In this document: positions 1 through 49,111 of the stretch, one piece after another
How the letters are laid out: the number at the start of each line of letters is the position of its first letter
Position numbering within the stretch: the first letter of the stretch is position 1
IMG/VR virus record: IMGVR_UViG_3300047494_000119
Location: 1 to 49,111 of that record
Strand: one strand, 5' to 3'
DNA: 49,111 nt
DNA from: a virus
Position numbers and translations under genes: made by a program
The notes under the pieces: model-generated
What the model was told of the DNA's origin: nothing
The model's database searches: none
What the model saw: the letters and a program-made list of their open reading frames with translations, nothing else

Positions 1-62
1 CGGGATCGAACCGCCGACCCTCTCGGTGTAAACGAGACGCTCTACCGCTGAGCTAATCGCCC
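1..62 (-). tRNA. tRNA-Val (anticodon TAC), 3' end cut by window
   Basis: On the minus strand the sequence starts GGGCGATTAGCTCAG, a standard acceptor and D-arm. The anticodon stem-loop follows, with loop TTTACAC and so anticodon TAC, then the T-arm GGTTCGATCC. The last bases of the acceptor stem lie beyond position 1. It follows lon on the same strand by about 9 bp. Confidence 0.93.
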
Positions 63-70
63 GATCGTGT

Positions 71-2497
<2,427 letters not shown>

Positions 2498-2633
2498 CTG
2501 AGACTTCCTTTCAGGACAGCCGAACGGCCGCTGCCCGATCGCGGCACAGCAAGCCCTTCATAGCGGGCATCCCCGCACACCCATGATATCGGCGCGGCCA
2601 ATGCCCTCGCCAAGATGCAGCGGTGGCAGGGGC

Positions 2634-3890
2634 TCAGGCGCTTTCCTCAACCCGCTCCTTGCCATACAGGAACAGCGGTGCGGCGCGGGCCTCGGCAACC
2701 TCGCGGTTGATCACCACTTCCTCCACCCCATCCAGGCCAGGCAGGTCGAACATGGTGGTCAGCAAAATAGACTCCATGATCGAGCGCAGCCCACGCGCCC
2801 CGGTCTTGCGCGCCACCGCGCGCACGGCCACCGATTTTAGCGCATCCTCGGTAAACGTCAGCTTGACGCCTTCCATCTCGAACAGCCGCTGATACTGCTT
2901 CAGCAGCGCGTTCTTCGGCTTGGTCAAAATTTCGATCAGCGCGCTCTCGTCCAGGTCCTCCAGCGTCGCCACCACCGGCAGGCGCCCGATGAACTCCGGG
3001 ATCAGCCCGAACCGCAGCAAATCCTCCGGCTCCACCTCGCGCAGAATGGCGCCCGTCCGCCGCTCGTCCGGCCCGCGCACGTCCGATCCGAACCCGATCC
3101 CAGACCCCTTGCCGCGCGCCCCGATGATCTTCTCCAGCCCCGCGAACGCGCCGCCGCAGATGAACAGGATATTGGTCGTATCCACCTGCAGGAACTCCTG
3201 CTGCGGATGCTTGCGCCCCCCTTGCGGCGGCACCGAGGCCACGGTGCCCTCCATGATCTTCAGCAGCGCCTGCTGCACACCCTCGCCCGACACATCCCGC
3301 GTGATCGACGGATTGTCCGATTTGCGGCTGATCTTGTCGACCTCGTCGATATACACGATGCCGCGCTGCGCCCGCTCCACGTTATAGTCGGCCGCCTGCA
3401 GCAGCTTGAGGATGATGTTCTCCACATCCTCGCCCACATACCCTGCCTCGGTCAGCGTGGTCGCATCCGCCATGGTGAACGGCACGTCCAGGATGCGGGC
3501 CAGGGTCTGGGCCAGCAGCGTCTTGCCCGACCCCGTCGGCCCCACCAGCATGATGTTCGACTTGGCGATTTCGACGTCGTTGTTCTTCTGGCCGTGCGCC
3601 AACCGCTTGTAATGGTTATGCACCGCCACGCTGAGCACCTTCTTCGCGTGCTCCTGGCCGATCACATAGTCATTCAGAACCTTGCAGATTTCCTTCGGCG
3701 TCGGCACCCCGTCGCGTGCCTTCACCAGATGCGTCTTGTGCTCCTCACGGATGATATCCATGCAAAGCTCGACGCACTCGTCGCAGATGAACACCGTCGG
3801 CCCGGCGATCAGCTTGCGCACCTCGTGCTGCGATTTGCCGCAGAACGAGCAGTACAAGGTGTTCTTGGTGTCTTCCTTACTCGGCGGCAT
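2634..3890 (-). CDS. clpX: ClpX, ATPase subunit of ClpXP protease
   Basis: AAA+ unfoldase that recognises tagged substrates and feeds them to ClpP. The N-terminal zinc-binding domain has Cys14, Cys17, Cys36 and Cys39. Walker A GPTGSGKT is at 117-124, pore-loop GYVG at about 150-153 and Walker B VYIDEVDK near 179-186. The length (418 aa) is normal. A GTG two codons upstream is in frame, but AGGAG sits directly against it and is well spaced for the ATG at 3890, so I chose the ATG. It is preceded by clpP on the same strand with a gap of about 150 bp. Confidence 0.98.
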
Positions 3891-4043
3891 GTGCACTCCT
3901 GTCCCGTTCGGTCACGGGAACGTCGTCAAACCGTAACGCCGGTCCGGCTGGCCAGCAAGCACGGACCAGCCGGACGGCGTATCGAACCCTAACTGTACCC
4001 AGCAAGCGACGTACCAATCCAACGGCAGCCGCCCGATCGTCAC

Positions 4044-4691
4044 CTATCCCTTGGCGTCCGCATCAGCCGCGGCCGGCCGCTTGTCCACCACCTGGTCCAC
4101 CAGGCCGAACGCCCGGGCCTCCTCGGCCGACATATACGAGTCGCGTTCCAGCTTCGCCTCGATCGCCTCGATCGGCTGCCCGGTATGCTTCACATAAATC
4201 TCGTTCAGCCGCTGCCGCAGCTTCAGGATCTCGCGTGCCTGGATTTCGATGTCGGTCGCCTGGCCCTGCGCCCCGCCCGAGGGCTGGTGCACCATCACCC
4301 GCGCGTTCGGCAGCGCGAACCGCTTGTCCTTCGCCCCCGCGCACAGCAGCAACGAGCCCATGGAGGCCGCCTGCCCGATGCACACCGTGCTCACCGGCGC
4401 CCGGATGTACTGCATGGTGTCGTAGATCGCGAGCCCCGACGACACCACGCCGCCAGGACTATTGATATAGAAGGCGATGTCCTTGTTCGGATTCTCGCTC
4501 TCCAGAAACAGCAACTGCGCGCAGATCAACGACGAAACCTCGTCATACACCTGACCGGTCAGAAAAATGATGCGCTCCTTCAGCAGGCGCGAATAGATAT
4601 CGTACGACCGCTCCCCGCGCGCGGTCTGCTCGACCACCATGGGAATCAGGTTGCTGGCGTAATGGTCGATCGGGTCGCGATCCCTGAGCAT
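4044..4691 (-). CDS. clpP: ClpP, proteolytic subunit of ClpXP/ClpAP
   Basis: Serine protease of the S14 family forming the double-heptamer barrel used by ClpX. The catalytic triad is visible as Ser110 (GQAASMGS), His135 (VMVHQPSGG) and Asp184 (ERDSYMS). An in-frame TTG 17 codons upstream would add a non-conserved arginine-rich stretch. The ATG at 4691 gives 215 aa and starts with a usual alphaproteobacterial N-terminus ([17 protein letters not shown]); AGAGGA lies upstream of it. In related genomes clpP normally follows tig. Here the prophage and a long palindrome separate them, so clpP must rely on a promoter between about 4692 and 4991 or on read-through. Confidence 0.97.
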
Positions 4692-4808
4692 GGTCGGATG
4701 GTTCCTCTGGCGGAGCGGCGTGCGGGAAAAGGTTGCACGCAAACCGGGCGATTGCCCAGGGTGCTACATAGGACGGGGGGGACCCGCTTCTAGACTTGAC
4801 AAGGAAAA

Positions 4809-4962
4809 GGAAGGCGGGGGCTCCGCCCCTCGACCCCGCTGGGGCATAGCCCCAGACCCCGTTCGTACAGAAAGGCTGCCGACCGGTCTCGGCAGCCTTT
4901 CTGTACGAACGGGGTCTGGGGCTATGCCCCAGCGGGGTCGAGGGGCGGAGCCCCCGCCTTCC
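4809..4962. repeat. 154-nt near-perfect palindrome (74-bp arms)
   Basis: Positions 4809-4882 are the exact reverse complement of 4889-4962, leaving a 6-nt centre (CCGGTC). As RNA it would form a very long hairpin in either direction. It lies in host DNA between the phage end (4992) and clpP. It is itself built of smaller GC-rich inverted repeats such as GGGGGCTCCGCCCC and TGGGGCATAGCCCCA, as in dispersed intergenic repeats of some alphaproteobacteria. It may act as a bidirectional terminator. It has no coding evidence; open frames through it are mirror images of each other. Confidence 0.9.
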
Positions 4963-4991
4963 TCACTGTAGCCGGACGCGAAAAACCGGAA

Positions 4992-5003
4992 TGTTGGACA
5001 CAC
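4992..5003 (+). repeat. Prophage terminal inverted repeat (right end of phage)
   Basis: TGTTGGACACAC, identical to the inward-read other end at 47160-47171. It begins with TG as Mu-family ends do, and marks the junction with host DNA. Confidence 0.85.
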
Positions 5004-5026
5004 AAGCCCGGAGCGTAGCACAGTTC

Positions 5027-5051
5027 TGAGAGCGCCATGAGAACGCTCTCA
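5027..5051 (-). terminator. Hairpin after the last late gene
   Basis: An 8-bp perfect stem (TGAGAGCG with CGCTCTCA) encloses a 9-nt loop, 32 nt after the stop of the fibre gene and inside the phage end. There is no U-run, so a rho-independent terminator is only a possibility. It could limit late-operon read-through into clpP. Confidence 0.4.
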
Positions 5052-5083
5052 TCGCTACCCATCCGGCGGCCACCAAACCTCAC

Positions 5084-8000
5084 TTAGAACCCCAGGGCGA
5101 TCACCGGCATCGCGATACCACCGGCTTGCAACGTCGTGCCCCACGTTGCCCCCGACGTGACAACAGTGGCGGTCTGATAATAACCGTTGCGCGGCCCGCT
5201 GTTGGAGAGCGCGCCGGCCGCGCTGGCAGAACCCAGAATGGTGGCGCCTTCCAGCGTCAGGACGTTGTTGGCCAACCCGTCCACGCTCATCACCTGGTCG
5301 CACACCAGCGTCGCATAATGCCAGCCCTGGGTGATCGTCGCCGGCGTGGCTAGGGTCTGAGTGATCACGCCGAGCGTCGCCGATGTCGCCACGCCAAAGC
5401 TTCCAGTGTCGGCGTTGGTGACCAGGTTGTTCGGGAAATCCGTGCTTGCCGTCGGGGTGTAGACCGACATGTCGCAGTTGGCCGCCACGGTGGGATCCAC
5501 GGTCAGCGCAAAGCTCAGGGTCTTCAGCGTCGGGCCGCTGGCGTTCGGAAAGTAGAACGGCAGCGCATAGCGGCGCAGCGCCACGATGCTCTGGGTGGTC
5601 GGCGTGATGCCTGGCGCGGTGCTGTAGAAATTGCCCGCCTGCCACCCGTTCGGCAGGCTCAGCCCGGTTACCGCATTGCCGCTGATCGACGCCGCTGGAA
5701 TGCTGGTCGGCAGCTGCGCGGCCGTCAGGTGTGAGCCGCTATCCAGCGACGCCACGCCGTTCGCTACACCCAGCAGAGAGGCTGCCAGCATCGAGCTGGG
5801 CACCGGCACGTAGTAGTAGTCCCACACGCCGGTGGTGGCGTTCATCGGCACGAATTCCGCCGTCGCACCCACCGGGATGGCGATTGCAGCGCCAGCGGAG
5901 CCCGCCGTGCCCGTGCTGTTGAAGCTATCGGCGGGGATGTCTGGGTAGATGTTGCACGGGTGCAGCGCGAAGCAGAACAGCGTGACCGGATGCCCAATGC
6001 CCACGGACGCCATGGGCGGCAAAATGTAGGTGCCGCTCACCGTATCGGTGTCAGCCTCGGCGAAATACGTGCCGATCTGGCTTGCACCAGCCGGCAGCGC
6101 TCCGCCAGCCACAAGCCCGCTCGCGGTGCTGATCCCGATCGACGCGTAGGTCGCCGGCGATCCAGCCATCAGCACCCCCCCTGGCCCGGCCGAAAGGGGG
6201 CCGGCGTTGGCGAGCTGCGGCAGCGAAAGCGTGCCCGGCATCGTCACGTTGCCAGGGATCGTGTTGCCGCATGTCTCTGGCGCGCTCGGATCGCCGTAGT
6301 AGCCGTTCACCCGCACCGTGCAGGCGGCCGTCGGGTCGATCGACAGCAGCTGCACCGGGCCGGAGGTGGCGTAAGGCGAGCGCTCCAGCTCCACATGGAT
6401 GTCCTGCACCGCGTTGTTGAAGGGGTTGGCGAACATCGCGTTCACCACGCCATCGTTCACGATCACGCTCGGGTCGCTATCGAGCTTGAACACGCAGTAG
6501 GAGCAACCATCCACCCGGAACACCGGCCCATAGGCGGCACCCGATGTCATCACGTCGTTGAACACCTCCTCGTTGTTATAGCCCTGATAGACCGGCCCGA
6601 AACCCACAGCCGCTCCCGACGCCACGGTCGCACTCACCGCGGCACCTGTCTGGTTGTTGATCATCGAGACGTGGGCGGCATCCACCACCTGGCCCACCAC
6701 GGTCGCCGGCGAGGTCGGCACGCCGGTGGCGTAGATCTGCTCGCCAGCGAATATGCCCGCCGTGCTGGGCAGCGTCAGCACCGATCCTGTGCTGCTGGCC
6801 GAGGTCTGGGTGCTCACCGGCGCCGCGCCATACAAATGCAGGCAATACCAGTCATCGGGGGCGGAAATGCACTGCACGCCGGTCCACACGTTGTGGCTGT
6901 CGCCCTTATTGTTGGCCTGCGGCGTGATGCAGTCTTTCGAGCCAATGCAAACCAGGTCTTCAGATGCCTGGGTCGGCGTGGCGCCGCCGACGCCGTGCGT
7001 CACGGTGCCTTCGAAGCGCACATCGCTACGCAGCACCAGGCGAATGCCGCCGGCCGCCGTCCCTTCATCGTGCTCGCAATAGTCCACCCAGCGTGGCCCG
7101 TAGCCCATCAGACCGTTGCCGATCACTTCGTTGGAGCTATCCACGCCGCCCGTGCTGGTCAGCTCATAGGCGCAGTGGCCGGGGCTCCCGGACGTAAAGA
7201 GCCGCAGATTGTATTCAAAGAGCTCGGTTGTGTTGCTCTTCGTTTCGGTCCCGATCGCGCTGCCCCAGCTGAAACACCCCCCGAATGCGTTGGTGCATTC
7301 CAGGTCCTTCACCATGGCGAAGTTGTTCTGGCCGCTCAGCTGAAACCCGCCTGGGCCGGCCTCGGCCAGGCCGTTGTAGCGCAGGCCCGACATGAAGCAG
7401 CCACTGGCATCGAAGCTGGTGCTCACGCCGTTGCCGGCCCAGCTCTGGCTGTTGGTCACCTTGGCGCCGCCATCGCAATCGATCACGTAGCCGCTCAGTT
7501 GCCAGTTGGCGATGAAGGCGGTCATGCCGCTGTTGGTCGGCGATCCCGCTATCCCCACCGGTGCCGCCAGCGGCTTTGGCAGGGTGCCAAAGCTCGGCGT
7601 CGAACCACCAGGGATCCAGATCACGCTGTGGGTGCCGTAGGTCTCGAAGCGATATTGCGCCAGCGCGTTCGCCGCATCCAACGCCGGGGTATCGCTGTCG
7701 TAGTACTGCACCAGCCCCTGCATCCCGAACGTCAGGCCGGTGCTCATCGGGATCTTCAGCTTGGTGGAAGCGGTCACCGTGGTGCCGTTCGGCACCGCCA
7801 GCACGGTGGCGTAGACGGCGCCGGTACTGGTCTGGGCGATGCTGTCGCCCACCAGGATGCCGCTTGTGCTCGCCACGGTGATGGTGGCGCTGCCGCTGCC
7901 TCCGGTGGTGTCCACCGTCGTGGATTGCTGCACGATCGGCAGGCTCTGGCCGGCATTGTCGTGCATCATCACGTCCAGTCCATCGACGTTGGACAGGATC

Positions 8001-9553
8001 GAGCTGTGCATCGGCTGCAGCGGCGTTGCCATCTGCACGGCGGCCAGCGTCGCGGGCACCACCCCCGTACCGGTACCGTTGGTCAGCGCCGCGCTCGGCG
8101 CGCTGGTATATTGGCTGCCCGGATAGGGCTGATCGTAGTGGTCCACGTCGAAGGCGGTGATCTGCGCGCGTGGCGCGATCACGCAAAAGCCCCCCACTTC
8201 CTTCAGCGGCAACAGCGCGCCGGGCGCCGGCGGATTGCCCGTCCATAGCCCGGTGTTCATCTGCGGCACGCCCGCCGGCACGTTCGGGTTCGCAATGATG
8301 GTGAGCGCGCTGCCCGCTGCGCCGCTGATGGTGCCGTTGGCGCCCATGACCACGGACACATAGGTGCCCACGTTACCGCCGCCCATCTGCACGAACGTCT
8401 GCGTTGTTCCGGCCGCGCCCTGGCAGCCAAAGCCACCCAGGCCGCCCAGGCCGGTGCCGTTCTGGGCCAGCACGATCGACTTCACGCCCATCACCGTGCG
8501 CGCAACCGCGCCGGAACCGCCGCCGCCGCTATAGACCACCTGCGGCCACGGCGCGCCGGCCGGATAGGTGCCGCCGCAATTGGAGCTGCCGGTGCCCGGA
8601 TTGGCGCCGGTGGTATCGCAGGTCTGCGCGTTCTGGGTCAGCGCCACCTGGCTGCCGTTGCTCGGCCCATTGGCGAATTCCACGTCGATCATCTGGCCGT
8701 TGTTCAGCGCGCTCCAGTTCGGGTTTTCGGTCAGCGGCACCGAAGGCAGGCCGCTTCCGGCGGCTGGATAGGTGCCGCTGGCGCACAGCTTCACCCCCAG
8801 CGCGGGCGATCCGGCGGTGGTCTGCAGGAAGCACAGCGCGGTCTTGCCGTCGCCGTAATACTTCGCGTTGTAAGGTGCGAAATTCATGCTGCGAATATCG
8901 ATCACGCCCCAATTGGCGATATCGGACATCAGCATCTTGCCCTGCGCGTTCGCTACATAAGCGATGCCGGCGGAAAGATCGGTGCCGCTCACCGATCCGT
9001 TGGTGAGCTGCGGGTTGTTGGCATCCTGCGCGGCCATCGAGCCGATCTGCGCCACACCGCCATTGGCGGCCGCCACGGCGAACATCGCCGCATCAAGCTC
9101 GACGCCGCCAAGCGCCGTGGTGGTCGGGTTCACGATCGGGCCAGGTGGTCCGGCTGCTCCCGGCGCTCCATTCGTACCGTTCGCGCCGTTGGTGCCATTC
9201 GTGCCAGGGTCGCCTTTATCGCCCTTCGGCCCCTGCGGCCCCGTCGCACCGGTCGAGCTGGTGAACGGCACGCCGTTGATCTGGAAGCCGCCGCACGCAT
9301 TGATCACGCCCGCCGCCGGCGTGCCGCCGCAGCCGCCAGCGCGCACCCCGCCACTCGTGCCCAGCGTACCCGTGAAGTTCGGGTTGTTCAGCGGCGCCAC
9401 GTTGTAGCCAGGCCGCACATTGTAGGGGTTCAGCGGCGGCGGCAGCGACTGGGCGTGCGCATGCGCGCCGAGCAGGAATGCCAGGATCAGCGTGAGCGCG
9501 ATCCCCAAAGCCGCCATCGTCTCGGCGCGCCGGCGCGTGGGCGAATTGGTCAT
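5084..9553 (-). CDS. Large collagen-repeat/beta-helix fibre-like protein with signal peptide
   Basis: 1489 aa, last gene of the late region. The ATG at 9553 overlaps the previous stop (ATGA). Residues 1-34 look like a Sec signal peptide: RRR, a hydrophobic stretch around 14-30, and a likely cut after AHA34. Residues 102-140 are 13 uninterrupted Gly-X-Y triplets. The middle part contains a pectin-lyase-like right-handed beta-helix region, and the end resembles a receptor-binding or trimerisation domain. Position and architecture suggest a host-binding fibre. A cleavable export signal is unusual for a virion tail protein, which assembles in the cytoplasm, so it could instead be surface-exposed or secreted by the host cell. 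Several Cys residues fit an exported protein. Confidence 0.85.
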   Translation of the reverse strand: MTNSPTRRRAETMAALGIALTLILAFLLGAHAHAQSLPPPLNPYNVRPGYNVAPLNNPNFTGTLGTSGGVRAGGCGGTPAAGVINACGGFQINGVPFTSSTGATGPQGPKGDKGDPGTNGTNGANGTNGAPGAAGPPGPIVNPTTTALGGVELDAAMFAVAAANGGVAQIGSMAAQDANNPQLTNGSVSGTDLSAGIAYVANAQGKMLMSDIANWGVIDIRSMNFAPYNAKYYGDGKTALCFLQTTAGSPALGVKLCASGTYPAAGSGLPSVPLTENPNWSALNNGQMIDVEFANGPSNGSQVALTQNAQTCDTTGANPGTGSSNCGGTYPAGAPWPQVVYSGGGGSGAVARTVMGVKSIVLAQNGTGLGGLGGFGCQGAAGTTQTFVQMGGGNVGTYVSVVMGANGTISGAAGSALTIIANPNVPAGVPQMNTGLWTGNPPAPGALLPLKEVGGFCVIAPRAQITAFDVDHYDQPYPGSQYTSAPSAALTNGTGTGVVPATLAAVQMATPLQPMHSSILSNVDGLDVMMHDNAGQSLPIVQQSTTVDTTGGSGSATITVASTSGILVGDSIAQTSTGAVYATVLAVPNGTTVTASTKLKIPMSTGLTFGMQGLVQYYDSDTPALDAANALAQYRFETYGTHSVIWIPGGSTPSFGTLPKPLAAPVGIAGSPTNSGMTAFIANWQLSGYVIDCDGGAKVTNSQSWAGNGVSTSFDASGCFMSGLRYNGLAEAGPGGFQLSGQNNFAMVKDLECTNAFGGCFSWGSAIGTETKSNTTELFEYNLRLFTSGSPGHCAYELTSTGGVDSSNEVIGNGLMGYGPRWVDYCEHDEGTAAGGIRLVLRSDVRFEGTVTHGVGGATPTQASEDLVCIGSKDCITPQANNKGDSHNVWTGVQCISAPDDWYCLHLYGAAPVSTQTSASSTGSVLTLPSTAGIFAGEQIYATGVPTSPATVVGQVVDAAHVSMINNQTGAAVSATVASGAAVGFGPVYQGYNNEEVFNDVMTSGAAYGPVFRVDGCSYCVFKLDSDPSVIVNDGVVNAMFANPFNNAVQDIHVELERSPYATSGPVQLLSIDPTAACTVRVNGYYGDPSAPETCGNTIPGNVTMPGTLSLPQLANAGPLSAGPGGVLMAGSPATYASIGISTASGLVAGGALPAGASQIGTYFAEADTDTVSGTYILPPMASVGIGHPVTLFCFALHPCNIYPDIPADSFNSTGTAGSAGAAIAIPVGATAEFVPMNATTGVWDYYYVPVPSSMLAASLLGVANGVASLDSGSHLTAAQLPTSIPAASISGNAVTGLSLPNGWQAGNFYSTAPGITPTTQSIVALRRYALPFYFPNASGPTLKTLSFALTVDPTVAANCDMSVYTPTASTDFPNNLVTNADTGSFGVATSATLGVITQTLATPATITQGWHYATLVCDQVMSVDGLANNVLTLEGATILGSASAAGALSNSGPRNGYYQTATVVTSGATWGTTLQAGGIAMPVIALGF

Positions 9554-10443
9554 GCGGTCGCTCCGATCGTGATCATGCCGGTCCAGCGGATTTGCCGTCC
9601 GGCAATCCCCACCCCGTCGATTTCCAGTCCGCCGGCGTTCAGCCCCGCCATCACCGCGCAGCCAGCAAGCGACGGATCGGCCAGCACGGGTGTGATGATG
9701 GGATTGGTCACCTGGCTGCCGTCGCCGGCGTTGCCGGGGAAACTCAGCGTGCCGCCCGCCCCGCGCACGACGGCCGCCAGCACCTGCCACACGCTCACCG
9801 CACCGGTGATCATGTCCTGCGCCACGATGAAGCCGTCGCCGATCTGCGCACCGATCACGCCGGCGGCCAGCGCCGGCAGGGCGGCCAGCGTGGTGCTGGC
9901 GGCAGTGCTGGTGATGGTGCCGATGCTCATCACCGGCACGCCGCCGGCGATCGTCGGCAGCTGCATGCTGCCCGCAACAGTCATCACGCCGCCCCAGGCG
10001 ATCTGGCGGCCGCTCAGGCCCGTGCCCTCGATCTGAATGCCGCCGCCGCCCAGCGCGATACCCACCGCGCAGCCGGCCAGCGTGGCGTCCGCCAGCACCG
10101 GCGTCACCACTGGGTTGGTGGCCTGGCTGCCGTCGGTCGGATCACCCGGAAACGCCAGCACCCCGCCCACGCCGGCCACGGCGATCGCCAGCACCTGCCA
10201 CACGCTGCACGCGCCGCTCACCTGATCCAGCGCCATCACGAAGCCGGCCGCCATCTGCGCGCCGATCAGGCCGCTGGGCAGCACCGGCAGCGTCAGCAGC
10301 GTGGCGGTGGTGGCGGCCGTCGTGCTGGCCGCGATGCTCAGCACCTGGTTGCTGCCGCCGCCTACCACGGTCTGCGGGAACGCGCCGCCGAACCCCACCA
10401 CCACGCGGGCGGGCGCGTTGCTCTGGGTGATGACCAGCTTCAC
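9550..10443 (-). CDS. Tail/fibre-region protein with tandem internal duplication
   Basis: 297 aa with a GTG start at 10443 overlapping the previous stop (GTGA). The upstream in-frame extension is a shadow of other genes. The protein has two clearly homologous halves of about 125 residues, each with SVWQVLA, a G-G-L-FPG segment, DGSQ-TNP, TPVLAD, LAGCAV and GRQI in the same order. No family was recognised. Its place between the gp48/fibre genes and the large fibre suggests a baseplate or fibre accessory role. Confidence 0.8.
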   Translation of the reverse strand: MKLVITQSNAPARVVVGFGGAFPQTVVGGGSNQVLSIAASTTAATTATLLTLPVLPSGLIGAQMAAGFVMALDQVSGACSVWQVLAIAVAGVGGVLAFPGDPTDGSQATNPVVTPVLADATLAGCAVGIALGGGGIQIEGTGLSGRQIAWGGVMTVAGSMQLPTIAGGVPVMSIGTITSTAASTTLAALPALAAGVIGAQIGDGFIVAQDMITGAVSVWQVLAAVVRGAGGTLSFPGNAGDGSQVTNPIITPVLADPSLAGCAVMAGLNAGGLEIDGVGIAGRQIRWTGMITIGATA

Positions 10444-10757
10444 TGATACACCGCCGGCGGATCGACGTAGATCGGGAAGCTCTCGCTGATCGCCACCGTG
10501 CCATAGCTCTGGATCGTCACGTCGGCGCGCAGCTGGCCCAGCGGCCAGGCGGCCGTCGCGTCCACCTCCAGCGTCAGCACGCCCACGGTGCCGGCCGGCT
10601 GCGTCAGCGGCGGCATATCCACCAGGTTGCCGTCGATATCGGCGATCCCGCAGCTCACCACCGAAAGCGGATCGATCGCGAAGTTGCTGCCGTCGGCGTT
10701 CAGCAGCTGCATCGACAGGATCAGCGAGGCGCCGCGCTTGATGTGGATGTCGGCCAC
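10440..10757 (-). CDS. Small fibre-region protein, beta-rich
   Basis: 105 aa, starting 6 bp after the preceding fibre gene and overlapping the next by 4 bases. The N-terminal segment ADIHIKRGASL and the alternating hydrophobic pattern suggest a small beta-sandwich domain of the kind found beside tail-fibre genes. No catalytic motif is seen. Probably a structural fibre or baseplate accessory protein. Confidence 0.7.
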   Translation of the reverse strand: MADIHIKRGASLILSMQLLNADGSNFAIDPLSVVSCGIADIDGNLVDMPPLTQPAGTVGVLTLEVDATAAWPLGQLRADVTIQSYGTVAISESFPIYVDPPAVYQ

Positions 10758-10763
10758 GGGCGC

Positions 10764-11687
10764 TTAGTTGTATTCGTCGACGATGATGTAGCCGCCGTAG
10801 GCTTGGCCGCCCTGGGCGGTCGCTTGGCCTTGCCACAGCGCGGCACCCGATCCACCGGAACCTGGTCCGCTGCTGCCCGGCCCCGAGCCGGCGTTCGGCT
10901 GCCCGGCCGCGGTGCCGATCAGGGAGTAGCCGCCGGCCGAGAACCCGATGGCGCCGCCGTCGCTGCCCACCACCATAGTCGCGGAGAGCGCGAGGCCGAG
11001 GCCACCCATCGCCCCCGGTGTCATCAGCACGATGCCCACGCCGCTGCCGACCAGCGGCTGCAGGCCGCCCGCCGCGCCCTTGATGGCGATGGGGCTGGCG
11101 AACGTCGTCGCTGCGCCTTGCGCGCCGCCGCCGCCGCCGAAGCAGGTGATGCTGAGCGGCGGCGGCGTGCCGCCTGGCGCGGTGTAGGCGCCAAACCAGC
11201 TCGCCGACCCCGCAGGGCCGGCGCCAGGGCCAGCCGCGCCGGCCGCGCCCACCTGGAAAGCGCAGGCAACCGGGTTGGCGATAAACCCTTCGAAGTAGCT
11301 GCCGCTGCCGCCCCCGCCGCCCAGCGCCACCTGGCCGGTGCTGGTGGCCAGGCCGCCGCCGCCGCATCCGCCGCCACCAAGCATGCGGATGCGGATCAGC
11401 TTGGTGGCCGGTTGCGGCGTAAAGGTGCCGGCGCTGTAGCCGGGCAAATCCTCCGATGCGATCCGCCGACCGCTCGTCAGGATCAGGATCGCCTGTTGCA
11501 GCTGCGTATTGTCGGCGTCGGTGGGCGTCAGCCCGGCGGCCACCACCGGGTTCAGAATGCTGTCCTGCACCCCGTTCAGCCAGGTGGCGTCAACATCCGA
11601 TCCGTTGATGCCGGCTGCCAGGTTCTGGTCCTGGAAGGATCGCACCCCGCCGACAGTGATGTAGCCAGCGCCGCTCGTGTAATCCAT
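10764..11687 (-). CDS. Glycine-rich tail fibre protein
   Basis: 307 aa. The N-terminal about 75 residues (SFQDQNLAAGINGSDVDATWLNG and after) resemble the baseplate-proximal part of phage tail fibres. The rest is made of glycine-rich runs such as GGGGCGGGG and GGGGGSGS, like glycine-rich adhesins of contractile phages. It follows gp48, the Mu position of tail-fibre gene S. The ATG at 11687 directly abuts the gp48 stop. Confidence 0.85.
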   Translation of the reverse strand: MDYTSGAGYITVGGVRSFQDQNLAAGINGSDVDATWLNGVQDSILNPVVAAGLTPTDADNTQLQQAILILTSGRRIASEDLPGYSAGTFTPQPATKLIRIRMLGGGGCGGGGLATSTGQVALGGGGGSGSYFEGFIANPVACAFQVGAAGAAGPGAGPAGSASWFGAYTAPGGTPPPLSITCFGGGGGAQGAATTFASPIAIKGAAGGLQPLVGSGVGIVLMTPGAMGGLGLALSATMVVGSDGGAIGFSAGGYSLIGTAAGQPNAGSGPGSSGPGSGGSGAALWQGQATAQGGQAYGGYIIVDEYN

Positions 11688-12314
11688 CTAGGCCCCGCCT
11701 GTGTAATTGAAGACCACCAGGCAATCGGCCGGGCCGTACAGCCGCAGCATTGCCTCCACGCCGATCGGCACGATGGCGCCGATGGAATTGCCGGCAGAGC
11801 TGCCGCCGGCGCGAAACGGGATCACCTGGGTTGCCGGTAAATTCACCCGCCAGATGCGCGATTGCGCCGAGCTGATCACCGCGGCGCCGGCCACGAAGCC
11901 GCCCGCCACCATCGGCGCGAACTCATCGACGGTGATGACCACGCCCATGGTGGCGCACAGCGCGATGAAATAGGCCGCCGACTGGCCGCCTGGGCTCATC
12001 GTCCAGCGGCGGAACGCAGTCTGCCGCCGCTGCGTCAGGCTCGGGTCCGAGCTGCTCGGCATCGCCGCCGGATCAGGCCCCAGCACGCGCTCATAATCCG
12101 GCAGCAGCTGGCTGGCTGTTCGTGGATCGATCTCGTCCTGCATGCTCTCGGCGTCGGCTTCCAGGGTGGCGATCGCATCCGCCAGCGGATACAGGCTCTT
12201 GCCGACGTTGCTGGCCTGGCTGCGCCACCACACCCAGCCGCGCGGCACCAGGCCGATCAGCCCGTTCCACACATCGGTCAGCGAGCGCAGGCTCGATCCG
12301 GTGCTGTCGCTCAT
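11688..12314 (-). CDS. Mu gp48-like baseplate/tail protein (DUF2313)
   Basis: 208 aa, normal for the family. It has LIGLVPRGWVWW near the N-terminus, an acidic helical segment ending in DEIDPRTASQLLPDYERVLG, and QRRQTAFRRWTM, all typical of the DUF2313 tail family. It follows the baseplate J gene with a 13-bp gap. In Mu this protein belongs to the baseplate periphery that carries the fibres. Confidence 0.88.
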   Translation of the reverse strand: MSDSTGSSLRSLTDVWNGLIGLVPRGWVWWRSQASNVGKSLYPLADAIATLEADAESMQDEIDPRTASQLLPDYERVLGPDPAAMPSSSDPSLTQRRQTAFRRWTMSPGGQSAAYFIALCATMGVVITVDEFAPMVAGGFVAGAAVISSAQSRIWRVNLPATQVIPFRAGGSSAGNSIGAIVPIGVEAMLRLYGPADCLVVFNYTGGA

Positions 12315-12327
12315 GCCAGGATGGCGC

Positions 12328-13440
12328 TCATGTGGCCGGCACGAAGGTGATCGTGCCCAGCACCGGGATCTGCCCGGTGCCCGGCGTCACGTCGGCGGTC
12401 GGCGCCTGCCGCTCATGGCTGTATTCGCCATCGCTGCTGCTCAGCGCGTTATCCAGCCGGCTCATGTAGATGATGCCGCCCGGCGAGGTGGTGCCATCCA
12501 CCGGGTTCATCACCGGGCCGCCGATCTTTCCGTCCTGTGCAAAGAACAGTTGCAGCGCGCTGGTGGCGGCTGCCCGCGTGGCGGTGGTGTCCGGGTTCAG
12601 GGTGATCGAGACGTTCACCGGCAGCAGGCTGGCAGCGAAGGTTTGCACCCGGCTGCCCACCGGCTTCTTGGCCAGCAGCGCCGCCTGCACCGCGGCCACC
12701 TCAGGCCCGCTCGGCACCGCCGGACCGGGCATGGCGATCGTCACGCCCACGTTGCCGAGGCCTTGGATCTGCGCGGGCGCCACGTAGACGTACAGGCCCG
12801 GATACACCGCGCTCGCCCAGGTCTCGTAGTCCTCCGCGTCGCCGCCCATGGCCGGCGCCCGCCACTCCGCCAGGATGCGGGCGCGCCAGTCGTCGATGCT
12901 TTCCAGATCGGTGCCGCCGGTCAGGCCGGCGCTGGTCAATGTGCAGCTTTGAGGGGTCAAGCCTGGATAGGGGCTCACCACGTTCATCACGGTGCCGCCG
13001 GCCAGGTTGCTTTGCGCGCCGGGTTCACTCGCCACCAGCGGCACGGCCGCGCTGCCCGCCGCCGGGATGGTGGTGGCCGCCGTCACCAGGGCGATGATGC
13101 CGCTGATCGGATCGAGGAACGCGAAGCCCACCGGCAGCGTGATCGCGCTGCTGCCCGTGGTCGCCACCGTGCCGCTGCCCGAGGCGGCCGCCGCCAATAT
13201 CTGCGGCACCCCGCGGATGCTGGCGTGGCGCGCCAGCCAGTTCTCCGCCGTGTCCGGCATCAGCTCCTGGCCCAGGCCGGCGAGGTAGGTGTATTCGTCG
13301 AACGTCGCCATGGCGTTCACGCGGCAGATCACCGTCATCGCGCGGTTCGGCGATCGCGCATCGCAGCCCGGAAACTGCGCCTCGAACATGCTGGCGTTGC
13401 GGTCTTGCAGGCTCAGCGGATCGGGGATCGCCAGCGGCAT
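12328..13440 (-). CDS. Mu gp47-like baseplate J protein
   Basis: 370 aa, baseplate wedge component. The ATG at 13440 overlaps the gp46 stop by one base (TGATG); the longer in-frame extension is the shadow of gp46. Features of the baseplate J family are the early PSLxxR-like segment (LAIPDPLSLQDRN), LGQELMPDTAENWLARHA, and a central SAGLTGGTDLESIDDWRARIL motif. It forms a baseplate block with gp45, gp46 and gp48. Confidence 0.92.
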   Translation of the reverse strand: MPLAIPDPLSLQDRNASMFEAQFPGCDARSPNRAMTVICRVNAMATFDEYTYLAGLGQELMPDTAENWLARHASIRGVPQILAAAASGSGTVATTGSSAITLPVGFAFLDPISGIIALVTAATTIPAAGSAAVPLVASEPGAQSNLAGGTVMNVVSPYPGLTPQSCTLTSAGLTGGTDLESIDDWRARILAEWRAPAMGGDAEDYETWASAVYPGLYVYVAPAQIQGLGNVGVTIAMPGPAVPSGPEVAAVQAALLAKKPVGSRVQTFAASLLPVNVSITLNPDTTATRAAATSALQLFFAQDGKIGGPVMNPVDGTTSPGGIIYMSRLDNALSSSDGEYSHERQAPTADVTPGTGQIPVLGTITFVPAT

Positions 13441-13901
13441 CAGCTGCCCGTCGCTTGCTGCAAGGTGATCGTGGTGGCGCCGTCCACCACCTGGCTGCCC
13501 AGCGTGTTCGGCGCGATCCAGTCGCACACGATGCCCACCACGCGGCCCAGCTGGGTTTGCCGCCACAGCAGGCTATCGGCGAGCGCCTGCGCATAGCCAC
13601 GGCGCACCGCCTCGTTCTGTTTGCTGCGCCGGAACACCCAGCAGCGCGAGCCGATGGTCCGGCCGAGCCGATCGAGCGCATCGCCCGGCCAGCCGCCGCG
13701 CGCATCCAGCCGCGTGGGTGTGTTGAACGCAGGCTGCGGGAAATCGGGCAGCTCGTCGGACGGCAGCGCCCGCGCATCGGTGCCGGTCGAGATCAACAGC
13801 GCCGTTGCCGGCGTCGTGTCGAACGCGAAATCGGTGCCGTTGAACACAAAGTCGCAGCGCTGCGACCCTGGGTCGTAGGCAAGGGCGATGTCGTAATCCA
13901 T
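13440..13901 (-). CDS. Mu gp46-like baseplate protein (GP46 family)
   Basis: 153 aa. DYDIALAYD at the start and the later GGWPGDALDRLGRTIGSRCWVFRRSK segment match the GP46/gpW-like baseplate family. It heads a transcription unit: the phage's conserved palindromic promoter element lies 34 nt upstream, after the gp45 gene. It is translationally coupled to gp47. Confidence 0.9.
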   Translation of the reverse strand: MDYDIALAYDPGSQRCDFVFNGTDFAFDTTPATALLISTGTDARALPSDELPDFPQPAFNTPTRLDARGGWPGDALDRLGRTIGSRCWVFRRSKQNEAVRRGYAQALADSLLWRQTQLGRVVGIVCDWIAPNTLGSQVVDGATTITLQQATGS

Positions 13902-13929
13902 TGGCCCGCAGGCTCGCGCGCGCGCAAGC

Positions 13930-13957
13930 CGGCGTTTACCCTAGCAGCTGCTAACCC
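13930..13957 (-). promoter_or_regulatory. Late promoter element, copy 3 (PP-like), before gp46
   Basis: On the minus strand: TTAGCAGCTGCTAGGGTAA. The core TAGCAGCTGCTA (13942-13953) is a perfect 12-bp palindrome and includes the gp45 stop codon. The ATG of gp46 follows 34 nt after GGGTAA. It matches the copy at 26133-26160 at 27 of 28 positions. Confidence 0.72.
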
Positions 13958-14508
13958 AGGTGGCCGTGGATGGTGCCGCCCACGGTCAAATCGCCGGTAA
14001 TCGTCGCGGCGCCCGTCACATTCAGGCTGCCGGCGGTCAGCGCGCCCGCCACATTCAACGTGCCGGCGATCGCGGCGTTCTGGGCGATCATCACCGTGCC
14101 GCTGTTCGCCGCCGTGATGCTCACCTCGGGCGCGGTGATGATGATCGCGCTCGCCGCCAGCACCTGGATGGTGCCGCCATTGCGGATCGCCACGCGGCTG
14201 CCGTCGCTGCCATAAAGCACCGTCTCGCCATCGGCGAGATTGCCGAAGCGCACAGAGAAATTCGCCAGCGGCAGCGCCACCAGGTGGCCTGGATCGCCCT
14301 CCACCGCGAACAACATCACCACCGCGCCATCCAGCGGCGCGCGGCTGGCCAGCCCGAAGGTCTGGTGCACCTCGATGCCGGTGCGGATCATCCCGTCGTA
14401 CATCTCCACGTCGACGGTCTGCGCCTGGCCGCTGTCATAGGTCGCCTGCACGATGCCGCGCCCGATCGCGCCGCGCAGATCGAAGATCGTTTCGTGCAGC
14501 GGCTCCAT
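13951..14508 (-). CDS. Mu gp45-like baseplate spike (gpV-like)
   Basis: 185 aa. An OB-fold-like N-terminal half (ARAPLDGAVVMLFAVEGDPGHLVALPLAN and GDGETVLYGSDGSRV-like signals) is followed by short beta-repeats with GTLNVAGALTAGSLNVTGAATITG, as in membrane-puncturing spikes. It ends GGTIHGHLG, close to the usual metal-binding tip. The start overlaps the gpP stop (TGATG). Its stop codon lies inside the late promoter palindrome. Confidence 0.9.
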   Translation of the reverse strand: MEPLHETIFDLRGAIGRGIVQATYDSGQAQTVDVEMYDGMIRTGIEVHQTFGLASRAPLDGAVVMLFAVEGDPGHLVALPLANFSVRFGNLADGETVLYGSDGSRVAIRNGGTIQVLAASAIIITAPEVSITAANSGTVMIAQNAAIAGTLNVAGALTAGSLNVTGAATITGDLTVGGTIHGHLG

Positions 14509-15764
14509 CAGGGGCCGCCGAAATCCGGCGCCAGGTCGCTATTGCCCGGCGCCGGCTTGGTGCCCGTGCGCTGGCGCCGCTTGGCCGGCTCGTCGATCCG
14601 GTCGTAGGCGCTCGGCCCCACCACGCGCAGCGTGCTCAGCACGCCCTTCTCGCTCTGCTCATAGGTCACCGCATCGATCAGCATCGGCTTGTCGATCGCC
14701 TGATACGGATCCACCACCTGCGTCAGCTGGTTGGGGCGCCACAAAGCGCGACTGGTGCCCGCCCGGAAATCCGGCACGCCATAGGTCAGCCGCTCGCTCT
14801 CTCCCTTCGCCACGCGCAGCGCCCAATCCGCCTGCTGCTGGCCGGTCGCCGCACCGCTTTGCGTCCGCGTCACCCGCACCGTCGGCCGCCAGCGCGTCAC
14901 CTCGGGATCCGTGGCGTGCCCCGTGATCAGCACACCGGCCTTTTCCTTGGTGGTGGCCACGCCGGCGGCCGGCAGCGTCGGGCCGCCGTCATACGGCACC
15001 AGCGTGCTGTCCATCGCCACCGTGCTGCCGCGCTGGCCGGCCGCCTTCTCGCTCTGACCCTTCACGAAGTAGTCGCTGAACCGCTTGCGCCAGGAAAACT
15101 GCCCGCTGCTGTCATCGGCGATCGCCATCGCGTTGCCGCCCGGCCCGCAATTGATTGGCGCCGGCGCCGGCGAGCTGCCACCCTGCGTCAGCAGCAGGCC
15201 GCCCACGCCGTCGCTCACCACCAGCACCGCGCGCTGCCGGCTCGCCTTCTCCAGTGCGCTCATCACCGTCTCATGCGTGCCGATCGCGAGACGGGTGAAC
15301 ACGGCGCCCACATCGCAATCGGCCCGCACGCTCACGCCGAATGGCGCGCACAATGCCTTCGCGATCGCCAGCAGATCCACGCCGCTGTATTCCGCCGGCC
15401 CGGTGGACGCGGCCGCGCAATCCACCAGGTCGCCCACCTTGTCGCGCCCGGTGATGCTGATGCCGCGCTGAGAGGCGTGCCAGAACGGCTTCACCTCATC
15501 CACCCAGCCGATCAGCACCACCTCGCCGTCGATCGCCACCTGCGCCGCCATACCGGGCACGATTGGCGCGATCGAGCTGCCATAGCCGGCCACGGCGGCG
15601 GTGCGCGCGGTATCGAGCATGCTGAATTCGAAGCTGCCGGAGATCTCCCGCAGATCCCGAATTACGCGGGAGCTGAGGCAGTTCTTGTAGCTGATGCCGT
15701 TCAGCGCCAGCGTCATGCGCGGCATCGATGGCGCGGTACCGGTGGCCGATGCGACGCCGCTCAA
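14508..15764 (-). CDS. Mu gp44-like tail hub protein (gpP/gpD)
   Basis: 418 aa, baseplate hub under the spike. MTLALNGISYKNCLSSRVIRDLREISGSFEFSMLDT is the typical hub N-terminus, and EVVLIGWVDEVKP and ISITGRDKVGDLVDC are conserved segments. No upstream ATG exists without running through the previous gene. A TTG at 15764 overlaps the gp43 stop (TTGA), as in gp38, so I chose it. An ATG at 15725 (MPRMTL) is the alternative and would remove 13 residues. Confidence 0.88.
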   Translation of the reverse strand: MSGVASATGTAPSMPRMTLALNGISYKNCLSSRVIRDLREISGSFEFSMLDTARTAAVAGYGSSIAPIVPGMAAQVAIDGEVVLIGWVDEVKPFWHASQRGISITGRDKVGDLVDCAAASTGPAEYSGVDLLAIAKALCAPFGVSVRADCDVGAVFTRLAIGTHETVMSALEKASRQRAVLVVSDGVGGLLLTQGGSSPAPAPINCGPGGNAMAIADDSSGQFSWRKRFSDYFVKGQSEKAAGQRGSTVAMDSTLVPYDGGPTLPAAGVATTKEKAGVLITGHATDPEVTRWRPTVRVTRTQSGAATGQQQADWALRVAKGESERLTYGVPDFRAGTSRALWRPNQLTQVVDPYQAIDKPMLIDAVTYEQSEKGVLSTLRVVGPSAYDRIDEPAKRRQRTGTKPAPGNSDLAPDFGGP

Positions 15765-17059
15765 GCCAGATACTCCACCGGCCCGGCCGGCACCAAGGCG
15801 GGATGCACCACCGCGTTGCGCGCCACCAGGTCGGAATAGGTGGCGATCACGTCGCCTGGCGTGTCTCCCACCAGGTATTGCGCGATCCACCAGGCGCTGC
15901 TCACGCGCGGCAGCGTCAGCGTGTCCACCGCCGGCAGCCGGCCGATCTGCGCCTGCATGTCGATCACCAGCGCGCTGCGCAGGGTGATCAGCGCGCGCCA
16001 CACCGGCCCGGCCGCCAGCGGATAGGCCTGGCACTGCCCGGCCACCGCCTCGGTCGCATCGTCCAGCTGCGCCACCAGCGTGGTCTCCCACGCCGTTGCG
16101 TCTTGCTGGCTGGTCCACACGATATCGCTGCTGGCGGCGATCGCCTGCACGATGCACGCGGCCACCAATGCTGCCGCCAGCGACGGCCCCGGCGCCGGAT
16201 CGGTGTCGGCCGCCGCCTGGATCGATGCCGCGGCCGCCAGCAGCATGGTGGCGGCCGCCTGCGGATCGGCCGGCGCGGGCGTGGCGATGCTGCCGCCAGG
16301 CGCCACGGCCGCCGGCGGCGTGGGCACCGAGGACGCGGCCGCCGCCTCCGGCACGCTGCACAGCGCGTTCGCCACGTCCGTCGACCAGGTGGGATCGGTG
16401 CCGTTCGCCGCGGTCGCCGCCAGGGTCGCCAGCGGCAGCGCCACCGCGCTCGCCACGATCGGGCTGTTGCTGCCCGAGCCGCCCAGGCTGCCGAGGATCG
16501 AGAATGCCGTCTCCACATAGCCGGCGAACCGCTCCGCGTAGCCGATCAGCGCCAGCGGCAATTGCAGCGGGCTCAGCACGGTGTTGATGAAGCCGCGCAC
16601 CTGCTGCTGGAAATTCGCCACCGCCGCCTGCAGCTGCTCCAGCGTGTCCAGCGGCGCGGCCTGATACGGCGTGGAAATCTCGAACACGGCGGAAAACCGC
16701 GCCACCCGCAGCTCGGCGATCTTGAAGCTGATCTCGGCCGGCTCGCGCAAAACCACCATCGGCGGCGCGCTGAACCACGGCACGATCAGCTGGGCCGCGG
16801 CCACCGTGCGGAACGCCGCCCGCAGCGCCTCGGCCTGGCGCACATAGTCGTCGCCGATCAGCAGGCCGCTGACCGTGATCGGCCCATCCAGCGCGCCCAA
16901 ATCCTGGAACGCCGGCGTGTCGATGCCAGGGAACAGCAGCTTCTGCAGCCGCCGCCCCACGGTATAGCGCGTGTCCAGCACATAGAAATTGATACCCCGC
17001 CAGCTGCACGGCAGGCTCGCCGTGAACAGGCTCTGGATATCGACGTTGATGCCCACCAT
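15761..17059 (-). CDS. Mu gp43-like DNA circularisation/tail protein (gpN)
   Basis: 432 aa. The N-terminal half (SLPCSWRGINFYV then RRLQKLLFPGIDTPAFQDLG and GLLIGDDYVRQAEALRAAF) matches the DNA-circularisation N-terminal family, named after Mu gpN but a tail protein by position. The C-terminal half is Ala/Pro-rich. Its start overlaps the tape-measure stop. In Mu it acts with gpP in the baseplate hub. Confidence 0.88.
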   Translation of the reverse strand: MVGINVDIQSLFTASLPCSWRGINFYVLDTRYTVGRRLQKLLFPGIDTPAFQDLGALDGPITVSGLLIGDDYVRQAEALRAAFRTVAAAQLIVPWFSAPPMVVLREPAEISFKIAELRVARFSAVFEISTPYQAAPLDTLEQLQAAVANFQQQVRGFINTVLSPLQLPLALIGYAERFAGYVETAFSILGSLGGSGSNSPIVASAVALPLATLAATAANGTDPTWSTDVANALCSVPEAAAASSVPTPPAAVAPGGSIATPAPADPQAAATMLLAAAASIQAAADTDPAPGPSLAAALVAACIVQAIAASSDIVWTSQQDATAWETTLVAQLDDATEAVAGQCQAYPLAAGPVWRALITLRSALVIDMQAQIGRLPAVDTLTLPRVSSAWWIAQYLVGDTPGDVIATYSDLVARNAVVHPALVPAGPVEYLA

Positions 17060-19323
17060 CAGGGCCGCCCCAGCGTCGGCCCGCGATTGGGTGCGGCGAT
17101 CGGCGTGCTCGCCCGGGTGGTGCGCACCGTAGCCGTCGCCGTGGTGGCGGGATTATCGGTGGTCACATGCACCGAGACCTGGTGGTTGAGCTGCACGGTG
17201 GTCGCCGACGGCGGTACGGCGCCAGCGGTGGTGCCGGCCGTCGCCGCGCCGGCCGGCCCCGCAGCGATCGCCGCCATTGCCCCGCCGGCGAACACCCCGC
17301 GCACCAGCGATCCGAGCCGCGTCAACACGACCCCCACCGGTCCGGCGATCCACTTTTCCAGCCAGGCGCCGAAGGCGTCGAAGGCGGTCTGCACCCCCGC
17401 CCACATGCCTTCAAACCAGGCCAGCACCGGCTTCCAGTTCGCCCACAGCTCGTATCCGGCGAAGCCCAGCAACGCCACGGCCGCGACCGCCAGCGCGATC
17501 GGCCACGTGATCGCCGTCACCACGGCCGCCAAGCCCGATCCCACCGCCGTAATCATCCCGAAGCCGGCGGCAACCGGCCCCGCCACGAACCCGATCATCC
17601 CCAGCGCTGCCGCGAGCGCGAGGAAGCCCACCGATAGACCAATCACCCATTGCGTGGTCTTCGGCCAGTTGGTGTTGGCCCAGGTCAGCGCGGTGTTGAT
17701 GCCGCCCAGCGCCACATTCGCCAGCTTGATCGCCGGCACGAATGCCTGGCCCACGGTGCGGGTGATCTGCGCGAAGGTCTCCGCCAGCAGGTTTAATTGA
17801 AACTGCGGCCCTTGGGTCTCGATCGAGAAATCCTTCAGCAGGTTCGCCTTGGTGCGGCCGGCATCTGCCGCACGCAGCTGCTTGAATTCGTCATGGTGAT
17901 CCAGCAGCGCCCACATCGCAGCGCCGCTGTCCGCGTTGGTAAAGAGCTTGGCCAGGTAGTTCTGAGATTGCACCGGCGTCAGCCCTTTGAGCCGCGCGTG
18001 CAACAGCCGCAGCTCGGCGTCCAGCGGGTTGACCCCCGCCTTTTCCGCCTTCTCTAGATACTTCCCCAGGTCGACGCCGAGCAGCTTATTGAAGCTCCGG
18101 TCTTCCTTGTTCTGGAACATGTAGCGCAGCGCATCGTTGAACCGCGCGGCGGCCTGACTTGGGTTGCTCGAATTATTCATCACCGTCTCAAGGGCGGCAG
18201 CGCCCTCATCAACGCCAGCGCGGCCCCTCATACCCATTGCCGCCAGAGACGCCGCCACACCGGAGAATTCGAGCGCGAAATCCGACATTTTGAAGCGCCC
18301 GCTCTGGGTCGCATAGCCGACCGAGGCAATCGCGCCCGCGATATCGTCTTCGCCCTTGATCCCCATCGACTTGATCAGCGCGCCCACCACCGGACCAAGC
18401 TCCTTGGTGGTCACCCCATAGGCCGTGGCCGCCATCGAGTGAACACCGATCGCCTGGTCTACGATGTTCTTCGGAATGCCCATCGCGACAAGCTCTTCAT
18501 AAGCATCAGCAACGCTTTCACTGCGCTGGCCAGTCTTCAATGCATCGGTATCAAACAGCTTCGTCAGTCTCGCCTCTTCCGGCGCAACCTGGCTTTGGTC
18601 CAAGTGCTCGGTAATCGCGGTCCGGCGCAGGATATCTTCGAACTCGGCGTATTTCTTGGTCGCTTCGAACAGCCCGCCCAGCTCCAGCGCCGACATGAGC
18701 GGATCGGACCCATGCGAAAGCACGTGCTGCGCGCCTGCACCCACGTCGCGCCGCCAGTTCTCCCGCCGCGCCGCACCGTAATCGGCATCGTAGCGCGCTC
18801 CGGCCGCCTGCTCGTCCGCCTGCGCCGCGCGCTGCCGCGCCAGCGCCGCGGCCTGGAACACGGCCACGTCATCGGTCATGCCGACCTCGCCGCCGTGTCC
18901 TACCGCCAGCACGCCGTCGCTGTTCATGCCCGCCGCCGCCGCCGCTGCCCGCGCCAGCGCCGCCGCCATGCGGTCGCTGGCGGCCGCGCCCACATCGGCG
19001 GCCGCACTCACCCGGCCGATCGCATCCGCCGCATCCGCCAGCGGCGCAGCCTGGCTGGCCACACCCCCAAGCCCCTCGGTGAGCGCATCCACCTCCGGCG
19101 TCGCCACGCTGGCCTGCTCGCCGATCGCCGCGAACCCCTCCGCCACGCCCGAGGCGGTGCGGCTCAGCTCCGCCATCGGCGCGGCGGCGGAGGTGAATTT
19201 ATCCAGGTTGAGCTGTTTGCCGATCGCGCCGATGCGTTCCAGCATCTCCTCGATCTTGCGCAGCGGCGCCGAGAGCAGGTCTTCCAGCCGCAGCCGCATC
19301 GCCGCTTCAAGCTGCGCCGCCAT
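17059..19323 (-). CDS. Tail tape measure protein (Mu gp42-like)
   Basis: 754 aa, the longest protein of the tail-tube block. The N-terminal 150 residues are Ala-rich coiled coil. The central part (about residues 200-500) resembles the TP901-type tape-measure domain. Near residues 585-665 there are several hydrophobic segments (SVGFLALAAALGMIGFVA and similar). It follows the frameshifted assembly gene, whose extended product ends 4 bp before its ATG. Confidence 0.9.
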   Translation of the reverse strand: MAAQLEAAMRLRLEDLLSAPLRKIEEMLERIGAIGKQLNLDKFTSAAAPMAELSRTASGVAEGFAAIGEQASVATPEVDALTEGLGGVASQAAPLADAADAIGRVSAAADVGAAASDRMAAALARAAAAAAGMNSDGVLAVGHGGEVGMTDDVAVFQAAALARQRAAQADEQAAGARYDADYGAARRENWRRDVGAGAQHVLSHGSDPLMSALELGGLFEATKKYAEFEDILRRTAITEHLDQSQVAPEEARLTKLFDTDALKTGQRSESVADAYEELVAMGIPKNIVDQAIGVHSMAATAYGVTTKELGPVVGALIKSMGIKGEDDIAGAIASVGYATQSGRFKMSDFALEFSGVAASLAAMGMRGRAGVDEGAAALETVMNNSSNPSQAAARFNDALRYMFQNKEDRSFNKLLGVDLGKYLEKAEKAGVNPLDAELRLLHARLKGLTPVQSQNYLAKLFTNADSGAAMWALLDHHDEFKQLRAADAGRTKANLLKDFSIETQGPQFQLNLLAETFAQITRTVGQAFVPAIKLANVALGGINTALTWANTNWPKTTQWVIGLSVGFLALAAALGMIGFVAGPVAAGFGMITAVGSGLAAVVTAITWPIALAVAAVALLGFAGYELWANWKPVLAWFEGMWAGVQTAFDAFGAWLEKWIAGPVGVVLTRLGSLVRGVFAGGAMAAIAAGPAGAATAGTTAGAVPPSATTVQLNHQVSVHVTTDNPATTATATVRTTRASTPIAAPNRGPTLGRP

Positions 19324-19326
19324 CGC

Positions 19327-19901
19327 TTAATCGGTCCTCTTGCTTGCCTCGATCAGCGTGGCGTGCGCCTCGCACCAGAACGCCAGGTCGGTATCCGTCA
19401 TCGCCAGCAGGTCGGCCCGCGGCCAGCCGAATTCATAGGCGAGCAGCGCGAGCCTTAGCGACCAGTCCTCCGGCCACCGCGCAGCAAAAAACCCAACACC
19501 TCGCTCGAGGCGGTCACGTCGGCGGCGTCCATACGCTTGAAGATGGCATCCACCCGCGAATGCGGCAGGCGGGTGGAACAGCCCAACGTCACGATCGCCT
19601 TGCTGCCGTCCTCGCCGGAGTTGCCGATGCGCATCATGTGCTCGCCGGTCAGCCGGTGCAGATGCAGCTCGCTGATCACGTCCTCGGTGATCGTCTCGCC
19701 CTTCTTCCAGCGCAGCGTCACCGGATACAGCAGCTTCAGTTTCACTGATCCGTCGCCCTGCACCACCGCGCCCTGCGGCAAGCCATCCTTGGAGGGCGCC
19801 GCCGGCAGCACGTCGCTATCCAGATCGCCCTCGATCAGCTCGTCGCGCGCGTCGCGGAACTCGCCTTCGTCGTCAGGGATCACGATAACCTGGTCGTTCA
19901 T
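19327..19901 (-). CDS. Tail assembly chaperone, -1 frameshift product (gp41 + extension)
   Basis: After codon TTG at 19487-19485 in the gp41 frame, a -1 slip on GGGTTTTTTG (19494-19485) opens a 52-codon extension that ends in TAA at 19327, just before the tape-measure ATG. The join would be 19901-19485 then 19485-19327, giving 191 aa. The extension (AARWPEDWSLRLALLAYEF and on) has a coherent coding sequence with no start of its own. Paired short and long chaperones before the tape measure are general in tailed phages, as in lambda G/GT. Confidence 0.8.
19455..19901 (-). CDS. Tail assembly protein (Mu gp41-like), unshifted product
   Basis: 148 aa, located between tube and tape measure. The segment VKLKLLYPVTLRWKKGETITEDVISEL matches the phage tail assembly protein family of Mu/P2-type tails. 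The acidic N-terminus is variable. The end of its frame holds the slippery run GGGTTTTTTG, about ten codons before the stop. It likely guides tube polymerisation around the tape measure. Confidence 0.88.
   Translation of the reverse strand: MNDQVIVIPDDEGEFRDARDELIEGDLDSDVLPAAPSKDGLPQGAVVQGDGSVKLKLLYPVTLRWKKGETITEDVISELHLHRLTGEHMMRIGNSGEDGSKAIVTLGCSTRLPHSRVDAIFKRMDAADVTASSEVLGFLLRGGRRTGR
19485..19494 (-). promoter_or_regulatory. Slippery site for programmed -1 frameshift
   Basis: GGGTTTTTTG holds two overlapping X-XXY-YYZ heptamers in the gp41 frame (G GGT TTT and T TTT TTG). The -1 frame is open for a further 52 codons. Confidence 0.78.
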
Positions 19902-19933
19902 GGCTACAGCCTTTCAAATCGGCGGCGAACGAA

Positions 19934-20299
19934 TTACGAGATCAGCTCGATCGGCTCGCCGATGATCCACTCCAGGTCCACCTTGCCGCCATCGCCGCCG
20001 GTCAGGCTGGGCTTGTTGCCGATCACCGCGTTCGGCTCGGTGTATTGCTGGCCGGTATCGGTCAGGTATTGCAGCTCGCCCGGCTGGCCGCCGTTGGAAA
20101 AGCCGAGCAAGGATTGCCCCTTGATCAGCCGCGTGGTGCACGTCACCTTGCCGGTGACGTATTCGTTTGCGGTGTCCCATGTGCCGTTCAGCATCACCGG
20201 CTTGGCCTGATAGCCGCCTGGCACCATCTTGGCACCCTTCTCCACCGGGATGTTCTGGCCCAGCCAGACGATCGAGACGATGCCAACCGCTTGCGCCAT
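19934..20299 (-). CDS. Tail tube protein (Mu gpM-like)
   Basis: 121 aa, normal for the Mu gp40 family. It lies 3 bp after the sheath gene, the usual sheath-tube pair. Conserved features are the central ANEYVTGKVTCTTRLIKG strand pair and LEWIIGEPIELIS at the end. It forms the inner tube of the contractile tail. Confidence 0.92.
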   Translation of the reverse strand: MAQAVGIVSIVWLGQNIPVEKGAKMVPGGYQAKPVMLNGTWDTANEYVTGKVTCTTRLIKGQSLLGFSNGGQPGELQYLTDTGQQYTEPNAVIGNKPSLTGGDGGKVDLEWIIGEPIELIS

Positions 20300-20302
20300 C
20301 GC

Positions 20303-21805
20303 TTACGCTCCCACCTGGAATTCCAGCACGGTCGCATCCACCATCAGATTGCCGGTGATGTTCACCACCAGCTGCTGATCCAATCGGTTCGGATCGCTGG
20401 CGTTGATCTGGAAAATGCTCGCCTGCGCGGCCGCCTGGCCGTTCACGATCCACCCGAGCTGCTCATACAGCCGGCACCGCCCGGCCCAGCTGCCCTTCGC
20501 GCGCATCGGCGTCACAGTGCCTTGCACGTCGCTCTGTGCGGCCAGCGAGCCATCTGGCGCCAGCTTGGCCTGCGGATACAGCAGCGCGCGATAGGTGTTC
20601 CAGTCGTAGCGGATCCGGCTCAACGTGCGCGCGGTCATCACGTCGCGCCAGCTGGCGTCGGCCACGCCCAGGCTGGTGGTGGTGTTGGCGGTCACCAGGC
20701 GCTCGATCGCCATCACGCCGTTCTCGCTGGTGGTCGTGCTCTGCCCCACCAGCAGCAGCTGCTGGCGCTGGCTTTCGATGAACGCGTCCACATCCGCTGG
20801 CCCCACCACGCCGGGCAGCGTCAGCCCGCGCAGCTGGCGGGATGGATCGTTGGCCAGCGCGAAGCTCGCCACGCCGGCCAGCGCGCCCGTCATCGCATAG
20901 GTGGGCGTCTGCGAATTATACACCGGCAGGAAGCACATGTGTTTGTCGTTCTGGCCGGTGGCGAAGGTCTGCGCACTGCCGTAGCTGTTGCTGTAGCAGG
21001 TCCAGCTCATGCAATCCTGCTTGCCCAGCGCCGTGTAGCGGCGATCCAGATCGGCGGCGAGCAGGGCAAGGTTCGCCGTGTCGTAGAACGGCATGATGAT
21101 GTCGGTATACCAGGTGGTGGCCGCCGTGCTGATCGCCGCCGTGATGTCGGGGAACAGCGTGCCGCCGCTCATATCCACCACCGCGCAGGTGATGCCGGGG
21201 GGGAAGGTGTCGCCCACCGCGGCGTTGCAGCGCAGATCGATGTCGTTGCCGAGCTGGCCCTTGAAGCCGGCGTTCACGGTCAGCACGCCGAGGGCGGCGG
21301 AAACCGTCGCCGGCAGGTTCGGATCGGCAGCCATCGCGGCGCGCAGATTGGCGGCGATGGAGGTGGGCGTGTCGGTCAGTGAAACGCCGATGCGGTAGTT
21401 CACGCCCGCCACGCTGGCGCTGAACGTGCCCGGCGCAGTCGGCGCGCCCGAGATCGTGAACGTGCCGGTGGCCAGGCCCCCGGTGCTGGGGGCGGCCAGG
21501 AAAATCACATCCAGCTGCGCCAGCGGATTGGCCAGCAGATACGCCGCCGCCGCCGCCGCCGCCGGGCTGCCGGCGCCGCCCAGCGCCACCGCCTGGCTGG
21601 CCGAGGTGATGGTATACACCTGGCCGTAATTCGCGGTGGCCAGCAGCGGCCGCACCTGCCCGAACAGCAGCACGCGCGTGGGATATCCCAGCACGCCGAC
21701 ATTGCCGTAATAGGGGCGAACTTCGGTATATTCGCCCGGCACCAAGATCCCGGTGGGGATTTCATTGAAAATGATATTCTGGGGCGTGGTCTGGCTGCCG
21801 CTCAT
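20303..21805 (-). CDS. Contractile tail sheath protein (Mu gpL-like)
   Basis: 500 aa. The N-terminal IIFNEIPTGILVPGEYTEV, GYPTRVLLFGQVRP, the central DITAAISTAATTWYTDIIMPF region and the C-terminal RYDWNTYRALLYPQ motif are typical of the Mu/FluMu tail sheath. The length is close to Mu gpL. Sheath subunits contract to drive the tube into the cell. Confidence 0.95.
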   Translation of the reverse strand: MSGSQTTPQNIIFNEIPTGILVPGEYTEVRPYYGNVGVLGYPTRVLLFGQVRPLLATANYGQVYTITSASQAVALGGAGSPAAAAAAAYLLANPLAQLDVIFLAAPSTGGLATGTFTISGAPTAPGTFSASVAGVNYRIGVSLTDTPTSIAANLRAAMAADPNLPATVSAALGVLTVNAGFKGQLGNDIDLRCNAAVGDTFPPGITCAVVDMSGGTLFPDITAAISTAATTWYTDIIMPFYDTANLALLAADLDRRYTALGKQDCMSWTCYSNSYGSAQTFATGQNDKHMCFLPVYNSQTPTYAMTGALAGVASFALANDPSRQLRGLTLPGVVGPADVDAFIESQRQQLLLVGQSTTTSENGVMAIERLVTANTTTSLGVADASWRDVMTARTLSRIRYDWNTYRALLYPQAKLAPDGSLAAQSDVQGTVTPMRAKGSWAGRCRLYEQLGWIVNGQAAAQASIFQINASDPNRLDQQLVVNITGNLMVDATVLEFQVGA

Positions 21806-21808
21806 GGA

Positions 21809-22033
21809 TCAGCTGTCCTGTTCGCTGTCGCTGGTGTAGCCCGGATCGATGGTGCCGCTGGGCGTGGCGCCGATCAGCAGATCGCCGCTGGCCAGGCACC
21901 GCTGCACGAACAGCGCGTCGCCATCCACCATGATCGATCCATCGGATTGCGCCGATGGATCACCCGGCAATTTGCGGCCGTCCGGAAACGGAATGGTGCG
22001 GCCCGCCGCCGCCTTAACCCAGATCGCGCTCAA
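21809..22033 (-). CDS. Mu gp38-like small protein (DUF2635)
   Basis: 74 aa, not obvious from ATG-based scanning. A TTG at 22033 overlaps the gp37 stop (TTGA), and the product begins directly with the family pattern IWVKAAAGRTIPFPDGRKLPGD, followed by D-ALFVQRCLASGDL. It lies 3 bp before the sheath gene, exactly where DUF2635 proteins occur in Mu-like phages. Function unknown. Confidence 0.82.
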   Translation of the reverse strand: MSAIWVKAAAGRTIPFPDGRKLPGDPSAQSDGSIMVDGDALFVQRCLASGDLLIGATPSGTIDPGYTSDSEQDS

Positions 22034-22650
22034 TAGCCGTCCTCCGCCACAACCATGGTATCGTCGTCCTCGATCAGCAGCTCGCCCGCCGGCGTCTGCC
22101 ACGTCGTATCGATCTCCTGCAGCAGCGGCACGTCGCCGAAATCCAGCGTATCCACGGCGTCGATATCGATGCCCACCTGCACGTCGACACTGGCCAGCGC
22201 GCAGCCCTCGGCCTGCCAGCCATCCACCCACAAATTGCCGGCCGAACTCACGAAGCACGGCCCCACGTTCGGCACCGAATAGCCGTTCAGAATGCTGATC
22301 GCGGACTGTACCATGCGCAGCTGGCCCATGCCCTGCGCGTCGCCGAGATAACGCCCCTGGTCGCCGCTCGGCCCGGCATTCTTCACGATCAGATACACCG
22401 TGAACTGCGCGGCTGCGCGGAACGTGCTCTCGAATTCGGACCGCACCGGAATACCCTTCCAGCCCAGCCCCACAAACGGCGCTAGGCCGCCCAGGCGATC
22501 CCATTGCTTGATCGTCATGCGCGCCGGCACGTATTCGAACCGGAACCGCTTCGGGTTGAACACGCTCTGCACCCGCGCGGCCAGGCCCATCGCCGCCAGC
22601 TCCAGCGGCCCTGGCGTGGTCACCAGCGGGGCGGCTTCACTGCCGCTCAT
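22030..22650 (-). CDS. Mu gp37-like tail terminator/connector (DUF1834)
   Basis: 206 aa. IKQWDRLGGLAPFVGLGWKGI, the QFTVYLIVKNAGP strand and the later GCALASVDVQVGIDIDA segment fit the DUF1834 family encoded just before the sheath. It overlaps gp36 by 4 bases. Probably a head-tail connector or tail completion protein. Confidence 0.85.
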   Translation of the reverse strand: MSGSEAAPLVTTPGPLELAAMGLAARVQSVFNPKRFRFEYVPARMTIKQWDRLGGLAPFVGLGWKGIPVRSEFESTFRAAAQFTVYLIVKNAGPSGDQGRYLGDAQGMGQLRMVQSAISILNGYSVPNVGPCFVSSAGNLWVDGWQAEGCALASVDVQVGIDIDAVDTLDFGDVPLLQEIDTTWQTPAGELLIEDDDTMVVAEDGY

Positions 22651-23162
22651 GGGCCGCCCCAGAAGCTGCCATCCACGGTGCTGGAACTCACCACGTCGGA
22701 ACTCGGCTGGCTGAATGCATCGTCCAGCGCGCCGCCGCCACGCACAAACACGGCGTTGTCGGCGCCGGCCGGCGCGGCATTCGTCATCGCCAGGCTTTGA
22801 TCGGCCGGCAGCATCTCGCGCAAATCCAGCACCACCTCGCCGCGCATCACCGCGCGCAGCCAGGCCATCGTCTCCTCGCGATCTTTGGTCACCGCCTCGG
22901 TCGGCGATTTCTGCTCGCCCTGATACAAATCATAGCGCGCCAGCAGCTGGCAGGCCCGGCGGATTTCCGGCGGCGCGGCCATCAGCGGCACGGCGTAGCG
23001 CTTGCGCAGAAAGCTGTCGATCAGGCTGGAGGCATCATCCAGCGCGGTATCGATCGGGTCTTCGATCACCGCCACCATATCCGTGCCGAACGGCGTGGAC
23101 AGACGGATCATCTCCGTCTGTCCAAACCGCGCGACCATATCGTCGGAGGTGGCGTATGCCAT
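22647..23162 (-). CDS. Mu gp36-like connector (DUF1320)
   Basis: 171 aa. MAYATSDDMVARFGQTEMIRLS followed by LDDASSLIDSFLRKRYAVPL and RRACQLLARYDLY is the recognisable DUF1320 signature, a helical head-tail adaptor. The C-terminal about 40 residues are less conserved and low in complexity. Confidence 0.92.
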   Translation of the reverse strand: MAYATSDDMVARFGQTEMIRLSTPFGTDMVAVIEDPIDTALDDASSLIDSFLRKRYAVPLMAAPPEIRRACQLLARYDLYQGEQKSPTEAVTKDREETMAWLRAVMRGEVVLDLREMLPADQSLAMTNAAPAGADNAVFVRGGGALDDAFSQPSSDVVSSSTVDGSFWGGP

Positions 23163-23170
23163 CGATGGCG

Positions 23171-23650
23171 TTAGGCGCGGCCGCGGGCGCGCACGGCGCG
23201 GGCGGTCTCGGCCGGAATATCACCGGCGATCTCTTCCTTCACCTCTGCTGCCTGCGCAGCCGCCTGGGGATCGATCACCGCGCCGATCGGCGTGTCGGCC
23301 GCGTTCGCGTGCTCCACGGTCTTGCCGGTGCGCGCGTCCGCATCCACCACGGCCTGGTCGGTCACCACAGTGCCGGCCGTGGCGTCGAAATGCTGCGGCC
23401 CCGGCTGCAGCTGGGCCAGCAGCTCCTGCAGCCGGGCGTGCACGGTGGCGGCCGGCGGCCGGTGCGGCGCGTGCTCGGGCGTGGTGGCGAGGCTCAGCGG
23501 ATGGCCCACCACCACGCTGATATGCGGGTCGCCGAACAAATCCAGCAGCTGCGCTTCGGAAAAATGATCCAGCGGATAAACGGCGGCGGCGGGGTTCGGC
23601 TGGCCGCCGCGATACATGCCCGGCCGGCCGCAGGTAACAACCAAATGCAT
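23171..23650 (-). CDS. Mu gp35-like protein (HI1506-type)
   Basis: 159 aa, between the major head and gp36 genes. The early MYRGGQPNPAAAVYPLDHFSEAQL and later FGDPHISVVVG pieces resemble the gp35/HI1506 family (short N-terminal domain with FxExQLxxL). The C-terminal half is Ala/Glu-rich. Probably a minor head component; function not established. Confidence 0.8.
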   Translation of the reverse strand: MHLVVTCGRPGMYRGGQPNPAAAVYPLDHFSEAQLLDLFGDPHISVVVGHPLSLATTPEHAPHRPPAATVHARLQELLAQLQPGPQHFDATAGTVVTDQAVVDADARTGKTVEHANAADTPIGAVIDPQAAAQAAEVKEEIAGDIPAETARAVRARGRA

Positions 23651-23718
23651 CGCAAGTCCCTCTGTTTAATCCGCCGGCGCCCGCCGGCGGGAATGCCTCT
23701 GTGTCGCGGCGCTGGCTG

Positions 23719-24636
23719 CTAGTTCAGCCAGACGTCTTCCACCGCTTTGGCCATGCCGCGGAACTGGTTGGGCACCAGTGACGTGGCGGTGCCGCTCAGC
23801 GGCTGGAATTCGTTGGTGCACAGCGCGAGCGCGGTCGGATACAGCGCGGTCGGCACCACCAGCAGGTTCGGGTTGATGCCCATCGGCGCGCCGCTCGGCC
23901 GGCGGATTTGCGTCATGGCGGTGCGCGCGGCGATCACGTTGTCATGCGTCAGCGGCGCCATGCTCATATACGCCAGCTGCCACAGGCCATAGCCGGCCGC
24001 GCAGCGGCCATCCACGCCCCATTCGAATTCGCGGTTCCAGAACACCTGCGGATCGTCCATCGCGAATTTCGGGATGATCTCGAACGGCTTGCGGCGCTGG
24101 AAGATGAAGGCGCGCTGCGGGCGGCGCGTATCGAGCAGATACCAGGCCGGTCCGGCGCCGGTGACGTAGTTCGCCACCGTGTTGGGCGTGCCGTCCGGAT
24201 TGAAGTTCGGATGCGCCGTGTCGAAGAAGTTCTGGTTGTCGTAGGTGATGGCGGTGTGGCCATTCTTCATGGCGGCCGCGATCAGCTCGTCGGGCAGCAC
24301 CGCGGCATCCGCGCCCAGCTGGGCGGCCGCCGGCGTCAGCAGCCCATATTTGTCATCCAGGATATCGTTGCGCCGCACCGCGATGGTCTCTTCGAATTCG
24401 CGGTTCTGGATGGAGAAGGTGAGCAGCGAAAGCTGGTTGACCACGCGGTCGCCGACCCACTCCCGCAGACCGGGCAGCATATCCAAACGCGGATAAAGCT
24501 CGCCGGCGCCGGTGCTGGTCGCCTGGAAGGCGATCTGCTCCTGCACGGTCGGCGCGGTCCATAGCTGCGTATTGAACGCAGTCTGCACGCCGATATTGAT
24601 CGACGTCAGCAGCGGAAAAGTAATGGCGTCGGGCAC
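23719..24636 (-). CDS. Major head protein (Mu gpT-like)
   Basis: 305 aa, the length of Mu gpT. Family features include the N-terminal TSINIGVQTAFNTQLW, YPRLDMLPGLREWVGDRVVN, QNREFEETIAVRRNDILDD, and the TYDNQNFFDTAHPN segment. It builds the icosahedral capsid and follows the protease/scaffold and decoration genes. Confidence 0.96.
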   Translation of the reverse strand: MPDAITFPLLTSINIGVQTAFNTQLWTAPTVQEQIAFQATSTGAGELYPRLDMLPGLREWVGDRVVNQLSLLTFSIQNREFEETIAVRRNDILDDKYGLLTPAAAQLGADAAVLPDELIAAAMKNGHTAITYDNQNFFDTAHPNFNPDGTPNTVANYVTGAGPAWYLLDTRRPQRAFIFQRRKPFEIIPKFAMDDPQVFWNREFEWGVDGRCAAGYGLWQLAYMSMAPLTHDNVIAARTAMTQIRRPSGAPMGINPNLLVVPTALYPTALALCTNEFQPLSGTATSLVPNQFRGMAKAVEDVWLN

Positions 24637-24642
24637 TGGTGT

Positions 24643-25053
24643 TTAGCCTCCGAGCAGACGGACCCAGGTGAAGCCACCCTCGATGCCATCGAGGTTGCCT
24701 GCCACCAGCAGCGATCCGGATTGGGTGAGGGTCAGCGTGTTGTCGTCGACCACGTAGACGGTCGCGTTCAGGTTGGCGGGGATCGCGCTCGGAACCACCA
24801 GGCGCCAGATCCCGCGCAGCGCTTCCACCGGCGTCACGCTGGCGGCTCCGCTCGCGGTGTTGTCGTAGGCCATGGCGGCCAGGCCGAGGAACGCCACGGT
24901 GCCGCTGGTCTGGATGCGCTGCATCTGGCCGGCCGCGTTCAGCCCGACCAGGCTGTTGCGAAACACCTTCTCGCCCGGCGCGACGTAGTAGCCATACTCG
25001 CCGCCCTTGGGCGGACCGCGGCGCTTCAGCACCACATCTGCAGTCAGCGCCAT
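24643..25053 (-). CDS. Probable head decoration (capsid cement) protein
   Basis: 136 aa, between the protease/scaffold and major head genes, the usual place for a decoration protein. It is beta-rich and glycine-rich with EKVFRNSLVGLNAAGQMQR and GTVAFLGLAAMAYDNTASG, similar in style to DUF2190-type cement proteins. The assignment rests mainly on position and composition. Confidence 0.75.
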   Translation of the reverse strand: MALTADVVLKRRGPPKGGEYGYYVAPGEKVFRNSLVGLNAAGQMQRIQTSGTVAFLGLAAMAYDNTASGAASVTPVEALRGIWRLVVPSAIPANLNATVYVVDDNTLTLTQSGSLLVAGNLDGIEGGFTWVRLLGG

Positions 25054-26103
25054 TTATGCGGCCTCCTTCGATTTGCGCATCGCCTTCTTGGTCTTGGCGA
25101 ATGCCTTTGGATCGAGGCTCATCTTTTTGCAGGTGGCCATCTCGGTCTCGTCCAGCGCGTCGCCGTCTTCGCTCTCGGCCAGCGCGATCGTGGAAACCGC
25201 AACGCCGCCGGCGTTGATGCTCGGCATGGCGTTCACCAGCTTCTCGATCCCCGCGGGGTCTTTCGCGTGCATCGCGATCAGCGCCTCGCGGCTGGCCACG
25301 ATCGGCTTGCCGGCCTTGATCGCCGTGTCGATGAAGCTGGTCGCCGTCTCCGTCAGGCGCTGGGTGCGCATCGTGTCGATCTGCGCTTGCAGCTGCACCA
25401 CAGTTTCGTTCGGCACCGTGGTGGCCTTCTGCGCGGCTAGCGCCAGCACCAGGTCGTCCGGTGTGGCGGCCGTCACGCCGGCGGCGGTGGCCGCGCGCTG
25501 CACCAGCGTCTCCACCGTGCCGCGCTGTTCGGCGTGCCCATTCTGTTGAAGATCACTGAGCGTCGCCAGAATGGTGGCCTCGTCGGCGGTGTCGGGCAGC
25601 TTCAGCGCCGCCCGCAGTTGCGTCACATCCACGGTCTGATCCTGTTTGCTGAGAAGGGTGGTGAGGCTGGTCAAGGCCGGCGTGTTGGTCAGCGCGGCGC
25701 GCAGGATTTGCGTCACCCGGCCGGCCTTATCGACGTTGATCACCGGGCTCACGCCGCGGTAGCTGCGATTGGCCAGCAGCTGCTTGCCTGAGGCGTTCCA
25801 ATCCACGCGGCCCCAAATCCCGTCGGCGCGCGATTGCAGCTCCACGATCCAGCCATGCGCCGGCGCGTCGCCGCCGGTCTTCATGGCGTGATCGGTCGCG
25901 TGGTTCACATCCAGCGTCAGCGCGCCGTTGGCCATGCTGGCGGCGATCACCGCCGCCGCATCGGTCAGCGTCCAAGGCCCGCGCCCATCGGCGGCGCGGA
26001 ACGTCCCGGCCGGCACCAGGTGCAGCCATTCGACGCTCGCATCGATCGCGCCGGCTTGGCCGGCAGCAGTCGGCAGCGTGAAATACAGGGTGACCGTGTT
26101 CAT
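25054..26103 (-). CDS. Head maturation protease and scaffold (Mu gpI/Z-like)
   Basis: 349 aa. The N-terminal protease part has His68 in LDVNHATDH and Ser119 in YRGVSPVIN, the spacing seen in Mu gpI-type serine proteases. The C-terminal helical, Ala/Lys-rich half (residues about 190-349) would serve as scaffold. A palindromic late promoter element lies 35 nt upstream of the ATG, as PI does in Mu. The protein ends 1 bp before the next ATG. Confidence 0.93.
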   Translation of the reverse strand: MNTVTLYFTLPTAAGQAGAIDASVEWLHLVPAGTFRAADGRGPWTLTDAAAVIAASMANGALTLDVNHATDHAMKTGGDAPAHGWIVELQSRADGIWGRVDWNASGKQLLANRSYRGVSPVINVDKAGRVTQILRAALTNTPALTSLTTLLSKQDQTVDVTQLRAALKLPDTADEATILATLSDLQQNGHAEQRGTVETLVQRAATAAGVTAATPDDLVLALAAQKATTVPNETVVQLQAQIDTMRTQRLTETATSFIDTAIKAGKPIVASREALIAMHAKDPAGIEKLVNAMPSINAGGVAVSTIALAESEDGDALDETEMATCKKMSLDPKAFAKTKKAMRKSKEAA

Positions 26104-26132
26104 CCACGGCGAAATTGCCCTGCGGCGCGGCG

Positions 26133-26160
26133 CGGCGTTTACCCTAGCAGGTGCTAACCC
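26133..26160 (-). promoter_or_regulatory. Late promoter element, copy 2 (PI-like), before protease gene
   Basis: On the minus strand: TTAGCACCTGCTAGGGTAA, differing at a single base from the copy before gp46. Core 26145-26156. It lies in the 158-bp gap between gpG and the protease gene, and the ATG follows 35 nt downstream of GGGTAA. Confidence 0.72.
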
Positions 26161-26261
26161 GGATCACCCGCCACGGCCGCCGCTGGCGGGCGCGTCAGCC
26201 AGGTGGCTCCCACCGGGCGGGCGGCTGCTCTCATCCCGCTCTCAGGCTTGCCCAGGGCCTC

Positions 26262-26813
26262 TCATTCGCCGTTCGCGCCCCAGCTGGCCGCCGCCGGAAC
26301 CGGCCCGCCCAGCGCGTGCGCCATGTAGTCTTCGGCGACCTCCACCAGCATGGTTTCATCGTCATGACCAAAGCCGAGATATGGCCGCGCCGGAATGGTC
26401 ACCTGGCGCGCCCAAACCAGCCGATCGCCAATGCGGAAGATCAGCGCCGGCGCATCCTTCGGTTTGATGGTGGCGCCAAACTGGTGCACGGCGGCATAGA
26501 CCTTGTTGCTGCCCACCGTCACCTCGCCGGCCTCGACCTCGCTGGTGATGCTGCCCATCAGGCCGCCGCTCATGCCCTTCTCGCGCAGGATCCCCGGGCC
26601 GGTCTTCTCGGCCTCATAGGCCGGCATCAGTGGCGCCCAGGGGTTTCCGTCCGGATCGTGCTCGCCCCTGAACCGATCGCGCACGTTGCGCGCCAGGCCA
26701 AATCCCATCGCCGCCAGCAGCGGCTCCGGCTCGGCCGCCAGCGCGCGCAGCTTGCTCAGCGCCTCGCGAACATCGGCGTCGTCGAAGGTGAAAGTCAGCG
26801 CCGCGCCCGTCAT
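26262..26813 (-). CDS. Virion morphogenesis protein (Mu gpG-like)
   Basis: 183 aa from the ATG at 26813. A TTG eight codons upstream is possible but AAAGG is better placed for the ATG. GEHDPDGNPWAPLMPAYEAEK, LREKGMSGGLMGSI and VYAAVHQFGATI are typical of the phage virion morphogenesis (gpG) family, needed for head-tail joining. It is the last gene before the second late promoter element. Confidence 0.9.
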   Translation of the reverse strand: MTGAALTFTFDDADVREALSKLRALAAEPEPLLAAMGFGLARNVRDRFRGEHDPDGNPWAPLMPAYEAEKTGPGILREKGMSGGLMGSITSEVEAGEVTVGSNKVYAAVHQFGATIKPKDAPALIFRIGDRLVWARQVTIPARPYLGFGHDDETMLVEVAEDYMAHALGGPVPAAASWGANGE

Positions 26814-26933
26814 TCCATCTCGCCTTTTCGCTGACAACGCTGTAGCATGGTCCGGTAGCCGGGACCACGAAACGCTGTACTGGCCTGTATATCGCGCAAG
26901 CGCCTACTTGAGGGATGTGGCGTATCCCCCCGG

Positions 26934-28277
26934 CTACAGATGCCCCTGCAATAGCTTGTAATTAGGCCGCCCCAATTCGGAGCGCGGCACCAGGCCCGCG
27001 CTGCGCACAGTATTCACCAGCGGACGCTTGTCGTCGATCTTCATGTGCAGCCGCCCCACCGCTACGATGACCTTGGCCAGCCGTCCCTGCGGATCGTTCG
27101 GCACAGGAAACACGAAGATCAAATCCCCGTTCTGGTCGCGATCGTCGCGCAGGATCGCCTGGGGCTGGGCCAGCAGCTGCGGCAGCGCCAGCAGCTCGGC
27201 CAACGGCAGCGCATTGCTCTTCGTGTCGCGCACCATGTGCGCCAACTGTGCCGCGTTGATCAGGATGCTGCGCGGCGCATCCTTCGGGATCGTGCGCACC
27301 ACCAGGTCGGGCAGCCGGCCGATCGACCACACCGTTCCGTCCGGCCGCTTCGCCTCGCTGACCTTCTGCACCCAGTCGCCGTACGTCATGCCCGGCTGAT
27401 GCACCGGCGGCTTGCGTGGCCTGTCCTGCTGTGCTGCGCCTGGGCTCGGCGCCGGTGCCGGCGCCGGCGCGGTCACCGGCGAGGCAAGGCCAGGGGCTCT
27501 GCCCCCCGCTGTTCGAGCACCTGACTTTTGCGGCGCCGGCTCGAACGCATCGCCGCCCGGCTTCAGCACGCTCGTGTCATGCGGCACCGGCCCCTGCCAG
27601 GCTTTGCCCACATTGTAGTCAAACCCTGGATCGATCCCCACCGGCACCTGGTGCGTCTCGCCGGTGTGCTTGTTCACCCATGGCCGCGTCTCGATCGGTG
27701 GCGCTGTGTCGGGTCCATCCTTGCCCAGCCGCGCCAGCTCGCGCCGCATCATCGGCCGCACATGGCAGCCGCAGCGCCAGCCGTTCGGCGGATAATGCGT
27801 GTTCCACCATGGATCGTCGGCGCGCAGCGTCAGCCCGTTCCACGCCAGATGCTGCAGCCGCGGATGCCGGCTGCCGCTGTGCACGTATTGCCAGTAGGGG
27901 AACACTTCCAGCGTGCCGGGCGCCGTCATCTGCGCGTAGCGGCCGGCCGAATAGGCGGTCGAGAGATTGGTCTCGTAGATGATCTGCGCGCGCCAGGCGG
28001 CCGAGCCGTTATGCACCCAGCCGTGCTTGGCCACGATCGCATCGAACTGCTTGCGGAAATCCCGCAGCGTGGTGCCCTTGTCGATCGCGCGGATCACCTC
28101 GGCGTGCAGATCGTCCACCAGCGCCTGGCTGGATGCGCCGGCCACCATGAAGCTGCGCGCATGCGCCTGCTTCCACACGTCGGTCCAGTGTTCGCTGGTG
28201 ACCGCCACCTTCTCGCGCAGAAAGTCGATCGCGTCCTTTGGCTTTAACCCCAGCGCGGCGGGAACGATCTGTGGCAT
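26934..28277 (-). CDS. MuF minor head protein with possible nuclease-type C-terminal domain
   Basis: 447 aa, Mu gpF/gp30-like. Residues about 60-190 form the phage Mu F domain, with YETNLSTAYSAGRYAQM, HPRLQHLAWNGLTL, DDPWWNTHYPPNGWRCGCHV. A Pro/Ala-rich linker (about 245-295) leads to a separate C-terminal domain (about 305-447) with VVRTIPKDAPRSILI, LAHMVRDTKSNALPLAELL and VIVAVGRLHMKI. Such MuF tails are often nuclease-fold (PBECR-type) modules related to bacterial toxin domains; here that is an inference from layout and general likeness. It follows the portal gene by 9 bp. Confidence 0.88.
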   Translation of the reverse strand: MPQIVPAALGLKPKDAIDFLREKVAVTSEHWTDVWKQAHARSFMVAGASSQALVDDLHAEVIRAIDKGTTLRDFRKQFDAIVAKHGWVHNGSAAWRAQIIYETNLSTAYSAGRYAQMTAPGTLEVFPYWQYVHSGSRHPRLQHLAWNGLTLRADDPWWNTHYPPNGWRCGCHVRPMMRRELARLGKDGPDTAPPIETRPWVNKHTGETHQVPVGIDPGFDYNVGKAWQGPVPHDTSVLKPGGDAFEPAPQKSGARTAGGRAPGLASPVTAPAPAPAPSPGAAQQDRPRKPPVHQPGMTYGDWVQKVSEAKRPDGTVWSIGRLPDLVVRTIPKDAPRSILINAAQLAHMVRDTKSNALPLAELLALPQLLAQPQAILRDDRDQNGDLIFVFPVPNDPQGRLAKVIVAVGRLHMKIDDKRPLVNTVRSAGLVPRSELGRPNYKLLQGHL

Positions 28278-28286
28278 CGCCGCAGC

Positions 28287-29879
28287 CTAATGCGGCCGCA
28301 GCTCGTCCAGCAACGCCGCCTGGCCCACCAGCTCGGCCATCGCCATGCCCTGCTGCATGGCCTTCGCGAATGCCGACGGATCCAGCTGCAGCTCCGACAG
28401 CCGATGCGCCAGGTCGTGCAGGCTGTCGGCCTGGTCGAACACCGCGCGCACCTGTTCCGTCATGCCGGCGAGCGCGCTTTGCGCATCGGCCGCCAGATTG
28501 TCGGTCAGCCGCTCCACCACCTCGGGCGGGATTTCGCCGGTCTGGCGGGTCAGCAGCCGCGTCAGCAGCTTCCGGCTATTCTGCTCGGGCACCGGCGCCT
28601 CGATCACCTTGGGCGGCGCCACGGGCGGCGCTGGGGGCGGCATCAGCGTCTCCTCGCCGTCATCCGCCGGCGTCAATTGCAGCCGGCTCATCACCTCGTC
28701 CACGCGCGGCCGCAAGCCCAGCGGCACCATGTTCACGATGCCGGCGATCACATCGTTCAGCGGCACCTGGTCCTGCCGGCCGATCCGCAGCACCGGATAG
28801 CGCTCCTGCGGCCCGAAGGTCAGCGCGATCATGGGCTGCACGATCTGCCGCGTGATGCTGGTGGCCAGCAGCCCGGCGTCGAACTTCTCCACGTCGTCTT
28901 CGATCTGCCGGTGCTCGCGCCCCACCGCGTGGCCACCGGCGATCGCCTCGGTGCCCGCCGTGCTGCCCAGCACCAGCTTGGAAACCTCCCGGTTCAGCCA
29001 GTCCGCCCGCTTCAAATACAGCTCGCTGCCGGCGTTGCGCTCGCTGTCTTTGACGAACTCGATTTCCATGGATTTCGGAATGATCGCGCCCACGTCGCCG
29101 GCGATCGTGCTCACCGCGCGCCACAGCACATTGCGGTCGGTATCCGATGCCTCTGGCCCGTAGCGGCCAACCCGGATCGGGAAGCCGTAAGCCTGGCAGA
29201 ATACCGCCCAGTCCTTCACGTTGAACGCCGAATACATCCACAGGAACGCCACCTGGCGCGTCAGCCCCCCGCGCACGATGTTGCCGGATTTGCTGCGATG
29301 CGGGTGCACCAAAAATTTCAGCGGCGCCAGATCCACGAAGCCCGCGCCGGTGCGCAGCCAGATCGTGCGGCCGTCCTTCCAGGAAATCTCGAAAAACCGC
29401 TGCGGCCGATATTCAATGCGGCTGGGCGCGCAATAGCCGGGCCGCTGCTCCCACAGGATCTCCAGCGCGGAAAATCCTTTGCCCACCGCATCCATGATGT
29501 CGAACATGGCATTCGCCAGCACGTCGCTATCGATCCAGTCGCGCACGAAATCCGCGTGGGTATCGTATTCACCGCCGCCGCGTGCGGCCTCGATCGTGAT
29601 CGGCAGTTGGCTTACCTGGCGTTTGCGCTTCGCCAGCACGGCGCCGTAGTGGCTGAACAGCTCCTCGATCTCCTCGGCCAGGATGAACCATTCCTGGCTG
29701 CTGCCGTCGTCGGCCGCGCGCACGATGGATCCCAACTGGCCGGGATCCATGCCGAACGCCATGTGCCCGGCAAACGGCGGCCGGCTGGCGATCGCGCTGG
29801 GCGGGCTGATCTCCTCGCGCATCTGCGCGATCACGGCCGGCGGTACCGGCTGCCCGAACTGATCCAGCAGCTGGCGCAT
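28287..29879 (-). CDS. Portal protein (Mu gp29-like, DUF935)
   Basis: 530 aa from the ATG at 29879; the longer in-frame extension runs into the terminase gene and is not conserved in character. DUF935 signals are GMDPGQLGSIVRAADDG, DAVGKGFSALEILWEQR, ISWKDGRTIWLRTGAGFVDL, and KRADWLNREVSKLVLGSTAG. The portal ring is the vertex through which DNA enters. It starts 22 bp after the terminase stop. Confidence 0.94.
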   Translation of the reverse strand: MRQLLDQFGQPVPPAVIAQMREEISPPSAIASRPPFAGHMAFGMDPGQLGSIVRAADDGSSQEWFILAEEIEELFSHYGAVLAKRKRQVSQLPITIEAARGGGEYDTHADFVRDWIDSDVLANAMFDIMDAVGKGFSALEILWEQRPGYCAPSRIEYRPQRFFEISWKDGRTIWLRTGAGFVDLAPLKFLVHPHRSKSGNIVRGGLTRQVAFLWMYSAFNVKDWAVFCQAYGFPIRVGRYGPEASDTDRNVLWRAVSTIAGDVGAIIPKSMEIEFVKDSERNAGSELYLKRADWLNREVSKLVLGSTAGTEAIAGGHAVGREHRQIEDDVEKFDAGLLATSITRQIVQPMIALTFGPQERYPVLRIGRQDQVPLNDVIAGIVNMVPLGLRPRVDEVMSRLQLTPADDGEETLMPPPAPPVAPPKVIEAPVPEQNSRKLLTRLLTRQTGEIPPEVVERLTDNLAADAQSALAGMTEQVRAVFDQADSLHDLAHRLSELQLDPSAFAKAMQQGMAMAELVGQAALLDELRPH

Positions 29880-29901
29880 GGTTGGTTTACCAGCTGGGGG
29901 A

Positions 29902-31344
29902 TTACCGGCCAAACGCGCCTCCTCTGAAATCCGGCAGGATCGATCGGGCCGGGGTGCGCCGGTCCTCCTCTGCCGCGCGCGACCGCTCGTTCCACCGCCG
30001 GCCGCCCGCGCGCGCCACCCCGGCGAAATCATCCGCCGCTTTCAGCGGTGCCGCGCGGTATTCATAGCTGTCGCGGCCTTGACCGGCCGCGTTCAATGCC
30101 AGAAACAGCGCCCAGGCGCGATCGGCATGGCTGTCGCCTGCCCCGCTATCGTCATCGGCGACGAAGCGTGGAACCCCCGTGGGCCCCACCACCCGCTTCA
30201 ACAGATGCAGATCGTGCCGCAGTTTCGCGTCGCCCAGCGGAATGCGCAGGGTTCGATCCTCGAACGCCTCCTTGGCGCGCGTCGCCATCACCAGCTTGTT
30301 CGGCCCGGTGAACAGCACGCCCTCCACGCGGGTTTCGCCGTGCAGCCGCTGCATGTCCTGCACCGGCTTTTCGCCCATGCCGGTCTGATCCATGCACGCC
30401 CGCGCAATCCGATAGGTGCGCATCAGCCGGTCGAACTCCGCATCGTGCTCGGCAAAGCTCACCCGCCGCAGCACCACCACCTCGCGCGTCCACAGCACAT
30501 CGCCCACCTGCTCCAGCACCCACGCCACCCACAAATCGTGGCGCGCGGCGATATCGTTGCCCAGATAGCAGTGGCCGCCCTGATAGCCGCGCGGATCGCC
30601 GGCGCCGGCGTCTTCCACGCCGCTGATCAAATCGTAGCTCAGCCAGGCGCTGGCCTCGTCCAGCCATTGCAGCTCGAATTCCTGTGCCCACAGATCCTCG
30701 TCGGCCAGGCCCGCGCGCAGTTCGTCGATATCGCGCGGCAGCCCCTCGGCCACCGCCTGGTGGATATCCACGGTGTGGCGGCTCCAGATATCGTCCGCCG
30801 CCGTCATCAGCTCATAGAATTTGTTGGCTTTCCCATTGGGGGTGCTGGTGACGATGATGCGAAACCCGGCCGAGATCACCGGGAACAGCGCCCCCCAGAT
30901 CGCCCGACTGTCGCGATGGAACGCGAATTCGTCCAGCAGCACATTGGCCGAAAATCCGCGCGCGGTATCGGCATTGGCCGGCAGCGCGGTCACCCGCGAT
31001 CCGCCGGGAAACACCACCTCCAGCGCCTTATAGGTCACGTCGTCGGCGGCGAACTCGTATTCGATCTGCTCGATCGCCGCGCCATAGGCCCGGCAATGCG
31101 TCTTCAGCCCCTCGATCGCCTCCTTGGCCTGGCGCTCCCCGCGGGAAAGGATCACCCAGCGCGTGCGCCCGCCGCGCGCCTCGGCGGCGAAGCAGTCATC
31201 GGCGATATCCAGCGTGCTGGTGAACGTCTTGCCGGTCTGGCGCGCGAACATCCCGATCTTGAACCGCGACTTGTCCGCCAGCCACCGCTTCTGGTAGCCG
31301 CACAGATGGATGGCGGGGGCCGCTGAGAGCGTGTTGGACGTCAT
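29902..31344 (-). CDS. Terminase large subunit (Mu gp28-like)
   Basis: 480 aa packaging motor. The Walker A-like ARQTGKT is at 34-40 and Walker B VLLDE at 135-139, then ITSTPNG-like VTSTPNGKANKFYEL (motif III). The nuclease half shows GNDIAARHDLWV and the final DDDSGAGDSHADRAWALFLAL, with acidic residues for metal binding. The ATG lies within a perfect 8-bp stem-loop (31335-31358), and a 22-bp GC palindrome is just upstream. Confidence 0.95.
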   Translation of the reverse strand: MTSNTLSAAPAIHLCGYQKRWLADKSRFKIGMFARQTGKTFTSTLDIADDCFAAEARGGRTRWVILSRGERQAKEAIEGLKTHCRAYGAAIEQIEYEFAADDVTYKALEVVFPGGSRVTALPANADTARGFSANVLLDEFAFHRDSRAIWGALFPVISAGFRIIVTSTPNGKANKFYELMTAADDIWSRHTVDIHQAVAEGLPRDIDELRAGLADEDLWAQEFELQWLDEASAWLSYDLISGVEDAGAGDPRGYQGGHCYLGNDIAARHDLWVAWVLEQVGDVLWTREVVVLRRVSFAEHDAEFDRLMRTYRIARACMDQTGMGEKPVQDMQRLHGETRVEGVLFTGPNKLVMATRAKEAFEDRTLRIPLGDAKLRHDLHLLKRVVGPTGVPRFVADDDSGAGDSHADRAWALFLALNAAGQGRDSYEYRAAPLKAADDFAGVARAGGRRWNERSRAAEEDRRTPARSILPDFRGGAFGR

Positions 31345-31358
31345 TTGGCCGACGTCCA
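31335..31358 (-). promoter_or_regulatory. Stem-loop over the terminase start codon
   Basis: An 8-bp perfect inverted repeat (TGGACGTC with GACGTCCA) and an 8-nt loop include the ATG of the terminase gene at the loop-stem junction. It could lower initiation until the RNA is opened by upstream translation. Confidence 0.45.
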
Positions 31359-31364
31359 GATCAT

Positions 31365-31386
31365 GGGGGCGGCGCGCGCCGCCCCC
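31365..31386. repeat. 22-bp perfect GC palindrome before terminase gene
   Basis: GGGGGCGGCGC followed directly by its reverse complement. It lies between the stop of a 59-aa gene (31393) and the terminase ATG. There is no T-run; it may pause transcription or be chance in GC-rich DNA. Confidence 0.6.
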
Positions 31387-31392
31387 ACCAGG

Positions 31393-31572
31393 TCAATCGG
31401 CCATCGGATCGTTGCCGGGCAGATGGGCAGCGGCGTCGGCCAGCTCATCGCCGAGCAGCCGGCACAGCAGCGGAAACCCCGGCTCGTCGTCCGGCGTGCC
31501 GCCGAGCAGGATGAGCGACGTGACCACGCTGTTGATCCGCTCGATCGTCGAGTTGGCGCTAAGCGGCGGCAT
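31393..31572 (-). CDS. Small hypothetical protein (59 aa)
   Basis: ATG at 31572 overlaps the end of the upstream BRO-type frame by 14 bases, and the frame stays open for 59 codons. The product is rich in Leu, Asp and Pro (STIERINSVVTSLILLGG, then DDEPGFPLLCRLLGDELADAA) and looks like a soluble helical protein. Not recognised. GC-rich third codon positions agree with coding use. Confidence 0.6.
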   Translation of the reverse strand: MPPLSANSTIERINSVVTSLILLGGTPDDEPGFPLLCRLLGDELADAAAHLPGNDPMAD

Positions 31573-32225
31573 GGCTGCCGCCCTCCCGCGCCCGGCGCGA
31601 GGCCGTCTTCACGCTCTCCAGCGTGTAGCCGCAGCGCTGCGCTTCCTGCGCCACGTCCCGATACAGCTTGTTGGCGGCGGCATGCTGCTGGCGCGCGCCC
31701 TCCAGGCGGCTGATCAGATGCTCCATGGTGGCGTTCGGGCTGGTGGTGCGCGAGCCGTCCTGCAGATGCCGCAGGATCAACAGCGCTGGATGACCCGGCT
31801 CCAGCGCTGCCGCCACCTCGTCGAGAGCCTCCACGGCTTGCCAGCGGCAAGCGATAAGTTCCGGGCAACGCGAGCTGCACGGGCAACGGCTGGTGCCGGA
31901 TGCGCCCTTCCAGCAGGTCCAGCACCCAGCGCCGGAACGACTTCGCCTCCGGCGTGCGCGCCAGCAGCGTCAGCAGGCGCACGCCCCGGAGAGAGAAGGC
32001 GCGCGTCTCCTGGATGCCCCTGGTCTCCGTTTCGGCATTGAGCAGGCGGGTCTCCTCGCCGGTGAACTCGTCCTGATTGCGCTCGAAGATCTTGTGAATG
32101 GCGAACACGCTGGAGAAGCCCAACGGTTGGACAAGCTGTCCAATGGTCAGCCACAATTCGCCGCCCGTTTGCACGGCTTGAAGCTGCTGTTTGTGGTAGC
32201 TGAGATTGATGATCGTCGCGGTCAT
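31559..32225 (-). pseudogene. BRO-N/antirepressor-like gene with probable frameshift
   Basis: The N-terminal about 125 residues resemble the BRO-N domain of phage antirepressors: GGELWLTIGQLVQPLGFSS, RAFSLRGVRLLTLL, TPEAKSFRRWVLDLLEGRI. After LALPG (about 31862) the frame turns into low-complexity Arg/Gly/Ser. The next frame continues sensibly as ELIACRWQAVEALDEVAAAL to a stop at 31559. Removing one G of CCCGG at 31861-31862 joins them into 221 aa. It may be a mutation, a sequencing error or a +1 shift at CCC-G. AAGGAG lies 6 nt before the ATG, and the gene is an insertion relative to Mu between gp27 and gp28. Confidence 0.6.
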
Positions 32226-32242
32226 TGCAGGCTCCTTCGTTT

Positions 32243-32263
32243 GGAACGGGCCAATCCCGTTCC
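32243..32263. promoter_or_regulatory. Inverted repeat upstream of BRO-like gene (operator candidate)
   Basis: GGAACGGG, five bases, CCCGTTCC: an 8-bp perfect inverted repeat 18 bp before the start codon. Could be an autoregulatory operator. The rest of the 240-bp gap (32226-32465) has no gene I can support. Confidence 0.4.
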
Positions 32264-32308
32264 GGGTGGTGAAAAGCTGCCGAAGGAACAGCCGCGCACG
32301 TCTTTAGC

Positions 32309-32324
32309 GCACGCCGAAGCGTGC
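32309..32324 (-). terminator. UUCG-capped hairpin in the gap before the BRO-like gene
   Basis: On the minus strand GCACGC-TTCG-GCGTGC makes a 6-bp stem with the extra-stable C(UUCG)G tetraloop. No U-run follows, so termination is uncertain. Confidence 0.35.
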
Positions 32325-32465
32325 CCATTGGACATTCACGTGCGCCACCCGGAAGTGGGGTAAGGGTCCATGCGACAGGACCGGCGCCTTCGGTCAGCTG
32401 CGGCTGGTGGGTTTTCACGCCCGCCCGGCACGCAACCGCAGGCTGCGCCGGGGGACGATTTTGTG

Positions 32466-32765
32466 TCAAGAGGGCGATTTTGCGGACTCCAGACCGCCCT
32501 GCCGGGGCTTCCTCCCAGCCCCATCATGCCGCTCGGCCGTCCGCCGCCGCGACAATCCAGGCTTGGCGCGCGCGAAATCCACGGCTTCACGGCACTCACG
32601 CAACTGGCCGAGAAACACCTCGAATTCGTCCATCTGCGCGGAACTGATCTTATCATGATTGGCCAACAGATATCGTCCAACACTCTCAATCTTCTCGGCG
32701 AAGATGCTCGGCAGGCAACCAGACGCAAACAGCGAAACCTGGATATTGATCTTTTGATCGCCCAT
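32466..32765 (-). CDS. Hypothetical protein after gp27 homologue
   Basis: 99 aa; ATG at 32765 overlaps the previous stop (TGATG). The N-terminal part (KINIQVSLFASGCLPSIFAEK) looks folded and the C-terminal part is basic (LSRRRTAERHDGAGRKPRQGG). No family recognised. It is probably part of the packaging block, next to the small terminase-like gene. Confidence 0.6.
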   Translation of the reverse strand: MGDQKINIQVSLFASGCLPSIFAEKIESVGRYLLANHDKISSAQMDEFEVFLGQLRECREAVDFARAKPGLSRRRTAERHDGAGRKPRQGGLESAKSPS

Positions 32766-33361
32766 CAACTCGCAATCCCATATATCTCTTGCCGCACCCG
32801 GCGCAGCGTGTCCACATCGAAGCCGCGTTGTGTGCCCGCATTACCATCCTTGGTCGCCGCGCGCTCCATCGCATCCAGTTTCTTCTGCTGCTCGGCTTCA
32901 ATTTCGCGCTTCACCCGGATCACCAGATCGGTATTGCTCTTGGATGCCCGCGCCAGGTGATCCATCGCCTTGGCGATCGCCTCGATGCCCTTCGGGTTGC
33001 CTGCCAGCGCCGCGCGGCCGCCCTCGTCGATCCCATCCATCTCGCCTTCGGCGTGGGCCATGAACAGCTCCAGGATGGTGCCGTTCATCAGCTCGATATT
33101 CATCTGCGCGGCTTCGCTCACCTTCGCGTCGCCCACGGTGCGGCCGAGCTGCTCGGCCATCAGCCGGGCCATGCGCATGCGCTCGCCGATTTTATCCATG
33201 CCCTTGATGTGCCGCCCGAGTGCGGATCGGCTCGGCGCCCGGTCATACAGCTCCACCAAATGCTCGCGGATTTGGTCGATCGTCCACCCGTTCTGCCGCA
33301 GCTTGCCGATCGTGCTGCGGATTTCCTCGGGCAGCTGATCGATCGAGCTCGGCCGCGTCAT
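32765..33361 (-). CDS. Mu gp27-like protein (DUF3486), probable small terminase
   Basis: 198 aa. The N-terminal SSIDQLPEEIRSTIGKLRQNGWTIDQIREHL followed by PSRSALGRHIKGM is the DUF3486 helix-turn-helix signature. Helical, acidic C-terminal part. In Mu the equivalent gene precedes the large terminase and binds DNA for packaging. The start overlaps the gp26 stop by one base. Confidence 0.92.
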   Translation of the reverse strand: MTRPSSIDQLPEEIRSTIGKLRQNGWTIDQIREHLVELYDRAPSRSALGRHIKGMDKIGERMRMARLMAEQLGRTVGDAKVSEAAQMNIELMNGTILELFMAHAEGEMDGIDEGGRAALAGNPKGIEAIAKAMDHLARASKSNTDLVIRVKREIEAEQQKKLDAMERAATKDGNAGTQRGFDVDTLRRVRQEIYGIAS

Positions 33362-33663
33362 CAGCCCAGCTCGCGATCCGCAACGCCCGTGTGCTGCCGC
33401 CCGCGCGCCACGGCGGATCCCGCATCGGTGAGCGTGGCGATCCAGATATCGTCGCCGTCATCGGCGAGCTTATCGATGCGCACCAGGCCGTGCACCTCCA
33501 GATAGCTCATATCCGCGCGCACCAGCGCCCGATCGGCCACGTCGATCTTGCGCTCGATCACAGCGCGCAGCGCGGCGTCGTTGGCGCGATTGCCGGGCGC
33601 CACATGCAGCACCTCCAGCACCTTGCGCCGCCGGGCCTCCGCCAGCAGCTGGCTATAGCTCAT
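33361..33663 (-). CDS. Mu gp26-like protein, winged-helix type
   Basis: 100 aa, ATGA overlap with gp25. RRRKVLEVLHVAPGNRANDAALRAVIE, then DMSYLEVHGLVRI and IWIATLTDAGSAVARGR give a winged-helix-like pattern, as in the gp26-type protein found before gp27 in Mu-like phages. Role in virion assembly or packaging unknown. Confidence 0.8.
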   Translation of the reverse strand: MSYSQLLAEARRRKVLEVLHVAPGNRANDAALRAVIERKIDVADRALVRADMSYLEVHGLVRIDKLADDGDDIWIATLTDAGSAVARGRQHTGVADRELG

Positions 33664-34058
33664 CGGTCTTTGTCCTGCAGCTGCGCGCGCGTCAGCAGTT
33701 GAAGCTGGGTGAAGGTACGCTCGCCGCTTTCCACCAGGCCGCGCACCGAGGCGCTCAGACCGGCGATATTGGTGCTCAGCTCGCCCACCTTGTCCTCGGT
33801 GCGCCGAACATCCTCGCGCGTCGGCAGCGTCAGGAACTTCTGCTCCAGATTGCTCAGCCGGTGCACCATGTCGCGATGATCCCTGTGCAGGCCCGAGATC
33901 TGACCCACGTTTTCGTTGTGCAGCTGCATCACCTTGTCGCGGGTGAAAAAGTCACCGCCCAATTTGGCGCGCAGGCTGAAATACAGCAGCGTGCCGACAA
34001 AGGCGGCCACCGCGGTGAACGCGGCCCAGTCCTCCCAGCTTTGCGGGATCCAGCTCAT
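33660..34058 (-). CDS. Mu gp25-like membrane protein (DUF2730)
   Basis: 132 aa from the ATG at 34058, which follows GGAGG by 4 nt. An ATG at 34073 overlapping the previous stop (ATGA) is the alternative and adds five residues. An N-terminal membrane span (AAFTAVAAFVGTLLYFSL) is followed by a long heptad coiled coil to the end. This fits the DUF2730 family next to the lysis genes of Mu-like phages. Confidence 0.82.
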   Translation of the reverse strand: MSWIPQSWEDWAAFTAVAAFVGTLLYFSLRAKLGGDFFTRDKVMQLHNENVGQISGLHRDHRDMVHRLSNLEQKFLTLPTREDVRRTEDKVGELSTNIAGLSASVRGLVESGERTFTQLQLLTRAQLQDKDR

Positions 34059-34069
34059 CGTTCCTCCAT

Positions 34070-34276
34070 TCATCGGCACAGCCGTTCCGTCGCTTCCTGG
34101 CACATGAAGCAGAGGCAACAGCCCGGCAGTGCGATGCGGCGACGTTCGTCAATCTCCCGCCCGCAGCGCAGGCAATCGGTTCCGGACTGCGTCAGCGGCG
34201 CATGCCGCTGCAGCAGGCTCAGAACACCCTCGCGCAGCGCCTCTTCGGCCTCCTGCGCCTTGTCCACCACGTCCAT
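34070..34276 (-). CDS. DksA/TraR-type C4 zinc-finger protein
   Basis: 68 aa. Cys35-x2-Cys38 (CLRCGREI) and Cys56-x2-Cys59 (CFMCQEAT) form the zinc finger of the DksA/TraR family, with a short N-terminal helix. In Mu-like phages a gene of this type lies in the lysis block. By family it may act on RNA polymerase in the secondary channel. Confidence 0.87.
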   Translation of the reverse strand: MDVVDKAQEAEEALREGVLSLLQRHAPLTQSGTDCLRCGREIDERRRIALPGCCLCFMCQEATERLCR

Positions 34277-34299
34277 GCGCTCGGCCGTTCACACGCCGC

Positions 34300-34959
34300 T
34301 CAGGAGGCGGTAGCGGGCGCTGCAGCCGGCGTGGCGGCCGGCACCGCCGTCGGCAGCGTGGCCACGATCACCGCCAGCGCACCCACATCGGCGGTCAGCT
34401 TTGCAAAGAAGCTGCTGGTGGCCGCGTTCGCGGTAATCGCCACCTGCAAGGCGGCGAGATCGGTCGGGATCACCGCCTCCAAACGCTGAATTTCACTCAC
34501 CGTCGCCGGCTGGCTGCACACCTTGGTCACCCCCGGCGTGCCGCACGTCGGCAGCGCGATATAGGCGTTCCCTAGCGCTGTGGAGATCGTATAGCCGGCC
34601 TCCACCGCATTCAGCTGATCCTGCGGCGTGGTGCCTGCGCACCCCGACAGGCCGCCGCCCAGCAGGCAGAACGCCAGCACGATGCCCAGCGTCTTGCTCA
34701 CCGGCGCCGTCACGCCGGCCGCAGGGCTCTTGGCCGGCAGGCTCAACGAAACTGGCTGCGTGGTCAGCTTGCGCAGCACGAGGTTCATCAACCCGATCCC
34801 GGCCATCACCAGCTCGGCCTGGGTTTGAGCATCCAGGATGAAGTTGTGCCCGGCCAACCAAACGCCCGCCGGCGTCACGATCACGTTGGCCCAGAACGTC
34901 TTCGACAACAGAAAGCTCTTGGCCTTCGTCTCGATCACCGTCTCGATCACATCAGACAC
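34300..34959 (-). CDS. Holin-like N-terminus fused to a lipoprotein-like C-terminus
   Basis: 219 aa. Residues 1-65 look like a small phage holin: FLLSKTFWANVIVTPAGVW and a second hydrophobic stretch AELVMAGIGLMNLVL. Residues 88-107 are a second signal-like segment, KTLGIVLAFCLLGGGLSGC, with a lipobox LSGC ending at Cys107. Residues 108-219 resemble periplasmic phage lipoproteins of unknown role, possibly spanin-like. The two parts are usually separate proteins, so this is a fusion or an overlapping lysis arrangement with internal initiation; no Met lies right before the second segment. Confidence 0.78.
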   Translation of the reverse strand: MSDVIETVIETKAKSFLLSKTFWANVIVTPAGVWLAGHNFILDAQTQAELVMAGIGLMNLVLRKLTTQPVSLSLPAKSPAAGVTAPVSKTLGIVLAFCLLGGGLSGCAGTTPQDQLNAVEAGYTISTALGNAYIALPTCGTPGVTKVCSQPATVSEIQRLEAVIPTDLAALQVAITANAATSSFFAKLTADVGALAVIVATLPTAVPAATPAAAPATAS

Positions 34960-34974
34960 AGGCGTCTCCTCGGG

Positions 34975-35910
34975 TTAAAGGCAGTTGTCGTCTTCGCGGC
35001 GCGAACGCAGGTAAATGTCCCACTCGCGCTCCAGCTCCGGCTTGTTGCCGGCGAATTCCAACACGCCGAAGCTGTTGCGCTTCAAATCCGTGTCGGGATC
35101 GAACCCGTGGCGGATGAACATGTCCCAGCGCGAAAGATAGCCGCGCTTGTCTTTCGATCCGTGCCAGCGATGCTCGATCATGCCTGGCAGCGCGCCGATG
35201 CGCCCGTTCACAAAGGCCTTCGCACGCGCACCCCAGCGCAGCTCCTGGCGGGAATAGCTGTCGTCGATCCCGCCGGGCAGGCTCACATCCGCGCGGCCCA
35301 CGAACCCCAGCGCCATATGATGATCGCCCGAGCCCATGCCGCCGAACTCGAACAGCCCGCCCGCCCGGTCCAGCAGCTCGCGCTTGCATGCCCAAAAATA
35401 TCCGCTGTGCGGATAGTCATAGGCACCGCCGTTATGCTTCCAGGGCTTCGGCCCGATCGGCACCAGCGGCGCCCCCTTCATGTATTGCGCGCAGAACCCC
35501 TGATACACCGCCAGCAACTGATCCTGCGGCCCCAGATCAAGCGCGGTGCTCCAGGTCTGCATCACGTGGTAATGCTGCAGATACTCCACCGTCTCGCGCG
35601 CCCAGTCGGGCTGGCGGTGAAACACATCGGCATCGCCCCAGGCGATGAACTCGGCCTGCGGCAGCCGCTTGATGCCCTCGTTCAGGCCGCATTCCTTGCT
35701 CCACGCCCAGCTATCGGCGCGCAGACCCAGATGGTTCACATGCGGCAGATCGCAGCGAAACTCGCTTTTGCCGTAGGCGATTTCCACCACGGTCAGCTGG
35801 GCGCCGCTGTCCAGGATGTGCTGCGTCCAATCCACGAAATGCCGGTGCGGCTGCTGCCAGCGCACCGGATCGAAGCGCACGGTCACCACATGCAGATCGG
35901 ATGCTTTCAC
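34975..35910 (-). CDS. Glycosyltransferase (GT-A type) in the late operon
   Basis: 311 aa from a GTG at 35910 that overlaps the lysis-gene stop (GTGA); the upstream in-frame extension is a shadow. DAD at 93-95 (FIAWGDADVF) is the metal/nucleotide-sugar binding motif. GGAYDYPHSGYFWACKRELLDRAGG and FGGMGSGDHHMAL resemble the acceptor and catalytic segments of galactosyltransferase-type enzymes. No signal peptide. Lying between the lysis and holin-like genes it would be made late; it may modify virion proteins, DNA or host surface. The substrate is not predictable. Confidence 0.8.
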   Translation of the reverse strand: MKASDLHVVTVRFDPVRWQQPHRHFVDWTQHILDSGAQLTVVEIAYGKSEFRCDLPHVNHLGLRADSWAWSKECGLNEGIKRLPQAEFIAWGDADVFHRQPDWARETVEYLQHYHVMQTWSTALDLGPQDQLLAVYQGFCAQYMKGAPLVPIGPKPWKHNGGAYDYPHSGYFWACKRELLDRAGGLFEFGGMGSGDHHMALGFVGRADVSLPGGIDDSYSRQELRWGARAKAFVNGRIGALPGMIEHRWHGSKDKRGYLSRWDMFIRHGFDPDTDLKRNSFGVLEFAGNKPELEREWDIYLRSRREDDNCL

Positions 35911-36416
35911 GCCGAGAGTTCCCCATCGATGTCGGGTGGCGCGCCGATCCGGCGCTCGAAATTGTCCACGAACTCGGCAACCGTGCCCGCGCCGTATTCG
36001 GTGTTGTAGTATTGCTTCCAGTAGGCGCCCAGCGCCGGCACGTCGTGCGCCGCCGGCAACGCTTCCTCCACCAGCCAATACTTCAGCCGGCACAATGCAG
36101 CGGCATAAACCATGTTGGTGGCGATCTGCTTGATCGGATCGAGTGCGGGGATCAGCAGCCGCTGCATCGTGACCCAGCGCCACGGTGACCGCTGCTTCAC
36201 GCGCGCCAGCACGTCGATCGCGGTGGCCTCTTCGATTTCCCAATAGCTCAGCGCCGGCCCGCTCGGAAACTGCGCGATATAGGCGCCGCCGCTTTCCTGT
36301 GCGGCCGTGCCCAACAGCAAATTCCGGGGCGTCGCGCCATCCAGAGCAAGCAGTCCGCACGCCGGAATAATGGCACGGCTGCGCAGCTGGTCCAGGATCG
36401 GGGTCTTGATCGCCAT
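35907..36416 (-). CDS. Probable endolysin/lysozyme-like lysis protein
   Basis: 169 aa, first gene after the first late promoter element, the position of the Mu lysis gene. LLLGTAAQESGGAYIAQFPSGPALSYWEIEEAT has a Glu (41) placed like the catalytic Glu of lytic transglycosylase-type enzymes, and the remainder is helical. There is no signal peptide, so a holin would be needed. The enzyme assignment rests on the motif and place, not on a full family match. Confidence 0.65.
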   Translation of the reverse strand: MAIKTPILDQLRSRAIIPACGLLALDGATPRNLLLGTAAQESGGAYIAQFPSGPALSYWEIEEATAIDVLARVKQRSPWRWVTMQRLLIPALDPIKQIATNMVYAAALCRLKYWLVEEALPAAHDVPALGAYWKQYYNTEYGAGTVAEFVDNFERRIGAPPDIDGELSA

Positions 36417-36443
36417 AAACCCTGTATGGCGGCTGCAACCCGG

Positions 36444-36470
36444 CGGTGATTACCCTAGCAACTGCACACC
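36444..36470 (-). promoter_or_regulatory. Late promoter element, copy 1 (Plys-like), before lysis gene
   Basis: On the minus strand: GTGCAGTTGCTAGGGTAAT, a more diverged form of the elements at 26133 and 13930 with the same TTGCTAGGGTAA/CTGCTAGGGTAA half. Core 36456-36467. The ATG of the lysis gene follows 33 nt after GGGTAA; Mor/C gene stops just upstream at 36481. Confidence 0.65.
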
Positions 36471-36480
36471 GCAGCGCCGC

Positions 36481-36870
36481 CTACAGCGGCAGCCGCATCT
36501 GCTGGGTTTGCGCTGCCTGGCTGCCGCGCGCGGCGCGCTCGCGCGCCAAACGTTTCGTGCGCCACACGGTGTCTATCCCCACGTTCAGGCCGCGCGCAAT
36601 GGCGTCCGCCGAAAGCCCGCGGCTGAGATAGATCAGCACCCGCCAGCGCTTCGCCAGCGGGATCGTCAGCTTCGTGCCACCATACACCCGGCTCAGCGCG
36701 GCCGCCGCCTCGTCGCCCAGCAGGTCGATCATGCCGGCCGAGGGCTGCATGCCCACATTGATCCGCGTCCCGCCATACGCCTCCACCAGCGCCAGCAACC
36801 CCCCATCGCCCACCACTTCGGCAAGCTCCGCGAATTCCGCCGGCGCGGGGATGGCAGCGGCGTCGTTCAC
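36481..36870 (-). CDS. mor: Mor/C-family transcription activator
   Basis: 129 aa from a GTG at 36870 that overlaps the preceding stop (GTGA). The Mor-family pattern is IDLLGDEAAAALSRVYGGTKLTIP, followed by a helix-turn-helix at about 86-110 (LSADAIARGLNVGIDTVWRTKR). In Mu, Mor activates the middle promoter and its paralogue C the late ones. Only one such protein is found here. It is encoded directly before the first late promoter element, so it may do both jobs. Confidence 0.9.
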   Translation of the reverse strand: MNDAAAIPAPAEFAELAEVVGDGGLLALVEAYGGTRINVGMQPSAGMIDLLGDEAAAALSRVYGGTKLTIPLAKRWRVLIYLSRGLSADAIARGLNVGIDTVWRTKRLARERAARGSQAAQTQQMRLPL

Positions 36871-37133
36871 CGGCCGCCGCACTCCAGCCGCCGCAGCGTC
36901 ATCGCGCCCAGCGCCGTCAGGCGAACGCACGCGAAGGTGCCCATCCGGCATTCGAACGCGGCCGGCACCTGATCCACCACGCCCAATTTGATCATGCGCG
37001 CGATCATCGCGTCTTCCGCGACCGTCGCCGGCGTCAGATACGCCGCCCGGATCGGCCGATAGATCGTCAGCGGCAGACGCTTCAAAAATCTTAGCTCGGC
37101 AACAGCGTCGGGAGCAGCCGGCGCGCGCGTCAT
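36867..37133 (-). CDS. Small hypothetical protein (88 aa)
   Basis: Coupled by 4-base overlaps to both neighbours. Contains LRFLKRLPLTIYRPIRAAYL and MIARMIKLGVVDQVPA ... LTALGAMTLRRL, a pattern like a small winged-helix domain. Unrecognised; probably early or middle phage regulation. Confidence 0.65.
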   Translation of the reverse strand: MTRAPAAPDAVAELRFLKRLPLTIYRPIRAAYLTPATVAEDAMIARMIKLGVVDQVPAAFECRMGTFACVRLTALGAMTLRRLECGGR

Positions 37134-37393
37134 CGCTGGTCTTCCGCCGCCATCAGCTCGGCAAAATGCGCCGCCAGCTCGCCGGCGGCGATCAGCAGCT
37201 CGGCCGGGCCCACCAGTTGGCCACGCCTGGCGCCGAACTCGCGCGCGTGGATCTTGGTCGCCGACAGGAAAAGGCTCGCGCTGGCGCTGTTGCGCTCGAA
37301 GCTGTCGTGCGCTGCGGTCAGCCGCACATGCAGCAGCATATCGCCGGCCGCCCGCGTATCGGACAGGATTTGCAGCGCCAGGTCGCTGGTCAT
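37130..37393 (-). CDS. Small hypothetical protein (87 aa)
   Basis: Helical, with LALQILSDTRAAGDML and the Ala/Glu-rich ELLIAAGELAAHFAELMAAED at the end. ATGA overlaps on both sides show it belongs to the same polycistron as GemA and Mor. Unrecognised. Confidence 0.65.
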   Translation of the reverse strand: MTSDLALQILSDTRAAGDMLLHVRLTAAHDSFERNSASASLFLSATKIHAREFGARRGQLVGPAELLIAAGELAAHFAELMAAEDQR

Positions 37394-37668
37394 GTCCGCG
37401 CCCCGAACGTCGTGCGCCCCAGCTGCGTCAGCGCCAGGTCGCAGAAATATCCCGCGCCGCCTTTGCTCGCCGCGTCCGGCTTCATGCTGATCAGGCCCTG
37501 GCGTTGCAGCCGGGTCGCCTGTGCGATCACCACCGCCTCGCTCGATGTCACCCGCAAAGTCTTGCCGTTTGCCACGAAGATCTTGCGCGGCAGCGTCGCC
37601 ACAAACTCCTGATCGGTCAGGCCGCCAAAGATCGCGGCCGGGCGGCGCCGCGCGCTGATCTTAACCAT
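37390..37668 (-). CDS. Small hypothetical protein (92 aa), winged-helix-like
   Basis: Overlaps the GemA gene by 8 bases. SSEAVVIAQATRLQRQGLISM followed by LTQLGRTTF gives a short winged-helix-like pattern, similar in outline to the 88-aa neighbour and the gp26-like protein. No family recognised. Confidence 0.65.
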   Translation of the reverse strand: MVKISARRRPAAIFGGLTDQEFVATLPRKIFVANGKTLRVTSSEAVVIAQATRLQRQGLISMKPDAASKGGAGYFCDLALTQLGRTTFGART

Positions 37669-38089
37669 CCGCCGCCTCCATCTGCTTCGCCCGCTCGCGC
37701 TTCGCCCACGCCTTCAGTGCCTCGGTCACCTTCCCGGCCTGCGTCACATCCAGGAAGTTCGGATCATCGATGCCGGTCTGCCGCCGCACGAAACTCCGCA
37801 GCGCCGCGCGCGAGGGATCGCGCAGCAGCGGCGCCATATCCTTCCAGATCGCAAAAACCTTGCGCACGTGCAGCTTGTCGCTGATCACCACCTTCGGCTT
37901 CGCGCTGAACCCCAGCCGCTTGAACTCGCGCATCACCGCGTCCAGCTCGGCCACCGTCATCACCCGCGAGCTGTCTTTGCCGGTAATGCGCACCAGGATC
38001 GCCTGATAGCTGTCGTCGGTCAGCGCCATCTCGCGCTTGGCCACATGCAGCTTGCGAATCAGTCCCTGCTTCTCGATCGAGTGTGCCAT
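37661..38089 (-). CDS. gemA: GemA-like regulatory protein (DUF1018)
   Basis: 142 aa. LIRKLHVAKREMALTDDSYQAILVRITGKDSS, followed by ELDAVMREFKRLGF, is the GemA signature; the C-terminal half with FVRRQTGIDDPNFLDVTQAGKVTEALKAW is also conserved. In Mu GemA alters host gyrase/supercoiling and host gene expression. The start overlaps the stop of a 32-aa peptide gene (TGATG). Confidence 0.93.
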   Translation of the reverse strand: MAHSIEKQGLIRKLHVAKREMALTDDSYQAILVRITGKDSSRVMTVAELDAVMREFKRLGFSAKPKVVISDKLHVRKVFAIWKDMAPLLRDPSRAALRSFVRRQTGIDDPNFLDVTQAGKVTEALKAWAKRERAKQMEAADG

Positions 38090-38187
38090 CAGTCCCTCGC
38101 CGCGCGGGCAAGCGCCGTGGCAAAGGCACCAAAGATGGCGCCCACGGCGAAAATGAGAATCGCAGCCAGCACGGTTATCGCGCCCAT
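38089..38187 (-). CDS. 32-aa single-span membrane peptide
   Basis: ATG at 38187 lies 10 bases inside the upstream gene; the stop at 38089 overlaps the GemA ATG. The product is almost entirely one hydrophobic span (ITVLAAILIFAVGAIFGAF) with a short basic tail (LARAARD). The tight coupling on both sides and clean membrane pattern support it as a real gene. Possible inhibitor or exclusion peptide; function unknown. Confidence 0.62.
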   Translation of the reverse strand: MGAITVLAAILIFAVGAIFGAFATALARAARD

Positions 38188-38495
38188 GTCAGTGTCACCC
38201 CGCTGTTGGGAAGCCGCTTCACCGCCAGCCACACCGTGCGATCGGCCGCGATCGCCAGCAGCGCGTCACCCGTCGCAATTTCCCCTGAAGCCGCGTTCAA
38301 AAACCCTGGCCGCAGCATCTCGCGCAGCCGCATCGTCCGGTCGCAGTATTGCCAAACCGTGTGGCCCTGCGTGTAATTCAGCTGGCTCAGGTTACGGAAC
38401 GCAAAGCCCGGCGCACTCGCCAGCGGCGCGTGCACCGGGTGTTTCGTCGGCGGCGGCGCCAGCGGAATGCCGCGTGAGGCGAACCGCTTCGCCAT
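38175..38495 (-). CDS. Hypothetical early protein (106 aa)
   Basis: The start overlaps the preceding stop (TGATG). The middle (FRNLSQLNYTQGHTVWQYCDRTMRLREML) and end (GDALLAIAADRTVWLAVKRL) look like a folded alpha/beta protein. Not recognised. Part of the early polycistron. Confidence 0.68.
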   Translation of the reverse strand: MAKRFASRGIPLAPPPTKHPVHAPLASAPGFAFRNLSQLNYTQGHTVWQYCDRTMRLREMLRPGFLNAASGEIATGDALLAIAADRTVWLAVKRLPNSGVTLTWAR

Positions 38496-38722
38496 CAGCC
38501 GCGCCCCTCGGAAACAACGGGCGCCACCGCGCCGTCATCCACGTCCACGTAGGCGCGGCCAACCATTCTTGCGAAATCCGCACTAAACAAAGGGGCATTG
38601 GATGGGACGAAGCTCAGAATAGTGAGCCCTTGCACATACCCGCCGAGGGCGGAAACCACCTGCAGCACCGTCCGCTGCGGCGTGCCGCTGTCGTCGATCT
38701 CCAACTCGATGCGTAATTTCAT
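38495..38722 (-). CDS. Small hypothetical protein (75 aa)
   Basis: ATG at 38722 overlaps the preceding stop (ATGA); an in-frame upstream extension is a shadow. MKLRIELEIDDSGTPQRTVLQVVSALGGYVQGL shows alternating strands and a helix. Unrecognised. Confidence 0.68.
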   Translation of the reverse strand: MKLRIELEIDDSGTPQRTVLQVVSALGGYVQGLTILSFVPSNAPLFSADFARMVGRAYVDVDDGAVAPVVSEGRG

Positions 38723-39756
38723 GGCTGCGCCACCGCCGGCGTCATGAACACCGCCATGCCCAGCTCGCGCCGCCGCATGTTGATCGCAAACAGCGGCGCA
38801 TCCTCGCCCATCCCTGCCGCCCGCGCCCAAGCCGTCGCCCGCGCCGCAGTTACCCGCTCGCCCAGGATGAACCGCGGCGCGCCGATCCGCAGGCAATAGG
38901 CGTTCACCGCGTTCACGTCGGTCGCCTCGATCGGCACGCCCTTGCGCTGTAAGAACCCGCGTATCTGATCGATATCCGCCACGATCGCGGGCGGCGGCGG
39001 TGCCGGCTCGGTGGTCAACGTGGCCGGCACGCCCGTCAGCTGCGCCCGGGGCAATTTCGCCGCCACACCATGCGTCTGCCGATGCTGCGTCAGCCCGCCC
39101 AGCGCATCCATGCGGTGCTCGATCGCCTTCTGCGTCAGCACGGTCCCCGGCAGCGCATTCAGCGGCCCCAGGGCGTCGCACAGCGGCCCGCGCAGCGCCA
39201 GCTGCAGCAGCAGCGCGTCGCGTGCCGGCGACCAAGCCACCATCCCCCTGATCGGCGCCGGGCGCGCCGCTGGCGCCGGCCGCGGCGGCTCCGGCGGCAG
39301 CGGCTCAGCCAGACACGCCAACGGCGGCAGCGTGGCCGCAGTGCCCGCGCGCGCGGCCGCCGGCACCGGATTGGCCGCCGTCGGTGCCGCTGGCGGCACG
39401 AAGCCGAAATCCCCGCCGCGTTTTTTCAGCCCAAGATGGAAGGCTCGGTTCCACACATCCTTGGGCGTCAGCGGCTTGCCCGGCAGCGTGTTCAGCCGTG
39501 CAGCAATCTCCCCGCCGGTGTGCGTCATCCACATTTCGCGCAGCACCGCCAGCCGCTCGTTGCTCCACCGCTCGCCCGCCCGGTCCGGCACTGGCTCGGG
39601 TTCCAGCGCGGTGCTGCTCGCCAGCTCCGTGCGCAGCCCTAAGATCCGTTCGGCCTTCTCGGCGAGCAAATCCACCCGCTCCAGCAGCCGCTGCACCACC
39701 GGCATCAGGCTGGAAATCTGCGCGATCTCCGCCACCAGGTCAGTTGCCTCGCTCAT
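38719..39756 (-). CDS. Protein with two SANT/GcrA-like DNA-binding repeats
   Basis: 345 aa. A coiled N-terminus (to about 60) precedes repeat one at about 63-113 (WSNERLAVLREMWMTHTGGEIAARLN ... DVWNRAFHLGL). A Pro/Ala linker follows, then repeat two near 173-222 (WSPARDALLLQLALRGPLCDALGPLN ... AIEHRMDALGGL). Both share the Trp-led, three-helix layout of SANT and GcrA-type domains. The C-terminal region (about 255-345) is helical. Probably an early regulator; GcrA itself is a cell-cycle regulator in alphaproteobacteria, but that specific role is not implied. Confidence 0.7.
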   Translation of the reverse strand: MSEATDLVAEIAQISSLMPVVQRLLERVDLLAEKAERILGLRTELASSTALEPEPVPDRAGERWSNERLAVLREMWMTHTGGEIAARLNTLPGKPLTPKDVWNRAFHLGLKKRGGDFGFVPPAAPTAANPVPAAARAGTAATLPPLACLAEPLPPEPPRPAPAARPAPIRGMVAWSPARDALLLQLALRGPLCDALGPLNALPGTVLTQKAIEHRMDALGGLTQHRQTHGVAAKLPRAQLTGVPATLTTEPAPPPPAIVADIDQIRGFLQRKGVPIEATDVNAVNAYCLRIGAPRFILGERVTAARATAWARAAGMGEDAPLFAINMRRRELGMAVFMTPAVAQP

Positions 39757-40052
39757 GCGCAGCCTCCCACCACCCGGAACCGCCGCAGCCGCTGCACCGT
39801 GCTCGGCTGGACGCGTTGCTTCCCGCGCGCGCCCAGCACCGGATGTTCCTCCAGCTCGGCTTCCATGTTGCGTATGACCGCGCCCATGAACTCGGCAATC
39901 CGGCGCATTTCCGTCGCGTCATCGAACAGCCGCGCGCGCACGAATTCATCGTTCACGTGCCCCGCGCACACCACCCGATTTGCCGCGCGATCGAGCAGCT
40001 CGGTCTGCGCCGTCATCGCCAGCGCCAGTGTCTCCTGGATGCGCGCGCTCAT
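39753..40052 (-). CDS. Small helical hypothetical protein (99 aa)
   Basis: ATG at 40052 overlaps the preceding stop (ATGA); the longer frame upstream is shadow. ETLALAMTAQTELLDRAANR and MRRIAEFMGAVIRNMEAELEEH suggest a helical bundle. Unrecognised. Confidence 0.65.
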   Translation of the reverse strand: MSARIQETLALAMTAQTELLDRAANRVVCAGHVNDEFVRARLFDDATEMRRIAEFMGAVIRNMEAELEEHPVLGARGKQRVQPSTVQRLRRFRVVGGCA

Positions 40053-40321
40053 GGGGCGTCTCCGTGGGCGGTTTTGATCGCTGCACAAACCGCACGGAGT
40101 GCGATCTCCGCCTCTTCATCCGAAGGTTCATGTTGATCATCACGGAACGATAGCGAAGCAACCATCATCAGCGCTGCCAGCATCCTAGGTGCGGCGGCCA
40201 TGAGAACGGCATCGGCATGGCATGTGATCAGCGTGGCGACAGGTGCCCCGTCTGCAGCGCGAATAGTGCTCCATCCATCGGGCCCGTGAGCACTCCACGG
40301 CCCTTTCGAATGCGCGCTCAT
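40049..40321 (-). CDS. Small hypothetical protein (90 aa)
   Basis: GPWSAHGPDGWSTIRAADGAPVATL followed by AVLMAAAPRMLAALMMVASL resembles small phage proteins with a beta-hairpin then a helix that are common in early operons. ATGA overlaps on both sides. Function unknown. Confidence 0.75.
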   Translation of the reverse strand: MSAHSKGPWSAHGPDGWSTIRAADGAPVATLITCHADAVLMAAAPRMLAALMMVASLSFRDDQHEPSDEEAEIALRAVCAAIKTAHGDAP

Positions 40322-40497
40322 GGGGCCACCTGCCGGGCGACAACTTGGCCATGCTGTTCGACAAGATGAGCCGCCGTGCGCAGGTAATCCGCCGCTTGGA
40401 ACACGTTAAAATCCAGTGGGCCGAGATGCAGGGTATCGATCATGCCCAGCGCTCGCTCCACCATGCGCCGCGCCTCATCCAGCGTGCTCCCGCTCAT
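40318..40497 (-). CDS. Small hypothetical protein (59 aa)
   Basis: ATG at 40497 overlaps the transposition ATPase stop (ATGA) and its own stop overlaps the next ATG. Product: helical, MSGSTLDEARRMVERALGM then DFNVFQAADYLRTAAHLVEQ. Too short for routine calling, but the two couplings support it. Confidence 0.7.
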   Translation of the reverse strand: MSGSTLDEARRMVERALGMIDTLHLGPLDFNVFQAADYLRTAAHLVEQHGQVVARQVAP

Positions 40498-41477
40498 GCC
40501 TCCGCTCCTTTCCCGCGTCCCAGGTCTTCATTGTTCGAAAGCCGCGCCCAGCTGGCCTGGATGTGCGTGTGCAGCAGCTCGCTGCCGTCGGCACTCGCCA
40601 GCTTGTGGGCCAGCCGCAGCGCCTTCGTCATCAGCCGCAGCGTGCCTGGCTTCTGCGCGATCGCGTTCAGCGTGCCGCGCTGCTCGCGGTCTTCCACACC
40701 CCACGCATCCAGCAGCGTGCCAACATCCGCCGGCATCGGCCGCAGCCGCTGGATGCGCATGCCCACCCGCGATGTCAGCTGGGCAAAATGCGTGCGCCCC
40801 CCACCGGAAATTCGCGCCACGATCGTCTCGTTGCCCACCAGTCCCACGCCGCAGCCGGCCGCATCGTGCAGCGTGCGCAGCTGATCCAGCGCCATCGGCA
40901 GCAGATGCTGCGCCTCGTCGATCACCAGCAGCGCCTTCGATCCGCGCACCTTGCGCGCGATCTCGCTGGAAAGCCGCGGCGCCGAAACGCCGGCCGTGGC
41001 GAACCCCATCGATCCCGCGATCAACTCCAGCAGCGACCGCGCCGAGCCGCCGCACGGCTCCGCCGTCACCATCCACACATTCGGGTTGCGGCTCTGATAG
41101 CGGGTCGCCGCCATGGTCTTGCCCAGTCCCGGCGCGCCGATCACCAGAACCATGTCTGGCATATATTGCGCGTGCTCCAGCGTCGTCATGAACAACTCAG
41201 CCGACGGCGTCTCGGTGAACCCCGGCGCGTCCGGCATCGATGCCTGCACGCGCGAACGTTTCGGCCGGCTTTCCAGCCAGGTCAGCACCCGCGCGCCCAG
41301 CTTATCCAGGTCACCCTCGTACGTGCCGCCCAGCCAGTTGGTGAACGTGCCGTAGGCAATCCCGCTCTCGGTCGCGAGCTGCTTCTGGTTCAGCCGCTCC
41401 CCTGCCTGGATGTCCCGCACACGTTGTCGCAAAGCGGCGTGATCCGCCGCCGCTGTAGCCATTTCCGTATCGGTCAT
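40494..41477 (-). CDS. Transposition target protein B (MuB-like AAA ATPase)
   Basis: 327 aa. The N-terminal helix-turn-helix (about 28-50, NQKQLATESGIAYGTFTNWLGG) is followed by Walker A GAPGLGKT at 114-121 and Walker B LLVIDEAQ at 183-190. MuB binds target DNA in an ATP-dependent way, activates MuA and helps prevent insertion into the phage itself. It follows the transposase gene by about 47 bp. Confidence 0.95.
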   Translation of the reverse strand: MTDTEMATAAADHAALRQRVRDIQAGERLNQKQLATESGIAYGTFTNWLGGTYEGDLDKLGARVLTWLESRPKRSRVQASMPDAPGFTETPSAELFMTTLEHAQYMPDMVLVIGAPGLGKTMAATRYQSRNPNVWMVTAEPCGGSARSLLELIAGSMGFATAGVSAPRLSSEIARKVRGSKALLVIDEAQHLLPMALDQLRTLHDAAGCGVGLVGNETIVARISGGGRTHFAQLTSRVGMRIQRLRPMPADVGTLLDAWGVEDREQRGTLNAIAQKPGTLRLMTKALRLAHKLASADGSELLHTHIQASWARLSNNEDLGRGKGAEA

Positions 41478-41524
41478 GGTAAGCCTTTCTGTGTTGTACC
41501 ACTCGCCTCGGGCGGCGGAGGTGT

Positions 41525-43498
41525 TCAGACCTCCGCCGCCTCCTCCCGCACCAGCCGCAGCTTCGCGGTTGCCCGCAGCAGCTTCCGGTCCGTCTCGCTA
41601 AAGCCGTCCTCAGCGATCGCTTCGTCGGGGCTGACCCGTGACGCCGCCACCCGAAGCGCCCCATTCGGCATCACCACGTGCAACAGCCGCGCTTCCGGCA
41701 GCGGCGGCGGCGTAAGGTGCAGGGGCGCCGCAGCCGCGGCAGCAGTCATCGCGCGCAGGGCCTCGGCCTGTTTCTTCAAGCCCTTCTCGAAGGACTTCAT
41801 TGCGTTTGCGTGTGCGCGCGCGGCGCCAGCGTCATCGAACGCAACAGCGCCTTGCACCTTTGCGTGACAGATCAAGCGGCCATCAGGTGTGTAGGCGTGC
41901 ACGCCTTCCGCCAAGCGCTGCGGGTCAAACCGCACAACAAGCTTCTTCCCGCGGTATTCCAGCAGCTCTTCGGCCCAATATCGGTTCTTCATGATGTGCA
42001 AGCAGCCATCATGCTGGCGCGCGGTTACGCCCTCGGCCGCCAGCAACCAAAGCTGGCGATGGGACTCACTGGCCTTCTTGATCAGGTTATCGCTGCGCTC
42101 ATAGGAAGCTTTGAACGCCTGCAGAAACGAAAGCTTGCCACCGCAGACCGTCGTATTGCGGCCTTCGCGGCTGTTGTGCTCAAGAATGCAGCTCGTCGCC
42201 ACATCCAGAAAGACATCCAGCGGCACCACCGCGCTGCCATAATCGGCCGGCTTGGTCATCGGTGAGTTGCCGGTCCCCGCGCCCTCGAATTTGGGATGCT
42301 TCGCGTAATTGCTGGCGAACTCCCCAAAGGCGCGCTCGATCGGCTTGGATTGCCCGGAATAGGGCTTGGTCCAATGCACCTTCACGTCCAGCAGCGGCAT
42401 GATGCCGATCGGATCGTCATCCAGAATATCGAACCGATAGCGGTGCTGCACGCCGCCGGTCAGCCACTTGCTGGCGAAGCCACGTCCATTATCAAGCCAA
42501 CACTGCTCCGGAATGCCGAAATTCTCGACCAGGTCACCGAACGCAAGCCGCACCAGGTCACGGCTCTCTGACTGCCCCACGCGCCAGCTTAGGATCATAT
42601 TTGAATAAAGGTCCTGGAAGGCGACCATCATGGGGCGCCCCACCGTCCCGTCAGGCCAACGCACCATCACGTCCCATTTGTGGCCGTCGGCGTTCACGCA
42701 TTCCAGTGCGCGGAAATGGCTACGTTCGCGGGTCTGGCATGGATAGAGCTCTCGCGCTGCTTCAACGCCCTTTCTGCAAAGAACGCGCACCGCCTCGGGC
42801 ACATCCCGCTCAACCCGGCGCACAAATGTCTTCGCGGCGGGGAGTTTCCAGAGATTTTCGGGCTGTTGCGCCTGGGCCTTAACGTGTCGGAAACAGGCTG
42901 AGTGAGGCGACTGAGACGGCGTTAGATACAGCGCGAGATACCTCTCCCAGGCCGGCCGCGGGATATAGGCCGGATCCGGCCGGCCGCCGCGCGGTCGCAC
43001 GAGCGCAGCAAGCCGGTTGTGCCGACTGACGCCGGCCGTCTTGCTTAGCCACTCGTAGAGCGTCGATTGTGCAATGCCATATTTGGCGCACACAGCAGCA
43101 ACAGCCTGGATTTTGGAGTTTCCGTCTTTGACGAGCGTCTCGTAGTCGACGATCGCATTGAGCTTGGCCTCGGCCAGCCGTTTTTGCTTGGCAGTCGCCT
43201 TGTTATAGGCCGTCAGACAAACAGGAATGTCCGCCGCCTTGACCTGGGCCGGCGCCTCGACCGGAGCCCGAAAGCGAAACGCCACCTCGGAAAGCGCTGC
43301 GTGGGGCAGCTGCGAGTAGTGGTATTCTACGCCGCCACCGCGGCCCGCGCGCCTGCGGCATTTTTCGGTCTGATCAGCCCAGCCGAGTTCCTTAGCCTGG
43401 CGCGCCACGCCGCTTTCTGTGCAGCGAACTCCCGGAAGCGATAGCTCTGCCAGCTCGCGCGCGGTAAACCACTCCTTAAGCAGCATTTGGGCCGCCAT
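41525..43498 (-). CDS. Transposase A (MuA-like, DDE integrase)
   Basis: 657 aa from the ATG at 43498, overlapping the previous gene by 23 bases; an ATG four codons on (43486) is also possible. The N-terminal winged-helix domain is LLKEWFTARELAELSLPG ... RAGRGGGVEYHY. Catalytic residues match MuA: Asp271 (NADGHKWDV), Asp336 (LDNGRGF) and Glu388 (PIERAFG). The C-terminal beta-barrel and helical region follow. It catalyses replicative transposition between the phage ends. Confidence 0.96.
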   Translation of the reverse strand: MAAQMLLKEWFTARELAELSLPGVRCTESGVARQAKELGWADQTEKCRRRAGRGGGVEYHYSQLPHAALSEVAFRFRAPVEAPAQVKAADIPVCLTAYNKATAKQKRLAEAKLNAIVDYETLVKDGNSKIQAVAAVCAKYGIAQSTLYEWLSKTAGVSRHNRLAALVRPRGGRPDPAYIPRPAWERYLALYLTPSQSPHSACFRHVKAQAQQPENLWKLPAAKTFVRRVERDVPEAVRVLCRKGVEAARELYPCQTRERSHFRALECVNADGHKWDVMVRWPDGTVGRPMMVAFQDLYSNMILSWRVGQSESRDLVRLAFGDLVENFGIPEQCWLDNGRGFASKWLTGGVQHRYRFDILDDDPIGIMPLLDVKVHWTKPYSGQSKPIERAFGEFASNYAKHPKFEGAGTGNSPMTKPADYGSAVVPLDVFLDVATSCILEHNSREGRNTTVCGGKLSFLQAFKASYERSDNLIKKASESHRQLWLLAAEGVTARQHDGCLHIMKNRYWAEELLEYRGKKLVVRFDPQRLAEGVHAYTPDGRLICHAKVQGAVAFDDAGAARAHANAMKSFEKGLKKQAEALRAMTAAAAAAPLHLTPPPLPEARLLHVVMPNGALRVAASRVSPDEAIAEDGFSETDRKLLRATAKLRLVREEAAEV

Positions 43499-43862
43499 TC
43501 GCGTTCTCGAAAAGGGCCAGACGGTGCAAAGCAATTTCCACGATCAATTTGCGGTCGAGATCGCTGGAAAGGTCGAGAAGGAGATAGTCGAATTCGCGTG
43601 CTGCATAGGCGATCCGGCCGTCTGGCCGCACGCCAGGAAGACAGAACCTACGTTCGATGATTTCTCGGGCGCGTCGGCCCAAAAGCCGATAGTGATACTC
43701 AATCCCGCCGCCGCGCCCTGACCGCTTCCGAAGCCCGTCTGCCTGGTTGCGCCAGTGCGCCGTTTTTGCGAACCCCGCGATGCCTTGCGCGGTTGCTGGC
43801 ATGCCCGGAAGCTTTAGGTCGGCAAGTTCCCGCGCTCTAAACCACTCTTTGGCCAGCGCCAT
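43476..43862 (-). CDS. Stand-alone MuA-type DNA-binding domain protein
   Basis: 128 aa. Residues 3-60 (AKEWFRARELADLKLPGMP ... RSGRGGGIEYHY) closely match the N-terminal DNA-binding domain of the transposase encoded next to it. The rest (ARREIIERRFCLPG and a helical tail) has no DDE core. It overlaps neighbours at both ends. A free DNA-binding module might compete with or assist the transposase at the enhancer/operator sites. Confidence 0.85.
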   Translation of the reverse strand: MALAKEWFRARELADLKLPGMPATAQGIAGFAKTAHWRNQADGLRKRSGRGGGIEYHYRLLGRRAREIIERRFCLPGVRPDGRIAYAAREFDYLLLDLSSDLDRKLIVEIALHRLALFENANGGPNAA

Positions 43863-44116
43863 CAGGCATCGCCTCCCGCCTGATGAGCCCGTTCGATGAG
43901 ATCAAACCAGGCCTCCAGCCACATTGTGGTCGCTTCCGCGAGCAGCGCCTGTGTTGCGGGCGCGCCAACTTCACTGCGTACGGCATCGATATCCGCGAAG
44001 AGGCGGGCACGCAGGTGTCGCCAGCGAGTGGGATCAATCTCAAACGCGCGCGGTAACAGTGACAGCTTAGGGGGCGATCGGTCGGCTGCTGGCGGCTTTG
44101 CAGTCTTTCTGGCCAT
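43862..44116 (-). CDS. Small hypothetical protein (84 aa)
   Basis: ATG at 44116 shares one base with the previous stop (TAATG). A much longer in-frame ORF upstream is shadow of the CII-like gene. Basic N-terminus (ARKTAKPPA) and a helical C-terminus with FADIDAVRSEVGAPATQALLAEATTMWLEAW. Unrecognised; early operon. Confidence 0.7.
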   Translation of the reverse strand: MARKTAKPPAADRSPPKLSLLPRAFEIDPTRWRHLRARLFADIDAVRSEVGAPATQALLAEATTMWLEAWFDLIERAHQAGGDA

Positions 44117-44571
44117 TACAGCAGCCCCTCGTTTTTTGCTTGTCGCCGCAGCATGTCGCGCTGGCGGCTGATCTCGTCTTCTTTTTCGCGCAGGCTCGCC
44201 AGTTCGATCAGCGGCAGATACTTCCGCTCCATCACGATCCAGCCGAACATGTCGGCGATCAGCTCCAGCAAACGCCGGTCGCCCGTCGCGTGGATCAGCC
44301 CGATGAACCGAACCACGTTGATCACGTGATCGTCGCGAGCCTCGCTGGCATAGGCGTTCAACATGTTGGTCGACATGTCTTCGCCCAGGAACTCGGTAAC
44401 CGCCTTTGCCACATCGGCGCGGGACCGGCCGCAATCCTTCAGTGCCTGACTGATGCCCCGGCACAGCTTCCCAGCTACGGTGGCAGCCCGCACGGTGCGT
44501 TCATCGAAACGCACCACCGGCTCCGGCGGAACCCAATCCAACAAGTCACGCTGGCGGCCATGGCGCGCCAT
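44116..44571 (-). CDS. Putative phage regulatory protein, CII/CP76-like
   Basis: 151 aa, 3 bp after the ParB-like gene. The central SRADVAKAVTEFLGEDMSTNMLNAYASEA, HVINVVRFIGLIHATGDRRLLELIADMFGW has the layout of CII-type (CP76) regulators, with a short DNA-binding helix pair and the ATGD-LL segment. C-terminus is a coiled coil. The family match is moderate; its job might be control of the early operon. Confidence 0.6.
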   Translation of the reverse strand: MARHGRQRDLLDWVPPEPVVRFDERTVRAATVAGKLCRGISQALKDCGRSRADVAKAVTEFLGEDMSTNMLNAYASEARDDHVINVVRFIGLIHATGDRRLLELIADMFGWIVMERKYLPLIELASLREKEDEISRQRDMLRRQAKNEGLL

Positions 44572-44574
44572 GGC

Positions 44575-45408
44575 TCAGGCGACGCCCTTCCCGGCACGCT
44601 CACTGCGCGCCGCTGCCAGTTGCCCTTTGCGGAACGCTTCCTTCGCGGCGTCGGAAAGCTTGACCCACCGCGCCAGCAGTGCGTCCGCGAGCTGCTGATC
44701 GGTTTTCTCTGGCACCACGCCCGAGGCAGCCTTATGGGCTGTCCAGAAAGCCTTCTTGAACTGCTTTTCCGGCAGCCCAAGGCTAGGCTTCAGACGCTCC
44801 AGGAACACAAGCTGGTCCTCGGCGCTCAGCCGAGCGGCAGCATCCAATAGAACCCCATTATCGGCGGCAGGCGTCCCACGCAGCGCCGCCCAAAGAGCTG
44901 GTCTGATCCTGCTGCCACGCGCCCGGTGCCGCTTCACCTCGCGTTCAGGGATGCCAAATCGCTCGCAAACATCCTTGTTAAAGGCAAAGGACCAAATTTG
45001 GTCCTTTGCTTTCGTTCGGTCACCGCCCCTGCGGATCGGCCCGTTCATCGCCTCCCAAACGCGGGCGCGTTCGGCAATGAAATTGGCCCGGTCGTACGCC
45101 GTCAGATCGGCGCGGGCCAGATTTTCGTCAATCTCACGCAGCCGCAGCGTATCGGGGTCGGAAGCACCCACGTAGATCACGGCATTGATGGTATCGAGCC
45201 CCGCCAGCTTGGCCGCAGCCAGCCGGTGCGCGCCCGAAATCAGGCGGTAAGGCAGCTGCCCCGCCTGCGGCATCACCTCGATCGGCGTCATCTGGCCAAC
45301 CTCGGTCATCGAAATCACGATCCGGTCCAGCCGCGCAGTGTCCAGGTCGCGCAGCCGATCCGCCACCTCGATCTCGTCGAAGCGGAGTTGCCTCACATCC
45401 ATGTTCAA
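44575..45408 (-). CDS. ParB-like N-terminal domain protein
   Basis: 277 aa; ATG overlaps the Ner stop (ATGA). LRFDEIEVADRLRD, then MTPIEVMPQ and GAHRLAAAKLAG (59-70) correspond to the ParB/Srx-type boxes, where CTPase/nucleotide-binding activity resides in the family. LREIDENLARADLTAYDRANFI is also a typical following segment. The C-terminal half is helical. Such proteins recur in Mu-like phages of alphaproteobacteria, beside transposase genes; role unknown. Confidence 0.88.
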   Translation of the reverse strand: MNMDVRQLRFDEIEVADRLRDLDTARLDRIVISMTEVGQMTPIEVMPQAGQLPYRLISGAHRLAAAKLAGLDTINAVIYVGASDPDTLRLREIDENLARADLTAYDRANFIAERARVWEAMNGPIRRGGDRTKAKDQIWSFAFNKDVCERFGIPEREVKRHRARGSRIRPALWAALRGTPAADNGVLLDAAARLSAEDQLVFLERLKPSLGLPEKQFKKAFWTAHKAASGVVPEKTDQQLADALLARWVKLSDAAKEAFRKGQLAAARSERAGKGVA

Positions 45409-45701
45409 GCTGCTTTCTGTTTTTGACTTTTGCGGATAGGACGGAGCTCGTAGGCAGAAGCCCTAGGACGAGGCTTGGGAGTGCCATCCGAGTGCCAGCG
45501 ATCCGGCCACAACAGATGAAGCTCCACGCCCAGCGTCGCGCCGATCAACCGCTCGATGCGCATGGAACGACCCGGATCATTGAAGACCGCGCTAACCGCG
45601 GGCTGATTGACGCCCCAGGCTTTAGCTACGGCAGTGATCGACCCGTGCTTCTTCCGAAGCTCAGCTTTGATGTTCTCCGCATGCCAGCGTGGGGCAGCCA
45701 T
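45405..45701 (-). CDS. ner: Ner-like DNA-binding protein
   Basis: 98 aa from ATG 45701, which has AGGA 8 nt upstream; the TTG two codons earlier lies within that spacing and is unlikely. WHAENIKAELRKKHGSITAVAKAWGVNQPAVSAVFNDPGRSMRIERLIGATLG is the Ner/Nlp helix-turn-helix family. In Mu, Ner represses early transcription late in the early phase. It is the first gene of the leftward operon. Confidence 0.93.
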   Translation of the reverse strand: MAAPRWHAENIKAELRKKHGSITAVAKAWGVNQPAVSAVFNDPGRSMRIERLIGATLGVELHLLWPDRWHSDGTPKPRPRASAYELRPIRKSQKQKAA

Positions 45702-45876
45702 GATCAATCCTTCTAGTCTGCCAAAAGTCGCGTATCCACGCGAATGTCCATCGCAAGAATGGCGGATACGCGGGTTTTGCGCAAGTCTGAAAGTCGGTCA
45801 GACTTCCGAAAGCACGATTAACATCGCGAATTTGGTTTAGAGCATTGAAAACAAATACGAATATGGAACTCTGACC
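45702..45876. promoter_or_regulatory. Divergent operator/promoter region (repressor versus ner)
   Basis: AT-richer than the surroundings. Inverted repeat one: CGCGTATCC 45729-45737 with GGATACGCG 45764-45772. Inverted repeat two: AAGTCTGA 45783-45790 with TCAGACTT 45798-45805; a further TCAGACTT is at 45913-45920, within the repressor gene. A leftward promoter candidate is TTGCGC, 17 bp, CATTCT, leading to ner. A rightward candidate is TTGGTT, 17 bp, ATACGA. In Mu the same place holds the operators and the transposition enhancer. Confidence 0.65.
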
Positions 45877-46407
45877 ATGTCATCGGAAGTCCGACCAACT
45901 GGTCAGGGTTCGTCAGACTTAGCGGCGAGGCTCAAGGCCGCAGTGAGAGCATCTGGGGGAAACAAGGCCGTTGCCTTGAGAGCGAACGTCCCGCTCGGCT
46001 CGCTCAGCAACTATATTGCAGGCCGCAACGTCCCCTCTGCTAAAGCCCTATCGCAGATAGCGAACGCCTGTCGGGTTAACCTTCATTGGCTGACGCAGGG
46101 TGAGGGGCAGATGGATGCGGCTTCTGCCGCAGAGCCTTTTAAGGTTGTCTTTCCGAGCGGCGAGTATCAGCGGCACCCGCATACACGCCTTCAACCGGTC
46201 ACCAGTCTCAGCCTCCTGGCAATCGCCATGCGTCTGGCGGTCTTCTCTCTGCCGGATGAAAACCCCGACCACGTCGCCTTGCCTGCCCCAGGCGACATTT
46301 GGGAACGCCGCGCCAAGCTCACCCTGCAGTCCTATGACAACATGATCGCCTCGGTCGATCAGATCGGCCAACCCGACCCGACCGATCCCAGCGGAGAACA
46401 GCCATGA
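45877..46407 (+). CDS. Prophage repressor (XRE helix-turn-helix, CI-type)
   Basis: 176 aa, the only gene pair read rightward. The helix-turn-helix at about 28-55 (NKAVALRANVPLGSLSNYIAGR) and the following INACRVNLHWLTQGEG-like segment are the XRE pattern of phage repressors. There is no S24 (LexA-like) peptidase motif in the C-terminal 95 residues, so RecA-driven self-cleavage is not expected. The next gene overlaps by 4 bases (ATGA). Confidence 0.88.
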   Translation: MSSEVRPTGQGSSDLAARLKAAVRASGGNKAVALRANVPLGSLSNYIAGRNVPSAKALSQIANACRVNLHWLTQGEGQMDAASAAEPFKVVFPSGEYQRHPHTRLQPVTSLSLLAIAMRLAVFSLPDENPDHVALPAPGDIWERRAKLTLQSYDNMIASVDQIGQPDPTDPSGEQP

Positions 46408-46931
46408 TCAACCCAAGGCTCTGTTTTTACATAGTGTTATCAGCGTCCGCAGGCATGGCTACATGCGCCCGCGCCGACGACATCACTGAACCCCTGGCAC
46501 AGAGCGGCAGCTGGGTCGCCGGCGACCACCGGATGTCGATCACCGATGCGGCGGACGTCTGTATCGCGTCCAGCGATGCCGGCCTCGGCTTCCGCTATGG
46601 CAATGGCGGCATCGAGATTCACATGAGCCACGACAGTTGGACACTTCCGGCGGGTGTAGCTGGACAGTTCACCCTGGTGATCGGCAGCTCTCGGCACACT
46701 TTCAGCGTAGAGGCCAACACTGCCACTATGGTTGCTGCTAATCTGCCGATGGGGGATGCGCCAGGCTTGTTCGATGAGATCGCTGAGGCGCCGGCCATGA
46801 CGGTCCAGGTCGGCAACGCAAAGCCGATCCCTGTCGCTCTCGACGGGAGCAAAGTTGTTCTTGCGGCCTTCCGCACCTGCGCCGGCATCAACGGCGGCAA
46901 CGGCGGCGGCGAGAACCCTTTCGCGCATTGA
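46404..46931 (+). CDS. Exported protein coupled to the repressor (lysogenic cargo)
   Basis: 175 aa; ATG overlaps the repressor stop. Residues 1-24 form a Sec signal peptide (hydrophobic FYIVLSASAGMA, likely cut after ARA24). The mature part is beta-rich with GHRMS-like GDHRMSITDAADVCIA, HDSWTLPAGVAGQFTLVIG and a final AAFRTCAGI; two Cys may pair. It resembles small periplasmic proteins but no family is assigned. As it would be expressed with the repressor, it is a candidate for altering the lysogen, e.g. superinfection exclusion. Confidence 0.78.
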   Translation: MINPRLCFYIVLSASAGMATCARADDITEPLAQSGSWVAGDHRMSITDAADVCIASSDAGLGFRYGNGGIEIHMSHDSWTLPAGVAGQFTLVIGSSRHTFSVEANTATMVAANLPMGDAPGLFDEIAEAPAMTVQVGNAKPIPVALDGSKVVLAAFRTCAGINGGNGGGENPFAH

Positions 46932-46950
46932 TCCGCTCCTGAGAGCGCTC

Positions 46951-46976
46951 TGGGCAACGCCTGGTAGCGTTGCCCA
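46951..46976 (+). terminator. Hairpin after the repressor/cargo operon
   Basis: A 10-bp perfect stem (TGGGCAACGC with GCGTTGCCCA) and a 6-nt loop, 19 bp after the stop of the exported-protein gene. No U-run follows, so a rho-independent terminator is uncertain, but place and strength fit. Confidence 0.55.
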
Positions 46977-47159
46977 ACGATCAACCGGCGCCAGTTTGCC
47001 TGCGCGGTCCCTCCGGTCTTAGCTGTCCAAATGCGCCGATCATCACTTCTTTCCGGACAGCCAAATCACCTATCGCGGTTGCGCGATTCTTGGAGGCAAC
47101 CCTCTGATCTGTCCCACTTCATCCCGCGTAGGACCGGTTGATCCCGGCATTCCACCATC

Positions 47160-47171
47160 GTGTGTCCAACA
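47160..47171 (-). repeat. Prophage terminal inverted repeat (left end of phage)
   Basis: Reads TGTTGGACACAC inward on the minus strand, identical to 4992-5003. A partial copy, TGTCCAA, occurs at 47024-47030 and again within the end at 47163-47169, possibly marking transposase sites. The 177 bp before this point (46977-47159) hold no gene. Confidence 0.85.
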
Positions 47172-47182
47172 ACACTCACCCT

Positions 47183-48526
47183 TTACAGGTCCAGCGGCGG
47201 ATCCTCCTGCAGCTCCTCGAGTGTCGCCGGCTTGTCTTCGACCTTGGCCAGCTCCAGCACGTAGTCCACCACTTTGTCCTCGAAGATCGGCCCCCGCAGC
47301 GTCTCGGCTGCCTGCGGGTTCTTGCGGAAGAACTCGAACACCTGCGCTTCCTGCCCCGGATAGCGCCCGGCTTCGGCGCGCACCGCCCGGTTCATCTCCT
47401 CGTTGCTCACCGCAATCCCGTTCACCCGGCCGATCTCGGCCAGCAGCAGCCCCAGCCGCACCCGCCGCTCGGCGATCGCGTGGTATTCGTTGCGCAGCGT
47501 CGCCTCGTCCTTGGATAGATCTTCCGCGTCCAGCTTGCCCTCGGCGCGGTCCGCCTCGATCCGCTTCCAGATCTGGTCGAACTCGGCCTCCACCATCGTC
47601 GGCGGCGCCTCGAACTGCGCCACCTTCGCCAGCGCATCCAGCAGCTCGCGCTTCAACCGCAGGCGGGAGAGTTGGTCGTATTCGCGCTGAGTCTGCCGCG
47701 CGATCGTCTCGCGCACTTCGTCCAGCCCCTCGAACCCCAGCTTCTTGCCCAACTCGTCGTCGATCGGCGGCAGCACCGCGCGTCGCAGCGCCTTGGCGGT
47801 AATCTCGAACTGCGCGGCTTTTCCGGCCAGTTCCTTTGCGTGGTATTCCTCCGGAAAGGTCACATCGATCGTGCGGGTCTCGCCCGCGCTCATGCCCACC
47901 ATCTGCTCGGTGAAGCCTGGAATGAAGCCGGCGCCGCCGACCTCCACGTCCATGTCGGTGCCCTCGCCGCCGGCAAACGGCACGCCATCCACGCTGCCCT
48001 TGAAGTCCACTTTCAGATAGTCGCCGGTCTCGGCCGGCCGGGCTTCCTCGATGTCCTCCATGGTCCGCTGCCGCGTGGCGAGTTCGTTCAACGCCTTGTC
48101 GATCGTCTCGGGCGGCACGTCGCCCTTCAGCCGGGTCAGATGAATGTCGGAGAACTCCGGCAGCCCGATCTCCGGCAGCAGCTCCAGCTCAACCTTGAAC
48201 TCCAGGTCGCGCGCGGCGCCCTTGCCGCCGATATCCAGGTTCACCGGCGTCACCCGCGGCTGCATCGCCGGCCGCAGATTGCGGTCGGTCAGCACCTGGC
48301 GGGTCGCCTCGTCCACGCTCTCCTCGAGCACCTCGGCCATCACCGCGGTGCCATAGCGCTGCTTCATCACCGGCATCGGCACCTTGCCCGGCCGGAATCC
48401 CGGCAGCCGGATGGTGCGGCCCAGCTCGGTCAGCTTGGTGGTGCGCTTGCCCTCGATCGCAGACGCCGGAACGACCACGGTATAGGCGCGCTTCAGCCCT
48501 TCGGAGAGCGTTTCGGTGACGAGCAT
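47183..48526 (-). CDS. tig: Trigger factor
   Basis: 447 aa ribosome-bound chaperone and peptidyl-prolyl isomerase. GFRPGKVP at 43-50 is the ribosome-binding signature. The FKBP-like domain (about 160-250) includes GDYLKVDFKGSVDGVPFAGG and GFIPGFTEQMVGMSAGE. The rest is the C-terminal helical arm domain. The ATG at 48526 fits the family start (MLVTETLSEGLKRAY); longer in-frame sequence reads back through the tRNA and is not coding. The prophage starts 11 bp after its stop. Confidence 0.97.
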   Translation of the reverse strand: MLVTETLSEGLKRAYTVVVPASAIEGKRTTKLTELGRTIRLPGFRPGKVPMPVMKQRYGTAVMAEVLEESVDEATRQVLTDRNLRPAMQPRVTPVNLDIGGKGAARDLEFKVELELLPEIGLPEFSDIHLTRLKGDVPPETIDKALNELATRQRTMEDIEEARPAETGDYLKVDFKGSVDGVPFAGGEGTDMDVEVGGAGFIPGFTEQMVGMSAGETRTIDVTFPEEYHAKELAGKAAQFEITAKALRRAVLPPIDDELGKKLGFEGLDEVRETIARQTQREYDQLSRLRLKRELLDALAKVAQFEAPPTMVEAEFDQIWKRIEADRAEGKLDAEDLSKDEATLRNEYHAIAERRVRLGLLLAEIGRVNGIAVSNEEMNRAVRAEAGRYPGQEAQVFEFFRKNPQAAETLRGPIFEDKVVDYVLELAKVEDKPATLEELQEDPPLDL

Positions 48527-48568
48527 GGCGCAGGTATCCTGTTCTCGGGCCCCCTTGGGGGCAGGCGG

Positions 48569-48653
<85 letters not shown>

Positions 48654-48750
48654 GCGCGGTTTCGATTAAGCGGCGCGTTTAGCCCAGCCAACGAGGCCCG
48701 GCAAGAAAGAACGCGCTCCCTGCCCACCCTCCCAAAAAGACGCCCTTCCT

Positions 48751-48769
48751 CCTCCCCCCAGTGGGGAGG
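48751..48769. repeat. Short GC-rich hairpin repeat
   Basis: CCTCCCC and GGGGAGG with 5 nt between. This form is common as a dispersed intergenic repeat in alphaproteobacteria. It lies between tRNA-Leu and the gene at the right edge. The rest of the gap (48654-48883) holds nothing I can identify. Confidence 0.4.
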
Positions 48770-48883
48770 GCCGGGGCGGGGGTCGGCACCTCCAAACCCG
48801 CACCAAGAAAATCGGAAAAAACGGACAGAAACCCCAAAATACCACTTGAAGTCCTATCTCGTTCCTGTTATGTATCCGCCATC

Positions 48884-49111
48884 ATGGCCACCACCGCCAC
48901 CCCAGACCCCGACTTCGCCATCCCCGAGCAGGCACGCCCCTTCCAGAAGGCATTCAACTGCCTGATGGAGAAAATGAAGCTGCGCGTGTTCCCCTTGCTC
49001 ACCACCTTCGGCACCTGGGTCGTCCCCGCCACCCCCAAGGAAGACCGCCGCCAGACCCGCCTGATCACCGCCAGTGATTGGCTCATCGCGCTCATGCGCA
49101 TCTTCTCCGGC
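48884..49111 (+). CDS. Hypothetical protein, cut by the window edge
   Basis: An open frame from ATG 48884 runs for 76 codons to the window edge without a stop. Third codon positions are nearly all C or G, as in the host genes. The product (MATTATPDPDFAIPEQARPF, then KLRVFPLLTTFGTWVV and SDWLIALMRIF) is not recognised. Read opposite to tig, from the other side of tRNA-Leu. Confidence 0.6.
   Translation, partial: MATTATPDPDFAIPEQARPFQKAFNCLMEKMKLRVFPLLTTFGTWVVPATPKEDRRQTRLITASDWLIALMRIFSG

Follow-up and report, generated by a model that had tools for sequence, protein, structure and literature searches.

A collagen-repeat fibre-like protein with a predicted Sec signal peptide, and its counterparts in Acetobacteraceae prophages with Mu-type tails

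Known phage tails assemble in the cytoplasm, which counts against an account of an exported fibre, and the textbook position is that tail fibres fold and assemble there; the class of proteins represented here by P0001 would be contrary to it. The Sec pathway delivers proteins to the periplasm only. The tail fibre S of Mu and Mu-like phages shares with this class its position after gp48, its late operon, and the combination of a modular N-terminus with an exchangeable binding part, but Mu S has no signal peptide and a single cysteine, and in the loci described here an S-type fibre exists additionally. Pectate-lyase-like tailspikes (PF12708/PF13229; PHROG tail spike) are matched by several members of the class, which nonetheless differ from them in their cleavable-looking signal peptides and paired cysteines, and P0001 itself has no such match among the Pfam and PHROG profiles. 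WceF of Pantoea stewartii is likewise an exported protein with a phage tailspike-like fold, but it is the product of a bacterial gene rather than a late phage gene, is exported by Tat, and acts on the exopolysaccharide of its own host (PMC7949094). The endolysin Lys44 of phage fOg44 (described in PMC6116005) is a phage protein with a cleavable signal that passes through the host Sec system, although it is a lysis enzyme and not a fibre. One survey took the absence of signal peptides as support for phage origin (PMC6199706), and in the open-access literature we came across no account of tail fibres that carry signal peptides. A recurrent exported class, if true, would mean either that virions collect periplasmic parts or that fibre mimics are produced by phages and sent out of the cytoplasm ahead of lysis, and it would be a source of glycan-binding proteins, stabilised by disulfides, from hosts that live in acid.

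The prophage and its final gene

The window, which is the whole 49,111-nucleotide stretch analysed, is an IMG/VR virus record containing a prophage whose inverted repeat copies lie at 4992 and at 47160-47171; no target-site duplication was recognised at the prophage ends. Host tig and clpP/clpX/lon (gene names assigned by reading) flank the prophage outside these boundaries, the host ClpX is 90-92% identical to ClpX of Acetobacteraceae and related MAGs, and the prophage host is a member of the Acetobacteraceae. The gp45, gp46, gp47, gp48, and sheath proteins of the prophage are Mu-type, and the P0001 gene is its final gene, reached in the order gp47, gp48, P0003, two small genes, and P0001:

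4992..47171, no strand: prophage, with a 12-bp perfect inverted repeat, TGTTGGACACAC / GTGTGTCCAACA, at both ends
12328..13566, minus strand: Baseplate J (Mu gp47; PF04865)
11688..12314, minus strand: Mu gp48 baseplate protein (PF10076)
10764..11687, minus strand: P0003, conventional fibre without a signal, with a Mu-S-type adaptor and a Gly-rich domain (Pfam Gly_rich_2, PHROG tail fibre)
10440..10757, minus strand: small fibre-cassette gene, 105 aa
9550..10443, minus strand: upstream gene, about 297 aa, GTG start, stop overlapping the P0001 start (ATGA)
5084..9553, minus strand: P0001, collagen-repeat fibre-like protein, 1489 aa (open reading frame with stop)

The start ATG of P0001, at 9553, has GGAG 7 nt upstream, a good Shine-Dalgarno site, and forms an ATGA overlap with the stop codon of the gene before it. 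The product of that preceding gene begins VKLVITQ and by eye is like the genes that precede signal-bearing fibres at two of the surveyed loci, L185 and L196. The parts of P0001 are best described together with those of its only close relative, P0004, a 1271-aa protein encoded on a 17.4-kb virus contig (L002):

9452..9553, minus strand: Sec-type signal peptide from a rule-based scan, residues 1-34, predicted cleavage between AHA34 and QS; identical in P0004
9251..9451, minus strand: mature N-terminal domain, residues 35-101, with the cysteine pair C75/C87, conserved in P0004
9134..9250, minus strand: collagen-like shaft, 13 Gly-X-Y triplets, residues 102-140
6200..8970, minus strand: exchangeable middle (approximate), about residues 195-1118, unrelated in P0004
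5087..5677, minus strand: C-terminal module, residues 1293-1489, conserved in P0004 at about 49% identity

An earlier note, made from the sequence, had described a 1489-residue protein that starts with RRR, a hydrophobic stretch, and an AHA34 site, and the open reading frame and a residue check bear this out in full: RRR is at residues 7-9 and is followed by the hydrophobic stretch and the A34/Q35 site, such that n-, h-, and c-regions and an AXA motif are all present. Among the 134 start sites of the window that follow a Shine-Dalgarno sequence and open onto 60 or more codons, P0001 is the sole signal-peptide-like one in a rule-based scan; here and at the other loci, signal peptides were called by simple rules and by eye rather than with SignalP. 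Tat export was considered for the RRR and set aside, as the motif does not fit. The 13 perfect Gly-X-Y triplets of the earlier note are also exact, running uninterrupted from G102 to I140, and the Pfam Collagen profile scores 26.5 bits on P0001 (E 5e-6), slightly below the cut-off of 27.2, and 31.8 bits, above it, on P0004. A beta-helix-like part had been claimed as well and is not confirmed: P0001 has no Pfam or PHROG match outside the collagen stretch, and AlphaFold gives a pLDDT of 33 for residues 535-1100 (and of 30 for residues 1090-1489).

Residues 1-100 of the two proteins, signal included, are 98% identical, the collagen part of P0004 is 7 triplets longer and of different composition, the middles are unrelated, and identity is 49% over the 190 residues at the C-terminal end. 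Ends kept around an apparently exchanged middle are, in this one pair, the modular pattern of receptor-binding fibres. Conservation of the signal region carries no selection signal, and yields no Ka/Ks, because its DNA is identical in P0001 and P0004. Homologue searches of IMG/VR, GTDB genomes, INPHARED, PLSDB, and the 299 Acetobacteraceae genomes with P0001, whole or in parts, returned P0004 alone, one of them also giving weak N-terminal matches that look like chance; no homologue starting at a later Met and lacking the signal, which would speak against export, was found, and the N-terminus of P0004 is the same. P0004 is in addition partially related to the signal-bearing proteins of two surveyed loci, L181 (E 5e-10) and L149 (E 6e-5). 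Set beside tail fibres in general, P0001 has the cassette position and baseplate coupling, and the conserved ends with an exchangeable middle, but it has a signal-peptide-like N-terminus, which such fibres are without.

Signal-bearing fibre loci in Acetobacteraceae

Loci with Mu gp48 were surveyed by locating PF10076 in 299 Acetobacteraceae genomes, 54 of them positive, and scanning the downstream DNA for signal peptides, which gave 52 usable Acetobacteraceae loci; 21 usable control loci came from other Alphaproteobacteria and Pseudomonadota. Comparison of N-termini at these fibre loci places signal peptides in 16 other prophages, with large tailspike- or fibre-like signal-peptide proteins at 16 of the 52 Acetobacteraceae loci (300 to 970 aa, with two truncated at a contig end), and no such protein was accepted at any of the 21 control loci after inspection (Fisher p 0.002, a value that depends on the manual inspection). 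The automatic scan alone finds matches at 11 of 50 Acetobacteraceae and 2 of 21 control loci, a difference that is not convincing; two of the 11 (L183 and L192) were judged spurious, loci missed by the scan were added by inspection, and both control matches (L204 and L221) were judged to lie outside a prophage and so were excluded. By reading, no obvious signal is present on the fibres of isolated phages with Mu-like genes (Mu, RcapMu, MuM16-2, YPCBV-1, and PBb002). P0001 is a member of a recurrent class in Acetobacteraceae prophages with Mu-type tails.

Examples of the signals and their predicted cleavage are MKILAALVALIPCAALA followed by QHAPA, MKSLLLAGVATLAVATLAHA followed by QPYMT, and MRKFILAIALLLAPLGASA followed by QALGP, and cleavage-type sites of this AXA-Q form recur among unrelated sequences. 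Most signal-bearing genes start within, or shortly after the end of, a phage gene lying upstream, and at L156, L160, and L188 that upstream gene is gp48, which puts the signal-bearing gene in the place of Mu S. Several of the proteins match Pect-lyase/Beta_helix and PHROG tail spike/fibre profiles. We considered that signal-bearing loci might be those without a normal fibre and rejected this, as all have one: a conventional Mu-S-type fibre without a signal is also present at 16 of 16 signal-bearing loci, the adaptor profile having the P0003 N-terminus as one of its seeds. The data weakly indicate that this conventional fibre is shortened at signal-bearing loci (median of 242 versus 296 residues after the adaptor, p 0.015). 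In the genome of L156 (G030), sheath-, tape-measure-, terminase-, and integrase-like ORFs read by eye lie upstream, which suggests that the element is a whole phage and not a tailocin.

Several further features of these loci were seen. Mu gp48 was found in 54 of 299 Acetobacteraceae genomes (E up to 1e-5) and in 8 of 289 sampled Alphaproteobacteria (E up to 1e-8), such that Mu gp48-type tails seem unusually common in Acetobacteraceae, with the two counts using different E limits. L149 (G078) has four consecutive fibre-cassette genes (673, 126, 907, and 164 aa), all with signal-peptide-like starts. Small (111-142 aa) signal-bearing fibre-cassette proteins with exactly two cysteines in each mature chain are encoded at L167, L193, L159, and L149, and could be minor tail-like proteins that are exported. 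At L145, L149, L168, L173, and L177 the fibre cassette is followed by a conserved small membrane-like protein, possibly a holin, that has an HWWAEAWS or HWFAE-type motif.

Cysteine number and spacing

Exported bacterial proteins prefer even cysteine numbers (PMC7678975). With the predicted signal removed, all 25 complete signal-bearing proteins have an even number of cysteines (23 of 23 among those with any cysteine), P0001 with 26 and P0004 with 12 in the mature chain among them, the effective n being slightly lower given the homologous pairs L150/L186 and P0001/P0004. The proteins were picked before cysteines were counted, although the cleavage sites were set by visual inspection. In several, a single additional cysteine within the signal peptide makes the full-length total odd. 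Along the chain the cysteines also fall into neighbouring pairs (permutation p 1.6e-9 combined and 4.5e-4 for P0001 by itself), and the share of the span in odd gaps is 0.14 against 0.60 expected, compared with 0.61 against 0.635 in the controls. The comparison set of 146 other same-strand ORFs from the signal-bearing and control loci includes 130 with cysteine, of which 58 have an even number, without pairing (Fisher p 8e-8 versus the signal-bearing proteins). A 753-aa protein of L196, found later, also has an even number, and automatic selection at 300 aa or more gives 10 of 11 even, the exception looking like a spurious ORF. Most of the 26 cysteines of P0001 sit in the exchangeable middle as neighbouring pairs, and a pair in the C-terminal module, C1360/C1418, is conserved in P0004.

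These counts bear on both readings that the earlier note had offered. An unusual membrane anchor is disfavoured, since several complete relatives have even cysteines only once the signal peptide is removed. Of export to the host surface, the export half is well supported, by the P0004 N-terminus, the 16 other prophages, and the even, paired cysteines, whereas the surface half is not borne out: Sec reaches no further than the periplasm, P0001 has no lipobox (no Cys at +1) and no Pfam outer-membrane translocator match, and its gene is coupled to late tail genes.

Probable export, possible attachment, and alternative roles

We put at about 0.85 the probability that P0001-type proteins are late-made, Sec-exported, disulfide-bonded fibre- or spike-like proteins, both exported and oxidised; the sequence features behind this are late-gene coupling, a signal, even and paired cysteines, and modularity. 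P0001 appears designed like a tail fibre or spike, with an N-terminal domain, collagen shaft, exchangeable head, and conserved C-terminal module. It would be translated along with the tail genes, exported by Sec and cut after A34, and would fold in the oxidising periplasm, where its 26 cysteines would form mostly neighbouring disulfides. Disulfide formation is the simplest gain from export, because a late protein is released at lysis anyway, and P0001 would most likely be a second receptor- or glycan-binding fibre that requires oxidative folding. The constant N-terminal domain and collagen shaft suggest attachment, most likely to the tail at lysis, and P0001 could come into contact with the tail, by way of its conserved N-terminal domain, once the inner membrane gives way. 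For the whole account with virion docking, in which an exported, oxidised second fibre meets the tail at lysis, we see only slightly less than an even chance, judged from sequence. The corresponding two-compartment assembly, in which capsid, tail tube, and Mu-S fibre would be cytoplasmic and a disulfide-bonded, Sec-exported fibre or spike would fold in the periplasm and attach only during lysis, is a tentative proposal. We note that a second, exported fibre is not obviously needed, because 16 of 16 loci already encode a Mu-S-type fibre.

That same conventional fibre in every signal-bearing locus makes a free-acting glycan or receptor binder conceivable. Such an exported non-virion protein would be made late and act in the periplasm or envelope as a spike-like enzyme or binder, either trimming exopolysaccharide or occupying the receptor and so letting progeny escape with no re-adsorption to debris or superinfection, and we regard this as possible but rather doubtful. 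It is in keeping with the pectate-lyase-like folds of several class members and with the Pantoea enzyme WceF, which is Tat-exported, tailspike-like, and active on its own exopolysaccharide (PMC7949094). However, the constant N-terminal domain and collagen shaft suggest anchoring, the gene sits among those of the tail fibre cassette, an enzyme set free at lysis would need export solely for its disulfides, and catalysis is putative.

Lysogenic conversion, in which the lysogen would display P0001 on its surface as an adhesin or coat protein, is unlikely: it would account for the signal peptide, the adhesin-like design, and the position of P0001 as the last prophage gene in the window, but the ATGA overlap that couples P0001 to tail genes points to late expression, P0001 has neither a lipobox nor a Pfam autotransporter or YadA anchor match, and several relatives have the gene within the operon, ahead of lysis-type genes. 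If P0001 were an ordinary tail fibre assembled in the cytoplasm, its hydrophobic N-terminus would be an anchor in the virion or would resemble a signal by chance. This reading would suit the fibre architecture and locus of P0001, and phage tails can hold disulfides, as in the extensive network of the phage Milano sheath and baseplate (PMC10811340, a text with no mention of signal peptides), but it is improbable given the recurrence of AXA-Q sites in unrelated sequences, a cysteine parity that in several cases is even only without the signal peptide, and the lack of parity or pairing in signal-less proteins of the same loci.

Two other features of the window are recorded here. A large near-perfect palindrome with arms of about 70 bases occupies 4810-4960, in the interval that separates the prophage end from clpP, and resembles a hairpin or terminator element of the host. 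At the opposite prophage end, 46404-46931 on the plus strand codes for a 175-aa protein with a signal-like N-terminus (MINPRLCFYIVLSASAGMATCARADD) that adjoins a repressor-like gene.

What the first reader, a model, noticed from the sequence alone, without database searches (positions are those of the whole stretch)
34975..35910. Glycosyltransferase inside the late lysis block
A GT-A type enzyme with a DAD motif sits between the lysis and holin-like genes and starts by GTGA coupling. Phage glycosyltransferases usually change host surface in lysogens or modify DNA early; expression with lysis genes suggests modification of virions or of late products such as the fibre.
Basis: partly seen in the sequence, partly recalled or inferred. 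Interest (0 to 1): 0.55.

Follow-up and report, generated by a model that had tools for sequence, protein, structure and literature searches.

The report
Travelling late-gene phage sugar-transfer enzyme
A Mu-like bacterial virus carries, between two probable cell-bursting genes, a sugar-transferring enzyme of an unnamed family that keeps reappearing inside the late gene blocks of otherwise unrelated viruses; it probably decorates something made at the end of infection, perhaps the virus particle itself, but its target is not known.

Summary
34975-35910 (minus strand) encodes a 311-aa protein whose GTG start overlaps the stop of a lysozyme-like gene (GTGA) and which ends 15 nt before a holin-like gene of a Mu-like phage. 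The window protein matches no Pfam, PHROG or NCBIfam model, but relatives and a confident AlphaFold model (pLDDT 95.4) show a GT-A glycosyltransferase; both Asp of DxD are invariant in the 135 full-length rows aligned. The family is accessory and mobile. It lies in late modules of several unrelated phages: neck/tail-sheath, TerL-like/portal of Mu-like phages, near P22-like portals, GTA-like tail genes, beside endolysins. In one contractile-phage lineage it is under purifying selection but was probably lost about three times. In the window's own slot, a close relative (88-92% DNA identity on both sides) carries a GT only 43% identical, from another clade. GtrA was found in 0 of 36 GT-bearing records; thymidylate-synthase-type and TET/JBP genes in one record each, neither in the window. 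Most likely acceptor: virion or other late phage proteins, as in mycobacteriophages; host-envelope precursors are a close rival. Acceptor and timing are inferred, not shown.

The parts
34975..35910 (-). GT-A glycosyltransferase, 311 aa, GTG start, unnamed family
   Evidence: ORF; fold; invariant residues
35626..35634 (-). DxD motif (codons 93-95, DAD) of the GT
   Evidence: position counted from the start at 35910; motif
35907..36416 (-). lysozyme-like (lytic transglycosylase superfamily-like) protein, phrog_3108, overlaps the GT start by 4 nt
34300..34959 (-). holin-like membrane protein with a lipobox-like LSGC
   Evidence: sequence only; no family match
36481..36951 (-). late transcriptional activator of C/Mor type, upstream of the lysis genes
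   Evidence: phrog_836 E 3e-19; Pfam Mor only E 0.21
34070..34276 (-). DksA-like zinc-finger protein downstream in the operon
   Evidence: phrog_54
33660..34118 (-). DUF2730-like protein downstream in the operon
   Evidence: Pfam below cut-off, E 0.0014; phrog_736
32765..33361 (-). Mu Gp27 / small terminase
29902..31344 (-). large terminase (Mu gp28-like position)
   Evidence: PF17289 E 1e-20; PDB match to T4 gp17
28287..29879 (-). Mu-type portal protein
   Evidence: PF06074 E 7e-78

Best explanation
Shown: the gene encodes an intact member of a conserved, unnamed GT-A type glycosyltransferase family; it lies, without a recognised promoter of its own, between a lysozyme-like and a holin-like gene of a Mu-like phage; and the family is an exchangeable accessory gene found in late modules of unrelated phages, mainly of Alphaproteobacteria. 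Inferred: in the window phage the C-type activator turns on the lysis operon late; the enzyme is made in the cytosol with virion and lysis proteins, takes a sugar from a host nucleotide-sugar and adds it to a phage product made at that time, most likely a capsid, tail or fibre protein, so that released particles carry a glycan that changes adsorption, stability or recognition. Different alleles would add different sugars or use different acceptors.
For: GT-A fold and invariant E43, K72, E73, D93, D95, D196, H250, R304, E306. Profile hit to ceramide glucosyltransferase, E 9e-4; Glycos_transf_2 in 14 of 62 relatives at E <= 0.1, best 2e-6. dN/dS 0.022-0.054 in the 5 pairs that fell in the chosen identity range. 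Of 83 GT-bearing viral loci (81 contigs) in 27 flank contexts, 64 of the 73 with both neighbours have both on the GT strand. 12 of 27 contexts lie in head, tail or lysis surroundings: 11 by an annotated or modelled immediate neighbour, the contractile one by its module. The same slot holds alleles of different clades. GtrA in 0 of 36 records; PF00303 in 1 and PF12851 in 1 other of 36, neither the window. Precedent: cluster O mycobacteriophages have GT genes between portal and protease, found in infected cells, proposed by the authors to modify the capsid (PMC4351075, passages); glycans on capsid and tail tube of mycobacteriophages, as cited in PMC12619734 (passage).
Against: No acceptor is identified. 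In seven head/tail-module proteins of the contractile lineage no Ser/Thr column was lost in two or more of the three GT-less lineages (18-32 GT-positive rows per protein; fibres not covered). The gene moves between phages with unrelated virions, which does not fit an enzyme tuned to one structural protein. 4 of 27 contexts have other neighbours (ribonucleotide reductase; nicotinamide phosphoribosyltransferase; a family of unknown function with a weaker regulator match; an opposite-strand DNA-binding gene) and 11 are unannotated. The window protein has Asp at position 14 where the other 134 of 135 rows have Asn, so its own activity cannot be taken for granted. Timing of expression was not measured.
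Confidence: 0.4

Rival explanations
1. The enzyme acts on a host envelope glycan or lipid-linked precursor at the inner membrane late in infection, so that progeny do not bind debris or infected siblings, or (if also expressed in lysogens) as surface conversion.
For: The family is shared by phages with unrelated virions in one host group: one Acetobacteraceae MAG holds it in two different prophage-type loci (L089 contractile, L090 Mu-like; binning errors not excluded). Allele replacement in a conserved slot resembles type-specific gtr genes (PMC3688519, passages). Structural relatives include surface-polysaccharide enzymes WrtF and TarP.
Against: No GtrA in 36 records (control rings in 7 of 14 genomes). 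Short or overlapping junctions inside head, tail and lysis operons are unlike conversion genes with their own promoter; no sigma-70-like site in 33600-37500 (shuffles average 0.5, so little power).
Confidence: 0.32
2. The enzyme glycosylates phage DNA or nucleotides before packaging, a late DNA modification in the manner of Mu Mom (Mom recalled, not searched).
For: Late placement is compatible with modification before packaging; one structural match, AvpGT with Ara-A (9jn3, Z 14.5), binds a nucleoside.
Against: No thymidylate-synthase/hydroxymethylase-type gene and no TET/JBP in the window; one record each among 36 (L081, 177 kb; L051, 167 kb) (the PF12851 control rings in 0 of 14, so that control shows no sensitivity). 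Other base-modification routes were not searched.
Confidence: 0.1
3. The gene is cargo without benefit to the phage, or an inactive allele, carried by the mobility of late regions.
For: Probably lost about three times in one lineage with no visible change in neighbouring proteins; Asp14 in the window copy.
Against: dN/dS 0.022-0.054 (5 pairs); as conserved as the capsid protein where kept (median identity 79% against 81%, 21 loci); 15 of the tabulated positions invariant in 135 of 135 rows.
Confidence: 0.1

Closest known systems
GT-A fold, GT2-like glycosyltransferases (SpsA, TarP, WrtF, chondroitin polymerase, GalNAc-T2)
   Same: GT-A fold over about residues 1-275; DxD motif
   Different: 9-16% identity in the listed VIA-align matches; no Pfam GT model matches the window protein; own invariant C-terminal R-x-E-D (R304, E306, D307)
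Glycosyltransferases of mycobacteriophages that modify virions
   Same: Small GT genes inside the structural operon (PMC4351075, passages)
   Different: Homology to those proteins not tested; there several GTs and a methyltransferase lie together, here a single gene; no glycan shown here
gtrABC serotype-conversion cassettes
   Same: Phage-borne GT with alleles that are exchanged (PMC3688519, passages)
   Different: No GtrA in 36 records; a single gene inside a late operon
Xanthomonas phage XaC1 hypothetical protein WNA15848.1
   Same: Full-length relative, 34% identity
   Different: Large phage (349 kb); the neighbours are nearly all hypothetical proteins

Membership tests
GT-A fold glycosyltransferases | GT-A fold | tested here: met
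   Model pLDDT 95.4; 50 of 50 listed VIA-align entries are glycosyltransferases; Foldseek also lists sugar nucleotidyltransferases lower down
GT-A fold glycosyltransferases | DxD metal/nucleotide-sugar motif | tested here: met
   D93 and D95 in 135 of 135 rows; role recalled
GT-A fold glycosyltransferases | Catalytic base and third metal ligand (candidates D196, H250) | tested here: inconclusive
   Invariant in 135 of 135; roles not tested
Pfam Glycos_transf_2 (PF00535) | Score over the curated cut-off | tested here: not met
   Window protein: 0 Pfam families up to E 1; relatives: 14 of 62 match at E <= 0.1
gtrABC serotype-conversion cassette | GtrA flippase in the same phage | tested here: not met
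   0 of 36 records, window included; most records may be fragments
Hydroxymethyl-base DNA glycosylation (T4 type) | Hydroxymethylase or TET/JBP gene in the phage | tested here: not met
   None in the window; 1 of 36 records each; PF12851 control uninformative
Phage virion glycosylation systems | GT gene inside the structural or late operon | tested here: met
   12 of 27 viral contexts
Phage virion glycosylation systems | GT-dependent glycan on virion proteins | not testable with these tools
   Needs mass spectrometry; an indirect column test was negative

The most novel reading that the evidence does not exclude
An unnamed GT-A family is a shared, exchangeable virion-glycosylation gene pool of alphaproteobacterial phages: one late cassette used by Mu-like, contractile, P22-like and GTA-like phages, in which allele replacement at a fixed slot switches the glycan on the particle much as serotype genes switch a cell surface.
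Probability: 0.25. Interest if true: 0.75.

Novelty: new variant of a known kind. Interest (0 to 1): 0.52.

Why it matters
The virion-glycosylation precedent that I found is in mycobacteriophages. A late, mobile, allele-exchanged GT family in phages of Gram-negative environmental bacteria would extend it to a new host group and offers natural GT-plus/GT-minus relatives (L026 against L170, a supported pair; L089 against L171 and L173, a weaker one) with which acceptor and benefit could be tested. Even if the acceptor is a host glycan, it would be a late-operon route to surface change unlike the gtr cassettes.

Tried and rejected
Family libraries: no match for the window protein in Pfam, PHROGs or NCBIfam; phmmer against the PDB empty. 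NCBIfam on 62 relatives gave only weak, unrelated hits; PHROGs on 62 gave phrog_1721 (galactosyl transferase) in 2, best E 0.0045.

GC content as a mark of foreign DNA: the gene (63.7%, GC3 82.1) resembles its neighbours; the case for transfer rests on the tree and the allele replacement.

Allele swapping everywhere: rejected for the contractile lineage, where GT identity follows its neighbours (r 0.74 with the capsid protein, 0.84 and 0.86 with the two flanking genes; 21 loci, 210 pairs).

Acceptor site lost with the gene: no candidate. The five columns changed in two or more GT-less lineages were A, G (capsid), V and T-to-S (sheath) and V (c7).

Terminator-like site inside the GT gene (35415-35399): 1 found, shuffles average 2.0; discarded.

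Partner gene c12 of bacterial relatives (19 members): one member scanned, no PHROG or Pfam match; not followed further.

Literature: the listings showed no paper on this family; only titles and abstract starts were seen there. Passages were read in PMC12619734, PMC4351075 and PMC3688519. Freeman et al. 2023 is not held and is known here only through its citation in PMC12619734.

Full report
1. What is there. The window is a 49,111-base virus record. Its minus strand carries Mu-type transposase A and B, GemA and Gp27, a C/Mor-type late activator (phrog_836), a Mu-type portal (PF06074), a large terminase (PF17289; T4 gp17 in the PDB), a major head protein and a contractile tail sheath: a Mu-like contractile phage. 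The finding's ORF is real: 311 aa, GTG start overlapping the TGA of the upstream gene as GTGA, 15 nt to the next gene. A codon-based gene caller written here also calls it, but its first training set contained this family's genes, so that is weak support.

2. The lysis block. The upstream protein matches phrog_3108 (unknown function). Glu41 is invariant in it and eight relatives. Its AlphaFold model (pLDDT 85.6) resembles muramidases, lytic transglycosylases and chitinases in VIA-align (best Z 10.9, 2.8 A over 123 residues); Foldseek's best matches are of the same kinds but none is below E 0.001, and the tool warns that Z under about 13 may be chance for helical folds. 'Lysozyme-like' is likely, not proven. 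The downstream 219-aa protein is holin-like by its hydrophobic stretches only, and also has a lipobox-like LSGC.

3. The enzyme. The window protein itself hits no Pfam, PHROG, NCBIfam or PDB sequence. tblastn finds one phage (Xanthomonas phage XaC1, 34%) and four plasmids (29-34%). Pattern scans give 149 relatives in viral contigs, of which the tool kept 80, and 66 in bacterial genomes; the 69 not kept were not examined. A profile of 62 relatives reaches ceramide glucosyltransferase in the PDB (E 9e-4, profile positions 168-247), and 14 of 62 match Glycos_transf_2 at E <= 0.1. The AlphaFold model from 59 sequences (pLDDT 95.4, pTM 0.92) is of GT-A type: the 50 entries listed by VIA-align are all glycosyltransferases (Z 12.8-15.5); Foldseek lists sugar nucleotidyltransferases as well, from rank 29. 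In the viral structure library two proteins stand far above the rest, A0A6G6XPM6 (E 6e-33, TM 0.91) and a Yasminevirus protein (E 3e-28, TM 0.86). Among the positions tabulated for 135 full-length rows, E43, K72, E73, D93, D95, W103, G170, G193, D196, H250, G251, R261, R304, E306 and D307 are invariant. The 135 rows are what remained of 158 hits plus L153 after dropping 3 duplicates and 21 rows by coverage or length. One oddity: position 14 is Asn in 134 rows; the exception, Asp, is the window protein.

4. Where the family lives. 83 viral loci were examined (81 contigs, as L002/L012 and L003/L015 are the same contigs; L067-L069 and L071-L075 have identical proteins). By shared flanks they fall into 27 contexts; in 64 of the 73 loci with both neighbours, both lie on the GT strand; the median gap to same-strand neighbours is 59.5 nt upstream and 20 nt downstream. 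12 of 27 contexts are late surroundings. The largest (39 loci) lies between two families of unknown function (phrog_14605, phrog_13532) in a module with terminase, portal, major head protein and tail sheath. Eleven have an annotated or modelled immediate neighbour: Mu-type portal downstream in L042 and L057 (also L090 from a genome; the gene before the GT, or one further upstream, clusters by BLAST with the window's terminase, though PF17289 matches none of these three); GTA-like tail genes (L052-L055, L065, L076, L079; and separately L077); endolysin-type genes (L048/L050/L063; L062/L084; L085/L086); the lysozyme-like gene (window); head-tail adaptor (L047), tail protein (L080), hub/tail-lysozyme (L058) and, weakly, tail fibre (L064). 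4 of 27 have other neighbours: ribonucleotide reductase (L067-L069), nicotinamide phosphoribosyltransferase (L051), phrog_731 of unknown function with a weaker regulator match (L049), and an opposite-strand DNA-binding protein (L071-L075). 11 of 27 are unannotated, most with one flank scanned; L059 and L061 were not scanned. One representative per gene cluster was scanned. In 3 of 66 bacterial-genome loci (L105, L108, L109) a P22-like portal lies two genes upstream.

5. Mobility. In a tree of 135 proteins (quick method, SH-aLRT only) 104 rows, with nearly all viral loci, are separated by a long branch (100*) from 31 rows that are mostly bacterial chromosomal or plasmid copies. The window protein falls in a set of 36 rows whose other 35 are of the contractile context (96*), although its phage is Mu-like. 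The three copies in a lysis-gene context of window type (window, L153, L091) need 3 changes, at least 2 forced by starred branches; so do the three Mu TerL-like/portal copies.

6. Allele replacement. Contig IMGVR_UViG_3300047175_000270 (L153/L163/L248) is a close relative of the window phage here: C activator 95%, holin-like 96%, DksA-like 100%, DUF2730-like 96%, portal 97% and MuF 99% amino-acid identity. In the same slot its lysozyme-like protein is 73% and its GT 43% identical. blastn blocks on either side are 91.9% (2,213 nt) and 88.0% (1,468 nt) identical, with none across most of the GT. In 90-base steps identity is 88-100% over the C gene, 54-82% over the lysozyme gene, 48-72% over the GT and 78-100% over the holin gene. 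The terminase is exchanged too (29%), so replacement is not unique to the GT.

7. Gain, loss and selection in one lineage. Of 74 loci newly fetched with the downstream neighbour's protein, 4 hold a GT, all of them re-fetched GT-positive contigs; some stretches are too short to show the slot. In L170, L171, L173 and L175 the two flanking genes are 27-80 nt apart with no GT between. A capsid-protein tree of 70 rows (32 GT-positive, 38 GT-negative) puts all positives and these four negatives in one 36-row clade (98/93); the label needs 4 changes, at least 3 forced. Together with the near-monophyly of this context in the GT tree I read one gain and about three losses; repeated gains are not excluded. 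Of 26 records without a GT at the slot, searched whole, 1 (150 kb) has a GT elsewhere. Where kept, the gene is constrained: dN/dS 0.022-0.054 in the 5 pairs within the chosen identity range; median GT identity 79% against 81% for the capsid protein (21 loci). In 299 genomes of the family of the Acetobacter oeni genome, 21 have a match.

8. What it modifies. Serotype cassettes: GtrA in 0 of 36 GT-bearing records. Base hypermodification: PF00303 in 1 of 36 (L081, 177 kb), PF12851 in 1 of 36 (L051, 167 kb), none in the window (the PF12851 control rings in 0 of 14). Most records may be fragments. Virion proteins: late placement and the mycobacteriophage precedent speak for it (passages); the column test speaks weakly against it, or leaves fibres. 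Host envelope: exchange among phages of one host group and type-like alleles speak for it; embedding in late operons and lack of GtrA speak against the classical version. Peptidoglycan hydrolase genes are neighbours in four of the 12 late contexts (window, c29, c64, L085/L086); lysis regions often take up extra genes (recalled), so I draw nothing from it. I give virion or late protein 0.40, host envelope 0.32, DNA 0.10, cargo 0.10.

9. Novelty. Chemistry and fold are known. The family is not named in the libraries searched, and its habit, a single exchangeable GT that repeatedly settles in late operons of unrelated phages, was not seen in the papers listed. I file it as a new variant of a known kind.

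Noticed in passing
window 35869-35871 (codon 14 of the GT): The window protein has Asp at position 14, where the other 134 of 135 rows have Asn in an NP motif; it may change donor use or activity.
   Followed up: no
window 29902-31344 against L248 8001-9599: The large terminase of the close relative is only 29% identical while portal and MuF are 97-99% identical: a second gene replacement near the GT.
   Followed up: partly
window 34300-34959: The holin-like protein has a further hydrophobic stretch ending in LSGC, like a lipoprotein signal; it may join a holin and an outer-spanin-like lipoprotein (sequence reading only).
   Followed up: no
Possibly remnants of an element that integrates at a tRNA end.
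   Followed up: partly
L117-L139 in part, L005, L006: Relatives in Burkholderiales and Pseudomonas are followed by a conserved gene of about 300 aa (cluster of 19; no Pfam or PHROG match in the one scanned; the one read in full has a Gly/Ser/Asp-rich tail), a possible acceptor or partner.
   Followed up: partly
L126 and L145: Two family copies lie next to each other in Streptomyces palmae (L126) and in a Roseibium record (L145, with a third copy further off).
   Followed up: no
window 71-3890: Two neighbouring ATPase-like genes (808 and 418 aa; best matches phrog_15585 and phrog_4339, unknown function) at the left end of the record.
   Followed up: no
L051 and L081 records (167 and 177 kb): Among 36 GT-bearing records, one has a TET/JBP gene and another a thymidylate-synthase-type gene, far from the GT.
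   Followed up: no
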